Shown: piece by piece, positions 1 to 64,000 of the stretch | Layout: the number at the start of each line of letters is the position of its first letter | How positions within the stretch are numbered: position 1 is the stretch's first letter | Assembly: GCF_001669775.1 (NCBI RefSeq) | Contig: NZ_LXWK01000015.1 | Location: 124,001 to 188,000, forward strand | Direction of reading: 5' to 3' | DNA from: Rheinheimera sp. SA_1 | Lineage (GTDB): Bacteria; Pseudomonadota; Gammaproteobacteria; Enterobacterales; Alteromonadaceae | Length of the DNA: 64,000 nucleotides | Position numbers and translations under genes: made by a program | Notes under the pieces: model-generated | The model's database searches: none | The model's input: the letters and a program-made list of their open reading frames with translations, nothing else | Told to the model about the DNA's origin: nothing

Positions 1-404
1 AGACGGCAGCGAAAACAGACAGCAAATCTGCGGTCGTGGCCACAGACAGCACGGCAACTGGCTTTGAACCACTGGCACCAACCATCAATTTTGATGATTT
101 CGCTAAACTCGACTTACGGGTGGCGCGGATTGTCAGCGCTGAGCACGTTGAAGGTGCCGATAAGCTGGTGAAACTGCAGCTTGACCTGGGTTTTGAAACC
201 CGCCAGGTATTTGCCGGGATTAAATCTGCTTATGAACCTGCCGATTTAGTCGGCCGTTTAACGGTCATGGTCGCCAATCTGGCGCCACGCAAAATGCGCT
301 TTGGTATGTCCGAAGGCATGGTGATGGCTGCAGGCCCTGGTGGCGCAGATATATTCCTGCTGACGCCGGATGATGGCGCAACACCTGGCATGCAGGTGAA
401 GTAA
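1..404 (+). CDS. metG: Methionyl-tRNA synthetase, C-terminal part (5' end outside window)
   Basis: Partial gene: the reading frame (first full codon at base 3) is open from the left edge. About 115 residues form the C-terminal EMAP/Trbp111-like tRNA-binding domain that bacterial MetRS carries after the catalytic core. It has the typical stretch [14 protein letters not shown] followed by [13 protein letters not shown] and an [15 protein letters not shown] segment. In the family this domain dimerises the enzyme and binds tRNA for methionine charging in the cytosol. A lysine/alanine/serine linker precedes it at the edge. A rho-independent hairpin follows the stop. The catalytic domain is not visible, so a free-standing tRNA-binding protein cannot be strictly excluded, but the open linker makes metG much likelier. 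Confidence 0.9.
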
Positions 405-420
405 GCCGGAGCCACAAATC

Positions 421-451
421 AGGGCGCTTACCCATAAGCGTCCTATTTTTA
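421..451 (+). terminator. Rho-independent terminator after metG
   Basis: Ten-base arms AGGGCGCTTA and TAAGCGTCCT (one G-T pair) close a four-base loop and are followed by ATTTTTAG. It lies 16 bases after the metG stop and before the separately transcribed MFS gene. Confidence 0.75.
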
Positions 452-542
452 GCCGTTATTATTGATTTTATTGCTTTAAACTCAGTTCCTTAAATATTGT
501 TTTGATAGAATAACAAGTTCCCGACAGGCTTAAGGACAGCAG

Positions 543-2012
543 ATGTCTGCCACTATCCGCTCATTTTCTTCATTGTATTTAGCCACCTTACTAATGGTAT
601 TGGCGGCAGGTTTACTCACCACTTATCTGGGCTTGCGCCTGGCCGCTATTGACGTGTCCAAAATCTGGATTGGCGGCATGATGTCAGCCTATTATCTGGG
701 TTTGGTGGCGGGTTCAAAAATTGGCCACAAGCTCATAGCGCGGGTTGGCCACATCCGGGCTTTTGTCGCGACCGCTGGTATTGTCACGGCGTCTGCGCTG
801 GGTCATGCCCTGATTGACGATCTCAACGTCTGGCTGGTGCTGCGGCTGATGGTGGGTATTTGTATGATGTGCCAATACATGGTGCTGGAAAGCTGGCTGA
901 ATGAACAAGCCGACAGCAAAAACCGCGGCACGGTGTTTGCCAGTTATATGATAGTTTCTTACCTCGGTTTAGTGCTTGGCCAGGGGGCGATGAGTTTAAA
1001 CCCGGAACTGACGATTAAACCGCTGATTTTAGTCGCGATGTGTTTTGCACTTTGTATAGTTCCGCTGGCGTTGACCCGCCGAATTCACCCGCATCCGATG
1101 CGCCCGGCGCCGCTGAAAATTAAAGTGTTCTGGCAAAAAGTACCACAATCACTCACCACCATCGCACTGGCTGGCATGATTGTCGGTTCGTTTTATGGTC
1201 TGGCACCGGCTTTTGCCGCCAGTCAGGGCATGAATACTGAACAAGTTGCTGCATATATGGCGGTCACTGTCGTGGCAGGTTTATTGGCGCAGTGGCCGAT
1301 GGGGAAATTATCCGACCGGGTGCGCCGTTCGAGGCTTATTCGCACCAATACTGTATTGTTGGGCTTATTAGTCTTAGCAATGGCAATTTTGCCATTGTCC
1401 GGGCCTTTGCAGCTGGTGTTTACTTTTTGCTTTGGCATCCTGGCTTTTACCTTGTATCCACTGGCGACCGCTATGGCCAATCAACATATTGAACAAGATG
1501 AACGGGTTGCCCTGTCGGCTACCATTCTGTTGACCTTTGGTTTAGGCGCTAGTACCGGGCCTTTGATTGCTTCTGCATTTATGCAATTTGGTGGCAGCCG
1601 GATGCTGTATGCCTTTATGGCGTTGGTGGCGGCGTTGTTGTTTGTGCGACTGACCCAAGTGAACTATCAGCAAAAACAACAGGACAAAGCGCAGCCGAAA
1701 GACTATGTGATGGCTTCGGGCGATTTAGTGTCATCGCCGCTGGCGGCAGCTTTGGATCCGAGGGTTGATTTAGCAACGGCACAACAACAACTGATGGCAG
1801 AGCCGGCAGACGCCATAACCGAGCCAGGACAAGGTATGCAGCATGAAATGCAGTTTGAGTCGGAGCCTGCAGCAGATGTTATTGGAACCAATTCTTCAAT
1901 CGCAGATCAGCCTGATTCAAATCATCCGGTCGCTGATGCTGCCGAAGTTGCAGCGACAGCGAAAACTACCACTGTGGCCGATCAGGTAAAACAAGACAGG
2001 CCTTCCGCCTAA
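543..2012 (+). CDS. MFS transporter (YcaD-like) with long acidic C-terminal tail
   Basis: A 489-residue inner-membrane protein. Residues 1 to about 375 are strongly hydrophobic, with the 12-helix pattern of the major facilitator superfamily. An early signature reads YLGLVAGSKIGHKLIARVG, and a central MGKLSDRVRRSRL loop matches the cytoplasmic motif between helices of each half. The closest family by feel is YcaD/UhpC-like MFS proteins of unknown substrate. The last ~115 residues are unusual: a hydrophilic tail rich in Ala, Gln, Asp and Glu with no membrane segment, likely cytoplasmic. It stands alone between the metG terminator and the toxin-antitoxin pair. Substrate and direction of transport cannot be read from the sequence. 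Confidence 0.8.
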   Translation: MSATIRSFSSLYLATLLMVLAAGLLTTYLGLRLAAIDVSKIWIGGMMSAYYLGLVAGSKIGHKLIARVGHIRAFVATAGIVTASALGHALIDDLNVWLVLRLMVGICMMCQYMVLESWLNEQADSKNRGTVFASYMIVSYLGLVLGQGAMSLNPELTIKPLILVAMCFALCIVPLALTRRIHPHPMRPAPLKIKVFWQKVPQSLTTIALAGMIVGSFYGLAPAFAASQGMNTEQVAAYMAVTVVAGLLAQWPMGKLSDRVRRSRLIRTNTVLLGLLVLAMAILPLSGPLQLVFTFCFGILAFTLYPLATAMANQHIEQDERVALSATILLTFGLGASTGPLIASAFMQFGGSRMLYAFMALVAALLFVRLTQVNYQQKQQDKAQPKDYVMASGDLVSSPLAAALDPRVDLATAQQQLMAEPADAITEPGQGMQHEMQFESEPAADVIGTNSSIADQPDSNHPVADAAEVAATAKTTTVADQVKQDRPSA

Positions 2013-2015
2013 TCT

Positions 2016-2053
2016 TGTGCATACTGCACATATGCTGCATAATTTGTGCAAAT
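2016..2053. promoter_or_regulatory. Nested palindromes upstream of the Xre antitoxin (candidate autoregulatory operator)
   Basis: Three inverted repeats lie side by side in the short gap before the antitoxin: TGTGCA-TAC-TGCACA (2016-2030), ATGC-T-GCAT (2032-2040) and ATTTG-TG-CAAAT (2042-2053). The Shine-Dalgarno AGGAG (2059-2063) follows at once. Type II antitoxins with HTH domains commonly repress their own promoter through such palindromes, so this is the likely binding site. Which of the three is used is inference. Confidence 0.55.
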
Positions 2054-2070
2054 GCATCAGGAGGTCCGTT

Positions 2071-2442
2071 ATGTCAGCCATTGCACTCGCCAAACCTACT
2101 GCCGATTTAGTGCTCGCCAAAGCGGTGCTGAATGCCAGTCAGCAACTGGGCTTAACCCAGACCGAACTGGCGGCAGTGCTGGGTGTTCACCGCACCGCTA
2201 TCAGCCGGTTAAAACAACAATTATCGCTTGCCCCAACCTCTAAACAAGGTGAACTGGCGCTGCTGCTGGTTCGTCTGGCCAGGGCTTTGTATGCCGTCAC
2301 CGGCGGTGACGAAAGCTGGATCCGCCACTTTATGCATAGCCCAAATCAAATCACCGGCGATATTCCGGCCAAACAAATTCAGTCCATTTCCGGTTTAATG
2401 ACCGTTGTACAGTTTCTGGATGCGATCCGGGGCAAAGTGTGA
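2071..2442 (+). CDS. Xre/MbcA/ParS-type antitoxin
   Basis: A 123-residue protein when started at the ATG at 2071, which has a good AGGAG ribosome site 7 bases upstream. An in-frame GTG at 2017 would add 18 residues but falls inside the palindromic operator, so it was rejected. Residues ~27-50 (LGLTQTELAAVLGVHRTAIS) form a Cro/Xre helix-turn-helix. The C-terminal half (RLARALYAV to VVQFLDAIRG) is the DUF2384-type toxin-binding domain. In the Xre-RES and MbcTA families this protein neutralises the RES toxin and represses the operon. Its stop overlaps the toxin start (GTGA), which indicates translational coupling. Confidence 0.88.
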   Translation: MSAIALAKPTADLVLAKAVLNASQQLGLTQTELAAVLGVHRTAISRLKQQLSLAPTSKQGELALLLVRLARALYAVTGGDESWIRHFMHSPNQITGDIPAKQIQSISGLMTVVQFLDAIRGKV

Positions 2443-3194
2443 GCCTGTGGCAACAATGCCAGGGCGAACAGCAAATCAAACCGGTGCAGGGCGTACTGTT
2501 ACGATTGGTTGAAAGTCAGGAACAAATTGCCACTTTAGGGTATGTCGATACCCTGGAAGAACAGGCGTTGCTGGAAACATTACTGGACGATACCAAGCCT
2601 AATTATCCGGCGCACTGCCAACATTTGCATTATTTACTCAAAACGCCGTTTCGCTACCCACCACTAAAATGGGGTTCGCGTTTTGGCCAGGTGCATGAAC
2701 CTGGCATTTTTTATGGTGGCGGTTCGCTGGATGTCACACTGGCCGAAGCTGCATATTATAGATTGGTGTTTTGGGATTCGATGACCGGCATTGCGCCCAA
2801 AGCGCAAATTCAAACCGCGCATAGCCTGTTTTCGGTAGCTTACCAAACTCAACAGGGCATTCAGTTACAACATGCCCCTTTTGACCAGGTTGTCGCTATT
2901 ATTACCGACCGCAGTCACTATCAGGCAACGCAGCAACTTGGCAAAGCGATGCGCAGTAGCGGTATCGAAGCTTTTGAATATCCATCAGCCCGCGATCCGG
3001 CCACCGGTTTATGTATTGGTTTATTCAGCGCTAAGGCATTAGCCAGCACGCAACCGGCAGATTTATCCGCCTGGTGGTGTGAAGTCAGCCAGCAAGGTGT
3101 CAGTTTTAAAGCGGCCAATCAAAGTCATATTTATCACTTTGCCCGCAGTTTATTCACGGAGCAGGATCAGCTGCCATTGCCAGCAACAGCATGA
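2439..3194 (+). CDS. RES-domain toxin (NAD+-consuming family)
   Basis: A 251-residue protein starting at a GTG that overlaps the antitoxin stop by four bases. The RES fold is visible: Arg81 in KWGSRFG, Tyr92 in GIFYGGGS, Glu103 in TLAEAAYYR and Ser183 in YPSARDP, the residues the family is named for and needs for activity. Characterised RES toxins hydrolyse or phosphorolyse NAD+, or ADP-ribosylate a target, and stop growth when freed from the Xre partner. The C-terminal ~50 residues, beyond the usual core, may contact the antitoxin. Antitoxin-first order and coupling are standard for this module. All key residues are present, so it should be active. Confidence 0.88.
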   Translation: MSLWQQCQGEQQIKPVQGVLLRLVESQEQIATLGYVDTLEEQALLETLLDDTKPNYPAHCQHLHYLLKTPFRYPPLKWGSRFGQVHEPGIFYGGGSLDVTLAEAAYYRLVFWDSMTGIAPKAQIQTAHSLFSVAYQTQQGIQLQHAPFDQVVAIITDRSHYQATQQLGKAMRSSGIEAFEYPSARDPATGLCIGLFSAKALASTQPADLSAWWCEVSQQGVSFKAANQSHIYHFARSLFTEQDQLPLPATA

Positions 3195-3203
3195 TAGGCC
3201 TGG

Positions 3204-4241
3204 TTAGCGCCCAGTCTGGATAGTTAACACCAACTTGCCAGTGACCGCGTTTCTGGCCATCAATCGATGTGCATCGGCGGCGTCTTGCCAGTCAAACACC
3301 TGCGCCAATACCGGTTTGATCAGCCCTTGCGCCAGTGCCTGCCCAAACTGGCTGATAAAATCACGGCATAACTGGGCTTTGTATTCATCCGAGCGATTAC
3401 GCAAAGTCGAACAAATCAACTGGCCGCGTTTTTTAAACATCAGTGCCAAATCCAACGGCGGCACCGTGCGCCCGCCCATCATCGCCAGCACCACAATCCG
3501 ACCATCCAGCGCCAGCAACTGTAAATCTTTGGTGATATAGTCAGCTGCCACCGGATCAACGATGACGTTAAACCCTTGTGGCCGAAATTTTTGTAATTCG
3601 CTGACAAAATCCTGCGTTTTATAATTGATGCAAATATCCGCACCTAGAGCCAAACAATCCTGCGCTTTCGCATCAGTGCCAACAGTAACCGCCACCACAG
3701 CACCAAGCTGTTTTGCCAGCTGAATACCAGCGGTACCAACCCCGCTGGCGCCGGCGTGCAAAAGTACCGCGCCACCAGGCTGTAAACCACCAATTTGCAG
3801 CATCGCCTGAAAAGCGGTCAGAAATACTTCGGCGGTTGCAGCTGCTTCAACATCACCTTGCACTTCGCTTTGAAATAACAAATGGTCCTGATGCAGCACG
3901 GCATATTCGGCATAACCGCCACCAGGCACCAGACCAAACACTTTTTTGCCAACGAAGCTGCTGTCGGCATCGCTGCCAACAGCAACGATGGTGCCAGCGA
4001 CTTCCAACCCAAGGATCGGGCTTTCGCCTGGCGGTGGCGGATACACACCAGCGCGCTGCGCTAAATCGGCGCGATTCACACCAGCAGCAGCCACTTTCAC
4101 CAACACTTGTTGTGCCGACGGTGTTGGTAGAGGGATCTCTACGAAGTGAAGCTCGCTGTTTGGGCCTGGATTGATGACATCAATCGCCCGCATCAGTGTT
4201 GGCAGCTTTGGATTTAGTGAGTGCTCAGTGGCTTGGCTCAT
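3204..4241 (-). CDS. NAD(P)H-quinone oxidoreductase, PIG3/zeta-crystallin type
   Basis: A 345-residue medium-chain dehydrogenase/reductase without zinc ligands. The N-terminal GroES-like half contains GVNRADLAQRAGVYPPPP (residues ~55-72), a hallmark of the PIG3-like subfamily. The nucleotide-binding Rossmann half begins at LLHAGASGVGTAGIQLAK (~161-178). The family reduces quinones with NADPH in the cytosol. The ATG at 4241 has AGGAA upstream. An ATG at 4193 would give the more usual N-terminus (MRAIDVINPG) but lacks a ribosome site. The gene is convergent with the RES toxin, with a 9-base gap. Physiological substrate unknown. Confidence 0.85.
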   Translation of the reverse strand: MSQATEHSLNPKLPTLMRAIDVINPGPNSELHFVEIPLPTPSAQQVLVKVAAAGVNRADLAQRAGVYPPPPGESPILGLEVAGTIVAVGSDADSSFVGKKVFGLVPGGGYAEYAVLHQDHLLFQSEVQGDVEAAATAEVFLTAFQAMLQIGGLQPGGAVLLHAGASGVGTAGIQLAKQLGAVVAVTVGTDAKAQDCLALGADICINYKTQDFVSELQKFRPQGFNVIVDPVAADYITKDLQLLALDGRIVVLAMMGGRTVPPLDLALMFKKRGQLICSTLRNRSDEYKAQLCRDFISQFGQALAQGLIKPVLAQVFDWQDAADAHRLMARNAVTGKLVLTIQTGR

Positions 4242-4444
4242 CGGAATTTCCTGAAATCTAAAAAACTCACCTTAACGCATCGACCCCCTTGGCGACAATG
4301 CACTCCTGGTTTCGAAAATCGCGGGAAAACACCGATGACCTCGTAGTCGTAAACAAACACCACGCCAAATCATAACTTTTGCTTTAGCTTTGACGCTTCA
4401 CACACTAAAATGCCGCTCTTTTCCGCCAACACAGAAGCAATGCC

Positions 4445-5635
4445 ATGACCTCCAGTATTATTTTACAAGCCGACCGCGATAAATCTTTAAAACGCCGCCA
4501 TCCATGGGTGTTTTCCCAGGCTGTAAAACAGGTGCATGGCACTCCAAACGCTGGCGATACGGTAGACATCGTCACTGAAAAAGGCGAATTTGTTGCCCGT
4601 GGTGCATATTCACCCAATTCACAAATTCGCGCCCGCGTCTGGACCTTTGATCAAAACGAAGTCATCGATGCCGATTTTTTCCAACGTCGTATTCAACAAG
4701 CCTGGGCCGTGCGTCAGCAATTGTTCGACCTAGACCAAACAAATGGTATCCGGGTGGTTGCTGCTGAATCCGATGGTTTGCCGGGTGTCACCATCGATTT
4801 GTACGCCGATGTACTGGTGTGTCAGTTACTGAGTGCCGGTGCCGAGCGTCAGCGCAAGCACATTGTTAATGCGCTGAAACAAACATTTGCCGGTTACAGT
4901 ATTTATGAACGTTCAGATGCCGATGTTCGCAAAAAAGAAGGTTTAGAGCCAAAAACCGGTTGGTTGCACTTGCCGCGTGAGTCTGGCGAAGTGGTGATTA
5001 AAGAAAACGGCCTGAATATTCTGGTTGATGTAATTAACGGCCACAAAACCGGTTTTTATCTGGATCAACGGGACAGCCGCGCCGCGGCAGGCCGTTACGC
5101 CAAAGGCAAAAATGTGCTGAACTGTTTCAGCTACACCGGCACTTTCGCTCTGTCGGCGCTGCAAGGCGGTGCGAATCACGTGACCAACGCTGATTTATCT
5201 GATTTGGCGCTGGAAACAGCGACTCGCAATGTCCAACTGAATCAGCTGCCTTTGTCAAAACTGACCAACACCAAGGCCGATGTGTTTAAACTGCTGCGTC
5301 AGTATAAAGATCAGGGTTTACAGTTTGATATGGTCATTCTGGATCCACCAAAATTTGCTGAAAACAAAAGTCAGTTAGTCGGCGCCTGCCGTGGTTATAA
5401 AGACATTAACCGTCTGGCAATGTTGCTGGTTAAACCAGGTGGATTGCTGCTGACATTCTCTTGCTCGGGTTTGATTGAAGAAAGTCTGTTCCACAAAGTG
5501 GTGGCGGATGCAGCACTGGATGCCAATCGGGGTTGTTTGTTTATCGAACGCTTAAGTCAGGCTACGGACCATCCAATCGCCAGTTTTTATCCTGAAGGTC
5601 ATTACCTGAAAGGCTTGGTTTGCTTGATCCAATAA
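4445..5635 (+). CDS. rlmI: 23S rRNA m5C1962 methyltransferase
   Basis: A 396-residue protein of the RlmI/YccW family, which methylates C1962 of 23S rRNA using S-adenosylmethionine. An N-terminal PUA RNA-binding domain (HPWVFSQAV to [15 protein letters not shown], residues ~19-70) is followed by an EEHEE-like middle domain. The Rossmann methyltransferase domain carries [21 protein letters not shown] (SAM binding), ILDPPKFA (catalytic loop) and FSCSG with the cysteine expected for m5C chemistry. Length equals E. coli RlmI (396). Monocistronic by position: divergent from the oxidoreductase and closed by a hairpin. Confidence 0.93.
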
Positions 5636-5643
5636 TAGAACTT

Positions 5644-5677
5644 ACAGCGCCATCAGCACTTCGGCTGATGGCGCTGT
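5644..5677 (+). terminator. Strong hairpin after rlmI
   Basis: Perfect 14-base arms (ACAGCGCCATCAGC and its complement) enclose the loop ACTTCG eight bases after the rlmI stop. There is no U tract, so it may be a rho-dependent end, an mRNA 3' stabiliser or a weak intrinsic terminator. Confidence 0.5.
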
Positions 5678-5829
5678 AATCTCCAACGGCTAAATCCTGC
5701 CCTTTTAGTCGCTTTAATCCCACCATTTAACACAAAGCCTGTACTAAAGTTCCGATTTTCACTGGTTGCTGTCATCACGCTTGGTTATGATAGGGTTTTG
5801 CTTTTCCCGAACTTTCAACAGGAGTTGAT

Positions 5830-6399
5830 ATGCGTTTATTACTTGCCGCCGTTGCCCTTTCTACTACTTTTGCCAGCCAGGCTGCCTGGCAGCTTGATCC
5901 GGTGCAATCTCAATTACGTTTTGTGTCAGTGAAAAACGGTGTGGTGGCTGAGGTGCATAAATTTAGCCAGCTGTCCGGGAGCTGGGCCGATGATGGCAAA
6001 GTTTCAGTGCAAATTCCGGTGGCAACAATCGACACATTGATCCCAATTCGCAACGAGCGGATGCTGGAACATGTGCTGAAAGCTAAATCCTTCCCGAATA
6101 TCAGTGCTACTGCGACTATTGATCCAAAGCTGCTGTCTGATTTAATGGTTGGCGCCAGTATGCAGCACAGCACCGAGTTAAGCCTGACGCTGCTTGATCA
6201 AACTCAGACCTTACCGGTACAGCTGACCTTGACTAAACTCGCCGATGGCAAAGTTCAGGCGGCCACCACTGCGCCGGTGTTAGTTAACAGCGCTTCGTTT
6301 AAATTGGAAACCGGTGTTCGCAAGCTGCAGGAAATCGCCAAGCTGAACGACATTAGCCTGCTGGTACCTGTAACTTTTAATGTGGAATTTAAGCGTTAA
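5830..6399 (+). CDS. YceI-family periplasmic protein
   Basis: 189 residues, starting at ATG with AGGAG upstream. Residues 1-18 are a classic Sec signal (MRLLLAAVALSTTFASQA), so the mature protein begins at AWQLDPVQSQLRFVSVKNG, the usual YceI opening. YceI proteins are lipocalin-like barrels that hold a polyisoprenoid chain. Their cellular role is uncertain (base or osmotic stress in E. coli). This member shows the conserved alternation of barrel strands and a final NVEFKR strand. It stands alone and is closed by a strong bidirectional terminator. Confidence 0.85.
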   Translation: MRLLLAAVALSTTFASQAAWQLDPVQSQLRFVSVKNGVVAEVHKFSQLSGSWADDGKVSVQIPVATIDTLIPIRNERMLEHVLKAKSFPNISATATIDPKLLSDLMVGASMQHSTELSLTLLDQTQTLPVQLTLTKLADGKVQAATTAPVLVNSASFKLETGVRKLQEIAKLNDISLLVPVTFNVEFKR

Positions 6400-6420
6400 G
6401 CACCATTTTAAATGCCAATA

Positions 6421-6451
6421 AAAAAGGGACAGCAACTGGCTGTCCCTTTTT
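6421..6451. terminator. Bidirectional rho-independent terminator
   Basis: AAAAAGGGACAGC, a five-base loop, then GCTGTCCCTTTTT. The A/T tracts on both sides let it end the YceI-like gene (+) and the YjiH-like gene (-), which converge here. Confidence 0.9.
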
Positions 6452-6498
6452 ATTTCTGTTGTCCGTTTTATGCTAAAACACACAGTTAAAACACTCTA

Positions 6499-7863
6499 TT
6501 AGAACAACAGATGCGCCACACCCGCAATCACCGGCAAAGTGATTAATGTCCGCAATAAAAAAATCAGCAGTAAATCAAGCAGCGTCACCGGAATTTTGCT
6601 GCCAAGTAACAAGGCGCCAACTTCCGACATATAAATCAATTGAGTCACCGATAAAGCGGCGATCACAAAGCGGGTCATTTCATTCGGCACGGTCGAAATC
6701 AAAATCGACGGCACAAACATATCGGCAAAACCTACCATCACCGCTTTGGAGGCATCAACAGCAAATGGGATTTGCAGCAGTTCCAGTAGTGGTACAAAGG
6801 GTGCGCCTAACCAGGTAAACACCGGAGTATATTCCGCTACCATTAAGGCGCAGGTGCCTACCGCCATAATCACTGGTAATACGCCAAACAGCATATCCAA
6901 TACAGTTTCAACGCCTTCTTGCGCAGTTTTAACTGGTCCTGGAGCCATACTTGCCCGATGCAGACCGTGCGAAAAAGCGCGTTTCCAGATGGAGCGCTGA
7001 CTAAAATGCCCACCTTCAGCAGCCATTTGGTCGACACCGGTTAAATAGGTATCCGGTTTACGGCGCAGCGGCGGCAAATATGGCAGCACAATGGCCGCCA
7101 CTAAACCGGCCAGGCAAATAGTACCGTAGAACTGCACAAACATATGTTCAAGTTTCACCTGCCCCAGCACCACCAGACAGAACGTCACCGAGACCGCTGA
7201 GAAAGTGGTGCCAATCACCGCAGCTTCCCGTGCGGTATAAAAACCTGCTTCATACTGTTTGCTGGTTAATAAAATACCGACACTGCCATCGCCGAGCCAA
7301 GACGCGATACAGTCGACCGCCGAACGACCCGGCAGCCGAAACACTGGTCGCATAATTTTGGTCATCAAAGTGCCGACCATTTCCAGCAGACCAAAATTGA
7401 GCAGCAATGGCAAAAACAGACCGGCAAAGATAAAAACACAGAGCAACACCGGCAATAAATCGTTAAATACTAAGGCGCCAGTGGCTGAGCTGCGGATAAA
7501 CTCCGGGCCGACACCTGCATACACCAAACTGATAAACACCGCTCCGACCAAACGCACCCAAACCCAAACCCACGTCGGATTAAACAGCTTCTGCCATAAG
7601 GCCTGATGTTGCAAAAACTTCGGTTGCAGAACTTTGGTCAACAAAGTGAGCAGAGCTGACAGCCCAACAATCAAAGTTAGTATCAGCGGCATCAGCGTGC
7701 CCAGGCTTTGCTTCAGGATATTCGCCAACATGGCCACTGGGATGGTCAGGCCTTTTTCAGTGGCGATAGGTGTCATAAACAAAAACAAACCAAGCATCGA
7801 TGGGATAAGCAAAATCAGCAGATTACGCCAGCTGAAATAAGTTACGACTGAAGATGAAGACAT
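6499..7863 (-). CDS. YjiH-like membrane protein with nucleoside-recognition (gate) domain
   Basis: A 454-residue polytopic inner-membrane protein of the YjiH family. About ten hydrophobic segments are visible, starting at NLLILLIPSMLGLFLFM. The gate region around RSAVDCIASWLGDGSVGILLTSK resembles the nucleoside-recognition domain shared with CNT nucleoside carriers and spore-maturation proteins. No substrate is established for YjiH proteins. Upstream in-frame starts (TTG 7959, ATG 7926) would add a poorly conserved N-terminus. I chose the ATG at 7863 because hydrophobic family-like sequence begins right after it, although no clear Shine-Dalgarno is present. It converges with the YceI-like gene. 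Confidence 0.75.
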   Translation of the reverse strand: MSSSSVVTYFSWRNLLILLIPSMLGLFLFMTPIATEKGLTIPVAMLANILKQSLGTLMPLILTLIVGLSALLTLLTKVLQPKFLQHQALWQKLFNPTWVWVWVRLVGAVFISLVYAGVGPEFIRSSATGALVFNDLLPVLLCVFIFAGLFLPLLLNFGLLEMVGTLMTKIMRPVFRLPGRSAVDCIASWLGDGSVGILLTSKQYEAGFYTAREAAVIGTTFSAVSVTFCLVVLGQVKLEHMFVQFYGTICLAGLVAAIVLPYLPPLRRKPDTYLTGVDQMAAEGGHFSQRSIWKRAFSHGLHRASMAPGPVKTAQEGVETVLDMLFGVLPVIMAVGTCALMVAEYTPVFTWLGAPFVPLLELLQIPFAVDASKAVMVGFADMFVPSILISTVPNEMTRFVIAALSVTQLIYMSEVGALLLGSKIPVTLLDLLLIFLLRTLITLPVIAGVAHLLF

Positions 7864-8099
7864 AGCGATTGCAGGTTTGAAAAATGAAGTTGCAGCAAGG
7901 GTAATGACTTTGACGCAGAAAGTCATCTGTTTGACGGGTGATGTCGTGCAACTGGTCAAAAAGTAACTGCCAGAACTTTACCATTGAGGTCATTTTGCGG
8001 AATTACCAGACGCAAAGGCAGCTCGATGAAATCCTGGTCTGCTATTGCACCCAAATGACCGGACATCATGATGAGCGCGTCGTGGCTGTTCATGCGGCG

Positions 8100-8312
8100 T
8101 CAGTCTCTTGACGGCGGCGGCCGGAGCGGACAAGTAAGTGATTTTTGCTTGCATGCCTCGCAAGGCGTAAAACCAATCAACTTTTTCAGATTGGTGATGC
8201 CACCGCAACTGCGTTTGAAGTGACGTCCACTTCGCAGAAAGCTAAAAGACATGGCCAGCATCACCAGCATTAACACGATGAAGCTAGCAATAAATTCAAA
8301 CATCAGCACCAC
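8100..8312 (-). CDS. Small membrane protein with SCGG and CxxC motifs (NqrM-like)
   Basis: 70 residues: one N-terminal transmembrane helix (FEFIASFIVLMLVMLAMSFSF), a basic stretch, then SCGGI and TPCEAC. The helix, basic loop, SCGG and later CxxC layout resembles NqrM (DUF539), which inserts iron into the Na+-translocating NADH:quinone reductase. The C-terminal third (KSLTCPLRPPPSRD) does not look like NqrM, and no nqr genes are in the window. GTG at 8312 has AAGGCGGGG upstream; ATG at 8303 is the alternative. The NqrM link is tentative; it may simply be a small metal-binding membrane protein. Confidence 0.45.
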   Translation of the reverse strand: MVLMFEFIASFIVLMLVMLAMSFSFLRSGRHFKRSCGGITNLKKLIGFTPCEACKQKSLTCPLRPPPSRD

Positions 8313-8382
8313 CGCCCCGCCTTACCAGGCTGTTCTGTTGCTGCACATATCTTAGCCAAGGAGAGACAAGATTCGAGAATCA

Positions 8383-8580
8383 TCAACAACCACAAGCAGT
8401 TGCAGATTTCTTATTTGCCTCGTTACAACAACGCATCGCATGCTCTGCTCTGGCTTTCGCGTCTTCCGGTTTGCCATCTTGATGACAAGCTGCCGCTTTG
8501 CTATGGAGCTCTGCACAAGCCCTGTGTTCATCGGCGGCTGCTTTATGAGCGTTGCAGGCGACAGTGTTTGTATTTGACAT
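8383..8580 (-). CDS. Small cysteine- and histidine-rich protein, unknown function
   Basis: 65 residues from the ATG at 8580, chosen because GAGGTCAACCTT gives a good ribosome site. A longer frame to 8652 has none. It is hydrophilic and alanine-rich, with seven cysteines (9, 21, 31, 50, 51, 62, 64) and five histidines, ending in ACGC. It has a helical look (AADEHRACAELHSKAAACHQDG) like the short His/Ala-rich cytosolic proteins of aquatic proteobacteria. Such composition suggests metal or redox binding, but no characterised family is recognised. The nearby ferritin-like and NqrM-like genes fit a metal theme; this is inference only. Confidence 0.6.
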   Translation of the reverse strand: MSNTNTVACNAHKAAADEHRACAELHSKAAACHQDGKPEDAKARAEHAMRCCNEANKKSATACGC

Positions 8581-8862
8581 AAGGTTGACCTCAATAAAAG
8601 GTGGAAGGATGAACATTTGCGAATAAACACCAAACAAACTGTGATGAGTCAATACGCGCCTATGAGCATGCCCTGCCCTGAGGCTGCTGTCTGCGTGGTA
8701 CCGAACATCGAGGCCTGTTTATAGTCATCATCCTTGAAGATGCGGTAGTGTCGATGCTAGGTAATAGCTGAAAGTTAAATAGCTATTTGTACTGTGGCGC
8801 ACAAACTTGCGAAGGCGGAAGACTTAAGCTGGCAGGACCAAATAACGCACATGAGGTGAGCG

Positions 8863-9474
8863 ATGAAACCGACAAAGCTAAACGAGACTAAATTGCAAGA
8901 AACCAAATTAAAAGAAACTAAAACAAAAGAGACGACCAAACCACCAGCAGTTCTTTCTGACATAAAAGCGCGGCGCGCGCTGGCGCGAAAGCACATCGAA
9001 GAAGGCGCTGTGACTGCTGGTTATGCCGCCGAACGTGAAACCGTTATTCAGCTGCTCAACGAAGCACTTGCAACTGAACTTGTTTGTGTACTTCGCTATA
9101 AACGACATTACTTTATGGCAACTGGTATTCACGCCACATCTGTTGCGGCTGAATTCCTGGAGCACGCCAATCAGGAAATGCAGCATGCCGACAGTCTGGC
9201 AAAACGTATTGTTGAACTGCGTGGCGAGCCAAATTTTAATCCCGCAGGTTTAGCTGAACGTAGCCATGCCGAATATATCGAAGGCAGTTCTCTTAAAGAT
9301 ATGATCAAAGAAAATTTGATTGCAGAGCGGGTCGCCATCGAAAGTTATCGAGAAATGATTGCTTATCTGCTGGATAAAGATCCGACGACACAACGGTTGC
9401 TCAAAGAAATTCTGGCAAAAGAAGAAGAGCATGCAGACGAGTTATCATCCTTGCTCGTTGGGATGAAGGACTAA
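8863..9474 (+). CDS. Bacterioferritin-like diiron protein with repeat N-terminus
   Basis: 203 residues. After a charged N-terminal extension (residues 1-32) comes a ferritin-like four-helix domain (~45-203). Diiron ligands typical of bacterioferritin are all visible: Glu in NEALATEL, the E-M-Q-H pair in NQEMQHAD, Glu in AERVAIES and the E-x-x-H pair in AKEEEHADEL. The Met within EMQH is where bacterioferritins ligate heme. The protein probably oxidises and stores iron, or protects from peroxide. Residues 5-24 are four tandem pentapeptides K-[LT]-x-E-T. Start ATG with GAGGTGAGC upstream. The ~45-residue N-terminal addition relative to usual Bfr (~158 residues) is unusual. Confidence 0.8.
   Translation: MKPTKLNETKLQETKLKETKTKETTKPPAVLSDIKARRALARKHIEEGAVTAGYAAERETVIQLLNEALATELVCVLRYKRHYFMATGIHATSVAAEFLEHANQEMQHADSLAKRIVELRGEPNFNPAGLAERSHAEYIEGSSLKDMIKENLIAERVAIESYREMIAYLLDKDPTTQRLLKEILAKEEEHADELSSLLVGMKD
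8875..8934 (+). repeat. Four tandem 15-bp repeats encoding K-L-x-E-T
   Basis: Within the ferritin-like gene, four consecutive 15-base units encode KLNET, KLQET, KLKET, KTKET. The DNA copies differ mainly at third bases and in the variable third codon. A fifth degenerate unit (TKPPA) may follow. Confidence 0.85.
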
Positions 9475-9701
9475 GCTACTAAAACTGAAGTTGCCGACCT
9501 GGCGCCGCCGCGCTTTTTCGGCGCTGCTGTGCAGCATTGCACAAAGTGCAAATGGGCTTGTTCGACTGTGAACTGTGTAGCATGTGGCTATTATCACGAG
9601 GCAGCTGCTGCCTGGACTCACTGCGCTCCATACATCATCATTCCGCGCACTGCTATGGTTACAGTTAAGCCCTTGTTTCTGGGAACACCTTGCGGTATCC
9701 A

Positions 9702-10001
9702 CTAATTTAATTCAATAAACAACAGCCCTAGCAAATAGATATCTTCACTTTCAGCACTACAACGCACCACTTTGGCATGCGCATCGAGCGGTACCAGACT
9801 GGTATTGGTCGATTCCAGCCGCACATGCAGCATCAGGCCCATTTCCAGTGGTTCGTCCATTTCCACCGACATCCCGGTGGCACTGAGATCACGGCAAATA
9901 CCGCTGAGTACCCTGCCAGATTCCGGATCGTTGACGATCATCTGCACATCACAATTGACCATCATCCGGAAGTAATTTCGTTTATCGTTACGAGTCAGCA
10001 T
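9702..10001 (-). CDS. PilZ-domain protein (candidate c-di-GMP receptor)
   Basis: 99 residues from ATG 10001, preceded by AGAGGATGTC. The longer frame to 10043 lacks a ribosome site. It is a single PilZ domain: an RxxxR-type motif in NDKRNYFRM at the N-terminus and DLSATGMSV (D/N-x-S-x-x-G) at residues ~38-46, the two elements that bind cyclic di-GMP, then a beta-barrel ending LLGLLFIELN. It would act in the cytosol as a c-di-GMP sensor, output unknown. It lies just downstream of hrpA in the same direction, 95 bases from the hrpA start side of the cluster end. Confidence 0.85.
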   Translation of the reverse strand: MLTRNDKRNYFRMMVNCDVQMIVNDPESGRVLSGICRDLSATGMSVEMDEPLEMGLMLHVRLESTNTSLVPLDAHAKVVRCSAESEDIYLLGLLFIELN

Positions 10002-10138
10002 GACATCCTCTGTTGCGTTGGCCAGATACAGCGCATAAATCATCCGATTGTTATAATTCTTTCAGCGCCCGCTGTAAAGGTGCGAAAGCCGCAGCGTTAT
10101 TTTCGCAACGGCGGTTTCAGCAAATTTTAACCGAGAAG

Positions 10139-13100
10139 TTATTTATATTCCTGCACCGCCAATAACACCCGCTTTGACGAAATCGGATAAGGCGTACCAA
10201 GCTGCTGCGCAAACAACGACACTTTTAATTCTTCCAGCATCCAGCGGATAGCATCCACTTCTGGCGGTAGCACTTTGCCGGAAAACTTACCGAGTAACGC
10301 CTGATAAGCGTCAGCCGCTTTCTGATACTCGTGCATCATTAACCGATCGCGCTGCGGATCCACCGGCAATTTTTCCAGCCGTTTTTGCAATGCCTGTAAA
10401 TACCGTTTCACATCATCCAGTTTCGCGGCACCGTGCGCGGTGACAAAGCCTTTAAACAGCAAAGTATCGAGCTGTTGTTTGATATCCGCATTGGCATAGG
10501 CCAAAGCTAAATCGAGCCTGCCGCGTAGTTTTTTCGAGATATCGTGGCCAATGGTCAGAATTTGCTCCACTTTGAGTGCAATGCTCACCACCTTATCACC
10601 AATCTCGGCCCGCACTTTGTCACGCAGTTGCAAAAATTGCGTGTCACTTTCCGGCCACTCTGCTTCGCTGACCAAACTATCGATACCGGCGGCGATGCAA
10701 TCGTCAATCAGCTCCAATACTTTGCCAAAGGGGTTAAAATACAGACCCAGCTTGGCTTTATTCGGCAACGATTCTTGCAGATATTTCACCGGCGAAGGAA
10801 TATTTAGCAGCAACAAACGGCGAAGCCCAAGCAAGGACAGCGCCCTGGCTTGCTCCGGGTTATCCAGCAATTTAATCGACACACTGTGTTTATCATCAAT
10901 CAGCGCCGGGAAGGCCTTGATTTCATAACCGCTTTGAATTTTGATGTATTCGCGCGGTAATTCGCCAAAACTCCATTCGGTCAGTTTTTGCTGCTCAATG
11001 CCCTGCTCGGCTACCTGACTCAGCGTTTGCTGCACCTTGCCCTGCAATTCTTGTTTGAGCAGATCAAGCGAACGCCCTTGTTTTAGGGTATGGCCCTGGT
11101 CATCCACCACTTTAAAATTGAACTTCAGATGGGCATCGAGTACCGATAATTCCCAACTGCCTTCCGGAATGGTCACACCGCTCATCCGTTTTAAGCGTTG
11201 GCTGACCACATCCAATAAAGGCCCGTCTTCCGGCTTAATGCTTTGCAGTAATGCATCGGCGTAGTTCGGAGCCGGCACAAAATTACGCCGTAGCACTTTT
11301 GGCAACGATTTAATCAGCGCCACCAGCAACTCATGACGAAGCCCTGGGATTAACCAGTCAAAACCCTGATTTTGCAGTTGATTGAGGAGTGTTAACGGGA
11401 TAATCAAACTGACGCCATCATCCGGCGCACCGGGCGAAAAATGGTATTCCAGTGGCAAAGTCAGATTGCCCTGACGCCATAATTCCGGGTAACTGTCGGC
11501 CGTCACCGCATCCGCGCCATGTTTTTTCAAGCTATCCGGGTCAAAATTCAGGAACTTCGGATCTTTTTTCTGCTGTTCACGCCACCATTTGCCAAAATCG
11601 ACGCGGTTGTTCGCAAACTGCGGAATTTTCTCGGCATAAAAACCAGCCAAAGTTTCTTCGTCGACCAGAATATCGCGCCGGCGGGATTTATCTTCCAACT
11701 CAGTGACCGCTTCAATCAGTCGTTGGTTGTGCTGTAAAAAGGCCTCGTTGTTGCCAAGGTCCTGATTCACCAGGGCTTCACGGATAAACAACTGGTGACA
11801 AAGCGCCGGGTCAATTTTGCTGTATAGCACCGCGCGTTTGGCGACAATCACCAAGCCATATAAAGTCACTTGTTCGTAGGCGATCACCGCACCGCGTTTT
11901 TTCTCCCAGTGCGGTTCACTAAAACTGCGATTGACCAGATGCTGCGCCAACGGCTCAATCCATTCCGGCTCAATTTTAGCGATAGTGCGCGCATACAAGC
12001 GGCTGGTTTCCACCAGCTCTGCGCTCATCACCCATTTGGGTTTGCGCTTAAATAAGCCGCTGCCTGGGAACACAAAAAACCGGCTTTGCCGCGGTCCCAT
12101 ATAATCGGCTTCAGAATCGCGGGTGCCGATTTGGCCCAATAACCCGGTCAGAATACTGCTGTGAATGCTGTGATAATCGCCTGCCTGCTCATTGATCGTA
12201 AATTGCAGTTCCTGCGCCACCTGCGACAACTGGCCAAATAAATCTTGCCACTCACGCACCCGCAGGTAATTCAGCAATTCAACTTTACACATGCGGCGGA
12301 ACTGGTTGTTGGTTAAAGCTTCTTGCTGTTGTTGCAGGTAATCCCACAGTTTTAGCATGGTGATAAAATCTGAATCCGGATCAGTAAAACGACCATGCAG
12401 TTCATCGGCTTTTTGTTGTTTATCCAGTGGCCGCTCGCGTGGATCCTGGATCGACAACGCCGCCGTCACCACCAGCACTTCACGCAAACAGTTTTGCCCG
12501 GCGGCGGCAAGGATCATCCGCGCTAATTTAGGATCCACCGGTAAACGACTGAGTTGTTTCCCCAACGGTGCCAGCTGCAGGCCCTCGCCACGCTCGGTTT
12601 TCAGCGCACCCAGCTCTTCGAGTAACTTCACGCCATCGTTGATAAAACGGCTATCCGGTTTTTGCAAAAACGGGAATTGCTGAATATCACCTAAACCCAG
12701 CGACAACATCTGCAAAATAACTGAGGCTAAGTTAGTGCGCAGAATTTCCGGATCCGTAAATTCCGGCCGACCGAGAAAATCTTCTTCGCTATATAAGCGA
12801 ATACAAATACCGGCCGCCACCCGGCCACAACGGCCTTTGCGCTGATTGGCACTGGCCTGGCTGACCGCTTCAATTGGCAGTTGCTGCACTTTCGAGCGAT
12901 AGCTGTAGCGCGACAACCGCGCGGTGCCTGGGTCAATCACGTAACGAATGCCCGGCACTGTCAGTGAAGTTTCGGCCACGTTGGTGGCGAGCACAATCCG
13001 CCGCCCGACATGATTCTTAAAAATGCGGTTTTGCTCCGCCGCGCTGAGTCTGGCGTATAGCGGCAGAATTTCAGTATGCGGCAGTTTTTGTTTTTCCAGC

Positions 13101-14056
13101 GCATCCGCAGTGTCACGAATTTCGCGCTCGCCGTTGAGGAAAATCAGAATATCGCCCGGAGGTTCACGGTATAACTCGTTCACTGCATCAAAAATTGCCT
13201 GCAGCTGATCGGCATCTTTATCTTCGTTTTCTGTTGCAGGCCGGTAACGCACTTCCACCGGATAAGTACGGCCGGACACTTCAATCACCGGCGCGTCGTT
13301 AAAATGTTTCGAAAAGCGCTGTGGATCAATGGTGGCCGAAGTAATAATGATTTTTAAATCAGGACGTTTGGGTAACAGCTGCTTAAAATAACCGAGTAAA
13401 AAATCAATATTCAGACTGCGCTCGTGCGCTTCATCGATGATGATGGTGTCGTATTGATTTAAGAAACGGTCCTGCTGAATTTCCGCCAGCAAAATACCGT
13501 CGGTCATCAATTTGATGTGGGACAGTGGCGTGCTGTGATCGCCAAAACGAATTTTAAAACCCACCTGCTGGCCGAGCTGACATTGCAGTTCATCGGCCAG
13601 ACGTTGCGCCACACTGCGTGCAGCCAGACGCCGTGGCTGAGTATGACCAATAAAACCTTTGATGCCGCGACCCAGTTCCAGACAAATTTTCGGCAGCTGC
13701 GTCGTCTTACCAGAACCGGTTTCACCGGCGACAATCACCACCTGATGCGCGGCAATGGCTGCTTTGATGTCTTCCCTTTTGCCAACCACCGGTAACTCGG
13801 GCGGATAGGTAATACGAGGTAAGGTTTGTTGGCGCTGAAGTCTGAGGGTTTTGGATTTATCGATGTCGGCCTGAATTTTTTCAAGTGTGGCTTGCTGTTT
13901 GACAGCGTCCAGTTTATTCACCCCGTGCAGCCGTTTTTTCAGGCCAAACAGGTCTTTATTCATACAATTGGATAATTCGCCAAACAATTGCTCACGCAAC
14001 GCAGCAACACTTTCAATCACAGATAGTCCAGCAGTCATAGATGGTACAGCAGTCAA
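10139..14056 (-). CDS. hrpA: ATP-dependent RNA helicase HrpA (DEAH box)
   Basis: 1305 residues, matching the ~1300 of E. coli HrpA. Helicase motifs in order: GETGSGKTTQ (111-120, Walker A), PRRLAARSVA (141-150), DEAH (208-211), SAT (~240), then the Q-R-x-G-R-x-GR element in NQRKGRCGRVAAG. HA2 and OB-fold domains and the long HrpA-specific C-terminus follow. HrpA works on mRNA processing and rescues collided ribosomes in E. coli. The start taken is TTG 14056 with GAGGG seven bases upstream. ATG 14038 is the alternative but has no ribosome site. The GAGGG lies in the descending arm of the preceding hairpin. Confidence 0.93.
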   Translation of the reverse strand: MTAVPSMTAGLSVIESVAALREQLFGELSNCMNKDLFGLKKRLHGVNKLDAVKQQATLEKIQADIDKSKTLRLQRQQTLPRITYPPELPVVGKREDIKAAIAAHQVVIVAGETGSGKTTQLPKICLELGRGIKGFIGHTQPRRLAARSVAQRLADELQCQLGQQVGFKIRFGDHSTPLSHIKLMTDGILLAEIQQDRFLNQYDTIIIDEAHERSLNIDFLLGYFKQLLPKRPDLKIIITSATIDPQRFSKHFNDAPVIEVSGRTYPVEVRYRPATENEDKDADQLQAIFDAVNELYREPPGDILIFLNGEREIRDTADALEKQKLPHTEILPLYARLSAAEQNRIFKNHVGRRIVLATNVAETSLTVPGIRYVIDPGTARLSRYSYRSKVQQLPIEAVSQASANQRKGRCGRVAAGICIRLYSEEDFLGRPEFTDPEILRTNLASVILQMLSLGLGDIQQFPFLQKPDSRFINDGVKLLEELGALKTERGEGLQLAPLGKQLSRLPVDPKLARMILAAAGQNCLREVLVVTAALSIQDPRERPLDKQQKADELHGRFTDPDSDFITMLKLWDYLQQQQEALTNNQFRRMCKVELLNYLRVREWQDLFGQLSQVAQELQFTINEQAGDYHSIHSSILTGLLGQIGTRDSEADYMGPRQSRFFVFPGSGLFKRKPKWVMSAELVETSRLYARTIAKIEPEWIEPLAQHLVNRSFSEPHWEKKRGAVIAYEQVTLYGLVIVAKRAVLYSKIDPALCHQLFIREALVNQDLGNNEAFLQHNQRLIEAVTELEDKSRRRDILVDEETLAGFYAEKIPQFANNRVDFGKWWREQQKKDPKFLNFDPDSLKKHGADAVTADSYPELWRQGNLTLPLEYHFSPGAPDDGVSLIIPLTLLNQLQNQGFDWLIPGLRHELLVALIKSLPKVLRRNFVPAPNYADALLQSIKPEDGPLLDVVSQRLKRMSGVTIPEGSWELSVLDAHLKFNFKVVDDQGHTLKQGRSLDLLKQELQGKVQQTLSQVAEQGIEQQKLTEWSFGELPREYIKIQSGYEIKAFPALIDDKHSVSIKLLDNPEQARALSLLGLRRLLLLNIPSPVKYLQESLPNKAKLGLYFNPFGKVLELIDDCIAAGIDSLVSEAEWPESDTQFLQLRDKVRAEIGDKVVSIALKVEQILTIGHDISKKLRGRLDLALAYANADIKQQLDTLLFKGFVTAHGAAKLDDVKRYLQALQKRLEKLPVDPQRDRLMMHEYQKAADAYQALLGKFSGKVLPPEVDAIRWMLEELKVSLFAQQLGTPYPISSKRVLLAVQEYK

Positions 14057-14059
14057 AAC

Positions 14060-14085
14060 AACGCCCTCATTCCAGCAAGGGCGTT
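14060..14085 (-). terminator. Hairpin between CBS gene and hrpA
   Basis: Arms AACGCCCT and AGGGCGTT enclose ten bases. Reading the minus strand, GTTTTGA follows, so it can end the CBS-gene transcript. It also sequesters the GAGGG used by the proposed hrpA TTG start. Confidence 0.45.
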
Positions 14086-14158
14086 ATGCTACAAGGTTGG
14101 CAGATCCAGATCCAGCAAAGCCGGACATAAACCAGCCACAAATCAGCAAAAGCGGCGC

Positions 14159-14578
14159 TTAACTGACCGCTCGATAATGCGAATGCAGTTCCTGATCAAT
14201 GGCTCGGAGTACATCGGTGCGGCTAATGACGCCGATTAATACGCCATTATCGTCAACTACCGGGTAAATTTTCGGTTTGGCACCGAGCATTTGCTGGGCT
14301 AAATCAATAATGCTGGTATTGGGTTTGACGGTGAGGACTTCACTGCGCATTACATCGCGGACATGGGCGCTGACCTGATCGTGGTAAGACGATAACAACA
14401 TCCGTGCCAGACAATCTTGTTCAGATAAAAAACCAACCACTTTGTGATTTTTATCAATCACCGGTCCACCAAGCTGGCCGGCATCGGTGAGTTTATCGAC
14501 CGCCGTTTCCAACGTCATCTCGGCATGGAAAGTGACGGGATGATGATTCATCTGGTCTGCCACTTTAAGTAAATTCAT
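14159..14578 (-). CDS. CBS-pair protein
   Basis: 139 residues made of two CBS domains and little else. The first runs through HHPVTFHAEMTLETAVDKL to VVGFLSEQDCLARML (residues ~12-65). The second runs through VRDVMRSEVLTVKPNTSI to LIGVISRTDVLRAI (~73-130). Stand-alone CBS pairs bind adenine nucleotides (AMP, ATP, SAM) and regulate partners; no partner is identifiable here. ATG 14578 is preceded by GAGGGGAATTGC, a strong ribosome site that abuts a long inverted-repeat structure (14590-14683), so translation may be structure-controlled. It lies between the peptidase gene and hrpA on the same strand. Confidence 0.85.
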   Translation of the reverse strand: MNLLKVADQMNHHPVTFHAEMTLETAVDKLTDAGQLGGPVIDKNHKVVGFLSEQDCLARMLLSSYHDQVSAHVRDVMRSEVLTVKPNTSIIDLAQQMLGAKPKIYPVVDDNGVLIGVISRTDVLRAIDQELHSHYRAVS

Positions 14579-14589
14579 GCAATTCCCCT

Positions 14590-14683
14590 CGGATTTTTGA
14601 TTTTAGCACTAGCTTTCAGACAAGCTTTGCGACTGACAGTGGCTGTGTGTGCAGCCACTTTGTAAGCCTAGTGCAAAAATCCG
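14590..14683 (-). promoter_or_regulatory. Structured 5' leader of the CBS gene
   Basis: Distant arms pair: CGGATTTTT (14590-14598) with AAAAATCCG (14675-14683), and after a seven-base bulge GCACTAG (14606-14612) with CTAGTGC (14668-14674). Inside sits a perfect hairpin AGTGGCTG-TGTGTG-CAGCCACT (14638-14659) and a smaller GCTT/AAGC stem. The outer helix ends right next to the CBS gene's GAGGGG ribosome site. It could be a leader switch, a transcript end from the upstream peptidase gene, or a small RNA. Confidence 0.55.
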
Positions 14684-14698
14684 GGTTCGGCAGTAGCA

Positions 14699-15751
14699 TT
14701 ACTCGCTTTTTGTAACTTCCTGAAAAATAGCTACTTCTGCAACCTGACCAGCACTGCGTTTGGCGCGATACATGCCTTCAGTATTAAAGGGCCAGCTGAT
14801 GTTACCTTGCTTATCCATCACAATCACACCGCCGGTACCACCGACTTTTTTCAAATCTTGTTGGATCACTTGATCCGCAGCTTCCGCTGCACTGATGCCG
14901 CCATATTTCACCCGGGCGCAAATATCAGCAGCCACCCGATAACGGATAAAAAACTCGCCATGTCCGGTGGCCGATACAGCACAGCTGCTATTGTCGGCGA
15001 AGTTACCGGCACCAATAATCGGTGCGTCACCAATCCGGCCATAACGCTTGGCGGTCATACCACCGGTAGAGGTTGCGGCCGCCAGATTGCCTTGTTTATC
15101 CAGCGCCACCGCGCCGACAGTGCCCATATTCCACTCTGGTTGCCAGCTTGGCGATAACCGCTGTGACGCCTGATGCGGCACTTTATTCATCGTTTCCAAC
15201 GCCTTTTGTAGCGCTTTAAACCGAAACTCCGTATCAAAATAGCTATTGGCCACCAATTCCAACTGCTGCTCTTTGGCAAATTGTTCGGCTCCTTTACCTG
15301 CCAGCATTACGTGCTCGGATTTTTCCATCACTGCGCGCGCCAACAATACCGGGTTTTTCACATTGGTGACGCCCGCAATGGCGCCCGCCTGCAAGGTATC
15401 ACCGCGCATAATTGAAGCATCCAGTTCATGACCGCCGTCATAGGTATAAACCGCGCCTTTACCGGCATTAAACAATGGCGAATCTTCCAGCACTAACACT
15501 GCTTTGGTAATTGCATCCAAACTGCTGCCGCCTTGCTCCAGTATCACGTAGCCAGCGTCCACCGCCGTTTTGAGTGTGCGCTCATAATCAGCCTGCTGCG
15601 CTTGGGTCATACTGGCTTTATTAATAGTGCCGGCGCCGCCGTGAATAACAATGGCAAAGTCGGTTTTGGCAATAACAGGCATAGCAAGCCCGGCAACAAC
15701 CAGCGCCAATGCCAGTGGTTTTATGCCGGAGGCTGAAAATAATCTGCTCAT
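14699..15751 (-). CDS. Periplasmic isoaspartyl peptidase / L-asparaginase (Ntn hydrolase)
   Basis: 350 residues. A Sec signal peptide (~1-28, ALALVVAGLAMPVIA) is followed by FAIVIHGGAGTI, the standard start of the plant-type asparaginase (IaaA) family. The enzyme self-cleaves to expose a nucleophile threonine; here that is Thr211 in NMGTVGAVALDKQGN, with the partner element STGGMTAKRYGRIGD downstream. It removes isoaspartyl residues from peptides and hydrolyses asparagine, probably in the periplasm given the signal. E. coli IaaA lacks such a clear signal. Upstream and downstream spacers suggest its own transcript. Confidence 0.88.
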   Translation of the reverse strand: MSRLFSASGIKPLALALVVAGLAMPVIAKTDFAIVIHGGAGTINKASMTQAQQADYERTLKTAVDAGYVILEQGGSSLDAITKAVLVLEDSPLFNAGKGAVYTYDGGHELDASIMRGDTLQAGAIAGVTNVKNPVLLARAVMEKSEHVMLAGKGAEQFAKEQQLELVANSYFDTEFRFKALQKALETMNKVPHQASQRLSPSWQPEWNMGTVGAVALDKQGNLAAATSTGGMTAKRYGRIGDAPIIGAGNFADNSSCAVSATGHGEFFIRYRVAADICARVKYGGISAAEAADQVIQQDLKKVGGTGGVIVMDKQGNISWPFNTEGMYRAKRSAGQVAEVAIFQEVTKSE

Positions 15752-15959
15752 AACTTTCCTCGGTAAAACAAGATACGGATGATTCGGATTCGATTAGCAA
15801 TATCGCGAAAAGCTATGCCATAGCAATGAAAATTCGTTGGGTTGCGGTTGACGGCATAAAGCGGGCGTCAAATACCTGGCTAAACCGTGAGTGACCATCG
15901 GCAGTTACAGCTGGGCCGTTCTAACAGCATTTGCCGTTGGATCTGAACAGCTCGCTTGG

Positions 15960-16943
15960 TTATTCGCAGTTTTTCGCTTTGCGAAAACCGGCATCCATCG
16001 CAGCCGACTCATTGATAAACCAGCGGCGATTTTTCTCACCAACCTGACTAAAACCGGGGCAATGTGATAAGTGATACAACTTGCTGTTTTTATTACCTAA
16101 TACTTTGGCTGAACCGGCAATCGCAGCCGATGACTGCTTTGAAGTCACCGCAGCCGATAGTGGCGCCTGGCGGCTGTTGCGCACCGGCATCGCTTCCGAT
16201 GACGTCGTTGCACTTCTGCCATAACCTGTTGGCGGATAGCCCAGATACCACTCTCGGCTGCCGGTCACAAAATAATTGGGCTGTCCCATCTGCTGGGCTA
16301 TACGCTGGTGTAATTGCAATTCCCTAGCATCGACCGGATCACTCTGATGCCAATTTAAAAACAATTGTTGCTGTGAATGTTCAAGCTGCAGCGCATATTT
16401 ATCAGCCATATAAAAATAAATGCGCGCGATATCACCGCGAATTTCGGCTCTGGGTTCGGCTAGTTTACGTTTAAAATCAATAAGAATTGGACAAGCGCCA
16501 TGTTGTGCACGCACACCGGGTAACTCAGCAAAAGCAAAATTGGCACGGTCGCCATTTACTTCGCCAATCGCTGGTTTGAGGTTAAACAAATCGGCTTCCA
16601 TCCGTTTGAACTCGGCGTCATTGCGGCCACATTGCTCACGACCGCCTTGTTGCCAGCAACTTAGGTTACGACCAAATTGATGCGCCGGCACTACATGTTC
16701 CCATTCAATTCGTTGTGCCCGCGGGCCATTTTTACGCACCTGATAACCACAGGCTTTTAAGTCCGGAATACCTTTACCGCCTTGCCAACGTAGTGGGCAA
16801 CCGCAATAAAAGGTTTGGTTTTCATCGCTGTAGATGCGCTGCGCCAGACGTTTCGCTTCAGAAAAATCATCAGGAGCTGCCAGCAAAGCAAAGCTCTTCA
16901 GCTGAAACAAAGCGGCGTAAACGACCAGCCATTGGAACTTCAT
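15960..16943 (-). CDS. Secreted endonuclease I family nuclease with C-terminal sunset-type domain
   Basis: 327 residues from ATG 16943 (AAGAG upstream), giving a clean signal peptide (MKFQWLVVYAALFQLKSFALLA). The TTG at 16967 is less likely. The core (~23-225) is an EndA/Vvn nuclease: RIEWEHVVPAHQFG holds the catalytic His (~83), and DLFNLKPAIGEVNGDRAN holds the metal-binding Asn. Several cysteines suit the oxidising periplasm. A Ser/Ala-rich linker leads to ~50 extra residues (GNKNSKLYHLSHCPGF to RKAKNC), the small domain seen at the end of thermonuclease-like proteins. Likely role: degradation of extracellular DNA for nutrient use or uptake control. Divergent from sbcB. Confidence 0.87.
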   Translation of the reverse strand: MKFQWLVVYAALFQLKSFALLAAPDDFSEAKRLAQRIYSDENQTFYCGCPLRWQGGKGIPDLKACGYQVRKNGPRAQRIEWEHVVPAHQFGRNLSCWQQGGREQCGRNDAEFKRMEADLFNLKPAIGEVNGDRANFAFAELPGVRAQHGACPILIDFKRKLAEPRAEIRGDIARIYFYMADKYALQLEHSQQQLFLNWHQSDPVDARELQLHQRIAQQMGQPNYFVTGSREWYLGYPPTGYGRSATTSSEAMPVRNSRQAPLSAAVTSKQSSAAIAGSAKVLGNKNSKLYHLSHCPGFSQVGEKNRRWFINESAAMDAGFRKAKNCE

Positions 16944-16988
16944 TGTTTTATCACTCTTGTTTGGCAACAGACATCAGTGCACTGCTAC

Positions 16989-17033
16989 TTCAGATTAAAC
17001 TCATTCAGATCAAACCCATTCAGATCGAACACG
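16989..17033. repeat. Three tandem 15-bp repeats between the nuclease gene and sbcB
   Basis: Three adjacent copies of a 15-mer beginning TTCAGAT (16989-17003, 17004-17018, 17019-17033). Copies two and three share TTCAGATC-[AG]-AAC. They sit 46-90 bases upstream of the nuclease start and 48 bases before the sbcB -35 box, where operator sites of either gene would be expected. Confidence 0.6.
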
Positions 17034-17080
17034 CGCATTATTACACAGCATTTCAATTGATTAAATTAGCTGGCGCTGAT

Positions 17081-17108
17081 TTGCCAGTAACCGACTTTGC
17101 CTTATACT
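17081..17108 (+). promoter_or_regulatory. Sigma-70 promoter of sbcB
   Basis: TTGCCA (17081-17086), 16-base spacer, TATACT (17103-17108). It predicts a start near 17115, about 25 bases before the proposed TTG start of sbcB. Confidence 0.6.
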
Positions 17109-17140
17109 GCGGCCAATCATTTCAGCGGGCGGACGTTATT

Positions 17141-18565
17141 TTGGCGGCAACTTTTTACTTTCACGATTATGAAACCTGGGGCGCAGATCCGAAAAAAGAT
17201 CGACCAGCGCAATTTGCCGGATTACGTACCGATCTCGCGTTAAACCCGCTTGGCGAAGCGCAGATGTGGTACTGCCAACTGGCTGCGGATTATTTACCGC
17301 ACCCGGTCGCAGCGTTAATCACCGGTTTAACGCCCCAGTTATGCAATCAGAAAGGCTTGCCGGAAGTGCAGTTTATGCAGCGGATTTTGCAGGAATTCAG
17401 TACTGCTGAAACCTGTGTGGTTGGTTATAACAATCTGCGTTTTGACGACGAAATCACCCGCTATAGTTTGTGGCGGAATTTTCTTGACCCTTACGGACGT
17501 GAATGGCAACAAGGTAACAGTCGCTGGGATTTAATTGATGTAGTTCGTGCCTGTTATGCCTTGCGTCCGGAAGGCATTCAATGGCCAAGACACGACAACG
17601 GCAACCCAAGTTTTCGCCTTGAAGATTTGACCAAGGCTAATGGCCTGGAGCACCAGCATGCACACGATGCGCGCTCAGATGTATATGCGACAATCGGCAT
17701 CGCAAAACTGGTGCAACAAGCGCAGCCGAAGCTGTTTCAATACTTATTCGAGAATCGCAAAAAACAGCAAGTGCAAGCGCTGATTGATGTGGCCGGTATG
17801 ACGCCGCTGGTGCATGTGTCGTCGAAGTTTCCGGCAAGTCAGGGCTGTTGCAGTTGGATAGTGCCTTTGGCTTTTCATCCGACCAATAAAAATGCCGTGA
17901 TCTGTTTTAACTTACAGTCTGATCCACGCTTGCTCGCGGATTTAACCATTGAGCAGCTCAATGAACGGCTATACCGTAAAACGACAGATTTAGCTGATGA
18001 TGAACCAAGACCAGGCTTAAAGCTGGTGCATTTGAATAAATGTCCGGTGCTGGCCAATGCCAAAACCCTATCCGAAGCGCGCGCAGTTGAACTCGGGATA
18101 GACCGTAAAGCTTGCCTGGTAAATCTTGACTGGTTAAAACAAAACCGCCAGCTCCAACAAAAAGTGGTAGTGCTTTATCAGCAGGCCGCTGAATTTAAAG
18201 CTGAGACAAACCCGGATTATATGCTTTATCAAGGCTTTACTTCGGACAACGACAAACAACAAATGCTACGTCTGCACCAGTTAGCGCCTGAGGCACTGCA
18301 GGGACATAGTATTCAGTTTCAGGATGACCGGCTCAATCAATTACTGTTCAGGTTTCGTGCCCGGAACTACCCGCACACCCTGACGTTTGACGAAATGGAA
18401 AAATGGCGGCGTTATTGTCATGATAAATTGACGCTGGGTTTGGACCAGCCGGCATTAACTTTTGAAGATTTCACGCTGGCGCTGGAAAGTGCGGCAGAAA
18501 GTCAGCAAAACGACCCGAAAAAAATGCAAATATTGCAGGCCTTGTATCGGTTTGTAAGCGGTTAA
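17141..18565 (+). CDS. sbcB: Exodeoxyribonuclease I
   Basis: 474 residues from TTG 17141, nearly the same length as E. coli exonuclease I (475). The open frame continues to 16715 without a stop, but that extension is antisense to the nuclease gene and contains the promoter, so it is not coding. Homology begins at FHDYETWGADPKKDRPAQF, which holds the DEDD nuclease Asp and Glu. VGYNNLRFDDEITR and AHDARSDVYATI complete the 3'-5' exonuclease site, followed by the SH3-like and C-terminal helical domains (KLVHLNKCPVLAN). It degrades single-stranded DNA 3' to 5' in recombination and mismatch repair. No ATG or GTG lies near the conserved start, so TTG (or ATT 17138) is forced. Confidence 0.92.
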   Translation: MAATFYFHDYETWGADPKKDRPAQFAGLRTDLALNPLGEAQMWYCQLAADYLPHPVAALITGLTPQLCNQKGLPEVQFMQRILQEFSTAETCVVGYNNLRFDDEITRYSLWRNFLDPYGREWQQGNSRWDLIDVVRACYALRPEGIQWPRHDNGNPSFRLEDLTKANGLEHQHAHDARSDVYATIGIAKLVQQAQPKLFQYLFENRKKQQVQALIDVAGMTPLVHVSSKFPASQGCCSWIVPLAFHPTNKNAVICFNLQSDPRLLADLTIEQLNERLYRKTTDLADDEPRPGLKLVHLNKCPVLANAKTLSEARAVELGIDRKACLVNLDWLKQNRQLQQKVVVLYQQAAEFKAETNPDYMLYQGFTSDNDKQQMLRLHQLAPEALQGHSIQFQDDRLNQLLFRFRARNYPHTLTFDEMEKWRRYCHDKLTLGLDQPALTFEDFTLALESAAESQQNDPKKMQILQALYRFVSG

Positions 18566-18722
18566 TTGCCGAGTGCCGAAGATAGCGAAATATCGTTTTT
18601 AACATCGCAATTTAGTAAATAAGTCGCTAATATATGCGGTATTAACGAGCACGACATTTCAAGTGTCAGAGTGTTTTACACATTGGCGTTAATGCTAACG
18701 GATACTAGCGTTTAAGTTTGCT

Positions 18723-18752
18723 AAATCAGCAACTTATAATATTGGCTGATTT
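18723..18752. promoter_or_regulatory. Inverted repeat bracketing the -10 box of the kinase/PqqD cassette
   Basis: A perfect -10 hexamer TATAAT (18735-18740; weak -35 TTTAAG at 18711-18716, 18-base spacer) is enclosed by a perfect 8-base inverted repeat, AAATCAGC (18723-18730) and GCTGATTT (18745-18752). A protein bound here would block the promoter. The first gene starts at 18792 behind GAGGTAG. Confidence 0.5.
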
Positions 18753-18791
18753 CTTGCTTAACTCAATCGAATTTGATTTCGAGGTAGTAAA

Positions 18792-19589
18792 ATGAACCAA
18801 CATCACGATACACAAACCACAGATGTAACTGCGACCCCTGCAGTTCTGCCACAGGAACAGGCTCCTGGGTTGTCACGTCGTAAGTTTTTAACCCGCGCTG
18901 GTGTGGGTTCTTTACCCGTTATCATGTCAATCAAAAGCGGTAGTGCCTGGGGTTGTATTGATCTGAAATGTACGCCTGGTGAAACCAGCCTGAGTAACTC
19001 AGGTTCTGCGGTTGCATCAGCAACATCCACCAGCGATGGCAAACCAGCAGCTTATAAAAAGCCAAAATGGTCGACCATTAAAATCATCAAAGATGTCTTC
19101 AGTGTTGATTTTAATGATTATTTGTTAGCCACTTATCAGTACACGCTGTACACCAAATCAGGCAGCAAATACACCGAAATCTCCAAGAACAACTGTAAAA
19201 GCTGGTGGACAACCGTTAAAGCTTCTACTTGCTACACCAAAAAGAGCAACTCAAATTATCCAAAATTTACCGGCACTAAACGTGAACCAGGTATGTTTGG
19301 AACTAAAGTGCTGATCAATACCACCAAATTCTCTGACATTTTTGGTACTGGTACCACGTCAAATTTCCTGACATGCCTGAGCATGAACGATACGCTGGAA
19401 CAGTATTTGGTTGCAGCCTTTATCGGTGCAGTCTGGGAACGTCACACTGAATACCGTAACCAATACGGCAGCCGTGAATTGTGTTACCCGGCACCACAAG
19501 ACCTGATTGATGCTTATCAGGACGCATTAAACCGTGACAATGGTCTCGAAGATTTACGGACTTTATTAAAGTTCTATACCATCGGTTGA
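18792..19589 (+). CDS. RR-motif (Tat-like) protein of the HPr-rel-A cassette, unknown function
   Basis: 265 residues, not matched to any characterised family. Residues 1-26 are polar. A twin-arginine-like motif LSRRKFLTRAG (27-37) leads into a short, weak hydrophobic stretch (GSLPVIMSIKSGSAWGC, 39-55), a pattern I associate with Tat-type precursors that end in SGSA. A Ser/Thr-rich linker (61-83) and a folded-looking domain (91-265) with aromatic strands and the helix MNDTLEQYLVAAFIGAVWE follow. Cysteines at 55, 60, 135, 147, 195 and 231 suggest disulfides, hence export. It is the first gene of a four-gene cassette with an HprK-like kinase. It could be the cassette's substrate; that is inference. 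It looks more AT-rich in codon choice (AAA, ACC/ACT, AAC/AAT) than its neighbours. Confidence 0.8.
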   Translation: MNQHHDTQTTDVTATPAVLPQEQAPGLSRRKFLTRAGVGSLPVIMSIKSGSAWGCIDLKCTPGETSLSNSGSAVASATSTSDGKPAAYKKPKWSTIKIIKDVFSVDFNDYLLATYQYTLYTKSGSKYTEISKNNCKSWWTTVKASTCYTKKSNSNYPKFTGTKREPGMFGTKVLINTTKFSDIFGTGTTSNFLTCLSMNDTLEQYLVAAFIGAVWERHTEYRNQYGSRELCYPAPQDLIDAYQDALNRDNGLEDLRTLLKFYTIG

Positions 19590-19596
19590 TGATAGC

Positions 19597-19782
19597 TTGC
19601 ACAAACCTCAATCCCCTGCCCCGGACTATGCGAAAAGCATCCTCCGGGGTTGTCATTCTGCGACATTAACACTCACCACCGACGACAACTCGGGTGTGGT
19701 CTGTTTTGATGTATTTACGCAAGATACATGGATCCAACTGCCCGAAACTGCTAACGTAACCACTTCTTCAGTAGAAAATTGA
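19597..19782 (+). CDS. Short PqqD-like ORF (possibly truncated HPr-rel-A PqqD protein)
   Basis: 61 codons from TTG 19597, seven bases after the RR-protein stop and six before the kinase ATG. The segment SGVVCFDVFTQDTWIQLPE resembles the two beta strands of PqqD-type peptide chaperones (pattern VV-x-FD-x(4)-DT-h-x-L), and position between these genes is where HPr-rel-A systems carry a PqqD protein. Usual members are ~85-95 residues with a winged-helix half after these strands; here the frame stops after TTSSVEN, so that half is missing. No in-frame ATG or GTG exists and the ribosome site is weak. It may be a minimal functional peptide-binding protein, a decayed gene, or chance. Confidence 0.4.
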   Translation: MHKPQSPAPDYAKSILRGCHSATLTLTTDDNSGVVCFDVFTQDTWIQLPETANVTTSSVEN

Positions 19783-19788
19783 TCATCA

Positions 19789-20643
19789 ATGACAACAAGT
19801 TTTGTGCTGGCCTCTGCCCCTTTTAATTTTCAGGTCAATACCAGTGGCTCTGTGTTGTATGATCAACTACAACAACTTTATCCATCGTCGGTACTTCAAA
19901 GCACACCTGCATCTGACATTGTTGATTTTCAAATTGACTTCAAAAAGAATTGGTTATCATTAAGTCAGAGCTACGCCTTTAAATTGGGTCAGCATCATTT
20001 TCGGATGACCGCCAAACCACAGTTACTCAGTGTATTTGAATGGGGTTTAAACTGGGCGGTGTCTTCGTATCAAAACCGCTACCTTTGCATTCACGCCGCG
20101 GTGCTTGAAAAAAGCGGCATCAGTCTGATTTTGCCGGCGCCACCCGGCTCTGGCAAAAGTACCTTATGCGCGCTGTTGATGTTGTCTGGCTGGCGTTTGT
20201 TATCGGATGAACATTGCCTGATTGATCCACAAACCGGATTAATTTTACCCTTTGTGCGGCCGATCAGTTTAAAAAACCGCTCCATTGCCGTGCTCAATCA
20301 ACGTTATGCCAAAAATATTGTGCAATGTGTGGTGCCGGATACTTTTAAAGGCACTATCGGTTATTTACCACCCACCGCAGAAAGCTGGCAGTTGATGCAT
20401 CAGCCGGTGCAACCTGCTTATGTGATTTTCCCCAAATACAATGCCAATGTTGCTGCCACAGAATTCTCCGGTATTGCTCAAAGCCAGTTGTTCATGCAGT
20501 TGGCAGTGAACTGTTTTAACTACACAGTGTTGGCAGAAGTGGGGTTTGAAACTTTGGGACGTTTAGTAAAGCAAGTGGTCGGGATCCGGTTGGAATATGC
20601 AGATACCGACGAGGCTTTGCAGCTGATTGCGGAGCTTGACTGA
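19789..20643 (+). CDS. HprK-related kinase A
   Basis: 284 residues. The C-terminal two-thirds match the HPr kinase/phosphorylase fold: IHAAVLEK (~101-108), Walker A APPGSGKST (117-125), LLSDEH (138-142) where HprK has its catalytic Asp region, and PFVRPISLKN (154-163). The N-terminal ~80 residues are specific to the related-A group. True HprK phosphorylates Ser46 of HPr, but no HPr, PTS or crh gene is nearby. Relatives in lasso-peptide clusters (PadeK type) phosphorylate a precursor peptide serine. The last gene overlaps by the TGATG junction, so they are co-translated. Substrate unknown. Confidence 0.87.
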   Translation: MTTSFVLASAPFNFQVNTSGSVLYDQLQQLYPSSVLQSTPASDIVDFQIDFKKNWLSLSQSYAFKLGQHHFRMTAKPQLLSVFEWGLNWAVSSYQNRYLCIHAAVLEKSGISLILPAPPGSGKSTLCALLMLSGWRLLSDEHCLIDPQTGLILPFVRPISLKNRSIAVLNQRYAKNIVQCVVPDTFKGTIGYLPPTAESWQLMHQPVQPAYVIFPKYNANVAATEFSGIAQSQLFMQLAVNCFNYTVLAEVGFETLGRLVKQVVGIRLEYADTDEALQLIAELD

Positions 20644-21755
20644 TGACGCCTGTCTGCCTGCAACTGCTGCAAAATCCAGCACAATTTATTAAGAATGCCA
20701 GCACACAGCAATGGACCGACTTCATTCATCAGGCGCGGGAACAAGCACTGCTTGGCAGTTGTTATTTCCTACTGCAGGATGCTGGTTTATATGATGCGAT
20801 CCCGGATAAAGTAAAAACACATTTATATTCCGGTTATATCTACGCGCAAAAACAAAAAATCAGTTTAATCAAAGAAATGCTGAAACTGGAACCCTTTTTC
20901 AGCGACGCGCCTTATCCATGTGTCTTGCTCAAAGGCTGTGCTTACCGACTGACTGAATTGGCGATGGCCCGAGGCAGGGTCTTTTCTGACATTGATATTC
21001 TGGTGCCACAGCAGCAGTTTCCGGATGCATTGCAACGGTTAAATGAAGCCGGTTTTATTGAATTTGGGATGTCGGATTATGACCGGCGTTATTACTTACG
21101 CTGGTCGCATCAACACCCGCCGTTAATTCACTATCTACGTGGTGTGTCCATCGATTTGCACCATCATATTTATCCGGTGTCGTCGCAGGAAAACATTCTC
21201 ATTGAGCCGATGCTGCGTCAGTCGATCCCGCTGGCGGGTTCGTCCTTTGCCGTGCCGACCAAAGCACTGATGTTTGTGCATGCCTGTGTGCATTTGTTTT
21301 ATCAGGATGAAACCCATAAGCTGGTCAAAGACTTATGGGATTTATACCAGCTATATCTGGATGCAATTGCTGAAGGTGAAACGGACATCGTACAAGCCGC
21401 GACTGATTTAAATGCGCAAGCTGCGGTCTATTATGCCTTTGATGTACTCGAATGGTTGTTCCAGATAAACGTTTCCGCGCAGGCACTGAGCCAGTTAAAA
21501 CCTTTTGCCAACCACTCACAGCGTCGTTCCATGCGTTGGTTATTAGCCCAATTGTTCAACCCCCAAAGTAGCTGGTACCGACTGGCACATATCTGGTGGA
21601 CCATTCGCGGGCATCTGCTGAAAATGGGTCCAATGACGCTGCTCTATCACAGTGTTGCCAAGTCGGTGGAACAATATCGCGAACGGCGTATTCACACCAA
21701 GCAGCAGCAACAACAAGATGCGCTGACCAAACCCAAAGATGCTGGTTTTCAGTAA
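20643..21755 (+). CDS. Nucleotidyltransferase of the NTP_transf_5 type
   Basis: 370 residues. The core signature is VLLKGCAYRLTELAMARGRVFSDIDILV (split here: LLKG at 95-98; GR-x-x-SDIDILV at 111-121), in which Asp116 and Asp118 would bind the metal and nucleotide. This is the uncharacterised nucleotidyltransferase family regularly found beside HprK-related kinase A. A helical C-terminal region (LMFVHACVHLFYQDE onward) resembles substrate-binding parts of minimal nucleotidyltransferases. The tail is Gln/Lys-rich. ATG at 20643 shares its A with the kinase stop. The acceptor of any nucleotide transfer is unknown. Confidence 0.82.
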   Translation: MTPVCLQLLQNPAQFIKNASTQQWTDFIHQAREQALLGSCYFLLQDAGLYDAIPDKVKTHLYSGYIYAQKQKISLIKEMLKLEPFFSDAPYPCVLLKGCAYRLTELAMARGRVFSDIDILVPQQQFPDALQRLNEAGFIEFGMSDYDRRYYLRWSHQHPPLIHYLRGVSIDLHHHIYPVSSQENILIEPMLRQSIPLAGSSFAVPTKALMFVHACVHLFYQDETHKLVKDLWDLYQLYLDAIAEGETDIVQAATDLNAQAAVYYAFDVLEWLFQINVSAQALSQLKPFANHSQRRSMRWLLAQLFNPQSSWYRLAHIWWTIRGHLLKMGPMTLLYHSVAKSVEQYRERRIHTKQQQQQDALTKPKDAGFQ

Positions 21756-21879
21756 ATTATTCTGCAATTCCAATCAAGTACCGCAGCAAAAACGCAGTTT
21801 CACCGTAACACCCGCTCAATTTAGCGTACCTTTCATTCACGTCCGCGCAGCTTTGTTTTAAAAACAACTGCGTTTTTGC

Positions 21880-21909
21880 TTGCGTTTAAACTTTATCTTT
21901 CCCTATACT
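21880..21909 (+). promoter_or_regulatory. Sigma-70 promoter of the thi operon
   Basis: TTGCGT (21880-21885), 18-base spacer, TATACT (21904-21909). Transcription would begin just before the P1 stem of the TPP aptamer. Nothing else is seen in 21756-21879. Confidence 0.6.
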
Positions 21910-21916
21910 CGGCGCT

Positions 21917-22001
21917 CTTGTCGGAGTGCCCACTTGGGCTGAGACCGCGTTACGCGGGATCCGTTGAACCTGATCAGGTTAGAACCTGCGAAGGGAACAA
22001 G
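21917..22001 (+). promoter_or_regulatory. TPP riboswitch (THI element)
   Basis: The conserved THI box is plain: GGGCTGAGACCG, then CCGTTGAACCTGATCAGG, then TTAGAACCTGCGAAGGGAA. P1 is closed by CTTGT (21917-21921) with ACAAG (21997-22001). The aptamer binds thiamine pyrophosphate and represses the thiamine genes that follow. It is the only aptamer in the window and lies 189 bases before thiC. Confidence 0.97.
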
Positions 22002-22059
22002 GGTAATGTACCCGGAGTTTTTCCCATATTTAGACCATTTTTCGGGTCATTTTTGGGAT

Positions 22060-22112
22060 CAATCCGCCAGTCAAACCGGATTGCTACAGTGTCGTACGTC
22101 ATATGCAATCCG
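22060..22112 (+). promoter_or_regulatory. Three-segment pairing switch in the thiC leader (candidate expression platform)
   Basis: CAATCCG (22060-22066), CGGATTGC (22077-22084) and GCAATCCG (22105-22112) can form two mutually exclusive hairpins: 1-2 with a 10-base loop or 2-3 with a 20-base loop. Upstream, 22001-22050 also holds GGGTA/TACCC and GACC/GGTC stems followed by T runs. The remaining leader to the thiC ATG shows only a small CGGC/GCCG stem. Confidence 0.5.
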
Positions 22113-22166
22113 AGCGGCCAACAGCCGTCATTACTCCAACTTACTCCAGACAAGCAACTTTGTTAA

Positions 22167-25685
<3,519 letters not shown>

Positions 25686-25696
<11 letters not shown>

Positions 25697-26492
25697 ATTG
25701 ATCACATCAGCCAACCACAGCATACCGGCATCGCTGCAATCACCGTTACCCGATCAGCAGTTTTTGTATTACAGCCGGCAATTGTTATTGCCGGACTGGT
25801 CCGAACAACGCCAGTTACAGCTGCTGCAGAAAAAGCTATTGATTATCGGGCTGGGCGGTCTTGGTTGTCCGGCCGCTACTTATCTGGCCGGCGCCGGTGT
25901 CGGCTGGCTCCTACTGGCTGACGGCGATAAGGTGGAACTGAGTAACTTACCGCGGCAGACCTTGTTCCGGACCAGCGATATTGGTCTGAACAAAGCCGAA
26001 GCTGCTGCGGCAACATTGCAACAACTGAACCCGTTTGTCCGGATTGATGCATTGCCGCAAATGTTGGATGAAGCTGAATTATCCAGACGGATCGCCTGGG
26101 CTGATCTGGTGCTCGATTGCAGCGACAACCTTGCCACTAAACTTGCCATTAACCGGATTTGCCAACAACAACAACGGTGCTGGCTCGGCGCCTCGGCCAG
26201 TGGCTATCAGGGGTACAGCTGGTTGATTAATCCGACCAGTGGCGGCTGTTTACATTGCCTTGGCCACCAGCAACCGCTATTGACGGGTGGCTGCCTGCAA
26301 CAAGGCGTCTACACGCCGTTAGTCGGCCAGCTTGGCTTGCAACTGGCCAGTATGGCGCTACAACAACTGGCAAACGGCCGCCGTCGGCGCAGTTTTGTGC
26401 AAATTTACCAACATCATCACCAACAATTCAGCCAGTGCCAATTGCTGGCAGATCCCCAATGCGAATGTTGTGGAGTTACCGCAGATGTCTGA
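25686..26492 (+). CDS. thiF: ThiS adenylyltransferase
   Basis: 268 residues from ATG 25686; the frame also has TTG 25677, which is less likely. E1-like/MoeB family: LLIIGLGGLGCPAATYLAGAG (nucleotide loop), ADGDKVELSNLPRQTLF (ATP-binding Asp and Arg) and DCSDNLATKLAIN. ThiF adenylates the C-terminal glycine of ThiS so that sulfur can be loaded for thiazole formation. A CLHC pair and the C-terminal CECC give the four zinc cysteines. It begins inside the last codons of thiDE and overlaps thiS by eight bases, so translation is coupled. Confidence 0.93.
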
Positions 26493-26694
26493 AATGATTG
26501 ATATATATTTAAACGGTGATCGGCTACAAGTCGCCGCTGGCATGGATTTACAACAGTTGCAGCAACAATTTGCTGACGGTCAGCATGTGGCTATCGCGCT
26601 GAACACCGAAATTATGCCACGCCGGCTTTGGGCTGATCGCTCCTTGCAGGCGCGGGATCAGGTGCTGATGTTTAATCTGGTGGCCGGAGGTTAG
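26485..26694 (+). CDS. thiS: Sulfur carrier protein ThiS
   Basis: 69 residues from ATG 26485, chosen because GGAG lies nine bases upstream (inside thiF). The longer open frame upstream is the shadow of thiF. It has a ubiquitin-like fold ([41 protein letters not shown]) ending in the required Gly-Gly, which is adenylated by ThiF and then carries a thiocarboxylate for ThiG. It is followed immediately by thiG. Confidence 0.94.
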
Positions 26695-26695
26695 C

Positions 26696-27466
26696 ATGTT
26701 CACATTGGCAGACATTGAATTACCCAGTCGTTTGCTGCTTGGCAGCGGCAAATTTAGTAGCCCACAAGGGATGTTGGATGCGGTCAAAGCCAGCGGCAGC
26801 GGCTTGGTGACCGTGGCATTAAAAAGGATTAAACCGGGCCAACCGAGCCTGGATCTCATCAGCCCACTGCAGCAAGCCGGGGTACGAATTTTACCCAACA
26901 CTTCAGGCGCCGTTGATGCGCGGGAAGCCATTTTCGCCGCTGAGCTGGCGCGGGAACTATTACAGACCAACTGGGTGAAGCTGGAAATTCATCCGGATGC
27001 CCGTTATCTGATGCCGGATCCAGAACAAACTTTAATTGCCGCGCGGCAATTGGTAAAACTGGGTTTTGTGGTATTGCCCTATTGCAGTGCTGATCCAATG
27101 CTCTGTCTGCGCTTACAAGAGGCAGGTTGTGCAGCTGTGATGCCGCTCGGCTCCGCCATTGGCTCGAATCAAGGGCTGCAGAATAAAGCCATGCTGGAAA
27201 TTATTATCGAACAAGCCAAGGTGCCGGTGATTGTCGATGCCGGTATCGGCTTACCGAGCCATGCCTGTGCTGCATTGGAATTGGGTGCAGCGGCTGTGCT
27301 GGTCAATACCGCGATTGCTACCGCTGCCGATCCGGTGCAGGCCGCCCACGGTTTTAGACTGGCGGTTGAGGCCGGTATGGCTGCGCGATCCGCTCGTTGT
27401 GCGCCGCCAAGTTTGCAAGCCAGTGCCAGCAGTCCGATTGAATCGCTGCTGACATTTTTATCCTGA
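26696..27466 (+). CDS. thiG: Thiazole synthase
   Basis: 256 residues, typical length, ATG one base after the thiS stop with GGAGG in the thiS 3' end. TIM-barrel enzyme that makes the thiazole phosphate ring from 1-deoxyxylulose phosphate, dehydroglycine and the ThiS sulfur. [21 protein letters not shown] (Schiff-base Lys region), [37 protein letters not shown] and [11 protein letters not shown] are all canonical. It works as a complex with ThiH, encoded next. Confidence 0.96.
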
Positions 27467-27479
27467 GGACATCTTTTAG

Positions 27480-28616
27480 ATGAACAATTTCAGCGAAGTC
27501 CTCACCCAAATCGATTTAGTCGCCTTGCAAATGGCAACTTTTGATGAAGCTGCGGTTCGACGCGCGCTCAATTCAACCAAACTGAGCCTCGTTGATTTTC
27601 AGGCACTGCTAAGCCCGGCCGCATTACCCAAGCTGCCGCAACTGCTGGAAAAAGCCAGCTTGCTGACGACACAGCAATTCGGTGCGGCCCGGCAATTGTT
27701 CGCACCTTTATATCTGTCAAATCTCTGCGCCAACGAATGTACTTATTGCGGTTTTTCGATGAGTCAGGCAATTAAACGCCGGGTGCTGACCGACCATGAA
27801 CTGGTCGAAGAAGCCAATGCCGTTAAAGCTTTAGGTCATGATCAGTTATTGCTGGTGGCAGGTGAGCACGAACGTAAAGTCGGCATGACCTATTTTCGCC
27901 AACAGATCCCACTGTTAAAACCATTGTTTAGCCGGCTGATGCTGGAAGTGCAGCCGTTGGGGTGTGATGAGTATCGAGAACTGAAACTGCTTGGAATTGA
28001 TACCGTGCTGGTGTATCAGGAAACTTATCAAAGTCAGGCCTATGCCAAATACCATCTGAAAGGCAAGAAGATGGATATGATCTGGCGCTTAGATTGCCCG
28101 GATCGGATTGGCGCGGCTGGTGTCGACAAAATCGGCCTAGGCATTTTGCTGGGGCTGGCCGACTGGCGGTTGGATGCAGTGCTACTGGCAACACACCTGC
28201 GGTATCTGCAGCAACAATACCCTTATTGCCAATTTAGTATCGCCTTACCCCGCTTGCGCCCCTGCAGTGGTGGCATCGAAAGTCAGTTTCCGGTTAGCGA
28301 TCGTGAATTAGTCCAGTTGTACTGCGCATTCCGGCTATTGGCGCCAGAAATTGATTTAACCCTGTCCACCCGCGAAAGCCCTCAGCTTCGGGATCTGCTA
28401 TTGCCACTGATGATCACCAGTTTAAGCGCTGGCTCGAAAACGCAGCCAGGTGGCTATCAGGTGGCGCCGGAAAGCCTGCAGCAATTTAGTATTGATGATG
28501 ATCGCAGTGCCGGGCGAATGGCGCAGCGCCTGACCGAGCTGGGTCTACAACCAGTCTGGACCAACTGGCATCCGGCGTTTGGCCGCGGTAATTCCGGTCA
28601 TGATTCAGCTTATTGA
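27480..28616 (+). CDS. thiH: 2-iminoacetate synthase (tyrosine lyase)
   Basis: 378 residues. Radical-SAM enzyme that cleaves tyrosine to dehydroglycine for ThiG. The 4Fe-4S motif C-x3-C-x2-C is at Cys83, Cys87 and Cys90 (NLCANECTYCGF). Downstream KRRVLTDHELVEEA, LLVAGEHERKVGMTYF and SIALPRLRPCSG match ThiH, including the C-terminal BATS-like region. Presence of thiH rather than thiO implies anaerobic-style dehydroglycine supply, usual in gammaproteobacteria. Last gene of the operon; no clear terminator was seen in the 162-base gap after it. Confidence 0.96.
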   Translation: MNNFSEVLTQIDLVALQMATFDEAAVRRALNSTKLSLVDFQALLSPAALPKLPQLLEKASLLTTQQFGAARQLFAPLYLSNLCANECTYCGFSMSQAIKRRVLTDHELVEEANAVKALGHDQLLLVAGEHERKVGMTYFRQQIPLLKPLFSRLMLEVQPLGCDEYRELKLLGIDTVLVYQETYQSQAYAKYHLKGKKMDMIWRLDCPDRIGAAGVDKIGLGILLGLADWRLDAVLLATHLRYLQQQYPYCQFSIALPRLRPCSGGIESQFPVSDRELVQLYCAFRLLAPEIDLTLSTRESPQLRDLLLPLMITSLSAGSKTQPGGYQVAPESLQQFSIDDDRSAGRMAQRLTELGLQPVWTNWHPAFGRGNSGHDSAY

Positions 28617-28778
28617 TGCTTTAGTAACGGCCTGCAGCTGTCTGCTGCCGACCATCGCGAAATTGCTTAAAACTGTGCGCTAACGATGGACAGCTCTGGC
28701 TGAACAACCAGCGATTATGGTAGCCTTGTCGGCCTGAAATTCATCGGTCGTCGGCAACCTTTCGCTGGGATTATTCGC

Positions 28779-30311
28779 TTGAAACAATTCATTCATCGCT
28801 ACCGGACCTGGCTACTTAGCCTGGCATTAATGCTGTCGTTGTCGGCCTGTGTGGCGCCCATGCTGTTGCTGTCACCACAAGGCCAATTGATGTGGGCACT
28901 GCTCAAACCTCTGGTTGGCTTAGACCCGAAAACCGCGAATTTATTTGAGCAACCTCTCCTTAAAGGCCGGATGCAGGCGCTGTTAGGTGATAACTACAGT
29001 ACCGCCGTTTCATTGCTCAATACCGCCAATAAAATTCAGCAAGAAGGCCCGCTGTTTTATCTGGTGTCCAACTATACGCCGGTCCCACAACTGGCTGAAA
29101 AAGCCGGTTTTGTCTGGAACGCCGAAACCAACCAAATGGCGGTATTACTGGTCAGTGGTGGCGCACCACTTGTGTTTGCCGAACAGCTGAATCAACAAGC
29201 AGCCAAAGTGATCCCAAGCTGGCCAAGCGAACTGGTCAACTACACCGACCCGGTCAAACTGAAACAGATGGCACTGACCAAAGCGGCCACCACTGCTGGC
29301 AGTAACCTGGGTTTATCCGAAAATCAGACCGCGCTGGTGACCACAGCAGCCACCGGCGGCGACGTCAAAGCGCTTGCGGTCACTCAGGCAACTGACGCTG
29401 CCACTGGCAAAGCATCGACCACACTGGGACTTTCGAAAGACCAGACGGCTCTAGTCAAAACCGCTGCCTCCGGTGGTGATGTCAAAGCATTGGCTGTGAC
29501 TCAGGCGACCGATGCAGCAACTAACAAAGCCAGTAGTAGCCTTGGACTGTCCAAAAATCAATCAGCACTGGTTAAAACTGCGGCGACCGGCGGAGATGTC
29601 AAAGCATTGGCTGCGACTCAGGCGACTGAGGCAGCGACGGTAAAGGCCACAGAAGTCGCCACTGAAAAAGCTACCGGTGATCTGGGTCTCACCGCTGAGC
29701 AAGCGGATGCCGCAGCGCAACTCGCCAAGGGCACCAGCGTCAAAGAGCTATCCGAAAAATACCAACAACAAAGCGCGGCTGAACAAATAAAGGAACAAAA
29801 ACAACAATTTGTTACCGAAGCAACCGATCCAATCATCAATCAGATCAATACGCAAAAAGACGCTGAACAACAGCTAACAGCCCAGCAAGCGGTCGCTGCA
29901 ACCACAGCCGGAACAACCGGAGGAATGACTACGCCTCTACCGCCGGCTTTGGAAACTGCAAAACAATCAGTCGAAGATTTAACAGCGCAATTAACCAAAG
30001 CGACCGAACAGGAAATGGCGGCGGAAATGGCGTTGGAACAAGCAGAAGCGAAAATTATCGCGGCAGAAACTCAACTATCGCAGGCAAACACCGGCACATT
30101 GCAAGATTTAGCAAACGCAGCGCTGGTGAAAGCACAGACTGAACAACAGGCCGCCAGCGATGCTTTATTGCAAGCGCAGCAGAAAGTACAAAAGCTACAG
30201 CAACAAATAAAAGCCGGTGCGCCACCAGCAGCTCAAGCCGGGTCGGACACCGCTGCAAATGCAGCGCCAAAAGCTGAAACAAAAGCCGAAGAAAAACCGG
30301 TGCAACAATAA
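28779..30311 (+). CDS. Repeat-containing lipoprotein, unknown function
   Basis: 510 residues from TTG 28779, the only start that retains the signal (next ATG is inside it). A hydrophobic signal ends in the lipobox LSAC (Cys24). Residues ~25-165 form a domain with VGLDPKTANLFEQPLLKGRMQALLGDNY. Residues ~177-300 are tandem 39-residue repeats (LGLSKxQxALVKTAAxGGDVKALAVTQATDAATxKASxx). Beyond ~340 comes a Gln/Ala/Glu coiled-coil region and a low-complexity Pro/Ala/Lys tail. No homologous family is recognised. The coiled coil and tail suggest an envelope-spanning or peptidoglycan-contacting lipoprotein. It precedes the MscS channel on the same strand, 165 bases apart. Confidence 0.7.
   Translation: MKQFIHRYRTWLLSLALMLSLSACVAPMLLLSPQGQLMWALLKPLVGLDPKTANLFEQPLLKGRMQALLGDNYSTAVSLLNTANKIQQEGPLFYLVSNYTPVPQLAEKAGFVWNAETNQMAVLLVSGGAPLVFAEQLNQQAAKVIPSWPSELVNYTDPVKLKQMALTKAATTAGSNLGLSENQTALVTTAATGGDVKALAVTQATDAATGKASTTLGLSKDQTALVKTAASGGDVKALAVTQATDAATNKASSSLGLSKNQSALVKTAATGGDVKALAATQATEAATVKATEVATEKATGDLGLTAEQADAAAQLAKGTSVKELSEKYQQQSAAEQIKEQKQQFVTEATDPIINQINTQKDAEQQLTAQQAVAATTAGTTGGMTTPLPPALETAKQSVEDLTAQLTKATEQEMAAEMALEQAEAKIIAAETQLSQANTGTLQDLANAALVKAQTEQQAASDALLQAQQKVQKLQQQIKAGAPPAAQAGSDTAANAAPKAETKAEEKPVQQ
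29307..29681 (+). repeat. 117-bp tandem repeats in the lipoprotein gene
   Basis: Units begin at 29307, 29424 and 29541 (exactly 117 bases apart). The third is lengthened by eight codons, and a fourth, degraded unit starts at 29682 (LGLTAEQADAAAQLAKG). Each unit encodes one 39-residue repeat; synonymous changes between copies show the repeat is kept at the protein level. Confidence 0.88.
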
Positions 30312-30462
30312 CTGTACGAATTAAACCGTACTCAGTACAGGTTTAGGCAAACAGGACTAACTACGCCATAAACAAAATTCTGCACCAGCTGCGATGACTC
30401 AGCAGTTGGTACCGTAATCTCTGACAAGATTTGCCTGCGGGCAATTTGAGGCTTCACCTATC

Positions 30463-30480
30463 ATGAACAAACAGCTATGA
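30463..30480 (+). CDS. Five-codon upstream ORF (MNKQL) overlapping the MscS start
   Basis: A 14-base duplication puts ATGAACAAACAGCT directly before ATGAACAAACAACT. The first copy reads MNKQL and stops at a TGA overlapping the real mscS ATG (ATGA), and the channel itself also begins MNKQL. It may act as a coupled leader peptide or be a neutral slip duplication. Confidence 0.35.
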   Translation: MNKQL

Positions 30481-31802
30481 ACAAACAACTACAAGACTTT
30501 TGGCAACAAGGACTGACATTGATCGGTCAACCGCATTTTTTAATCCAGCTGGCCTTAATTGCAGGCTCGTTGGTGCTGGCCTGGCTGTTTAATTCTTATA
30601 TTCAGTCCAAACTGGCACTGCATAATCCAACTGGCTTTATGTATGTAGCTTTACGTAGTTCGCAGCGCATTATTATGCCGCTGAGTCTGGCATTGTTGTT
30701 CTGGTTTTGCAGCGCGTTGCTGGAAGCTAATGAAATACCAAGCAAATTATTAGATGTGTTATTGCCGGTTGCCTTGGCGCTTGGCGTAGTACGATTGCTG
30801 GTGTATATCCTACGCAAAGCATTTTCATCCAGCCCGCTGATTAAATCAGCAGAGCCTTTTGTGGTATTTACCATTTGGCTGACAGTGGTGTTACATCTGC
30901 TGGGTTGGTTGGCGCCGTTATTAAAACTGTTAGATGCATTGGCAGTCACTTTTGGCGAAAGTCGGATTTCGCTGTTGATGGTGATCAAACTTATTATGAT
31001 CATTATTCTGGCCTTCACTCTGGCATTGTGGCTGGCTGAAGTGATTAACCAGAAAATGAAAAACTCCAAGGTCATCAGCCCTAGCATGCAGGTTGGTTTC
31101 AGTAAATTCGCCAAGTTTTTCCTGGTTACTTCAGCCTTTTTATTCGCACTGAATGCCGTGGGTATTAACTTAAGTTCGCTGGCGATTTTTGGTGGAGCGC
31201 TTGGTGTGGGCCTGGGTTTTGGTTTACAGCGGATCGCTTCTAACTTTATCAGCGGTTTTATTCTGGTATTTGACCGGTCAATCAAGCCGGGTGACATCAT
31301 TACCGTGGGTGATAAGTTTGGCTGGGTCGAACAACTGAACGCCCGTTATGTGGTACTACGCAACCGGCAGGGCGTTGATACGTTAATCCCCAATGAAAAT
31401 CTGATTATCACCGAAGTGATCAACTGGAGTTATGCTGACCCCAACGTGCGGCTGGAAGTAAAAATTCCGATCAGTTATCACAACGATCCGGAACAGGCGA
31501 TGGCGCTGATGTTGCAATGTGCCAACGCTTCCCCGCGGGTACTCACAACACCAGAGCCGACTGTGCGACTGATGGATTTCGCCGAAAGCGGAATTAATTT
31601 GCAATTACGGGTGTGGATTGCCGATATGGAAAACGGCACCGCTTCGGTTAAATCAGAAATTAATCTGGCGATTTGGCGGGCGTTTAAAGCCAACAATATC
31701 ACCATGCCGTTCCCACAACGGGATTTACATCTGAAATCAGGTTGGCCGCCGGCGGCACAGGAGCCTGAAACGCTTGCAGCCCCAGTTGCTAAAGATGACT
31801 AA
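30477..31802 (+). CDS. MscS-family mechanosensitive ion channel
   Basis: 441 residues. Several N-terminal transmembrane helices (from ~20) lead to the pore helix and MscS domain. LSSLAIFGGALGVGLGFGLQRIASNFISG is the TM3 pore signature (Ala/Gly packing), followed by FDRSIKPGDIITVGDKFGWVEQLNARYVVLRNRQG (beta domain) and IPNENLIITEVINWSY. The C-terminal alpha/beta domain ends with a Pro/Ala/Glu tail. Such channels open under hypo-osmotic shock to release solutes from the inner membrane. It is longer than E. coli MscS (286), closer to YbdG-like members. The start carries a 14-base duplication. Confidence 0.88.
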   Translation: MNKQLQDFWQQGLTLIGQPHFLIQLALIAGSLVLAWLFNSYIQSKLALHNPTGFMYVALRSSQRIIMPLSLALLFWFCSALLEANEIPSKLLDVLLPVALALGVVRLLVYILRKAFSSSPLIKSAEPFVVFTIWLTVVLHLLGWLAPLLKLLDALAVTFGESRISLLMVIKLIMIIILAFTLALWLAEVINQKMKNSKVISPSMQVGFSKFAKFFLVTSAFLFALNAVGINLSSLAIFGGALGVGLGFGLQRIASNFISGFILVFDRSIKPGDIITVGDKFGWVEQLNARYVVLRNRQGVDTLIPNENLIITEVINWSYADPNVRLEVKIPISYHNDPEQAMALMLQCANASPRVLTTPEPTVRLMDFAESGINLQLRVWIADMENGTASVKSEINLAIWRAFKANNITMPFPQRDLHLKSGWPPAAQEPETLAAPVAKDD

Positions 31803-31814
31803 CCCTAGACCAAC

Positions 31815-31903
31815 AGCTTAGCTAAACCGCCAGCTAAGCTTTGAGTTTCACCTGAAGTTAGACAGACAGTTGGTACAATTCATTCAAAATTGCACCAACT
31901 GTC
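31815..31903. terminator. Two hairpins between convergent mscS-like gene and yebG
   Basis: AGCTTAGCT/AGCTAAGCT (31815-31840, then TTGAGTTTC) suits the + strand gene. A longer stem GACAGTTGGT-x-CAATT with its complement (31865-31903) can end transcripts from either side. Neither has a perfect U tract. Confidence 0.5.
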
Positions 31904-31911
31904 ACGGCTTG

Positions 31912-32313
31912 TTATGCCGCGGAGCGATCCAGCAATAAGTCGTCTTCATCGCGCACAATAATCAGCTCTTTGGCGGCTTGTTTCGCAGCCACGATAGACT
32001 CAGTTACGACATCCGCCAGCGGTTCTAAAGTAGCTGTCAGCAGATCAGCCGCTGGCTCCGCTGCTTTATCCTTTTTTACGGTTTTCGCTTTTGCACCCAG
32101 CGCCTGCAGAATTTCATCTTTATTTTGCGCCAGATAAAGTGCCAGCGACTCTTGCTGTGACTCATCGGCCAGTAATTGACTTTGGCCCAGCACCACAAAC
32201 AGCTCATCGGCAATATCGAGCATTTTGTCATAAGCGTCTGCTTCACTTTTGGCAGCAAAAGTCATTTTCTCAACCCCGTTGCGTTCAATCACATATTTCA
32301 CGATGACAGCCAT
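31912..32313 (-). CDS. yebG: YebG family DNA-damage-inducible protein
   Basis: 133 residues from ATG 32313 (TGAGGTGAG upstream). The first ~60 residues match YebG: MAVIVKYVIERNGVEKMTF, then KSEADAYDKMLDIADEL. The second half is a Lys/Ala/Glu-rich extension ending RDEDDLLLDRSAA, somewhat longer than the 96-residue E. coli protein. In E. coli yebG is a LexA-controlled SOS gene of unknown biochemical role. A LexA-like box lies 37-52 bases upstream here, consistent with that regulation. Confidence 0.88.
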   Translation of the reverse strand: MAVIVKYVIERNGVEKMTFAAKSEADAYDKMLDIADELFVVLGQSQLLADESQQESLALYLAQNKDEILQALGAKAKTVKKDKAAEPAADLLTATLEPLADVVTESIVAAKQAAKELIIVRDEDDLLLDRSAA

Positions 32314-32349
32314 AGCTTTTCTCACCTCAGTTGCACATATAATCAGATA

Positions 32350-32365
32350 CTGGTTATTTATACAG
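32350..32365 (-). promoter_or_regulatory. LexA (SOS) box of yebG
   Basis: On the minus strand CTGT-ATAAATAA-CCAG, one mismatch from the gammaproteobacterial LexA consensus CTGT-N8-ACAG with an AT-rich core. Located 37 bases before the yebG ATG. Confidence 0.75.
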
Positions 32366-32516
32366 TATTAATCTGAAGTTTGTCCAGCCCTGCTGCGGAT
32401 AAAATTTTCTCATCGCGCAAATCAGCATGACGCCGCGGGATGTATCGCCTGTGCCGGTATTTTCGCGTAGGATTAAAGTTATCGCTTACGAAGCAGTCTT
32501 GAAGCAAGGAGCAACA

Positions 32517-33812
32517 ATGTCGAACAGTGCCATGTCAATCTGGCAACAACGCCGCCAGCAGGAACAAAGCGAACGGCCACAGGATCACCGCACGCCATGG
32601 CAACGCGATAAAGCCCGCATTTTACATAGCGCCGCCTTTCGACGGCTGCAGGCGAAAACCCAGATCATGGGCGTTGGCCAGAATGATTTTTACCGTACCC
32701 GCCTCACCCATTCACTGGAAGCATCTCAAATTGGCACCGCGCTGGTGGCGCAGTTGCAATTGAACGCGCCGTCCGCCGATTTGGCGCAGCTGCTGCCAGC
32801 CGATAGCCTGATGGAAGCTTTATGTCTGGCGCACGATATTGGCCATCCACCTTTTGGTCATGGCGGCGAATATGCGCTGCACCATTGTATGCAGCAGGCC
32901 GGCGGTTTTGAAGGCAACGGCCAGACGCTGCGCATCGTCGGCAAGCTTGAACCTTATACCGCCGAAGGTGGCATGAATTTAAGCCGCCGGACTTTGCTCG
33001 GTTTATTAAAATACCCGGTGTTACAACCGGTGTTACCCAAAGATGCTGTTGCTTCAACGAATCGAAGTAATAGCAAACCCTGCAAAGCGATTTATCGCGA
33101 AGATACCGATTTACTCGACTGGATTTTGGCGCCATTGTCGCCAACCGACCGCGAACAGTTTCAGACGGCGGACACCCTGGCAACAGCACCTTTTCTGAAA
33201 TCCAGATATAAATCACTGGATGCGTCAATTATGGAGCTGGCCGATGATATCGCCTACGGTGTGCACGATTTGGAAGATGCGGTCGTTACCGGCACAGTAC
33301 AGCGTGAATTATGGCTGGAAGAAATCGCCAAACATACCGGCAACTGGCAGCAGAGCACGGTTGAATTCCTCACCAAAGTAGGTGAAAAACTATTTAAACC
33401 TCAGCATCATATCCGTAAAGATGCCATTGGCGCGCTGGTCAACCGCTTGATCACCAGTGTGCAATGGCAGGAAAGTTTGCCGCTCGCCACCGAACCCTTG
33501 ATCCGTTATAACGCGGTGTTACCGCCGGAAGAGTTGAAAATTTTGCAGCTGCTGAAATCCTTTGTCTATCGGCATGTCATTTTGCACCCGAGCCTGCAGC
33601 AACTGGAATTTCGTGGTCAAACCATAGTACAAGCGCTGTTTGAAGCTTTTGCCCAGGAACCACTGCGGTTATTGCCGTTTAATACCCAGCAACGCTGGCG
33701 TGATCTTTCGGCAGTGCAACTTGGCGACCGCGCTATTTGTGATTATATTGCCGGCATGACCGACGAATACGCCGAGCGGATGTATCAACGCCTGTTTGGC
33801 CGTGGTTCGTGA
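32517..33812 (+). CDS. dGTP triphosphohydrolase, anti-phage dGTPase type
   Basis: 431 residues from ATG 32517 (AGGAGC upstream); the frame extends to 32427 without a ribosome site. HD-domain hydrolase: RILHSAAFRRLQAKTQI, LTHSLEASQIG (first His), LAHDIGHPPFGHGGE (HD metal pair) and IMELADDIAYGVHDLEDA (second Asp). It cleaves dGTP to deoxyguanosine and triphosphate. The length and the opening IWQQRR match the shorter subfamily (~440 residues) whose members, including one from Shewanella, deplete dGTP during phage infection, rather than the 505-residue E. coli Dgt. It is divergent from SOS-regulated yebG, so it may be a defence gene sharing a control region. Confidence 0.88.
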   Translation: MSNSAMSIWQQRRQQEQSERPQDHRTPWQRDKARILHSAAFRRLQAKTQIMGVGQNDFYRTRLTHSLEASQIGTALVAQLQLNAPSADLAQLLPADSLMEALCLAHDIGHPPFGHGGEYALHHCMQQAGGFEGNGQTLRIVGKLEPYTAEGGMNLSRRTLLGLLKYPVLQPVLPKDAVASTNRSNSKPCKAIYREDTDLLDWILAPLSPTDREQFQTADTLATAPFLKSRYKSLDASIMELADDIAYGVHDLEDAVVTGTVQRELWLEEIAKHTGNWQQSTVEFLTKVGEKLFKPQHHIRKDAIGALVNRLITSVQWQESLPLATEPLIRYNAVLPPEELKILQLLKSFVYRHVILHPSLQQLEFRGQTIVQALFEAFAQEPLRLLPFNTQQRWRDLSAVQLGDRAICDYIAGMTDEYAERMYQRLFGRGS

Positions 33813-33881
33813 TAACTAAACCCGCATCTTCAATGATTTTTGGTCTACGTACATTTCTAACAGAAGCGTAAGGACACAGCT

Positions 33882-34949
33882 TTGCATGCACCTTTAGTTC
33901 TAAAAGCCGGGCCAGTCGCCCTGCGACATATCCAGCAATATGGCCTGCAAAGCGACGATGTTGAAGTACTCGTCGGCGCCAGCGGCGGCCCAAAATGGTT
34001 TTGTTTATTTGGTTTGGATCAGTATCTGGCGGCTGAATTTTTTCAAGGCCGGCAAAAACCACTGCAATTATTGGGAAGTTCGGCCGGCGCCTGGCGCTTT
34101 GGCTGTTATGCCCAGGCCGATCCAGCTGCGGCTTCGCGCCGTTTTTGCGACGCCTACCGCACCTTATGTTATGCCAAAGATGCCACGATTGCCGACATTA
34201 CCGCAACTTCAGCAACAGTGATGGATGCGGTATTTCCAACCACTGATCATTTACAACAAGTGATTGATAACCCAGTATTCCGGCTGAATTTTATTGTCGC
34301 AAGATCACGAAAACTCAATAGTGGCCATGGTAAAGCAGCGCAAATTAGCGCATTAACCTTAACGGCAGCGGCTAACTTAGTGAGTCGCAAAACACTGGGC
34401 TTGTTTTATCAACGTTATTTGTTTCAGCATCCGTTATCTGCCACACCTGCCTTCACCGGTGAAGCGGCGGCTTTTGCTGATGTCAAAGACCTGCCAACCC
34501 AAAGAATCTCTTTAACGGTCGACAATTTAAAGCCGGCGTTATTAGCCTCGGGCGCCATCCCCCTGGTGATTGCTCCGGTGCGACATATTCCAGGTGCCGG
34601 ATTTGGTCATTTTGTCGATGGTGGTATAACCGATTACCATTTTGACTGGCCGTTTAGCAGCAAAGGCCTGGTGCTGTATCCGCATTTTTACCCGCATCTC
34701 ACGCCGGGCTGGTTTGATAAATCGCTGCGCTGGCGTCGCGCCAAAGCAAAAAACCTGCAAAATGTGGTGTTGTTGTGTCCAAGCGAGACCTGGGTAAAAT
34801 CCCTGCCCTTTGGCAAAATTCCCGATCGTACCGATTTCTCCAAGATGACGGATGAAGTGCGCATCGCCTATTGGCTGGAAGTCACCGAACGCTCGTTAGA
34901 ATTGGCTGAGGCGCTAAAAACCGGCAACTATCTGTTGGAAGCATTGTAA
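33882..34949 (+). CDS. Patatin-like phospholipase
   Basis: 355 residues from TTG 33882, supported by TAAGGA eight bases upstream. It has the patatin elements: GASGGPKW (oxyanion hole) near the start, the nucleophile serine in LLGSSAGAWRFG (G-x-S-x-G), and the catalytic Asp in DGGITDYHF. These Ser-Asp dyad acylhydrolases cut membrane phospholipids or lipid esters. No signal peptide is visible, so it is probably cytosolic or membrane-associated. It follows the dGTPase by 69 bases and ends at a strong terminator, so the two could form an operon. Confidence 0.85.
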   Translation: MHAPLVLKAGPVALRHIQQYGLQSDDVEVLVGASGGPKWFCLFGLDQYLAAEFFQGRQKPLQLLGSSAGAWRFGCYAQADPAAASRRFCDAYRTLCYAKDATIADITATSATVMDAVFPTTDHLQQVIDNPVFRLNFIVARSRKLNSGHGKAAQISALTLTAAANLVSRKTLGLFYQRYLFQHPLSATPAFTGEAAAFADVKDLPTQRISLTVDNLKPALLASGAIPLVIAPVRHIPGAGFGHFVDGGITDYHFDWPFSSKGLVLYPHFYPHLTPGWFDKSLRWRRAKAKNLQNVVLLCPSETWVKSLPFGKIPDRTDFSKMTDEVRIAYWLEVTERSLELAEALKTGNYLLEAL

Positions 34950-34983
34950 AAAAGGGCTGGCGAAGTTATCGCCAGCCCTTTTT
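34948..34983. terminator. Bidirectional rho-independent terminator
   Basis: A-run, GGGCTGGCGA, loop AGTTA, TCGCCAGCCC, then TTTTT. It ends the patatin gene (+) and the TonB-dependent receptor gene (-). Confidence 0.92.
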
Positions 34984-35005
34984 AGTACTTCGCACAATTG
35001 TAGAG

Positions 35006-37285
35006 TTAGAAACCCAAACTTACCGTAAAGCTGGCAGTCCGTTCAGCACCTAATAAATAAGCGCCTTCCTGGCCACCGGCGATATAAGATTTATCGGTCA
35101 GGTTATTCAGCAGGAAAGACAAATCCAAAGTCTGAATAGCTGAACCCTGAGCTAAATCCACGCGGTATCCAGCGTATAAATTCAGCAAAGTGTAGGCTGG
35201 AATTTCGTCGCGGTTCCACTGCGCCACATTGTTAATCACTGCCCGCTTCGCCGCACCAAAATAAGTAGCAGTATATTTCGCACCCAGACCTGCACGGTAA
35301 TTTCCTTGATCATATTTCAGATCCATGCTGAGCATTTTTTCCGGAATTGCCGCCACATTGTCACCAGCGCGATAGCCGTTGACGTTTTCGGTGTAGGTTG
35401 AATCGTTCAGCGTTAAAGCCGATGTCAGGCTAAACGTTTCGCTGAAACGCCAGTCGGCATTGGCTTCCAGACCTTTAGATTTCACCCCACCAACGTTGAC
35501 AAAGGTACCATCCAGTTCAGTCAGATAATCCGGCGCTCCGTCTAATTCCTGATAGGCCAGTAACGTAATACGGTTATTAAATTTGATGCTGTACAAGGTG
35601 GCCGATGCGTTCAGCGATTCGCCCTGATAACGAAGTCCTAAATCCAGGTTCTCCGCAGTTTCTGGCTCCAGGGTATTGAAGTCCTGACCAACGGTATTCA
35701 GTAATGTATCCGGAATGGCTTTGAAGTTTTCAGAATAACCACTGAACAGTTCGATATCGTTGGTCAGCGCATACACCAGACCCAGGCTTGGTAACAGATC
35801 TGAATCACTATCCAGCTTGCCGTTATTAGCGGCGTTAAACTGGTCTTCACGGCTGACATCCACCAAATATTGCTGCACGCCTACCGTCAACTGCAAATCA
35901 CCGAGCTGGATTTTATCCTGCAGGTACATTTTCAGCACATCGTTTTCATAGTCGTCGTTAAATTGAACCCAATACGGTGCATCATTGAAGTAGTGATAAA
36001 CCTTAGGATCCAGCACCTGATGCCAGTCGCGGCTTTGATTACGTTGTTGTTGTTCATACCACAAACCAGCACGAACTTGATGACTGTCCAAAGTCCATTG
36101 CAGGTTTGAGGTAAAACCGAAACGGTCTTTGTCATAATGGGTATGGCGGTAAGACGACACCCGTGTTGCTTTGCTGGTATCAGCTTTGGGATCCAGAATT
36201 GGCCGGCCCTGTGCATCAACATAATTGTAAGTTTCGCGTTTCACACCATTACCCAGGGTAATACGGTTGCCTTTGCCGTCGGTCGCGTACACCTGATATG
36301 GCGGTAACCAGTCACCCCGACCTTCCTGCAGATGGACATAAGGCGTCACATCGAGCTGCAGATCGTCAGTGAGCGTAAATTCGCCTTTCAGATAGGCCAG
36401 GGTATTTTCCCGCAGCGTCGACCAGGCTTCAGCAAAGTTTTGATCGATATCCGGATTACCGGTCCAGATATTGGTTAAACCATCAAATTTTGGGTTTTGT
36501 TTAAATTGCGTCAGGCTGCGGTAGTCGTAGTTATCTTCATGCGCGTCGTCATAAGAAATGCGGCCAGTAAAACGGCTGTTTTCCAGCTGGGTTACACTTT
36601 TGGCTTCAAAGTGCAGACGGTCTGAGTAACCATTGCTGCCGGTACCAATCCAGCGGCTGTTGTAACTATCCGACAAGCTGACATAAGCATTGGTGTTGCC
36701 AAATAATTGGCCAGTATCAAAACGGGCAAAATAACGACGGGCGTTAAAACTGCCATTGCTGTAATCCAGTCGTGCTTTCTGTTCATCTTCCGGCGTGGCT
36801 GACACAAAGTTGATGGTACCGCCCAGTGCATCTAAAGATGCTGAGCTGATGTCACCCGAGCCCTGACCCACTTCGACCAAACGGGTATTTTCGCTGTCCA
36901 GATAACGGTTGGCTTTACTACCACCAGCATAAGCTGAACCACCGTTTGGAATGCCGTCGATAGTAATACCTAACTGTTGATCGGCCCGGTCAATCACAAA
37001 ACCACGCATACTGACCGTGGTGGTGTAATCATCACTGCCGAACGCATCGCCCTGACCCACGTTGACACCAGGCAATTTATCAATCAAATCCATGACGTTA
37101 CCGATCGAAGCTTGTTGCAGCTTGGCCGATTCATCAGCGACGTTGTTGGCATAAGCCACTTTTTTGCCAGTGACCGAAATCACCTCTACAGCAGCTTCAG
37201 CAGCAGCGACATTTTCTTCGGCAAGTACCAACTGAGGTTGCATAGCAAGTACCACAGCGAGCGTGATTGGACTTAAGCGAGTCAT
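35006..37285 (-). CDS. TonB-dependent outer-membrane receptor
   Basis: 759 residues from ATG 37285; a GTG at 37291 is better spaced from GGGAG and equally possible. A signal peptide (~1-22) is followed by a TonB-box-like EVISVTG (~35-41), a plug domain (NVMDLIDKLPGVNVG, VSMRGFVIDRADQQLGITIDGIP, LDALGGTINFVS) and a long beta-barrel ending in SFTVSLGF with the terminal Phe. It imports a large ligand (siderophore, cobalamin or saccharide) with TonB energy; nothing tells which. An AT-rich palindrome upstream might be a metal-responsive site. It is flanked by terminators, so it is monocistronic. Confidence 0.92.
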   Translation of the reverse strand: MTRLSPITLAVVLAMQPQLVLAEENVAAAEAAVEVISVTGKKVAYANNVADESAKLQQASIGNVMDLIDKLPGVNVGQGDAFGSDDYTTTVSMRGFVIDRADQQLGITIDGIPNGGSAYAGGSKANRYLDSENTRLVEVGQGSGDISSASLDALGGTINFVSATPEDEQKARLDYSNGSFNARRYFARFDTGQLFGNTNAYVSLSDSYNSRWIGTGSNGYSDRLHFEAKSVTQLENSRFTGRISYDDAHEDNYDYRSLTQFKQNPKFDGLTNIWTGNPDIDQNFAEAWSTLRENTLAYLKGEFTLTDDLQLDVTPYVHLQEGRGDWLPPYQVYATDGKGNRITLGNGVKRETYNYVDAQGRPILDPKADTSKATRVSSYRHTHYDKDRFGFTSNLQWTLDSHQVRAGLWYEQQQRNQSRDWHQVLDPKVYHYFNDAPYWVQFNDDYENDVLKMYLQDKIQLGDLQLTVGVQQYLVDVSREDQFNAANNGKLDSDSDLLPSLGLVYALTNDIELFSGYSENFKAIPDTLLNTVGQDFNTLEPETAENLDLGLRYQGESLNASATLYSIKFNNRITLLAYQELDGAPDYLTELDGTFVNVGGVKSKGLEANADWRFSETFSLTSALTLNDSTYTENVNGYRAGDNVAAIPEKMLSMDLKYDQGNYRAGLGAKYTATYFGAAKRAVINNVAQWNRDEIPAYTLLNLYAGYRVDLAQGSAIQTLDLSFLLNNLTDKSYIAGGQEGAYLLGAERTASFTVSLGF

Positions 37286-37318
37286 TAACACGAGGAGATC
37301 TCCCAAAATTAAGGCTTG

Positions 37319-37332
37319 ATGATTTTTATCAT
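37319..37332 (-). promoter_or_regulatory. Palindrome upstream of the TonB-dependent receptor
   Basis: ATGAT-TTTT-ATCAT (37319-37332), 34-47 bases before the ATG. It loosely recalls the GATAAT/ATTATC halves of a Fur box but is a poor match. The rest of 37333-37480 is AT-rich with no other feature seen; a lone perfect DnaA-box sequence TGTGGATAA is at 37386-37394. Confidence 0.3.
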
Positions 37333-37481
37333 GGTCGGAGCAGTTCCGACGGCGCCTTATAGTGGGGGAAACAGATGACTTTTTTGTGGATAAACTATTA
37401 CATTTTTAATAAACCATCAGCAGTTACTTATTTATATTGCAACATTTTTGTCATTATTGCTGGATGAAAAAATGTTAAAAA

Positions 37482-37513
37482 CAACAATGCCAGAGCGAGC
37501 TCTGGCATTGTTT
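37482..37513 (-). terminator. Terminator after the RND transporter gene
   Basis: Near-perfect palindrome with arms CAATGCCAGAG/CTCTGGCATTG. On the minus strand it is followed by TTGTTTTTAAC, so it ends the RND operon before the receptor promoter. Confidence 0.8.
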
Positions 37514-37587
37514 TATGAACACAACTTTCTGATCATAGCATTATCGTCACAGCATCATGGCGGATTAGCCTGCGGCTGAGTCACGCC

Positions 37588-40500
37588 CTACAGTGTCGTC
37601 ACCGGTGTAGCCTGAACTGTCGCGCCAAACCGGCGGCGCCAGCGGGCTTTGATTTTGCGTTTCATCGATTCCAGACTGTCATAGAAAGTTGGTACCACTA
37701 ACAAGGTTAACACTGTCGAAGTAATAGTACCGCCGATCACCGCAATACCCAGCGGCCGGTAAAAACCTGACCCCTCGCCAATACCCACAGCAACGGGCAA
37801 CATACCTGCCACCAGTGCAAAAGTGGTCATCAGGATTGGACGTAACCGCTCGCGGCCTGCCGCAATCAGCGATTCCTCCAGATTCATGCCTTCTTCTGCT
37901 TCTTTCTTGCGGGCGCAGTCAATCAGCAGAATGGCATTTTTCACCACGATCCCCATCAACATCACCACACCAATTAAGCTCATCAGGTTCAGGGTCGAAT
38001 CAAAAATCAACAACGCCAGCACCACGCCAATCAACGACAACGGCAATGACATCATAATCGACACCGGCGCCAGGAAGCTGTGGAACTGCAGTACTAAAAT
38101 TAAGTACATCAGCACGACCGCTAAACCTAAAGCACCAAAGATACTGCCAAATACTTCGTTTTGGTCGCGCCCTTCACCACCGACGACTAAATCGTATCCT
38201 GGTGGGAAGTTAATTTGTTTGGCCAGCGTCATCGCATCTTTAAACACTTCGCCAAAGCTACGGCCTTCCACATTGGCGCTAACCGCCATCATCGTTTCAC
38301 GGTCCAAATGTTCAATCAGCGCCGGGCCTTTGCCTAAAGTCACAGTCGCGACTTGTTCTAATGGGATCATAGCGCCGGTTTTACTGGATAACAGCGGCAA
38401 CTGTTCTAAATCCTGCACTGTGGCACGTTCTTCCGGCCGGATCCGCACGAACACGTTTCTGGTTTCACCGGTCGGGTCAACCCAGTCGCCAATTTCCGCA
38501 CCGGCAAACGCCAACCGTAACGCACTGGCGGCATCGCTCATCGACAAACCCAGGCTGGAGGCTAAACCGCGGTCAAATTCAACCTGCAGCTCAGGTTTTG
38601 GATCCTGCGCTGACAAACCAACATCAACTGCGCCCGGCACTTGTTTTAATTTGGCCAGATAATCCATCACGATGCCTTCCAGCACGCGGGTTTCCGGACC
38701 ACGGAACTGGATCTGCAGTTTTTTGCCATCGCCACCACCGCCGCCGCTTAAATCAGCGGTGACAGTAAACTCGGCGCCAATCAGACTTTTAATTTGCGCC
38801 CGCACATCAGTCGCCACTTCTTCCGCCGAGCGGCTTCGTTCTTTTTCCGGCACCAACCGCACAAAAATTTGCGCTCTGGTAATGTTGCCAGATGTGCCGA
38901 CTGTAGTTTGGGTATAACGATGCTCAGGGATTTTTTGCGTAATTTCAGCAACCTGTGCGGCTTTTAACTTGGTGTACTCCAAACTTGATTCTGACGGTGC
39001 TCGGATAGTAACGATAAAGCCGCCATTATCGGTTTCCGGCATAAAACCAGAGCCACCGACCGTTGCTTGCAAATAAATAGCGCCAAAAAAGCTGCCAAAG
39101 GCCAGGAACCACATTGATTTACGGTGCTTCAGCGCCCAGCCAATTAATCTTGAATAACGTTCCGCCTGATGATCAAACCAGATATTAAAACGTTGAAACA
39201 ACCGGCCTAAACCACGGCGTTGTTTGGTTTTGTCGTGATCCGGGTCATGCCAATAAGCAGACATCATCGGGTCGATGGTAAAGGAAATAAACAGCGACAC
39301 CAGCACCGAACAAGCGACGGTCAAACCAAAAGGCTTAAACCATTGACCGGTCATGCCATCTAAAAACGCGATTGGAATAAATACCGCCATAATCGACATG
39401 GTGGTTGCAGTCACCGCCATCCCTATTTCTTTGGTGCCTTCACGGGCGGCCGTCATATTGTCTTTGCCCATTTCCATATGCCGCACGATATTTTCGCGTA
39501 CAACTATGGCATCGTCAATCAATACACCAATCGCCAGCGATAAGCCCAATAACGACATAAAATTCAACGTAAAACCACAGGCCCAGACCGCAATAAAAGA
39601 CGCCAGTACTGAGGTAGGTAACGCCAATGAGGTGATCAGCGTCGAGCGCCAGGAGTTTAAGAAAATAAACACCACCACAATGGTCAGCAACGCACCTAAA
39701 CCCAGCGCTTCAGTAACGTTTCGCATACTGGCCGCAACGTCTTCGCCCTGATCCCGCACCACCACCAGCTCGACGCCTTTTGGTAGCAGCGGTGTCAACT
39801 CATCCAGTTTGGCCTTAATGTCATCCGTTACACTGATGGTCGACGCTTCACGCGCTTTGGTGATATCAATGCCGAGTGCCTTTTTACCGTTAAAAAATGA
39901 CAAGCGGCGCTGCTCGGCTCCGCCATCGACGATGTCGGAAATCTGACCGAGACGAATGGCCTGATCGCCATTTTGCTTCACCACCATTTGTTCAAATTCG
40001 CTGACATCTTTTAACCGGCCTTGCAAGCGAATGCTTTGCTCCTGCAAGCCACTCATCACCCGGCCCACTGGTGCTGCAAGGTTTTGCGTACGCAGCGCAT
40101 TGGTGACGTCGGTCGCCGACACTTTGGCTTCGCGCATAGCGTTGCTGTTCAGGAAAATAGTCATTTCCCGTTCCAACTCACCTTCCAGCGTCACCAGGGC
40201 TACGCCCGGAATGCCTCGCAATTGCCGGCCAATATCAATCTCGGCTAACCGCGACAATTCTAACGGGCTCAGATCATCAGATGATAACGCCAGCGACATC
40301 ACCGGTTGGGCATTCGGATCAGCCCGGTTGATAAAAGGCTCTTTCATTTCGGCCGGCAGTTTGTCACGGACCGTCGAGATGCTGTCACGTAATTCCTGGG
40401 CGGCAGCGGTTAAATCTTTATCAAATTCAAATACCACCACAATAGTGGCGCTGGAATCGCGGGCGTAAGAACGGATATCCCGAATGCCTTGAATGGTTGA

Positions 40501-40713
40501 CATCGAATCTTCAACGCGGTTGAGAATCTCCCGCTCTACCGTTTCCGGCGACGCGCCAGGATAAGGCACATTCACCACCAACACCGGCGGTTGCACATCC
40601 GGGAACTGGTTGGTTTTTAATTTGGTCAGGGCAAAATAGCCAAATAACATTAGCGCAATGGTGACAACCACCACGACCAAGGGTCGTTTTATACTGAAAT
40701 CGGATAGGATCAT
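37588..40713 (-). CDS. RND multidrug efflux transporter (AcrB-like permease)
   Basis: 1041 residues, the standard size. Features of the HAE1 family: N-terminal FSIKRPLVVVVVTIALMLFGYFAL helix, SLAIGVLIDDAIVVRENIVRHME with the paired Asp of the proton relay, a repeated 12-helix architecture and LMGIVVKNAILLIDCARKKE in TM11. It uses proton motive force to expel drugs, dyes or metabolites through a tripartite pump. The membrane-fusion protein is encoded 3 bases upstream; no outer-membrane channel is adjacent, so a shared TolC is likely. Substrates unknown. Confidence 0.95.
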   Translation of the reverse strand: MILSDFSIKRPLVVVVVTIALMLFGYFALTKLKTNQFPDVQPPVLVVNVPYPGASPETVEREILNRVEDSMSTIQGIRDIRSYARDSSATIVVVFEFDKDLTAAAQELRDSISTVRDKLPAEMKEPFINRADPNAQPVMSLALSSDDLSPLELSRLAEIDIGRQLRGIPGVALVTLEGELEREMTIFLNSNAMREAKVSATDVTNALRTQNLAAPVGRVMSGLQEQSIRLQGRLKDVSEFEQMVVKQNGDQAIRLGQISDIVDGGAEQRRLSFFNGKKALGIDITKAREASTISVTDDIKAKLDELTPLLPKGVELVVVRDQGEDVAASMRNVTEALGLGALLTIVVVFIFLNSWRSTLITSLALPTSVLASFIAVWACGFTLNFMSLLGLSLAIGVLIDDAIVVRENIVRHMEMGKDNMTAAREGTKEIGMAVTATTMSIMAVFIPIAFLDGMTGQWFKPFGLTVACSVLVSLFISFTIDPMMSAYWHDPDHDKTKQRRGLGRLFQRFNIWFDHQAERYSRLIGWALKHRKSMWFLAFGSFFGAIYLQATVGGSGFMPETDNGGFIVTIRAPSESSLEYTKLKAAQVAEITQKIPEHRYTQTTVGTSGNITRAQIFVRLVPEKERSRSAEEVATDVRAQIKSLIGAEFTVTADLSGGGGGDGKKLQIQFRGPETRVLEGIVMDYLAKLKQVPGAVDVGLSAQDPKPELQVEFDRGLASSLGLSMSDAASALRLAFAGAEIGDWVDPTGETRNVFVRIRPEERATVQDLEQLPLLSSKTGAMIPLEQVATVTLGKGPALIEHLDRETMMAVSANVEGRSFGEVFKDAMTLAKQINFPPGYDLVVGGEGRDQNEVFGSIFGALGLAVVLMYLILVLQFHSFLAPVSIMMSLPLSLIGVVLALLIFDSTLNLMSLIGVVMLMGIVVKNAILLIDCARKKEAEEGMNLEESLIAAGRERLRPILMTTFALVAGMLPVAVGIGEGSGFYRPLGIAVIGGTITSTVLTLLVVPTFYDSLESMKRKIKARWRRRFGATVQATPVTTL

Positions 40714-40716
40714 CGG

Positions 40717-41874
40717 TTAGTTCCCCACCACAGCAACAGCAGCTGTTTCTTTGACCGGTAATTTTTCGGCAGGTTTATCAGACAGCACCTGATCCAAGGT
40801 TACTGCGGCGCCATCAACTAAGGCTCCTTGTGGATGGCGCAGGATCTGGTCGCCACTATTCACGCCAGACAACAGTTCCACCGTGCCCCAGCGTGGGTCG
40901 CGGCCACCGATAGTCACTTTGACTTTTTTAAGTTTTTTGTCGGCCAGTTGCCAGACAAAACTATTATCACCTTCCTGTACCAGTACTGATGGCGGCACCA
41001 TCAGACTTTGCTGATTAGCCACCGCAATAAAACCTTCGGCATATAAACCGGCGACCAAATCTTTTTTGTTATCAATAGCGACAAATAACTGCACCTGACG
41101 GGTATTTTCATTGGCTGCCGGATTAATCCGCTCGACCACACCGTCAAAACGCTGGTCCTGATAACCATTAATTTTGAAATTGACCGACTGGCCAACTTTG
41201 ACCTGCCCAACCTGATCCGCGGCAATATAACCTTCAAACCGCATGCTGGCAGGATCAATCACCACCATCAATGCTTTACCAATTTGCGCGGTATCACCGG
41301 CCGAGGTTTTACGCATTGACACGACGCCGTCAAAGGGGGCACGTACGGCTGTTCTGTCAAGCTGTTGACGCGCTTCAACCAGGCGGGCTTTGGCTGATGC
41401 CAGCTCCGACTGTGACTGATTGGCTTTAATTTCAGCCGATTCTAATAATTCGGCCGTGACCAGACCTTGTTTATTCAGCGATTGCATCCGGCGCAGCTGC
41501 TTAGCTGCCTGATCGGAAGTAACAGCTGCGGAACGTTCGGCTTCTTGTGCCGACATTAATTTGTCACGGTAAGTGGTTTGATCAAGTTGCACTAACAACT
41601 CGCCGCTTTTCACCAGATCGCCGTTGTCTTTCAGCACTTGCGTGACAATACCGGAAACTTCAGCGTTCAATTCGGCTTTAATCACCGGTTGTAATGAACC
41701 AGAAATCATCGGTCCCCGCGATAACTCTCCTTGTTCAATCAACATCAGATCTGCGGTGACCAGTGACAAGATCAACGGCTTATCGTCTTTGGCTTCGGTT
41801 GATGGCACTGGTTTGCCACAACCTTGCAGCAGTGCAAAAACCATCAGAGTTATAATTTTAGTTTGGTGTTTCAT
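40717..41874 (-). CDS. Efflux RND periplasmic adaptor (membrane-fusion lipoprotein)
   Basis: 385 residues from ATG 41874 (GGATC upstream), which gives a signal ending in the lipobox LLQGC. The ATG at 41898 adds eight residues and has no ribosome site. It has the adaptor order: LSGxx-like barrel start (SGSLQPVIKAELNAEVSGIVTQV, lipoyl half), a coiled-coil hairpin (AERSAAVTSDQAAKQLRRM to LVEARQQL), AVRAPFDGVVSMRKTSAGD (second lipoyl half) and beta-barrel domains. It bridges the RND permease and an outer-membrane channel. First gene of a two-gene operon; no local regulator. Confidence 0.92.
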   Translation of the reverse strand: MKHQTKIITLMVFALLQGCGKPVPSTEAKDDKPLILSLVTADLMLIEQGELSRGPMISGSLQPVIKAELNAEVSGIVTQVLKDNGDLVKSGELLVQLDQTTYRDKLMSAQEAERSAAVTSDQAAKQLRRMQSLNKQGLVTAELLESAEIKANQSQSELASAKARLVEARQQLDRTAVRAPFDGVVSMRKTSAGDTAQIGKALMVVIDPASMRFEGYIAADQVGQVKVGQSVNFKINGYQDQRFDGVVERINPAANENTRQVQLFVAIDNKKDLVAGLYAEGFIAVANQQSLMVPPSVLVQEGDNSFVWQLADKKLKKVKVTIGGRDPRWGTVELLSGVNSGDQILRHPQGALVDGAAVTLDQVLSDKPAEKLPVKETAAVAVVGN

Positions 41875-42039
41875 CAGAAGATCCACTGGCAATGACATAT
41901 AGGAGTTATATCTTATTCTGCCGAGTGTACGCGAATAATGAAACGAGTGATTCTGAAAAACCGTAACAAGTTATGACAATGCTAGCTGTTTAATATATTC
42001 ATCAACTTAATCATCATTTGTTAACATTTTCCGTATTAA

Positions 42040-43269
42040 CTACCGAGCCGCTTCTGCACATGTTTTCGCCCTCATCTGTACCGCGACATCGGGAAAATCG
42101 GTAAAAACTCCTGCGATCCCCTGGCTGAATAACCATTGAAGCTCTTGCGTTAACGGCACTGGTGTCCCATCGGCACTATGGGTCAGATAATTGTCCTCGG
42201 CCCGAAAGGTATAGGGATGAACTAACAGACCTGCCTGGCGGGCGTTGGAAAGGACACTACGCAGTACCGGCCTAGGCTCATCGATACGGCGGTATAAATT
42301 GCTGCGCCATGGGCCAATACCATCGGCGTAACTGGCCAGTGCCTGCCAGCCTTGCGGCGTTAACAAATCGCCATAATGAAAACCGGACTGATTTAGCTTC
42401 GGTAGCAATTTTCCAAGTGCGGCATAGGCGGCGTGCTGCCCTTCTGACATTTTCTCACGCCAGTACACCACATCATAAGGCTCAGAAAAATTGCCTTGTG
42501 GCAGCATATAGGCCTGTTCGGTATCGCCTAACAATTGGATCAAATGTATTTTGGTGCTGTGTCCGGCGAGCTCACTGTTGGGGAGCAACTGATGTTTTAA
42601 CTGCCACAAATTCAACATTTCAAACGACTGAATATAAATCTCCGCTGGCAGGATGCTTTTATACTGCTGCAACTGCGCAACTAACAAGGTGCTGAGATCA
42701 TTATTGATCGGTGATCCGTCCAGCCGGGTGCCGGCATGGGCAAAATAGGTTGGATGTTTAGTTTCCAGATATAAGCCCACTTGCCGGCCAGTCGCAATCC
42801 GATGACGCTGCAACAGCTGCAGGATTTCCGGCAACGTGACCACATCAAACTGACCATTAAAAGCCGCACTTTGCGGACGCAGCTTTGGCATCGATTCGCG
42901 TAATTTAATCCGCCGCAGTTCAGCCAGGGTAAAATCTTCACTAAACCAGCCTTCCAGGGTAATACCATCAACCATTTTGCGGGTTTTTCGATCCGTAAAT
43001 TCAGCGCGGCTGGCAATATCGGTACTAGTGCTGAGTTCGTTTTCATGGCGGCTAATCAACACGCCATCTTTGGTTGGCACTAAATCGGCTTCGATGATAT
43101 CGGCGCCTTGATCCAGCGCGCGCTGGTACGCCGCCAGACTATGCTCAGGCAGATAACCACTGGCACCACGATGGGCTATGACCAATGGCCACTCTGGACA
43201 GGTGGCTGCGACATTAAAACTGAAAACAAACAACAACCAACGCATCAAAACCGCCATGTTTTTCGTCAC
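42040..43269 (-). CDS. Periplasmic glycerophosphodiester phosphodiesterase (GlpQ-like)
   Basis: 409 residues as drawn from GTG 43269; ATG 43257 or 43245 would give a cleaner signal peptide (MRWLLFVFSFNVAATC), and the true start is uncertain. GDPD signature: LVIAHRGASGYLPEHS (catalytic His and Glu ligand), ADIIEADLVPTKDG and ISRHENELSTST. It hydrolyses glycerophosphodiesters to glycerol-3-phosphate plus an alcohol, calcium-dependent in the GlpQ group. No glpT or regulator is adjacent. It ends with KTCAEAAR. Confidence 0.88.
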   Translation of the reverse strand: MTKNMAVLMRWLLFVFSFNVAATCPEWPLVIAHRGASGYLPEHSLAAYQRALDQGADIIEADLVPTKDGVLISRHENELSTSTDIASRAEFTDRKTRKMVDGITLEGWFSEDFTLAELRRIKLRESMPKLRPQSAAFNGQFDVVTLPEILQLLQRHRIATGRQVGLYLETKHPTYFAHAGTRLDGSPINNDLSTLLVAQLQQYKSILPAEIYIQSFEMLNLWQLKHQLLPNSELAGHSTKIHLIQLLGDTEQAYMLPQGNFSEPYDVVYWREKMSEGQHAAYAALGKLLPKLNQSGFHYGDLLTPQGWQALASYADGIGPWRSNLYRRIDEPRPVLRSVLSNARQAGLLVHPYTFRAEDNYLTHSADGTPVPLTQELQWLFSQGIAGVFTDFPDVAVQMRAKTCAEAAR

Positions 43270-43349
43270 TTACCCAAACTAACCAAAACTGAAGCTTAGC
43301 GGCGAAACATGACGGCGTCATGACAATCAGATGTGTTCAAAAAGTGCAA

Positions 43350-43850
43350 TTAGAGGATTTTTTGCAGATATTGCGCTTGCTGACCGATATAACTGGCCAG
43401 AAGTAACTGCTGCTCCGGCGTTGTTTCGGTTAGCGGTTCAAAGCCTTGTTGTTGCCAATAGGAACTGGAATTTTGTACCGCAACCAGTGCCAGAGTTCGG
43501 AACTGCTGTGTCGATGCATAGTGCTGCGCTTGCTCCAGTAATGCCCGCGCGACGCCCTGCCCACGCGCATCACTGCTAACCGCCATATCATGCAGGTACA
43601 GACAATCGGCAGCAGCAACTGGCCTAAATTCTTCGGCTAATGCGCCAATTTTGCCGGCAAGGCTTGGATAGGTAAAAAGGTAACCCCAGAGTTTGTCCTG
43701 ATACAGGGCAACCCAGCAGGTTTCGGCACAGTTTTTAAAACGACTGACCACCACATCCGCGGGTTCAAATAGCTCGGTAGCATAACAACGGTCTTGCAAT
43801 TTAATCACCGCCGGTAAATCGGCGCTTTGCATCAGGCGAATAGACAACAT
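43350..43850 (-). CDS. GNAT-family N-acetyltransferase
   Basis: 166 residues from ATG 43850; a TTG at 43880 lies within a hairpin and is unlikely. The GNAT acetyl-CoA site is LYLHDMAVSSDARGQGVARALLEQA (motif A, R-G-Q-G-V-A), followed by LALVAVQNSSSYWQQQGFEPL (motif B). The substrate cannot be predicted. It is followed by the GDPD gene and preceded by a small periplasmic protein gene, same strand. Confidence 0.85.
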   Translation of the reverse strand: MLSIRLMQSADLPAVIKLQDRCYATELFEPADVVVSRFKNCAETCWVALYQDKLWGYLFTYPSLAGKIGALAEEFRPVAAADCLYLHDMAVSSDARGQGVARALLEQAQHYASTQQFRTLALVAVQNSSSYWQQQGFEPLTETTPEQQLLLASYIGQQAQYLQKIL

Positions 43851-43859
43851 CAGTGATAA

Positions 43860-43889
43860 GCCCACTTCGCGAGTGGGCAAGTCCTTTTT
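43860..43889 (+). terminator. Hairpin with T-run between GNAT and small periplasmic protein genes
   Basis: GCCCACT-TCGCG-AGTGGGC (43860-43878) and then a run of six T on the + strand. As an intrinsic terminator it would stop + strand (antisense) transcripts. For the minus-strand genes it is only a hairpin. Confidence 0.4.
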
Positions 43890-43893
43890 TAGC

Positions 43894-44280
43894 TTAATCG
43901 AGGTTTTTCAGTAAGGTTTTATCCAGTCCGTCAGCCGTTAACAGTTTGACGACAGCCTGGCAGTGATCCACAGTAAAATCACCTTCATTGATTTGCGCAT
44001 TTAACGCGTTACGACGCTTTTTCACCACGTCGCTGATCACGCTGGCATCAATACTGTTTTTAGTTTTGGCCTCCAGCTTATCCAGCCAAGGATACAAAGA
44101 TTTTTCTGCATCATAAGCTGCGTGACGCACCGAAGGATGAAAATCCTGGCAGGCGTTCAGATTGAGCAAATAAAAGTTCAGATACCCGGCTACCGTCACC
44201 AGTTTATAGTCTTGATCAGCTGCCTGAACACTTGATCCCATGCTGGCAGCCAGCAAGCCGGCAATAAACAACTTTTTCAT
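43894..44280 (-). CDS. Small periplasmic protein, unknown function
   Basis: 128 residues from ATG 44280 (GGGAT eight bases upstream; longer frames lack a site). A Sec signal (MKKLFIAGLLAASMGSSVQA) is followed by an all-helical-looking mature protein with two cysteines (in NACQDFHP and VDHCQAV) that probably form a disulfide. No family is recognised. Charged helices such as KSLYPWLDKLEAKTKNS suggest a soluble binding or chaperone-like role, but this is only a structural impression. Confidence 0.7.
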   Translation of the reverse strand: MKKLFIAGLLAASMGSSVQAADQDYKLVTVAGYLNFYLLNLNACQDFHPSVRHAAYDAEKSLYPWLDKLEAKTKNSIDASVISDVVKKRRNALNAQINEGDFTVDHCQAVVKLLTADGLDKTLLKNLD

Positions 44281-44375
44281 CTTATGCATCCCGCTGTGTT
44301 GAAAACTCATTGTATCAATCTAAACAGAAAAATCTTAATTTGCAATCGACTGCGCTAAAAAGCGCATCGACGGCT

Positions 44376-45560
44376 TCAGTTGACTGGCACTCGCACCCAA
44401 CCTTCCATCAGCACCCTGCTACTTCGGCTCATAATGGCTTTTTTTACCTGCCACTGACCATCAACCATTGCAGCCTCTGCACCGACCCGCAAAGTACCGG
44501 ACGGATGACCAAACCGCACCGCTGTGCGCTCACCGCCGCCAGCTGCCAGATTCACCAAAGTACCCGGAATAGCCGCGGCAGTGCCAATTGCAACAGCTGC
44601 GGTTCCCATCATCGCATGATGAAGTTTCCCCATCGATAAAGCACGCACCGATAAATCAGTATCTGCAGCTAAAATCGCTTTACCACTGGATGACACGTAA
44701 GCAGCCGGTGGCGCCACAAACGCAATTTTCGGCGTATGTTGCCGGCTTTTGGCTTGCTCAAGGTCAGTGATCAAACCCATTTTTAACGCGCCATAAGCAC
44801 GAATGGTTTCAAATCTTGCCAGTGCGTTGACATCACTGTTGATGACATCTTGTAGCTCGATGCCGCTATAACCGATATCTGCCGCATTAACAAAAATGGT
44901 TGGGATACCGGCGTTGATCATCGTTGCGGCAAAAGTGCCGATCCCCGGCACTTCCAACTGGTCAACTAAATTACCGGTAGGGAACATCGAACCACCCGCA
45001 CCTTCTTCATCAGCGGCTGGGTCTAAAAACTCAATCACCACTTCGGCAGCCGGAAAAGTTACACCATCTAATTCAAAATCACCGGTTTCCTGAACTTCAC
45101 CGTTGGTCACCGGCACATGGGCGATAATGGTTTTTTGAATATTGGCCTGCCAAATCCGTACCGTGCAGATGCCATTGTGCGGAATGCGACTGGCATCGAC
45201 TAAACCATTGCTAATGGCAAATGAGCCAACAGCTGCAGTTAAATTGCCGCAGTTGCCACTCCAGTCGATAAAAGCTTTATCGATGGCGACCTGCCCAAAC
45301 AGATAATCGACATCATGGTCTGGCTTGCCACTTTTACTTAAAATCACCGTTTTACTGGTGCTGGACGTCGCGCCGCCCATACCATCAGTATGTTTGCCGT
45401 ATGGATCCGGGCTGCCTATCACCCGCAGTAATAGCTGATCACGCGCATTTCCGGGTACTTGTGCAGCTGGCGGCAAATCGGACAGCTTAAAAAACACACC
45501 TTTACTGGTGCCACCGCGCATATAAGTGGCAGCAATTTTGATTTGTGGGGCAAAAGTCAT
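44376..45560 (-). CDS. prpF: 2-methylaconitate cis-trans isomerase
   Basis: 394 residues from ATG 45560 (GGGAATC upstream). PrpF family: YMRGGTSKGVFF at the start, SGNCGNLTAAVGSFA with the cysteine expected in the active site, MFPTGNLVDQL, and HPSGTLRVGAEA near the end. It isomerises the trans-2-methylaconitate made by AcnD to the cis form that aconitase can hydrate, replacing PrpD in the methylcitrate cycle. Last gene of the prp cluster. A full intrinsic terminator stands between acnD and prpF, so its expression may be reduced or independent. Confidence 0.94.
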   Translation of the reverse strand: MTFAPQIKIAATYMRGGTSKGVFFKLSDLPPAAQVPGNARDQLLLRVIGSPDPYGKHTDGMGGATSSTSKTVILSKSGKPDHDVDYLFGQVAIDKAFIDWSGNCGNLTAAVGSFAISNGLVDASRIPHNGICTVRIWQANIQKTIIAHVPVTNGEVQETGDFELDGVTFPAAEVVIEFLDPAADEEGAGGSMFPTGNLVDQLEVPGIGTFAATMINAGIPTIFVNAADIGYSGIELQDVINSDVNALARFETIRAYGALKMGLITDLEQAKSRQHTPKIAFVAPPAAYVSSSGKAILAADTDLSVRALSMGKLHHAMMGTAAVAIGTAAAIPGTLVNLAAGGGERTAVRFGHPSGTLRVGAEAAMVDGQWQVKKAIMSRSSRVLMEGWVRVPVN

Positions 45561-45575
45561 GCGATTCCCTTTTTG

Positions 45576-45600
45576 AAAAAGGCCGCTGAACATAGCGGCC
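45576..45600 (-). terminator. Intrinsic terminator inside the prp cluster, before prpF
   Basis: On the minus strand GGCCGCT-ATGTTC-AGCGGCC-TTTTT, ending 16 bases before the prpF ATG. It should terminate or attenuate read-through from acnD. Confidence 0.75.
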
Positions 45601-45653
45601 TGACAATACTTATATCAACTAAGCGATCAACAGCGTCAACTCAAGCCAGTGAC

Positions 45654-48251
45654 TCAGTTACTCTGGCCAAGGAAGTCTTTGGCAAAACGTTGCAACACCC
45701 CACCCGCGTCATAAATCGACACTTCTTCGGCGGTATCTAACCGGCAAGTCACCGGCACCTGCAGCGTTTCACCACTGCGACGATGAATCACCAACGTTAA
45801 ATCTGCTCTTGGAATACGATCGCCCAGCACATCATAACTTTCGGTACCATCAAGGCCCAAAGTCTGACGATTGACACCCGCTTTAAATTCCAGTGGCAGC
45901 ACGCCCATACCCACTAAGTTAGTGCGGTGAATACGTTCAAAACCTTCCGCAACAATGGCTTCAACCCCGGCTAAGCGCACGCCTTTCGCCGCCCAGTCAC
46001 GCGATGAACCCTGACCATAATCGGCACCGGCAATAATGATTAGCGGCTGTTTGCGCTCCATGTAGGTTTCAATGGCTTCCCACATCCGCGTCACTACGCC
46101 TTCCGGTTCAACGCGGGTTAACGAGCCTTGCTTGATTTTGCCATCGACCACTGCCATTTCATTGACGAGTTTCGGGTTGGCAAAAGTGGCGCGCTGCGCG
46201 GTTAAGTGATCGCCACGGTGGGTGGCATAAGAGTTAAAGTCTTCTTCCGGCAAGCCCATTTTATGCAGGTATTCACCAGCGGCACTGTCGAGCATAATGG
46301 CGTTCGATGGGGATAAATGGTCGGTGGTGATGTTATCGCCCAGCACCGCCAATGGCAGCATGCCTTTAAGAGCTCGTGCACCAGCTAAAGCGCCTTCCCA
46401 ATAAGGCGGTCGACGGATATAGGTACTTTGTCCACGCCAGTCATACAGTGGGCTGATTTTCTCGCCAAAATCGACCGATACCGCAAACATTGGCTCATAC
46501 ACTTTACGGTATTGTTCAGGTTTCACACTGCTGGCCACCACCGCATCAATTTCAGCATCGGTTGGCCAAATGTCCTTTAAGCGGATTTCACGACCATCGG
46601 CAGTTACGCCCAGCACATCTTTTTCGATATCAAAGCGGATAGTTCCGGCAATGGCATATGCCACCACTAAAGCCGGAGAAGCTAAAAACGCTTGCTTGGC
46701 ATAAGGGTGAATTCGGCCGTCAAAGTTGCGATTACCGGACAGCACCGCGGTCGCGTATAAATCGCGATCAATCACTTCTTGCTGGATCACCGGATCTAAA
46801 GCGCCGCTCATACCGTTACAAGTGGTACAGGCAAAACCGACAATGCCAAAGCCTAAGGCTTCTAAATCGGTCAGTAAATTGGCTTCTTTTAAATAGAGTT
46901 CCACCGCTTTTGAGCCAGGCGCTAACGAGCTTTTCACCCATGGCTTGCGGTTTAATCCCAGTTTATGTGCGTTACGTGCCAATAAACCGGCCGCAATCAC
47001 ATTGCGTGGGTTACTGGTATTGGTACAGCTGGTGATCGCAGCAATAATCACTGCGCCATCCGGCATTAAGCCTGGTTCGTTTTCGACCACACCACTAATA
47101 CCTTTGGCGGCGAGTTCAGTGGTGGCGACCCGGGCATGTGGATTCGAAGGTCCGGCGATATTACGCACCACGCTGGATAAATCAAACCTCAGCACCCGTG
47201 GATATTGTGCTGTGATTAAACTATCAGCCCACAAACCGGCGGTTTTAGCGTAGGTTTCAACCAGCTTCACCTGCGCCGCTTCCCGGCCGGTCAGGGTTAA
47301 ATAGTCCAGCGTCTGCTGGTCGATGTAGAACATCGCCGCAGTGGCACCATATTCCGGTGTCATATTGGAAATAGTGGCACGGTCGCCGAGGCTTAAGCTG
47401 TTAGCGCCTTCACCAAAAAATTCTAAGTAGCTCGACACTACTTTTTGCTTGCGTAAAAACTCGGTCAGCGCCAGCACGATATCAGTCGCCTGAATACCAG
47501 GTTGCGCTTTACCGGTCAGCTCCACGCCAATAATATCCGGTAACCGCATCCACGAAGCTCGGCCGAGCATGACACTCTCTGCTTCTAAACCGCCGACACC
47601 AATTGCGATGACGCCCAAAGCGTCGACATGCGGCGTGTGGCTATCGGTACCGACTAAGGTATCCGGGAAGGCCACGCCATCGATGGCATGGATCACCGGC
47701 GACATCCGTTCCAGGTTAATCTGGTGCATGATGCCGTTGCCAGGTGGGATCACATCAACATTTTTAAAGGCTTTTTTGGTCCAATTGATAAAGTGAAACC
47801 GGTCGTCATTACGACGGTCTTCAATAGCGCGGTTTTTCTCAAAAGCATCCGGCTCGAAACCACCATGTTCCACCGCCAATGAATGGTCAACAATTAACTG
47901 CGTTGGCACTACTGGGTTCACTTTGGCCGGATCACCGCCCATCAAGGCGATAGCATCACGCAGGCCAGCTAAATCGACCAGCGCGGTTTGGCCTAAAATA
48001 TCGTGGCAAACCACACGGGCCGGAAACCATGGAAAATCTAATTCTTGTTTACGTTCAATCAGTTGGCCCAAATAGGCGTTTAACTGCGCCGGATCAGCAC
48101 GGCGTACCAGGTTTTCGGCGTGGACGCGACTGGTATAAGGCAAGGTTTCCCAGGCGCCGGGGTTGATGCTATTGACAGCTTCGCGCGCATCAAAATAGTC
48201 ATAGGAGGTGCCGGCAAGCGGCTTACGGAAATTGGTGTTTAAATTGGTCAT
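45654..48251 (-). CDS. acnD: Fe/S-dependent 2-methylcitrate dehydratase
   Basis: 865 residues from ATG 48251 (GAGTG upstream). Aconitase superfamily of the AcnD group: GTDSHTPHVDALGVIAIGVGG, the cluster cysteines in ITSCTNTSNP and GFACTTCNGMSG, and the C-terminal swivel domain GADYGQGSSRDWAAKG. It dehydrates 2-methylcitrate to trans-2-methylaconitate, which PrpF then isomerises. Together they replace the iron-free PrpD. The neighbourhood (prpB, prpC, prpF) separates it from housekeeping aconitase A. Confidence 0.95.
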   Translation of the reverse strand: MTNLNTNFRKPLAGTSYDYFDAREAVNSINPGAWETLPYTSRVHAENLVRRADPAQLNAYLGQLIERKQELDFPWFPARVVCHDILGQTALVDLAGLRDAIALMGGDPAKVNPVVPTQLIVDHSLAVEHGGFEPDAFEKNRAIEDRRNDDRFHFINWTKKAFKNVDVIPPGNGIMHQINLERMSPVIHAIDGVAFPDTLVGTDSHTPHVDALGVIAIGVGGLEAESVMLGRASWMRLPDIIGVELTGKAQPGIQATDIVLALTEFLRKQKVVSSYLEFFGEGANSLSLGDRATISNMTPEYGATAAMFYIDQQTLDYLTLTGREAAQVKLVETYAKTAGLWADSLITAQYPRVLRFDLSSVVRNIAGPSNPHARVATTELAAKGISGVVENEPGLMPDGAVIIAAITSCTNTSNPRNVIAAGLLARNAHKLGLNRKPWVKSSLAPGSKAVELYLKEANLLTDLEALGFGIVGFACTTCNGMSGALDPVIQQEVIDRDLYATAVLSGNRNFDGRIHPYAKQAFLASPALVVAYAIAGTIRFDIEKDVLGVTADGREIRLKDIWPTDAEIDAVVASSVKPEQYRKVYEPMFAVSVDFGEKISPLYDWRGQSTYIRRPPYWEGALAGARALKGMLPLAVLGDNITTDHLSPSNAIMLDSAAGEYLHKMGLPEEDFNSYATHRGDHLTAQRATFANPKLVNEMAVVDGKIKQGSLTRVEPEGVVTRMWEAIETYMERKQPLIIIAGADYGQGSSRDWAAKGVRLAGVEAIVAEGFERIHRTNLVGMGVLPLEFKAGVNRQTLGLDGTESYDVLGDRIPRADLTLVIHRRSGETLQVPVTCRLDTAEEVSIYDAGGVLQRFAKDFLGQSN

Positions 48252-48278
48252 GGGTATGCACTCTGCAAAGGCATTAAA

Positions 48279-48296
48279 GGGATGCGGTTGCATCCC
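48279..48296 (-). other. Hairpin between prpC and acnD
   Basis: GGGATGC-GGTT-GCATCCC, just upstream of acnD on the minus strand and followed by TTTAATG. A possible weak attenuator or mRNA processing/stability element. Confidence 0.45.
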
Positions 48297-48330
48297 TTAT
48301 TCAAGCGATGGTCTGTGACTTGGCCGCGAC

Positions 48331-49461
48331 TTAGCCGCGACTGGCAATCGGCGCCACTTCACGTGGTTCAACGCCGGTGTATTCAGCGCTTGGCCGGATA
48401 ATCCGATTATCGGCGCGTTGTTCCATCACGTGGGCAGCCCAACCGGTTAAACGGGAGCAGACAAAAATCGGCGTAAACAACTTAGTTGGGATCCCCATGT
48501 AGTTGTAGGCCGAAGCGTGGAAAAAGTCTGCGTTACAGAACAGTTTTTTCTCGCGCCACATCACCGCTTCGCAGCGCACCGACACATCGTACAAGCGAGT
48601 GTCGCCGTTGGCGGCCGCCAGTTGCTCAGACCAGGCTTTGATCACAGCGTTACGTGGATCAGATTCAGCATAAATAGCGTGACCAAAACCCATAATTTTG
48701 TCTTTACGCGCCAGCATGCCCATTAAGGTTTCTTCGGCATGATCCGGGTTTTGCATGTGTTCAATCAGTTCCATCGCCGCTTCATTGGCGCCACCGTGCA
48801 GTGGACCGCGCAGTGAACCAATGGCACCAGTGATACAAGAATGCATATCAGACAAAGTCGAAGCGCAAACGCGGGCAGTAAAGGTTGAGGCGTTAAATTC
48901 GTGCTCAGCGTACAAAATCAGTGAGGCTTGCATCACTGTGGTGTGCAGCGCTGTTGGTTTTTCACCGTGTAAGGTCCACAGGAACTGTTCAGCAACTGAA
49001 TCGGCGTCGGTTTCAACGCTGATCCGTTTGCCGTGGTGGCTGAAATTGTACCAGTAGTTAATTAAGCCCGGGAAAATCGCCAGCATGCGGTCGGTGGCAT
49101 CTTGTTGGTCGTTGAAACTCAATTCAGTTTCTAAGTTACCCAGCATCGAGCAGCCGGTCCGCATCACGTCCATCGGATGGGCAGAAGCCGGAATACGTTC
49201 CAGCACTTCTTTTAGTGCGCTTGGCAGGCTGCGCATCGCTTTAAGTTTGGCTTTGTAAGCAACAAGCTCAGCAGACGTTGGTAATTCGCCTTTCAAAATT
49301 AAATATGCGACTTCTTCAAATTCACATTTAGCCGCTAAGTCTTTGACGTCATAACCGCGGTAAGTCAGGCCTGAACCGGTTTTTCCGACTGTGGATAAAG
49401 CAGTTTTACCGGCGATCTGACCGCGTAAACCAGCGCCTGTTAATTGTTTTGCGTTTGCCAT
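48331..49461 (-). CDS. prpC: 2-methylcitrate synthase
   Basis: 376 residues from ATG 49461 (GGAGAA upstream). Citrate synthase fold of the short PrpC type: GLTYRGYDVKDLA, the catalytic His in SLRGPLHGGANEAAME, the second His in MGFGHAIYAESDPR, and Asp in KLFCNADFFHASAYNYMGIP. It condenses propionyl-CoA with oxaloacetate. The upstream spacer contains an imperfect hairpin (TGGCAGG/CCTGCCA, 49504-49536). Second enzyme gene of the cluster, after prpB. Confidence 0.95.
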   Translation of the reverse strand: MANAKQLTGAGLRGQIAGKTALSTVGKTGSGLTYRGYDVKDLAAKCEFEEVAYLILKGELPTSAELVAYKAKLKAMRSLPSALKEVLERIPASAHPMDVMRTGCSMLGNLETELSFNDQQDATDRMLAIFPGLINYWYNFSHHGKRISVETDADSVAEQFLWTLHGEKPTALHTTVMQASLILYAEHEFNASTFTARVCASTLSDMHSCITGAIGSLRGPLHGGANEAAMELIEHMQNPDHAEETLMGMLARKDKIMGFGHAIYAESDPRNAVIKAWSEQLAAANGDTRLYDVSVRCEAVMWREKKLFCNADFFHASAYNYMGIPTKLFTPIFVCSRLTGWAAHVMEQRADNRIIRPSAEYTGVEPREVAPIASRG

Positions 49462-49503
49462 GGTGTTCTCCAGCGAAGATTTAAATTGAAAAATTATTCG
49501 CAA

Positions 49504-49536
49504 TGGCAGGGACAGAGGTTGCTGTAGTACCTGCCA
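49504..49536 (-). other. Hairpin between prpB and prpC
   Basis: TGGCAGG and CCTGCCA separated by 19 bases in the 99-base prpB-prpC spacer. No U tract. Confidence 0.35.
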
Positions 49537-49560
49537 GCGGTATTCATTGATGCAGTTTGC

Positions 49561-50448
49561 TTATTTGTTTTTATTTTCCGCAAACAACGCATCCAGCTTT
49601 TGTTCATAGCTGTGATAATTCAGGAAATCATAAAGTTCCATCCGGGTCTGCATGCTGTCGATCACCGCTTTTTGGTCGCCGTCATCCAGCAAATGCTGAT
49701 ACACGTTCAACGCCGCTTTATTCATCGCCCGGAAGGCACTCAGTGGGTACAACACCATCTGCACGCCAACATCTGCCAGTTCTTTTTTGTTAAACAGCGG
49801 CGTCTGACCAAATTCAGTGATATTGGCTAAAACCGGCACTTTGATTACATCGGTAAAAGCTTTGTACTGTTCCAGCGTATACACAGCTTCGGCGAAAATA
49901 GCATCGGCGCCGGCTTCAACACAGGCTTGTGCCCGTTCAATCGCCGCTTGCAGACCTTGTTGCTGCAGCGCATCGGTGCGCGCCATAATGAAAAAATTCT
50001 CGTCGGTTCTGGCATCAACCGAAGCTTTCACCCGATCCACCATTTCCGCCAACGAAACAATTTCTTTGTTCGGACGGTGACCGCAACGTTTTTGCATCAC
50101 CTGATCTTCAATATGAAAACCGGCCGCGCCAGCGCGGGTCATGTCTTTGACGGTGCGGGCAATATTAAAAGCGCCACCCCAGCCGGTATCGGCATCGACT
50201 AACAGCGGCACTGAAGTCGCGCCGGTGATGCGGCGAATGTCTTCACAGACGTCGTTTAAAGAGGTCATACCTAAATCCGGCAAACCAAAAGAGGCATTGG
50301 CCACGCCAGCACCTGACAGATACAAGGCCTGATGCCCGACCCGCTCCGCCATCATCGCAGTATAGGCATTGATGGTACCGACCAGCTGCAATGGGTTGTT
50401 TGCTGCAATAGCCTGACGTAATTTCAGACCGGCGCTATGAGTTGCCAT
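49561..50448 (-). CDS. prpB: 2-methylisocitrate lyase
   Basis: 295 residues. Isocitrate-lyase superfamily with the PrpB form of the catalytic loop, [10 protein letters not shown], and metal-binding [16 protein letters not shown]. It splits 2-methylisocitrate to pyruvate and succinate, closing the methylcitrate cycle. [26 protein letters not shown] at the start is typical. It is the first enzyme gene, 10 bases after the regulator, so the two are co-transcribed. Confidence 0.95.
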
Positions 50449-50458
50449 GTGAGTTCCC

Positions 50459-51142
50459 TTATTGCTTAAAATGAGGTTGCTTAAAATGAGTTTCGATATT
50501 ACGTCGAGACGCCCCGATATGCCGGCGCATCAGTAAATCGGCCAATTCACCATCACGATTGGCAATGGCATTGATAATAGCTTTATGTTCGTCAAATGCC
50601 CGTGATACCCGCGGGCCGTTCATACCGAGCTGCACCCGGTACATCCGGACTATGAAATACAATTCGTCGCATAACAAATTGATCAGATATGGATTTTTGC
50701 TGCCTAAAATGACGCGGTAATGAAAATCAACATCGCCGGCTTCCTGATAATAACTTTCGCCTTCACGCACGCGTTGGGTCGACAAATGCTGATCCAGCAA
50801 TTGCTGCACCTGGGCAATTTCCGCATCCGTCATATGTTCAGCGGCCAAGCGACAGGCCAGCCCTTCCAGCGTTTCACGCAGCTGATACAACGACACCAAT
50901 CCAGCAACCGATAACTTCACCACCCGCGCACCGGCGTTGGGAATACGTTCAATCAGATGACAACGCTCTAATCTGGCGAGCGCTTCGCGCAGCGGCGCCC
51001 GGCTTAAATCAAAACGTTTTGCCAGTTCCGGCTCAGAAATTTTGCTGCCTGGCGCAATTTGACCTTCAACGATAGCGCGTTGAATTTCCAACAACACCCG
51101 GTCAGCGGCAGTAATAGGATCTTTCCAGGTTGGGCTCTGCAT
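50459..51142 (-). CDS. prpR: GntR/FCD-family regulator of the methylcitrate cluster
   Basis: 227 residues from ATG 51142 (GTG 51145 immediately before is equally possible; no clear ribosome site). An N-terminal winged helix of the GntR type ([26 protein letters not shown], ~40-65) is followed by an all-helical FCD effector domain ([43 protein letters not shown]). FadR-like FCD proteins respond to organic acids; a methylcitrate-type effector is likely by context. Unlike the sigma-54 PrpR of enterobacteria it is a GntR member; only the functional name is shared. A palindrome touching the start suggests autoregulation. Confidence 0.87.
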
Positions 51143-51145
51143 CAC

Positions 51146-51217
51146 ATTGTCGACAATTTAACTGGAATGCGCCATTTTTAGCCTTTAAATGATGATTTGT
51201 CAATTTTATTGTCGACA
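51146..51217. promoter_or_regulatory. Candidate PrpR (GntR) operators
   Basis: ATTGTCGACAAT at 51146-51157 is a perfect 12-base palindrome abutting the prpR start. TTGTCGACA recurs at 51209-51217. The 52-base centre spacing is about five helical turns. GntR/FCD proteins bind such short palindromes, so cooperative repression of prpRBC-acnD is plausible. Confidence 0.65.
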
Positions 51218-51429
51218 CAAAATACTAATCAAGCATTTTCTCAGTAGCCGACCGGCCAGCCGTTGCTGTAACAAATAACTTCCAAATTCCGGGAATATTT
51301 TTCTGATAAAAATATTTTAAGATTGTTTATGACTATAAATTAGCAATTGATAATGTTTTGGCTATAAACAGATTTTTGGCGCAACAGCCTGCAACACCAG
51401 TGCAATCAAAGCATGCTGGCATTTTCGCT

Positions 51430-51484
51430 GGATAAGCTGGGGATAACCATTGGATAACTTGGGTACAAGCTGGGGCTAATTATA
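51430..51484. repeat. 11-bp-period array of GGATAA (TTATCC on the minus strand)
   Basis: GGATAA occurs at 51430, 51441 and 51452, then two decayed units (GTACAA at 51463, GGCTAA at 51474), each exactly 11 bases apart. On the minus strand these read TTATCC; one (TTATCCCCA) is a single mismatch from the DnaA box TTATCCACA. An AT-rich tract (51290-51370) lies beside it. No gene is seen in 51218-51560. Confidence 0.6.
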
Positions 51485-51562
51485 CAAATATTTAACTTTT
51501 TCAACGAACTGTCGACGTTAGGTGATTTGAGCAATTTTTACGCACTTGGCTACACTGAATTC

Positions 51563-51668
51563 ATGTCGCATTGCTGTAGTGTCGCAATGCTTCACCGGTA
51601 GCGCACGGCTCAGTTTCTGAGCCATTCCCCTAAGCCCAGAACAATGCGGATTGGTTCTGGGCTACTTT
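51563..51668 (+). ncRNA. Candidate small RNA with three hairpins
   Basis: A promoter-like TTGAGC-18-TACACT (51527-51556) is followed by three perfect stems: GCATTGC/GCAATGC (51568-51590), GGCTCAG-TTT-CTGAGCC (51607-51623) and AGCCCAGAAC/GTTCTGGGCT (51633-51663), the last followed by ACTTTTATC. No ORF or ribosome site fits. No Rfam family was recognised by eye. Confidence 0.6.
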
Positions 51669-51781
51669 TATCTGCTTGATTTAACTTTTCTTTTCAGTAA
51701 ACCACCGTTCAATGAAACTCATTTTCAATTGAACTGCCTGGTTCTGGCAAGGCAACCAATTATACTGGTTATGGGTCAGTT

Positions 51782-52561
51782 TCAGGCTCGTTTAGCCAGT
51801 GGAAACAATCGATAAAAATTCGCAGTACTATGGCTGGCAATCGTCGTTAAATCTTCTGAACGCACCTGCGCCACAGCCGCCGCTACCGCACTGACATAAG
51901 CCGGCTGATTGGTTTTGCCACGAAATGGTACTGGCGATAAATAAGGCGAGTCGGTTTCTATCAGTAACCGGTCAAGCGGTACCTGACGCACCACGTCCCG
52001 CAGCGCGTCGGCGTTGCGAAAAGTCATAATGCCGGAAAAAGAAATATAAAAACCTAAATCTAACGCAGCTTTAGCAGTGTCCCAATCTTCGGTGAAGCAG
52101 TGCAAAACGCCACCACAACGGTCCGCCTGATACTGACGCATTAATGCCAAGGTATCGGCTTTGGCATCGCGGGTATGGATGATCAGTGGTTTTTGCAACT
52201 GGTTCGCCACTTCAATATGGCTGATAAAGGCTTGTTGTTGCAGTTGTTTAGTATCAGGACTATAGAAGTAATCAAGACCAGTTTCGCCAACCGCCACTAC
52301 TTTTGAATCAGCCGCCAGCGCTAATAATAAATCGGCGTCCAGTACGTCTTGTTGATGCAGCGGATGTTCGCCGCAGGACACCGACACCTGTGGATAAGGT
52401 GCGACCAAAGCGGCCATCGAAGGATATTCAGCTAGACTAACTGACACACAAAGCAGATGTTCAATCTGCTCATTTTTGGCATTTGCCAGCACTGCAGGCA
52501 AATCCATCGCCAGTTTATCCAGTTCCAGCCGATCAAGGTGACAATGGGAATCTACAAACAC
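51782..52561 (-). CDS. TatD-family metal-dependent hydrolase (YcfH-like)
   Basis: 259 residues. It starts MFVDSHCHLD (metal-binding H-x-H), with GETGLDYFY, LQKPLIIHTRDA, GVLHCFTEDW and LLIETDSPYLSP, all canonical for TatD/YcfH proteins, which are metal-dependent deoxyribonucleases or hydrolases with unclear cellular roles. Its place just downstream of holB and pilZ matches ycfH in E. coli (tmk-holB-ycfH). The ATG has a modest ribosome site. Last gene of the fab cluster; no strong U-tract terminator was seen after it. Confidence 0.9.
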   Translation of the reverse strand: MFVDSHCHLDRLELDKLAMDLPAVLANAKNEQIEHLLCVSVSLAEYPSMAALVAPYPQVSVSCGEHPLHQQDVLDADLLLALAADSKVVAVGETGLDYFYSPDTKQLQQQAFISHIEVANQLQKPLIIHTRDAKADTLALMRQYQADRCGGVLHCFTEDWDTAKAALDLGFYISFSGIMTFRNADALRDVVRQVPLDRLLIETDSPYLSPVPFRGKTNQPAYVSAVAAAVAQVRSEDLTTIASHSTANFYRLFPLAKRA

Positions 52562-52706
52562 AACCAGTACTCCGGTGTTCTACAACAGTATGTTTTAAAA
52601 ACGATTATTTAAATAAATATGCTGCGCATCAGCAGAAATAGTTGTGACGGCAGATGCTCAAATCAGGATAGCGCTGACCACATATTCCGCACTATTTGCA
52701 GTCGTA

Positions 52707-53033
52707 TTACAGGGTATAAGTGGCTTCAGGTGAATTTTGCAAACCGCTGATTAACTTTTCGATTTTATCGCGTAACTGCGATTTGTCATCGATAAAAGCC
52801 ACACCAATACCGGCCGGGCTATTATTCTGCGCGCCATGTGGCGTGATCCAGGCCACTTTGCCAGTCACAGATACAGTTTCCAGCGCGTCAGGCAGCGTCA
52901 CCGATAACGCCAGCGACTGACCAATTTTATACTGGCGGGCGGTCCGCACAAACAAACCTCCTTGTTTCAGGAAAGGCATAAAAGCGCGGTTTAATTCTTT
53001 GATATCAAGGAAATCCAAAGGTATTTCTTCCAA
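52707..53033 (-). CDS. pilZ: PilZ-domain type IV pilus protein
   Basis: 108 residues from TTG 53033, fixed by a strong GGAGG ribosome site six bases upstream. PilZ-type barrel: FLKQGGLFVRTARQYKIGQSLALSVTLPD, TGKVAWITPHGAQN and GIGVAFIDD. Like the founding Pseudomonas PilZ it lacks the RxxxR and full D/N-x-S-x-x-G c-di-GMP residues, so it probably acts through protein contacts in pilus assembly. Its location between holB and tatD is conserved in many gammaproteobacteria. Confidence 0.9.
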   Translation of the reverse strand: MEEIPLDFLDIKELNRAFMPFLKQGGLFVRTARQYKIGQSLALSVTLPDALETVSVTGKVAWITPHGAQNNSPAGIGVAFIDDKSQLRDKIEKLISGLQNSPEATYTL

Positions 53034-53044
53034 CGATGCCTCCG

Positions 53045-53980
53045 TTAGCGCAGTAAACGCTGTACATCCAATAATAAAGCAGTAAGCGCTAAAGTTCTAT
53101 TCTGCCCCAAAATTTGCTGTTCGTCACGGCACCATTGTGCCAGCCGTTGAAACAGCTGCTGACAGTTGCGATTTTCGTCGACAGTTGGCCATAGCTGCCT
53201 GACAAACCAAAACAGGATAGTGGTGGTTTCGGTTTGTGCTTCCAGCGTTTTTACCATGTCGGACAGCGGGTATTCACCGGCAATAAAACGTGGTAACAGT
53301 TGCAGCAACTGATCAATTTGCTCGCTTTGACCGGAGGCAAGTAATTCCAATGCCCGAAGCGGCGCACCAGCACAATAAGCCAGTAAATAAGGAGGCACCG
53401 GTTGGTCGCTCTGCTCTGCCAGCCACAGCTGCGCCGCCTGGTCATTCACCGGCGCAATCAGCCAACGCTGACAACGGCTTAATATAGTCGGCAGTAGTTG
53501 TTGTTCATAAGCAGTTTGCAGTAGCAGAAAACTATCGCTGCCCGGCTCTTCCAGCGTTTTGAGCAAGGCATTGGCGGCAGCTTCGGTCATCTTGTGCGCC
53601 TGCGGCAATAACACCACCCGCGCCCCACCTTGTTGTGGCGTACCTTGCATAAACTGACTGAGTTCACGCACCGCATCGACGCCGATACTGCTGTCGCTTG
53701 CTAACTGCATTAAATCAGGATGATGACCTGCATTCACCAATAAACAACTTTTACAATAACCGCAAGCTGCATCCGGGAATGGCTGCAAACACAGCAGCTG
53801 CTTGGCCAAATGCTGCGCAACTAAATGTTTACCCACACCGTTTGGCCCGGTAAACAGCAAGGCATGATGCAGCTGGCCGCTTTGTGCCAATTGGCCCAAA
53901 TGCAGTTGCATTGGCACGAGCCAGGGTAAAGTTGTAGCTTGTAAACTCCCGGGATTTAAATTCCCCGTCTCTAAATTCAC
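53045..53980 (-). CDS. holB: DNA polymerase III subunit delta'
   Basis: 311 residues from GTG 53980, overlapping the tmk stop by four bases (GTGA). Clamp-loader AAA+ fold: [19 protein letters not shown] (degenerate P-loop), a zinc module [26 protein letters not shown] and [12 protein letters not shown] (SRC motif). Delta' is the stator of the clamp loader that places the beta clamp on DNA. Coupled to tmk as in E. coli. Confidence 0.92.
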
Positions 53981-54597
53981 AGCCCGGCAGCCTCTAATGC
54001 GGCAATAATTTGTTGCTGCACTTCAGCCACTGTCCGGCTGGCATCAATAATAGCGATATGAGGTTCACTATTGGCAATTTCCAGATAACGACTGCGGGTG
54101 CGCTGGAAAAAAGCCAGTTGTTCCTGTTCAATCCGATCCAGCTCGCCACGAACCCGTGCCCGCTCCAGGCCAATCACCGGATCAATATCCAAGTACAAGG
54201 TAAAGTCTGGCTTGGTCTGACCGAGCACAGCCTGACGAATACTGTCAATCAATTGGGAATCAATCATCCGGCCGCCGCCCTGATAAGCCCGCGACGACAT
54301 ATCATGCCGGTCGGCCAGTACCCAGTCGCCGCGCAACAATGCCGGACGGATCACCTGACTGAGCAGCTGCACCCTGGCTGCATACATCAACAACAATTCG
54401 GTTTCCGGCGCAACTTGTTCAGATTGCACCGATTTGACTAAAGTACGGATTTGTTCTGCCAGCGGTGTACCACCTGGCTCGCGGGTTTGCACCACAGAAT
54501 GGCCACGCGCTTCCAGCCACTGCCGTACTGTGCTGATCGCCGTTGTTTTCCCCGCGCCTTCCAGCCCTTCAATCACAATAAAACGCGCTGATATCAT
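53977..54597 (-). CDS. tmk: Thymidylate kinase
   Basis: 206 residues. P-loop [12 protein letters not shown], the DRX-like [34 protein letters not shown] and [24 protein letters not shown] (lid) are all in place. It phosphorylates dTMP to dTDP. It starts at an ATG overlapping the mltG stop (ATGA) and overlaps holB at its end. Confidence 0.95.
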
Positions 54598-55604
54598 GGT
54601 TTTTTCCCGAAAATATACTGTTGCACGGCGCGATTATGCTCCGGCAATGACGCTGAAAACTGGTGGCTGCCATCGCCTTTCGCTACAAAATAAAGTTTAT
54701 CACTGACCAGCGGTTTGGCAGCGGCCTGCAGCGACGTCGCGCTAACTAATGCAATCGGACCTGGCGGCAAGCCGAAATGAACATAGGTATTATAGACATG
54801 GGGATCTTTTAAATGCGCGCGGGTAATGTCGCCCTGATAACGATCGCCGAGGCCATAAATTACCGTTGGATCAGTTTGTAACTTCATCCGCTGCGCCAGC
54901 CGGTTAATAAAGACGGAAGCAATCAGCGGTTTTTCTGAAATGACGCCGGTTTCTTTTTCAATGATCGACGCCAGCGTCAACAATTGATAAGGCGTACTAA
55001 ACGGCAATGTGGTATCGCGCTGCGTCCACGCCTGTTCTAACTGCTGTATTAAAGAATGGTGTGCCCGGCGATAAATATCAGATGCTTTACTATGTGCGGT
55101 ATAAAAATAAGTTTCCGGAAAAAACAGTGCCTCAAGATTTGGTGGTGATGCGCCCCACTCAGCTGGCCAATTGATCAGCTGTTGTAAGGCCTGTTCATCT
55201 GACAAATCATTTTGCAGGTAAGGCGCATTGGCTAAGGCTAACAAACTTTGTTTTAACGTTTCACCTTCGCGCAGCATAAAACTGAACTGCGCAACTTTGC
55301 CACTTCGAAATAAAGCTAACTGATTTACTAACAAATCTGGTTGTACCCGATAGACCCCGGCCTTTACCGAACGCAGTTCTGGTTGTAACACGCTGAGTAA
55401 CTTTAATTGCAGACACTGACTTTTGCTCAGCAATTGCTGTTGTTGCCACTGGCGGCACAATCCGGATAAGGAACTGCCTGCGGGTAAATCATAATAAGGG
55501 CCGGTTAATGCCAGCCTGGTTTGCCGGAATTGCTGCAGTTGATTCAGCAAACCAAAAGCCACCACGGCGAGCACGAATAACAGCACAAATAACTTCTTTA
55601 ACAT
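54594..55604 (-). CDS. mltG: Endolytic murein transglycosylase
   Basis: 336 residues. One N-terminal membrane helix ([16 protein letters not shown]), then the YceG/MltG domain with [14 protein letters not shown] and [15 protein letters not shown] (catalytic Glu) and [24 protein letters not shown]. It cuts glycan strands to end peptidoglycan polymerisation at the membrane face. It overlaps pabC by seven bases and tmk by four, as in the standard cluster. Confidence 0.94.
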
Positions 55605-56380
55605 GAAATCTTTCCTGCCAGAAATGGCACTAATTGCTGAATGGGTCTGACTTCATCCAGATTGAACGAACGTTGCATAAATTGCAGTACCGGCACCACG
55701 CCCATCAGCGCATTGCTGGCAAACATCGTCGATGCTTGGTCAAGTACCGTCAGTGGATAATAACCTTGTTGTACATTCATCTGTTGCAGTAACCACTGCC
55801 GCATCACACCTTCAACACCAGCCTGATCAAGTTTTGGTGTACACCACTGACCATTGATTTTAAAAAATACATTGGCAGCACAAAGTTCGGTCACGCGGCC
55901 TTGCTGATCGCAAACAATCAGGTCATCAAATGCACTTTGTTCAGCTTCAGCTTTGAGTAACACAGTTTCCAGCCGGCTGGTATGTTTCATCCCTGCTAAT
56001 AACGGCTGTGTGGACAATTGCAGACTAGCGACTCCAAGGCGGATACCCTGCTGACGTTGCACGTGATAATCGGGTAACGGGCTGTTTGTCACATAAACCA
56101 GCGGCTCGTTAAATCCGGCGGGACTATACCCCCGTCCGCCCTGACCACGGCTTACCAGCAGTTTAACCACCTGCGACGGCGCGGTAATAACTTGTTCGGC
56201 TTGTCGTTTCACCACTTGCTCGTTAAGTGCCGGCATCTGCAATCGCTTTAACGACTGCGCCAAACGCTGCCAATGTAAATCCCACAGTACCAGCTGTGAG
56301 TTATCTACCAAAATGGTGGTAAAGATCCCATCGCCGTACTGAAAACTGCGGTCAGAAACAGTAGGTTGAAGCACCAGCAC
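55598..56380 (-). CDS. pabC: Aminodeoxychorismate lyase
   Basis: 260 residues as drawn from GTG 56380; GTG 56374 is better spaced from AAGG and may be the real start. Fold-type IV PLP enzyme: SDRSFQYGDGIFTTILV, LVSRGQGGRGYSP, KHTSRLETVLLKAEAEQ (Lys that binds PLP) and VTELCAANVFFKINGQW. It makes p-aminobenzoate for folate. It lies between fabF and mltG, the usual order. A palindrome stands upstream. Confidence 0.9.
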   Translation of the reverse strand: MLVLQPTVSDRSFQYGDGIFTTILVDNSQLVLWDLHWQRLAQSLKRLQMPALNEQVVKRQAEQVITAPSQVVKLLVSRGQGGRGYSPAGFNEPLVYVTNSPLPDYHVQRQQGIRLGVASLQLSTQPLLAGMKHTSRLETVLLKAEAEQSAFDDLIVCDQQGRVTELCAANVFFKINGQWCTPKLDQAGVEGVMRQWLLQQMNVQQGYYPLTVLDQASTMFASNALMGVVPVLQFMQRSFNLDEVRPIQQLVPFLAGKISC

Positions 56381-56451
56381 GCCTTGTTTTTTTCAAAAAA
56401 TGCAGTATGCCTGAAAATTCCGGCGCTGAAAATTGCCAAGCTAGAAATGAC

Positions 56452-56486
56452 AACGCCGCTTTGCAATGCAAAGCGGCGTTTTTTTC
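56452..56486. terminator. Perfect palindrome between fabF and pabC
   Basis: AACGCCGCTTTGCA and TGCAAAGCGGCGTT with one base between, then six T on the + strand. On the coding (minus) strand only GTTGTCATTT follows, so it works poorly as a terminator for the fab genes. It may be an mRNA processing or attenuation site. Confidence 0.5.
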
Positions 56487-56553
56487 TATGATGGTCAAAC
56501 GCCTCGCTGTAACACTATTTAGTATTATCTGCAGCGACGCAGTTCTTGCAAAG

Positions 56554-57792
56554 TTAAACCTTACGGAACAACACTGAACCGTTGGTGCCACCAAAACCGA
56601 ATGAGTTGCACAGTGCATACTCCATCGAGACCTGACGGGTTTCGTGCGGTACGTAGTCTAAATCACAACCTTCGTCCGGGTTATCCAGGTTGATAGTGGG
56701 AGTCACTACCTGATCCTGTAACGATAAAATGGTGATGATTGATTCAACCGAACCCGCAGCACCTAACAAATGCCCGATCATCGATTTGCTGGAACTGACC
56801 ATTAATTTATCGGTGGAACCGGCAAAAACCTTTTTAATTGCCTGCGTTTCAGCGATATCACCGGCCGGCGTCGAAGTGCCGTGGGCATTGATGTAGCTGA
56901 CCTGATCAGCAGATACACCGGCATCACGTAGCGCGTTCGCCATGGCATTAGCGCCACCACGACCATCTTCTGGCGGCGAGGTCATATGATAAGCATCGCC
57001 GCTCATGCCAAAACCAACCAGTTCAGCGTAAATTTTCGCGCCACGGGCTTTCGCATGTTCGTATTCTTCCAGCATCACCACACCGGCGCCGTCACCCAAT
57101 ACAAAACCGTCACGGTCTTTATCCCAAGGGCGACTGGCTTGTTGCGGGGCATCGTTACGGGTTGATAAAGCCCGCGCCGCGCCAAACCCGCCCATGCCTA
57201 AAGTGGTCGATGCTTTTTCTGCACCACCAGCTAACATTGCATCGGCGTCACCGTACACAATCATCCGCGCCGCGTGACCAATATTGTGCACACCGGTGGT
57301 ACAAGCAGTAACGATGCTGATATTTGGGCCTTGCAGACCAAGCATGATCGACAAATGACCTGCAATCATATTGATAATGGTTGAAGGCACAAAAAATGGA
57401 GAGAGTTTGCGTGGACCGCTGGCGAGCAGTTTTTCGTGGTTCTCTTCGATTAAACCAAGACCACCAATACCAGATCCGATGGCAGCACCAATCCGGCCAG
57501 CGTTTTCTTCTGTCACTTCAATGCCAGAATCGCGGAACGCCTGAATACCTGCGGCAACGCCATACTGGATAAACAAGTCCATCTTCCGGGCTTCTTTGGC
57601 CGGGAAAAATGATTCGACATCAAAATCCTTAATTAAACCGGCAAACTTGGTACTGTAGGCTTCAGTATTAAAATGAGTGATCAGACCAATACCGCTTTTT
57701 GCTTGTTGCAAGCCCTGCCAGGTTGACGTGACGTCATTCCCTAACGGCGTTAGCATGCCCAATCCAGTTACCACGACTCGACGTTTCGTCAC
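56554..57792 (-). CDS. fabF: 3-oxoacyl-ACP synthase II
   Basis: 412 residues from GTG 57792, with a strong GGAGGACAAT site. Condensing enzyme: MVVTGLG-like start [18 protein letters not shown], the active-site Cys in [28 protein letters not shown] and [13 protein letters not shown] with the two catalytic His. It elongates acyl-ACP with malonyl-ACP. Downstream of acpP, as in E. coli. Confidence 0.96.
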
Positions 57793-57879
57793 ATTGTCCT
57801 CCGCAAGGAAATTTACTTTCTCTGCTTTACTGCTTCAAACCAAGGATAGATCAAAGGTTTGACTATGCCAGAAATGAAA

Positions 57880-57900
57880 ACGGGTAGCTTAGCTACCCGT
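57880..57900 (-). terminator. Hairpin with U-rich tail after acpP
   Basis: ACGGGTAGCT and AGCTACCCGT around one base; the minus strand then reads TTTTCATTT. It can partially end transcription after the highly expressed acpP before fabF. Confidence 0.6.
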
Positions 57901-57916
57901 CTGCATTGCGCATTGC

Positions 57917-58153
57917 TTATTCAGCGTGCGCTTTGATGTAATCGATAGCAGATTGCACCGTAGTGATTTTTTCTGCTTCTTCATCAGGAATTTCAGTATC
58001 GAATTCTTCTTCCAGCGCCATGACCAGTTCAACTGTGTCTAAAGAGTCAGCGCCTAAGTCATCAACAAAAGAAGCTTCGTGCTTTACGTCTTCTTCTTTA
58101 ACGCCTAACTGTTCAATGATAATTTTCTTAACGCGTTCTTCGATGTTGCTCAT
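57917..58153 (-). CDS. acpP: Acyl carrier protein
   Basis: 78 residues from ATG 58153 (AGGAAGAAAAG upstream). Acidic four-helix protein with the phosphopantetheine serine in [20 protein letters not shown] (Ser37). It carries acyl chains for the fab enzymes, PlsX and lipid A synthesis. Upstream in-frame sequence (to 58249) is non-coding leader. Confidence 0.98.
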
Positions 58154-58281
58154 CTTTTCTTCCTTTTTCTCATATAAATCGCAACAATTCGTGCAATTTT
58201 GTGTGGCGGCTAGTTTAGTGGCAAGCGCAGTTCGTTGCAAGCAATGCACAAGTCATTTCCTGCTGGTCGAACCTGATTCGC

Positions 58282-59025
58282 TTAAACCATATACATGCCA
58301 CCGTTAACATGAATCGTTTCACCGGTGATGTAAGCCGCCTGGCGGGATGCCAGAAAGGCGACTGTTGCCGCAATTTCTTCAGGTAACCCCAGACGATTCG
58401 CCGGTACCTGACTAAAGATTGCTTGCTTTTGCTCATCTGAAAGATCTTTGGTCATATCAGTATCAATAAAACCAGGAGCAATTGCGTTGACAGTTATACC
58501 ACGAGACGCCACTTCTTTCGCAAGAGATTTTGTAAAACCAAGCACACCGGCTTTTGCCGCCGCGTAGTTAGTTTGACCAGCGTTACCCATTGATCCCACA
58601 ACAGAACCGATGGTGATGATGCGTCCACAGCGTTTTTTCATCATGCTGCGAAGCACCGCTTTACTCATCCGGAAGACTGAGGTTAAGTTAGTTTGCATGA
58701 TGTCAAACCACTCTTCGTCCTTCATCCGCATTAATAAATTGTCGCGGGTAATACCAGCGTTATTGACCAGAATATCAATTTCACCAAAGTTAGCTTTGAT
58801 GGTTTCCAGGCATTGTTCTATCGATTCGGCGTTGGCCACATCCAGCACCAGGCCCTGCCCAGCGCCCAGAAACTCAGAAATAGCTGCCGCCCCTTTTTCG
58901 GTAGTCGCAGTGCCAATCACTTTGGCACCTAATGCCGCCAGTTGTTCAGCGATGGCGCGGCCGATGCCACGACTGGCGCCGGTCACTAATGCAACCTGGC
59001 CATCCAGAGAAATAAAAGCTGTCAT
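58282..59025 (-). CDS. fabG: 3-oxoacyl-ACP reductase
   Basis: 247 residues. Short-chain dehydrogenase: ALVTGASRGIGRAIAEQLA (NADPH), NNAGITRDNLLMRMKDEEW, TIGSVVGSMGNAGQTNYAAAKAG (Ser-Tyr-Lys) and INAIAPGFIDTDMT-type loop. It reduces 3-oxoacyl-ACP in fatty-acid elongation. It lies between fabD and acpP. Confidence 0.96.
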   Translation of the reverse strand: MTAFISLDGQVALVTGASRGIGRAIAEQLAALGAKVIGTATTEKGAAAISEFLGAGQGLVLDVANAESIEQCLETIKANFGEIDILVNNAGITRDNLLMRMKDEEWFDIMQTNLTSVFRMSKAVLRSMMKKRCGRIITIGSVVGSMGNAGQTNYAAAKAGVLGFTKSLAKEVASRGITVNAIAPGFIDTDMTKDLSDEQKQAIFSQVPANRLGLPEEIAATVAFLASRQAAYITGETIHVNGGMYMV

Positions 59026-59044
59026 AAAAACCCTTGCTTAAAAA

Positions 59045-59980
59045 TTAGGTGGTTGGATTTAAAGCGTTATTCAAAGACGTTAAATCATTGACTGAATTGG
59101 TATTGAGACTTTTATCAATCCGTTTAATCAGGCCAGCCAACACTTTACCGGCACCAATTTCAACGACGTCAGTCACGCCTTGTGCCGCCAGCCATTCGAT
59201 GGATTCAGTCCAGCGTACCGGGCTGAATAATTGCCGTACCAGCGCATCTTTAATGTCGTTTTGTTCAGTCGCTATCGCCACATCGACATTATTCAACACT
59301 GGTATGACAGTTGGATGAAAATCCAATCCGGCCAGATCTGCGGCTAACTTCTCGGCAGCCGGTTTCATCAAGGCACAATGCGATGGCACGCTCACTGGTA
59401 AAGGTAATGCCCGTTTGGCGCCATATTCTTTGCAAAGTTCACCGGCACGTTCAACCGCGGCTTTATTGCCGGCAATAACCACCTGACCTGGTGAGTTAAA
59501 ATTCACCGGTGACACCACTTCACCTTGCGCTGCTTCTTCGCAGGCTTTGATAATCAACGCATCATCCAGACCAATAATCGCCTGCATCGCACCAGTACCG
59601 GCGGGTACGGCAGTTTGCATGTATTGACCACGTTTTTCGACCAGCTTCACCGCATCGCCTAAACTCAAAGCGCCACTACAAACCAAAGCTGAATATTCGC
59701 CTAAGGAATGCCCGGCCATATAAGCAGGTGTTGCACCGCCCTGTTGTTGCCACAACCGCCAAATGGCGACTGAAGCTGTTAACAATGCAGGTTGCGTGCG
59801 ATGAGTTTCGTTTAAATCAGTGTCCGGGCCGTTGGCAACTAAGGCCCATAAGTCATAACCCAGCGCTTTGGACGCTTCGTCGAAGGTGTCGCGCACCGTG
59901 GCGAATTCGCTGTGAAGTTCGCTTAACATACCAACGGTTTGCGAGCCTTGTCCTGGAAAAACCAATGCAAGTTTAGTCAT
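59045..59980 (-). CDS. fabD: Malonyl-CoA:ACP transacylase
   Basis: 311 residues from ATG 59980; the frame extends to GTG 59992. LALVFPGQGSQTVGML, the nucleophile Ser in YMAGHSLGEYSALV, and LPVSVPSHCALMKPA with the catalytic His are canonical. It loads malonyl groups onto ACP. Between fabH and fabG, same strand. Confidence 0.95.
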   Translation of the reverse strand: MTKLALVFPGQGSQTVGMLSELHSEFATVRDTFDEASKALGYDLWALVANGPDTDLNETHRTQPALLTASVAIWRLWQQQGGATPAYMAGHSLGEYSALVCSGALSLGDAVKLVEKRGQYMQTAVPAGTGAMQAIIGLDDALIIKACEEAAQGEVVSPVNFNSPGQVVIAGNKAAVERAGELCKEYGAKRALPLPVSVPSHCALMKPAAEKLAADLAGLDFHPTVIPVLNNVDVAIATEQNDIKDALVRQLFSPVRWTESIEWLAAQGVTDVVEIGAGKVLAGLIKRIDKSLNTNSVNDLTSLNNALNPTT

Positions 59981-60034
59981 TTTTTTGTCCACTTTGTCAT
60001 CTATGCTTTGTGCGCTTTGCTTAGTACTTTTTGC

Positions 60035-60994
60035 TTAGTACTTCACCAGGGCTGATGCCCAGGCAAAACCACCGCCAAATGCTTCTAATAATAGGGTTTG
60101 ACCGCGTTTGATCCGGCCATCGCGAATTGCTTCATCCAGTGCCGTCGGCACTGTGGCAGCTGATGTGTTGCCGTAACGGTCCAGGTTAATCACCACCTGA
60201 TCCATCGACATATCAAGCTTTCGTGCTACCGCAGAAATAATTCGCAGGTTGGCCTGGTGCGGCACCAGCCAGTCGATTTGCGATTTTTGCAAATTGTTGG
60301 CCGCTAAGGTTTGTTCAACCACTTCTGATAATTTAGTGACAGCAACTTTAAATACGTCGTTGCCTTTCATCACGCCCCAGCTGTTGTGGATAGATTGTTC
60401 ATTACCACGACGCGGATTGTTCACATACAACAGCTCTGAATATTTGCCATCAGAATGGATGTGTGTCGATAAAATGCCAGGCTCTGCAGAAGCTTCGATA
60501 ATCACCGCACCAGCCGCATCACCAAATAAAATCACCATACTGCGATCTTCAGGGCTAATCAGCTGCGACAGGCAATCGGCACCGATCACCAGCACCCGTT
60601 TTGCCATACCGCCTTTCACATATTGATCGGCAACACTTAAAGCGTAGCAAAAACCGGCACAAGCGGCAGAAATATCAAAGGCAGGAATATTTGGAATATC
60701 CAGTTCACGTTGCACTTCGCAAGCTGAGCTGGGTAAAGCCCGGGAACCACTGGTGGTGGCCAGCACTATCATATCGATGGTGTTTTTATCAATACCGGCA
60801 GCTTCAATCGCCTGAAGCGCAGCCTGGGTACTCATAGTCGCAACGGTTTCGTGCTCGCCAATGATGCGGCGCTCGCGTATACCGGTGCGTTCAATAATCC
60901 ATTCGTCGGTGGTTTCGACCATGCTCTCTAAATCGGCATTGGTGCGGACTTGCGCCGGGAAATAACTGCCGGTGCCTATAATGCGTGAATACAT
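60035..60994 (-). CDS. fabH: 3-oxoacyl-ACP synthase III
   Basis: 319 residues. [17 protein letters not shown] start, the active-site Cys in [28 protein letters not shown] (His) and [11 protein letters not shown] (Asn). It starts fatty-acid synthesis from acetyl-CoA and malonyl-ACP. Six bases from plsX, so transcription is coupled. Confidence 0.96.
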
Positions 60995-61000
60995 GGGGAC

Positions 61001-62041
61001 CTACGCTTTATCGATTAATACGTGTTCCAACCGGTCTTTTATTTTTGCGGGCACCTGGCGTTCAACCTCGCGCACCGCCTGCCGGATGGCACTTAGAAAT
61101 GCTTCTTTCGTAGCATTTCCGTGGCTTTTCACTACAATTCCGCGCAATCCTATCAGACTCGCACCGTTATAGTGGTCGGGGTTCACACCAGATCCGATAC
61201 TTTTTAGTAAAGGTTTGATCATCCAGCCGAATAAATGCGCAGACATACTGTTTTTCAATGCCTGTTCAAAACGCTTCATGATGAGTTTGGCGACACCTTC
61301 GCAGGTTTTCAGCGCCACATTGCCAACAAAACCATCACAAACAATGACGTCGGCTTTGCCAGAGAAGATATCGTTGCCTTCGATATAACCGATATAGTTG
61401 ATATCGGAACATTCGGACAACAATAACGAGGTACGTTTTATTTGATCCGAGCCTTTGATTTCTTCTTCGCCCATATTGAGCAAAGCAACTTTCGGCCGGT
61501 GAATACCTTCCACTTCTTCCGCCATCACCGCGCCCATCACCGCAAACTGAAACAAGGTATCTGAATCACAGTTAACGGTCGCGCCAAGATCCAGCATAAA
61601 CACCGGACTGCCGACCGTGGTAGGTAATGCGCTAATCAACGCCGGACGCTCCACACCGCCAAGCATTTTTAACACAAAATGTGCCATCGCAATCAGCGCA
61701 CCGGTATTACCGGCACTGACACAAGCCTGCACTTGCTGTTTATCGACCAAATCCAAAGCTACGCGCATCGAAGAATCGCGTTTATTGCGAAGCGCAACGG
61801 ACGGTCGGTCGGTCATTAAAACTTGTTGGGAGGCGTGTTTAAAACTAATTTGCGGATGGTCTGCAAGACCGGCATCAGCGAGATAAGGTTGCAGTAAATC
61901 GGTATCACCGCACAGGACTAAATCAAGAAGGGGGAATTCTTCCACTGCGGCAAGTGCCGCGGGAATAGTAGATAGGGGGCCATGGTCGCCCCCCATCATA
62001 TCTAAAGCTATTTTAAGCCGTTCTGGTTGCAACGAGTGCAC
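61001..62041 (-). CDS. plsX: Phosphate acyltransferase
   Basis: 346 residues from GTG 62041. LKIALDMMGGDHGP, RDSSMRVALDLVDKQQVQACVSAGNTGAL, LLNMGEEEIKGSDQI and VCDGFVGNVALK are the PlsX signatures. It converts acyl-ACP to acyl-phosphate for PlsY and phospholipid synthesis. It follows rpmF by six bases. Confidence 0.95.
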   Translation of the reverse strand: MHSLQPERLKIALDMMGGDHGPLSTIPAALAAVEEFPLLDLVLCGDTDLLQPYLADAGLADHPQISFKHASQQVLMTDRPSVALRNKRDSSMRVALDLVDKQQVQACVSAGNTGALIAMAHFVLKMLGGVERPALISALPTTVGSPVFMLDLGATVNCDSDTLFQFAVMGAVMAEEVEGIHRPKVALLNMGEEEIKGSDQIKRTSLLLSECSDINYIGYIEGNDIFSGKADVIVCDGFVGNVALKTCEGVAKLIMKRFEQALKNSMSAHLFGWMIKPLLKSIGSGVNPDHYNGASLIGLRGIVVKSHGNATKEAFLSAIRQAVREVERQVPAKIKDRLEHVLIDKA

Positions 62042-62047
62042 CGCGAC

Positions 62048-62212
62048 TTATTTAACTTTACGACCTTTGTAGAAACCGTCGGCGGTGATGTGGTGACGAC
62101 GATGGGTTTCACCGGTAGTAGCGTCGACTGACAGCGTTGGGCCAGTCAGAGCGTCGTGTGAACGACGCATGTCACGCCGGGCGCGAGATTTTTTGTTCTG
62201 TTGTACAGCCAT
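62048..62212 (-). CDS. rpmF: 50S ribosomal protein L32
   Basis: 54 residues, [20 protein letters not shown] at the start and [12 protein letters not shown] at the end, from ATG 62212 with TAGGAG 8 bases upstream. L32 sits near the peptidyl-transferase region of the large subunit. It lacks the zinc cysteines of the C+ form, like the E. coli protein. Between yceD and plsX as in E. coli. Its short length hides it in ORF scans with a 60-residue cutoff. Confidence 0.97.
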
Positions 62213-62228
62213 TGCTATTCTCCTAAAG

Positions 62229-62753
62229 TCACTTTTTCTTCAATTCTTGCAATATTGCAAATGGGTTCGGTTTTTCTGGTTCCGGCTCTATATGTCCGAA
62301 GCTCGTCTGCAACTTTGCTGGATCGCATTGATCAACATCATGCATCGGGAACAACGGTAAAGCCAGAATTAATTCGTCCTCAACCAATTGCCTCAAGTTA
62401 ACTTCGCCGTGTTCGTCTTTCTCGATCACGTCGTAGCGTTCCGGAATTTCATCGTGAGCCGAATCATCCCCTTTAACAGGGGTATATGCAAAACTGCTGT
62501 CAATCGCCAGTGACATTTCGTCACCGCACCTTTCGCAGGTCAGACTGACAGTACAGTGAGCTTCGCCAGATATAAAGACTAAGCCTTGCTCGTCAGTTCC
62601 GCAATCTATGACTGCATCAACATCACCTTCCTTGACCAGCAACAACTCGGTAAACCGGGTCAGCGTGTTCATTGGAATGACCCCTTCGAAACTGAGCCTT
62701 TTTTGCGCAGTACGGACTGGATCTATAGTGATTGGGATTTTTAGCTTTTGCAT
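62229..62753 (-). CDS. yceD: YceD (DUF177) rRNA-accumulation protein
   Basis: 174 residues. The start [20 protein letters not shown] matches E. coli YceD ([20 protein letters not shown]), which fixes the ATG at 62753. [13 protein letters not shown] and the [16 protein letters not shown] motif are conserved. The family supports 23S rRNA accumulation and is always next to rpmF. Its ATG lies only three or four bases from the predicted transcription start, suggesting a near-leaderless mRNA. Confidence 0.92.
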
Positions 62754-62762
62754 AAGGCGCGC

Positions 62763-62791
62763 ATCATATAGATCAAGGCTTGTACTGTCAA
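62763..62791 (-). promoter_or_regulatory. Consensus sigma-70 promoter of yceD-rpmF-plsX-fab
   Basis: On the minus strand TTGACA (62791-62786), exactly 17 bases, TATGAT (62768-62763). This is the best promoter in the window. The expected start (62757-62756) is 3-4 bases before the yceD ATG. Confidence 0.8.
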
Positions 62792-62902
62792 AGGGTTGAT
62801 CGCCATTTTGTTAATTTTCCGCGCGCGAAGCAACAAAAAAATCAGTATAGTGGCGCCAGATTATTTACGCATTACTATATATAGCCAGCGCTGGAGTTCT
62901 TT

Positions 62903-63493
62903 ATGCCTGCAAATCTTTGGTTAGCTTCAACCTCTGTTTACCGTAAAGCCTTGTTAGAAAAGCTGACGCCTAACTTTGAAATGGCGAAACCGCAAGTCGA
63001 TGAAACTGCCCTGCCCGGCGAAACCGCCATGCAACTGGTCGAGCGGCTGGCGATTGCCAAAGCCCAGGCCGTGGCGGCAAATCTGGACGATGGTTTAGTG
63101 ATTGGTTCGGATCAGGTCGCCTTATTCGACAATGACATCCTGGGCAAACCACATACTGCTGAAAATGCTTTTGCCCAATTAAAACGATTTAGCGGACACA
63201 AAGTGACATTTCTGACCGGGCTGGCTGTGGTCAACGCCAGAACTGGCGCCGTGGTCCACTGTGTCGACACATTTTATGTGCATTTTAGGCAACTGACGGA
63301 TCAAGATATCCACACTTATATCAGCCGTGAACAACCGCTCAACTGTGCCGGAAGTTTCAAAAGTGAAGGTCTTGGTATCACCTTGTTTGAAAAACTGGAA
63401 GGTGACGACCCGAATAGCCTGATTGGTTTGCCATTGATTAAATTGCATCAGCTATTAAAGCAGCAAGGACGTGATGTTTTGCTTCAGCCATAA
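62903..63493 (+). CDS. yceF: Maf/YceF-type nucleoside triphosphate pyrophosphatase
   Basis: 196 residues. LASTSVYRKALLEKL (S-x-x-R-x-x-L-L), VDETALPGETAMQLVERLAIAKAQAV and VIGSDQVALFDNDILGKPHT match the YceF subfamily, which in E. coli hydrolyses m7GTP. YISREQPLNCAGSFKSEGLG follows. It is divergent from yceD, the same arrangement as E. coli yceF-yceD. A TATAGT -10-like box is at ~62846; the -35 is not clear. Confidence 0.92.
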   Translation: MPANLWLASTSVYRKALLEKLTPNFEMAKPQVDETALPGETAMQLVERLAIAKAQAVAANLDDGLVIGSDQVALFDNDILGKPHTAENAFAQLKRFSGHKVTFLTGLAVVNARTGAVVHCVDTFYVHFRQLTDQDIHTYISREQPLNCAGSFKSEGLGITLFEKLEGDDPNSLIGLPLIKLHQLLKQQGRDVLLQP

Positions 63494-63533
63494 ATTCAGG
63501 CTGAAGCCGTTATCAACTGCCCACAAAACACTA

Positions 63534-64000
63534 TTAACAGTGGGCAGTCAGTTCTGGTAATGAATCAATCACCGCTTTTGGCGAAAAGGGCACAAAATCA
63601 ACCGCTTTATGTACGCCATGGGTAATGCCGATCCGTGGCATCTGAATGGCATGCGCCATTGCCAGGTCATGCACAGTATCGCCCACCATCACCGCTTGTT
63701 CTGGTTTTAGCTTAAGCTCTACCAGAATTTGTTCCAGCATTTGTGGATGGGGCTTTGATTGTGCTTCATCGGCACAACGGCTGGTGTGAAAAAAATGGCC
63801 GGTCTGCGTCTCGTCAAATATCCGGTTTAAACCGCGCCGCATTTTACCAGTTGCCACCGCCAACAAATAACCTTGCTGCTGCAAGTCGGTAAACAATTCG
63901 CGGGCACCGGCAAACAAAGGTGTTGCCGTTTGGTCGTGGTGCAAATAAATCTCTTTATAAGCTTCACACAGCGCCAATCGTGTTGGTGCGTCTGCCAAAG
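63534..64000 (-). CDS. HAD-IA family phosphatase (5' end outside window)
   Basis: Partial: at least 154 C-terminal residues are inside the window, and the frame is still open at the right edge. HAD motifs II (LLAVATGKMRRG), III (SKPHPQMLEQIL) and IV (VMVGDTVHDLAMAHA) are visible; the N-terminal DxDxT nucleophile lies beyond the edge. Related to phosphoglycolate-phosphatase-like proteins often found between rluC and maf. The in-frame TTG near the edge is almost surely an internal leucine. Confidence 0.85.
   Translation of the reverse strand, partial: LADAPTRLALCEAYKEIYLHHDQTATPLFAGARELFTDLQQQGYLLAVATGKMRRGLNRIFDETQTGHFFHTSRCADEAQSKPHPQMLEQILVELKLKPEQAVMVGDTVHDLAMAHAIQMPRIGITHGVHKAVDFVPFSPKAVIDSLPELTAHC

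Follow-up and report, generated by a model that had tools for sequence, protein, structure and literature searches.

Gene organization of the cassette

The window (the whole 64,000-nucleotide stretch of Rheinheimera sp. SA_1 DNA analysed here) carries a genuine cassette of four tightly packed ORFs (Table 1), with 7 and then 6 bases between successive genes and a TGATG overlap at the last junction, exactly as placed in the preliminary description. The names given there to the last two genes also hold: the kinase reaches 267.4 bits with the HprK-related kinase A model TIGR04352 (cut-off 200), and the nucleotidyltransferase 133.8 bits with the NTP_transf_5 model PF14907 (cut-off 31.2). This gene order is repeated in many Pseudomonadota, and within the genus the presence of the cassette is patchy (10 of 22 genomes, counting that of the window). 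Among the window and two relatives (L023 and L025), dN/dS is 0.06-0.07 for the RR gene and 0.02-0.04 for the nucleotidyltransferase. The kinase has 0.03-0.04, one of the three pairs being saturated, and the small ORF reaches 0.31-0.59. These values and the recurring order mark the cassette as more than a chance arrangement. The ORF list shows nothing else of gene size between the exonuclease-type and thiC-type genes on either side, and thus no lasso cyclase or leader protease, as had been stated.

Table 1. Genes and features of the cassette (window positions).
Feature	Position	Strand	Remarks
RR-leader secreted-type protein	18792..19589	+	265 aa, ATG start; proposed substrate; from the ORF list, profile-conserved partner of kinase A
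Tat-type leader SRRKFLTRAGVGSLPVIMSIKSGSAWG	18873..18953	+	codons 28-54 of the RR protein
S-x3-S-x3-S motif	18993..19019	+	codons 68-76, disordered linker; proposed phosphorylation sites S68/S72/S76
Folded core	19059..19586	+	codons 90-265; shares homology with the "SPGYWKN" core found in other RR proteins
Small ORF in PqqD slot	19597..19782	+	61 aa, TTG start; probably an eroded PqqD that keeps only a beta-hairpin
HprK-related kinase A, TIGR04352	19789..20643	+	284 aa, ATG start; profile match
NTP_transf_5 nucleotidyltransferase, PF14907	20643..21755	+	370 aa, ATG start; start overlaps the kinase stop

The RR protein and its serine signatures

The RR protein contains the SRRKFL and SGSA motifs and the Ser/Thr-rich stretch (residues 61-83) first described for it. 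Rheinheimera riviphila has a 96% identical RR protein. Among 117 RR proteins the leader arginines are conserved in 98% (R29) and 100% (R30). The RR motif is real, but the window protein scores 12.8 bits with the generic Tat-signal model TIGR01409, below its cut-off of 16.7, and its Tat export is putative. SGSA marks the end of the signal peptide only locally; elsewhere this end mostly reads S-[RK]-P-[VA]-[WL]-A.

The leader is common to the RR proteins and the core diverges between types (GYW, Rheinheimera type, CWxSF and Cys-rich), which differ strongly. In the AlphaFold2 model of the window protein, residues 1-89 have pLDDT values below 50 and residues 90-265 mostly exceed 90, so that a disordered linker lies beside a confidently modelled core. 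Homology of this core with that of other RR proteins was detected by hhalign (A3 against A4: probability 98.0, E 2e-13, 63 columns). A fold comparison of the protein with the PDB gave no match, and no Pfam or NCBIfam family fits the RR proteins. The GYW core is also found in larger secreted proteins (L171 and L172).

RR proteins mostly bear one of two Ser signatures, either S-x3-S-x3-S after the leader or [ST]C[WFY]xS[FL] at the C-terminus; the regular expressions defining these classes were composed after the sequences had been viewed. The former falls within the Ser/Thr-rich linker flagged earlier, where S68, S72 and S76 are invariant in 37 aligned close homologues. It occurs in 69 of 117 RR proteins (9.75 expected from shuffles; 8/206 in other 50-residue windows). 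The pattern C[WF]xS[FLMIV] is present near the C-terminus in 21/24 proteins of one sample and in none of the 93 others, as well as in 6/9 alpha-type RR proteins (9/9 if Tyr is allowed). The signatures follow the kinase phylogeny: a clade of 96 kinases has 69 tri-Ser and no C-terminal signatures, and a clade of 26 has 21 C-terminal and no tri-Ser signatures, an agreement that common descent alone may explain. By regular expression neither signature is found in 34 of 134 loci, a count that includes loci without an RR protein in the set.

Conserved partnership with kinase A

An RR-leader gene adjoins the kinase at 129 of the 134 non-redundant kinase-A loci. This set combines further samples with the named loci, the best 80 among 576 that were confirmed and so biased towards near relatives, and the count takes in one locus cut by a contig end and nine alphaproteobacterial-type loci recognised with their own profile, itself trained on 4/9 of the RR genes later found with it. 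In four of the five remaining genomes the RR gene lies elsewhere; none was found in the fifth (G248, locus L154). The RR profile trained on all sequences matches in 117/134 loci, and five-fold cross-validation by 60% kinase clusters recovers 116/134 at E<1e-3 and 118/134 at E<1e-2. Only two further matches were obtained among the searched ORFs (10,468 in the file), both RR genes adjoining the same kinases, one downstream and one on the opposite strand.

At the genome level, among 398 genomes of the phylum, the RR profile matches in 50/61 kinase-A genomes vs 2/337 others at E<=1e-6, a line set after the table was seen; both matches in the kinase-A-free genomes lack the leader. At E<=0.01 the profile matches in 106/398 genomes, many of these probably being generic signal sequences. 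Where the RR gene lies apart from the kinase, a PqqD gene comes directly after it in 5/6 cases. The preliminary description had proposed the RR protein as the modified or chaperoned substrate, a link that would break if the gene were absent from nearly all other kinase-A clusters. Its presence beside the kinase in nearly all loci favours the link, and with it the reading that the RR protein is a member of the cassette and probably the substrate of its enzymes.

The PqqD slot and the catalytic residues

The small ORF had been called PqqD-like. In the window it is not recognised by PqqD models: it has no match to TIGR04353 (cut-off 35 bits) or to Pfam at E<=10, and its single NCBIfam match (11.6 bits, an ornithine carbamoyltransferase model) is irrelevant. 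In other species the slot is filled by true TIGR04353 PqqDs (74.9 bits in L045, 62.9 in L014 and 41.1 in L166), with the protein of L016 below the cut-off. One hhalign comparison between the window ORF and canonical cassette PqqDs reaches E 0.0029, with a probability of only 10.6% and covering the hairpin only. The ORF is probably an eroded PqqD reduced to a beta-hairpin, and since models do not recognise it, leader recognition is uncertain here.

The hallmarks of HprK-type Ser kinases (Walker A Lys, His and acidic pair) are present throughout, with H102, K123, D140, E141 and K162 invariant in 134/134 kinases, and the nucleotidyltransferase residues D116, D118 and D171 are each kept in 102/106 relatives. 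According to one report, lasso-peptide kinases require H-K-D-D and phosphorylate Ser, and PsmN adds a hexose onto the phosphoserine of pseudomycoidin (PMC9266682); another describes PqqD relatives that bind leader peptides (PMC7533575).

Relationship to known systems

To our knowledge, no substrate is known for the named families HprK_rel_A, PqqD_rel_X and NTP_transf_5. The cassette resembles the HPr-rel-A system (TIGR04352 HprK_rel_A, TIGR04353 PqqD_rel_X and PF14907) in having a kinase above cut-off, an adjoining NTP_transf_5 gene and a PqqD slot between the RR and kinase genes. It differs in the degenerate ORF that occupies this slot and is classed as a variant because that ORF lacks a TIGR04353 match; moreover, no NCBIfam or Pfam model covers the RR gene that accompanies the kinase.

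Some Tat substrates have dedicated leader-binding chaperones. Such pairs resemble the cassette in their RR leader and in the small partner that binds it; here, however, a PqqD-type protein takes the part of the partner, and Ser-modification enzymes are added. The resemblance to tailored lasso peptides such as paeninodin (PadeK) and pseudomycoidin (PsmK/PsmN), raised in the preliminary description, holds for the enzymes and goes no further. These systems share the HprK-like Ser kinase, with the catalytic H-K-D-[DE] also seen in kinase A, the nucleotidyltransferase and PqqD-type B1 proteins (PMC9266682, PMC7533575). In contrast, the putative precursor of the cassette is a 265-aa folded Tat-type protein in which internal or C-terminal Ser motifs hold the candidate sites. 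Across the family, the putative precursors share the leader, vary in the core and lie beside an RRE, as expected of RiPPs with a PqqD/RRE-guided precursor, but the RRE of the window is degenerate.

Proposed function and alternatives

What, then, do the enzymes act on? The RR protein is probably what the kinase, the nucleotidyltransferase and the peptide-binding helper modify. The cassette is rather likely to be a RiPP-like tailoring system in which the RR protein is Ser-phosphorylated and then capped before export. The PqqD-type protein, reduced in the window, would hold the long N-terminal leader with its Tat-type signal (S-R-R-x-[FL]) and present the RR protein to the kinase in the cytoplasm. 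Phosphorylation of the window protein would most likely take place at S68, S72 and/or S76, in the linker between leader and core, and in the other branch of the family at the Ser of the C-terminal [ST]C[WFY]xS[FL]. The phosphoserine may then receive a second group, nucleotidyl or hexosyl, from the NTP_transf_5 enzyme, as reported for PsmN and pseudomycoidin (PMC9266682), and the finished, folded protein would be exported and cleaved after SGSAWG. Proteins that are modified and folded inside the cell naturally take the Tat route. Because of the overlap between kinase-A and XrtA (exosortase) genomes, the RR protein is perhaps a cell-surface or matrix protein. With a partner gene, named Ser residues and a leader, an annotation that had been left open becomes directly testable. 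If correct, Tat export would be joined to RRE-guided modification, and phospho/hexosyl tailoring of the lasso type would reach entire secreted proteins of environmental and biofilm-forming bacteria.

Against the substrate reading, the target of kinase A could be a small molecule. In a cofactor model, the kinase and nucleotidyltransferase would produce a small phosphorylated cofactor or activate it, and the PqqD protein would carry it or insert it into the RR protein, an exported apoprotein. Cofactors are often held by Tat substrates, small-molecule chemistry is compatible with both enzymes, and a Tat-type leader followed by a folded core would suit an apoprotein. It is nevertheless unlikely that this is their role: no common binding site is seen among the strongly different cores, what is conserved being the leader and short Ser motifs, and PqqD relatives bind leader peptides (PMC7533575). 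Slightly less probable still is a role of the four genes in exopolysaccharide systems with the exosortase XrtA, the enzymes coupling a polysaccharide sugar-phosphate to the RR protein as a matrix protein. Kinase A is present in 25/35 XrtA genomes vs 36/363 others (Fisher P values for such co-occurrence ignore relatedness), the two lie within 60 kb in 7 of the 25 genomes with both, polysaccharide-type genes were recognised by eye near some loci, and the occurrence of the GYW core in larger secreted proteins also fits. However, 36/61 kinase-A genomes have no XrtA above cut-off, the window's own genome has the kinase and XrtA on separate contigs (C12 and C16), and inspection by eye showed no PEP-CTERM signal at the end of the examined RR proteins. 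The patchy distribution and variable cores would also suit an exported effector neutralised by the kinase and nucleotidyltransferase, yet such a toxin-immunity or defence role is very improbable: a leader conserved across classes with varying cores suits a maturation system better, the cassette has no transporter or immunity gene, and PADLOC gave no match for the four proteins at E<=0.01.

The tailoring reading may extend further, to a widespread and undescribed class of Tat-exported "phospho-RiPP" proteins in Pseudomonadota, with some 110-220 residues after the leader, although we regard this generalization as tentative and put it at somewhat below an even chance. PqqD would read the twin-arginine leader, and the HprK-like kinase and NTP_transf_5 would build a phosphoserine-linked group on the S-x3-S-x3-S linker or the C-terminal [ST]C[WFY]xS[FL] tail; the RR leader would then serve both export and enzyme recruitment. 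In a zetaproteobacterial branch, radical-SAM chemistry would be added, acting on a Cys-rich core. From RiPP clusters that contain radical SAM/SPASM and PqqD genes, SynChlorMet (ScmC/ScmD/ScmF models) among them, the window cassette differs in having no radical SAM gene, and its kinase scores far below the ScmC cut-off (26.3 bits against 125). The resemblance to such clusters lies in the zetaproteobacterial relatives, where radical SAM/SPASM, PqqD, HprK-like kinase and NTP_transf_5 genes occur with a Cys-rich RR peptide.

An RR gene accompanies kinase A

The preliminary description tied the gene for the twin-arginine (RR) protein to the cassette, a link that holds: an RR gene lies beside the HprK-related kinase A (TIGR04352) in 129 of 134 non-redundant loci (including the best 80 of 576 confirmed loci), and the partnership is solid. 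These loci derive from 142, comprising the window, 12 regions of relatives, the best 80 of 576 and phylum-sample and further loci, made non-redundant at 98% kinase identity; at 60% they form 57 clusters. When the RR leader profile was trained on kinase clusters other than those tested, a same-strand upstream RR gene was found in 116/134 loci at E<1e-3 and in 118/134 at E<1e-2, again with the best 80 of 576 included; training on all data gave 117/134. Outside the upstream position the profile gave only two matches, both of them RR genes adjacent to the kinase of their own locus (L093 and L122), that of L122 on the strand opposite to the kinase. In L093 (L093:3377-4681) kinase A carries a PqqD-like domain as an N-terminal fusion and the RR gene has moved downstream.

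Among the 17 loci with no upstream match, nine (L144-L152) hold a short divergent RR gene by a profile of their own, for which four of the nine were the training set. In L024 a contig end cuts the locus and the RR C-terminus remains (47.8% identity over 67 residues). For L135, L136, L137 and L140 the RR gene is elsewhere in the genome (G106, G118, G059 and G300, respectively), and a search of the genome holding L154 (G248) found none.

The same pairing is seen genome by genome. Kinase A occurs in 13 of 40 relatives and RR profile matches in 14, namely 12 of the 13 kinase genomes, G002 (E 0.009) and G038, where a large secreted protein is matched through its core; in the thirteenth kinase relative (G018), which gave no RR match, the locus ends at a contig end. 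Across 398 phylum genomes, kinase A exceeds the cut-off in 61, and the RR alignment A2, used as a profile, matches 52 at E<=1e-6; of these 52, 50 are also kinase-A genomes. The other two (G038, G316) match by the second half only, which is the GYW core of other secreted proteins. Eleven kinase-A genomes have no A2 match at this threshold: eight have a divergent RR gene (G061, G256, G262, G274, G315, G333, G361, G380), G082 has an RR match within its locus (L112), in G224 the kinase is truncated by a contig end, and G248 is the genome with no RR gene found. The 'CTPGYWK' or 'CTLGYWK' core of many RR proteins also makes up the C-terminal portion of larger proteins that look secreted (L171:842-3094, L172:1487-2353); no Pfam model matched this core in the scanned RR proteins.

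The cassette in the window

The coordinates, gaps and TGATG overlap first described for the four genes all match the ORF positions. A Rheinheimera riviphila protein shares 96% identity with the RR protein, and the host is therefore a Rheinheimera-like bacterium. The kinase scores 267.4 bits against TIGR04352 and the nucleotidyltransferase 133.8 bits against NTP_transf_5 (PF14907); searches of family models assigned no family to the RR protein or the small ORF. All four genes are under purifying selection, weakest on the small ORF.

Features of the cassette and its flanks (window coordinates)
Feature	Start	End	Strand	Remark
Exonuclease-I-type gene (presumed name)		18565		Upstream flank
RR protein	18792	19589	+	265 aa
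RR codons 1-82	18792	19037	+	Low dS
Small ORF	19597	19782	+	PqqD slot
Kinase A	19789	20643	+	TIGR04352
Nucleotidyltransferase	20643	21755	+	PF14907
TPP riboswitch	21912	22013		5' of thiC-type gene
thiC-type gene (presumed name)	22191			Downstream flank

In three genomes of the same genus (L016, L017, L018) the site between the exonuclease-type and thiC-type genes is occupied by a cassette with a kinase only 33-36% identical to that of the window and a GYW-type RR protein. A lipoprotein-like gene with a GLDP[KN]EAN motif lies immediately 3' of the nucleotidyltransferase in L019, L021, L022 and L024, and is not at the window's site. Within the RR gene, dS of the first 82 codons is far below that of the next core segment (0.20 vs 0.54 from the window to L023; 0.59 vs 2.56 to L025), as if recombination or RNA-level constraint were at work.

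A PqqD-like ORF was detected ahead of the kinase, or joined to it as a fusion, in 105/134 loci and an NTP_transf_5-like ORF in 122/134 (both including the best 80 of 576), 11 of the 12 misses being loci with only 1.5 kb of flank. TIGR04353 recognises the system's canonical PqqDs. Where RR genes lie apart from the kinase, PqqD is the next gene in five of six genomes inspected (G106, G162, G300, G059 and, after its second RR gene, G220; not G118). This pairing is the strongest clue to an action of PqqD on the RR protein. In the Rheinheimera/Arsukibacterium group the PqqD slot holds an ORF of 54-77 aa that the PqqD profile misses. Its hairpin, [IV]CFDxxTxxTW, aligns to the SGDTH hairpin of canonical PqqDs (E 0.0029 in one comparison, probability 10.6%), and on this sequence likeness the small ORF of the window might tentatively be an eroded PqqD.

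Is the RR protein the substrate?

The RR proteins share a common layout. In 117 aligned sequences the first arginine is conserved in 98% and the second in 100%, and they are followed by a hydrophobic stretch, a small residue at the would-be signal peptidase cut, a Cys (97%) and Ser columns S68, S72 and S76 (84-89%). These serines are invariant in 37 close homologues, with identity to the window protein down to 29%, and in a 34-member GYW group the corresponding S67/S71/S75 show conservation of 90% or more. S-x3-S-x3-S occurs downstream of the leader in 69/117 proteins, vs 9.75 in shuffles and 8/206 other 50-residue segments. In AlphaFold2 models, residues 1-89 of the window protein have pLDDT <50 and 90-265 are folded; for a GYW member, confidence is mostly low as far as residue 80 or so and the fold starts near residue 83. 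By hhalign the two cores are homologous (98.0%, E 2e-13), and comparison of both with PDB chains found no similar chain. Fifty diverse members scanned singly against Pfam and NCBIfam yielded no family; isolated matches, to one member per model, came from three NCBIfam models and two of Pfam (E 0.0028-0.0096).

A second class is marked by C[WF]xS[FLMIV] near the C-terminus, in 21/24 phylum-sample RR proteins vs 0/93 others (shuffles 0.0); one of the three exceptions, in L131, is seemingly read to a contig end. The motif is found in 6/9 proteins of alphaproteobacterial-type loci, or 9/9 with Tyr allowed. The triple-Ser motif is present in 2/24 phylum-sample proteins vs 69/93 others. On a quick kinase tree, one clade (96 rows) has 69 triple-Ser and no C-terminal-type proteins, a second (26 rows) 21 C-terminal-type and no triple-Ser, and the alpha-type clade (12 rows) nine C-terminal-type and one triple-Ser. 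That the Ser signatures track kinase clades agrees with matching of kinase to substrate, and also with plain descent.

Residues H102, K123, D140, E141 and K162 are invariant in 134/134 kinases, and D116, D118 and D171 are each kept in 102/106 NTP_transf_5 proteins. Lasso-peptide kinases are reported to require His-Lys-Asp-Asp and to phosphorylate a C-terminal Ser, and PsmN either puts hexoses onto that phosphoserine or is a nucleotidyltransferase, with a host enzyme acting after it (PMC9266682). The RR protein is likely the substrate of the cassette enzymes; their chemistry is a reasoned guess. We file the cassette under the named HPr-rel-A system, as a variant that would work like a RiPP tailoring pathway. 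Searches of open-licence papers turned up no description of it.

A radical-SAM branch and exosortases

In 11 genomes of one family, weak RR matches sit no more than about 3 kb from weak kinase matches, and seven of these regions (L155-L161) were fetched. The six candidates examined all proved to be radical SAM enzymes, with SPASM over cut-off in five and slightly under in L159. PqqD (PF05402) is over cut-off in all three tested (L158, L159, L161), as is the single NTP_transf_5 tested (L158, 118.5 bits). With only 48.2 bits on TIGR04352, the kinase-like protein in L158 falls outside that family and counts as a relative. Six of the seven regions inspected show RR peptides, 122-158 residues long (two in L155; none in L160). 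The L158 peptide and 51 homologues, those named being from Ghiorsea and another Zetaproteobacterium, keep the arginines in 51/52 and 52/52, along with some 14 conserved Cys plus S61, S62 and S90. Such zetaproteobacterial clusters (e.g., L158:2009-6059) combine radical SAM/SPASM, PqqD, an HprK-like kinase, NTP_transf_5 and a Cys-rich RR peptide. They look like an undescribed RiPP family, and this branch places such an RR leader within a RiPP-type context.

Among the 398 phylum genomes, 36 with kinase A have no XrtA exosortase over cut-off. XrtA is over cut-off in 35, of which 25 have kinase A, the two lying within 60 kb of each other in seven of these 25.
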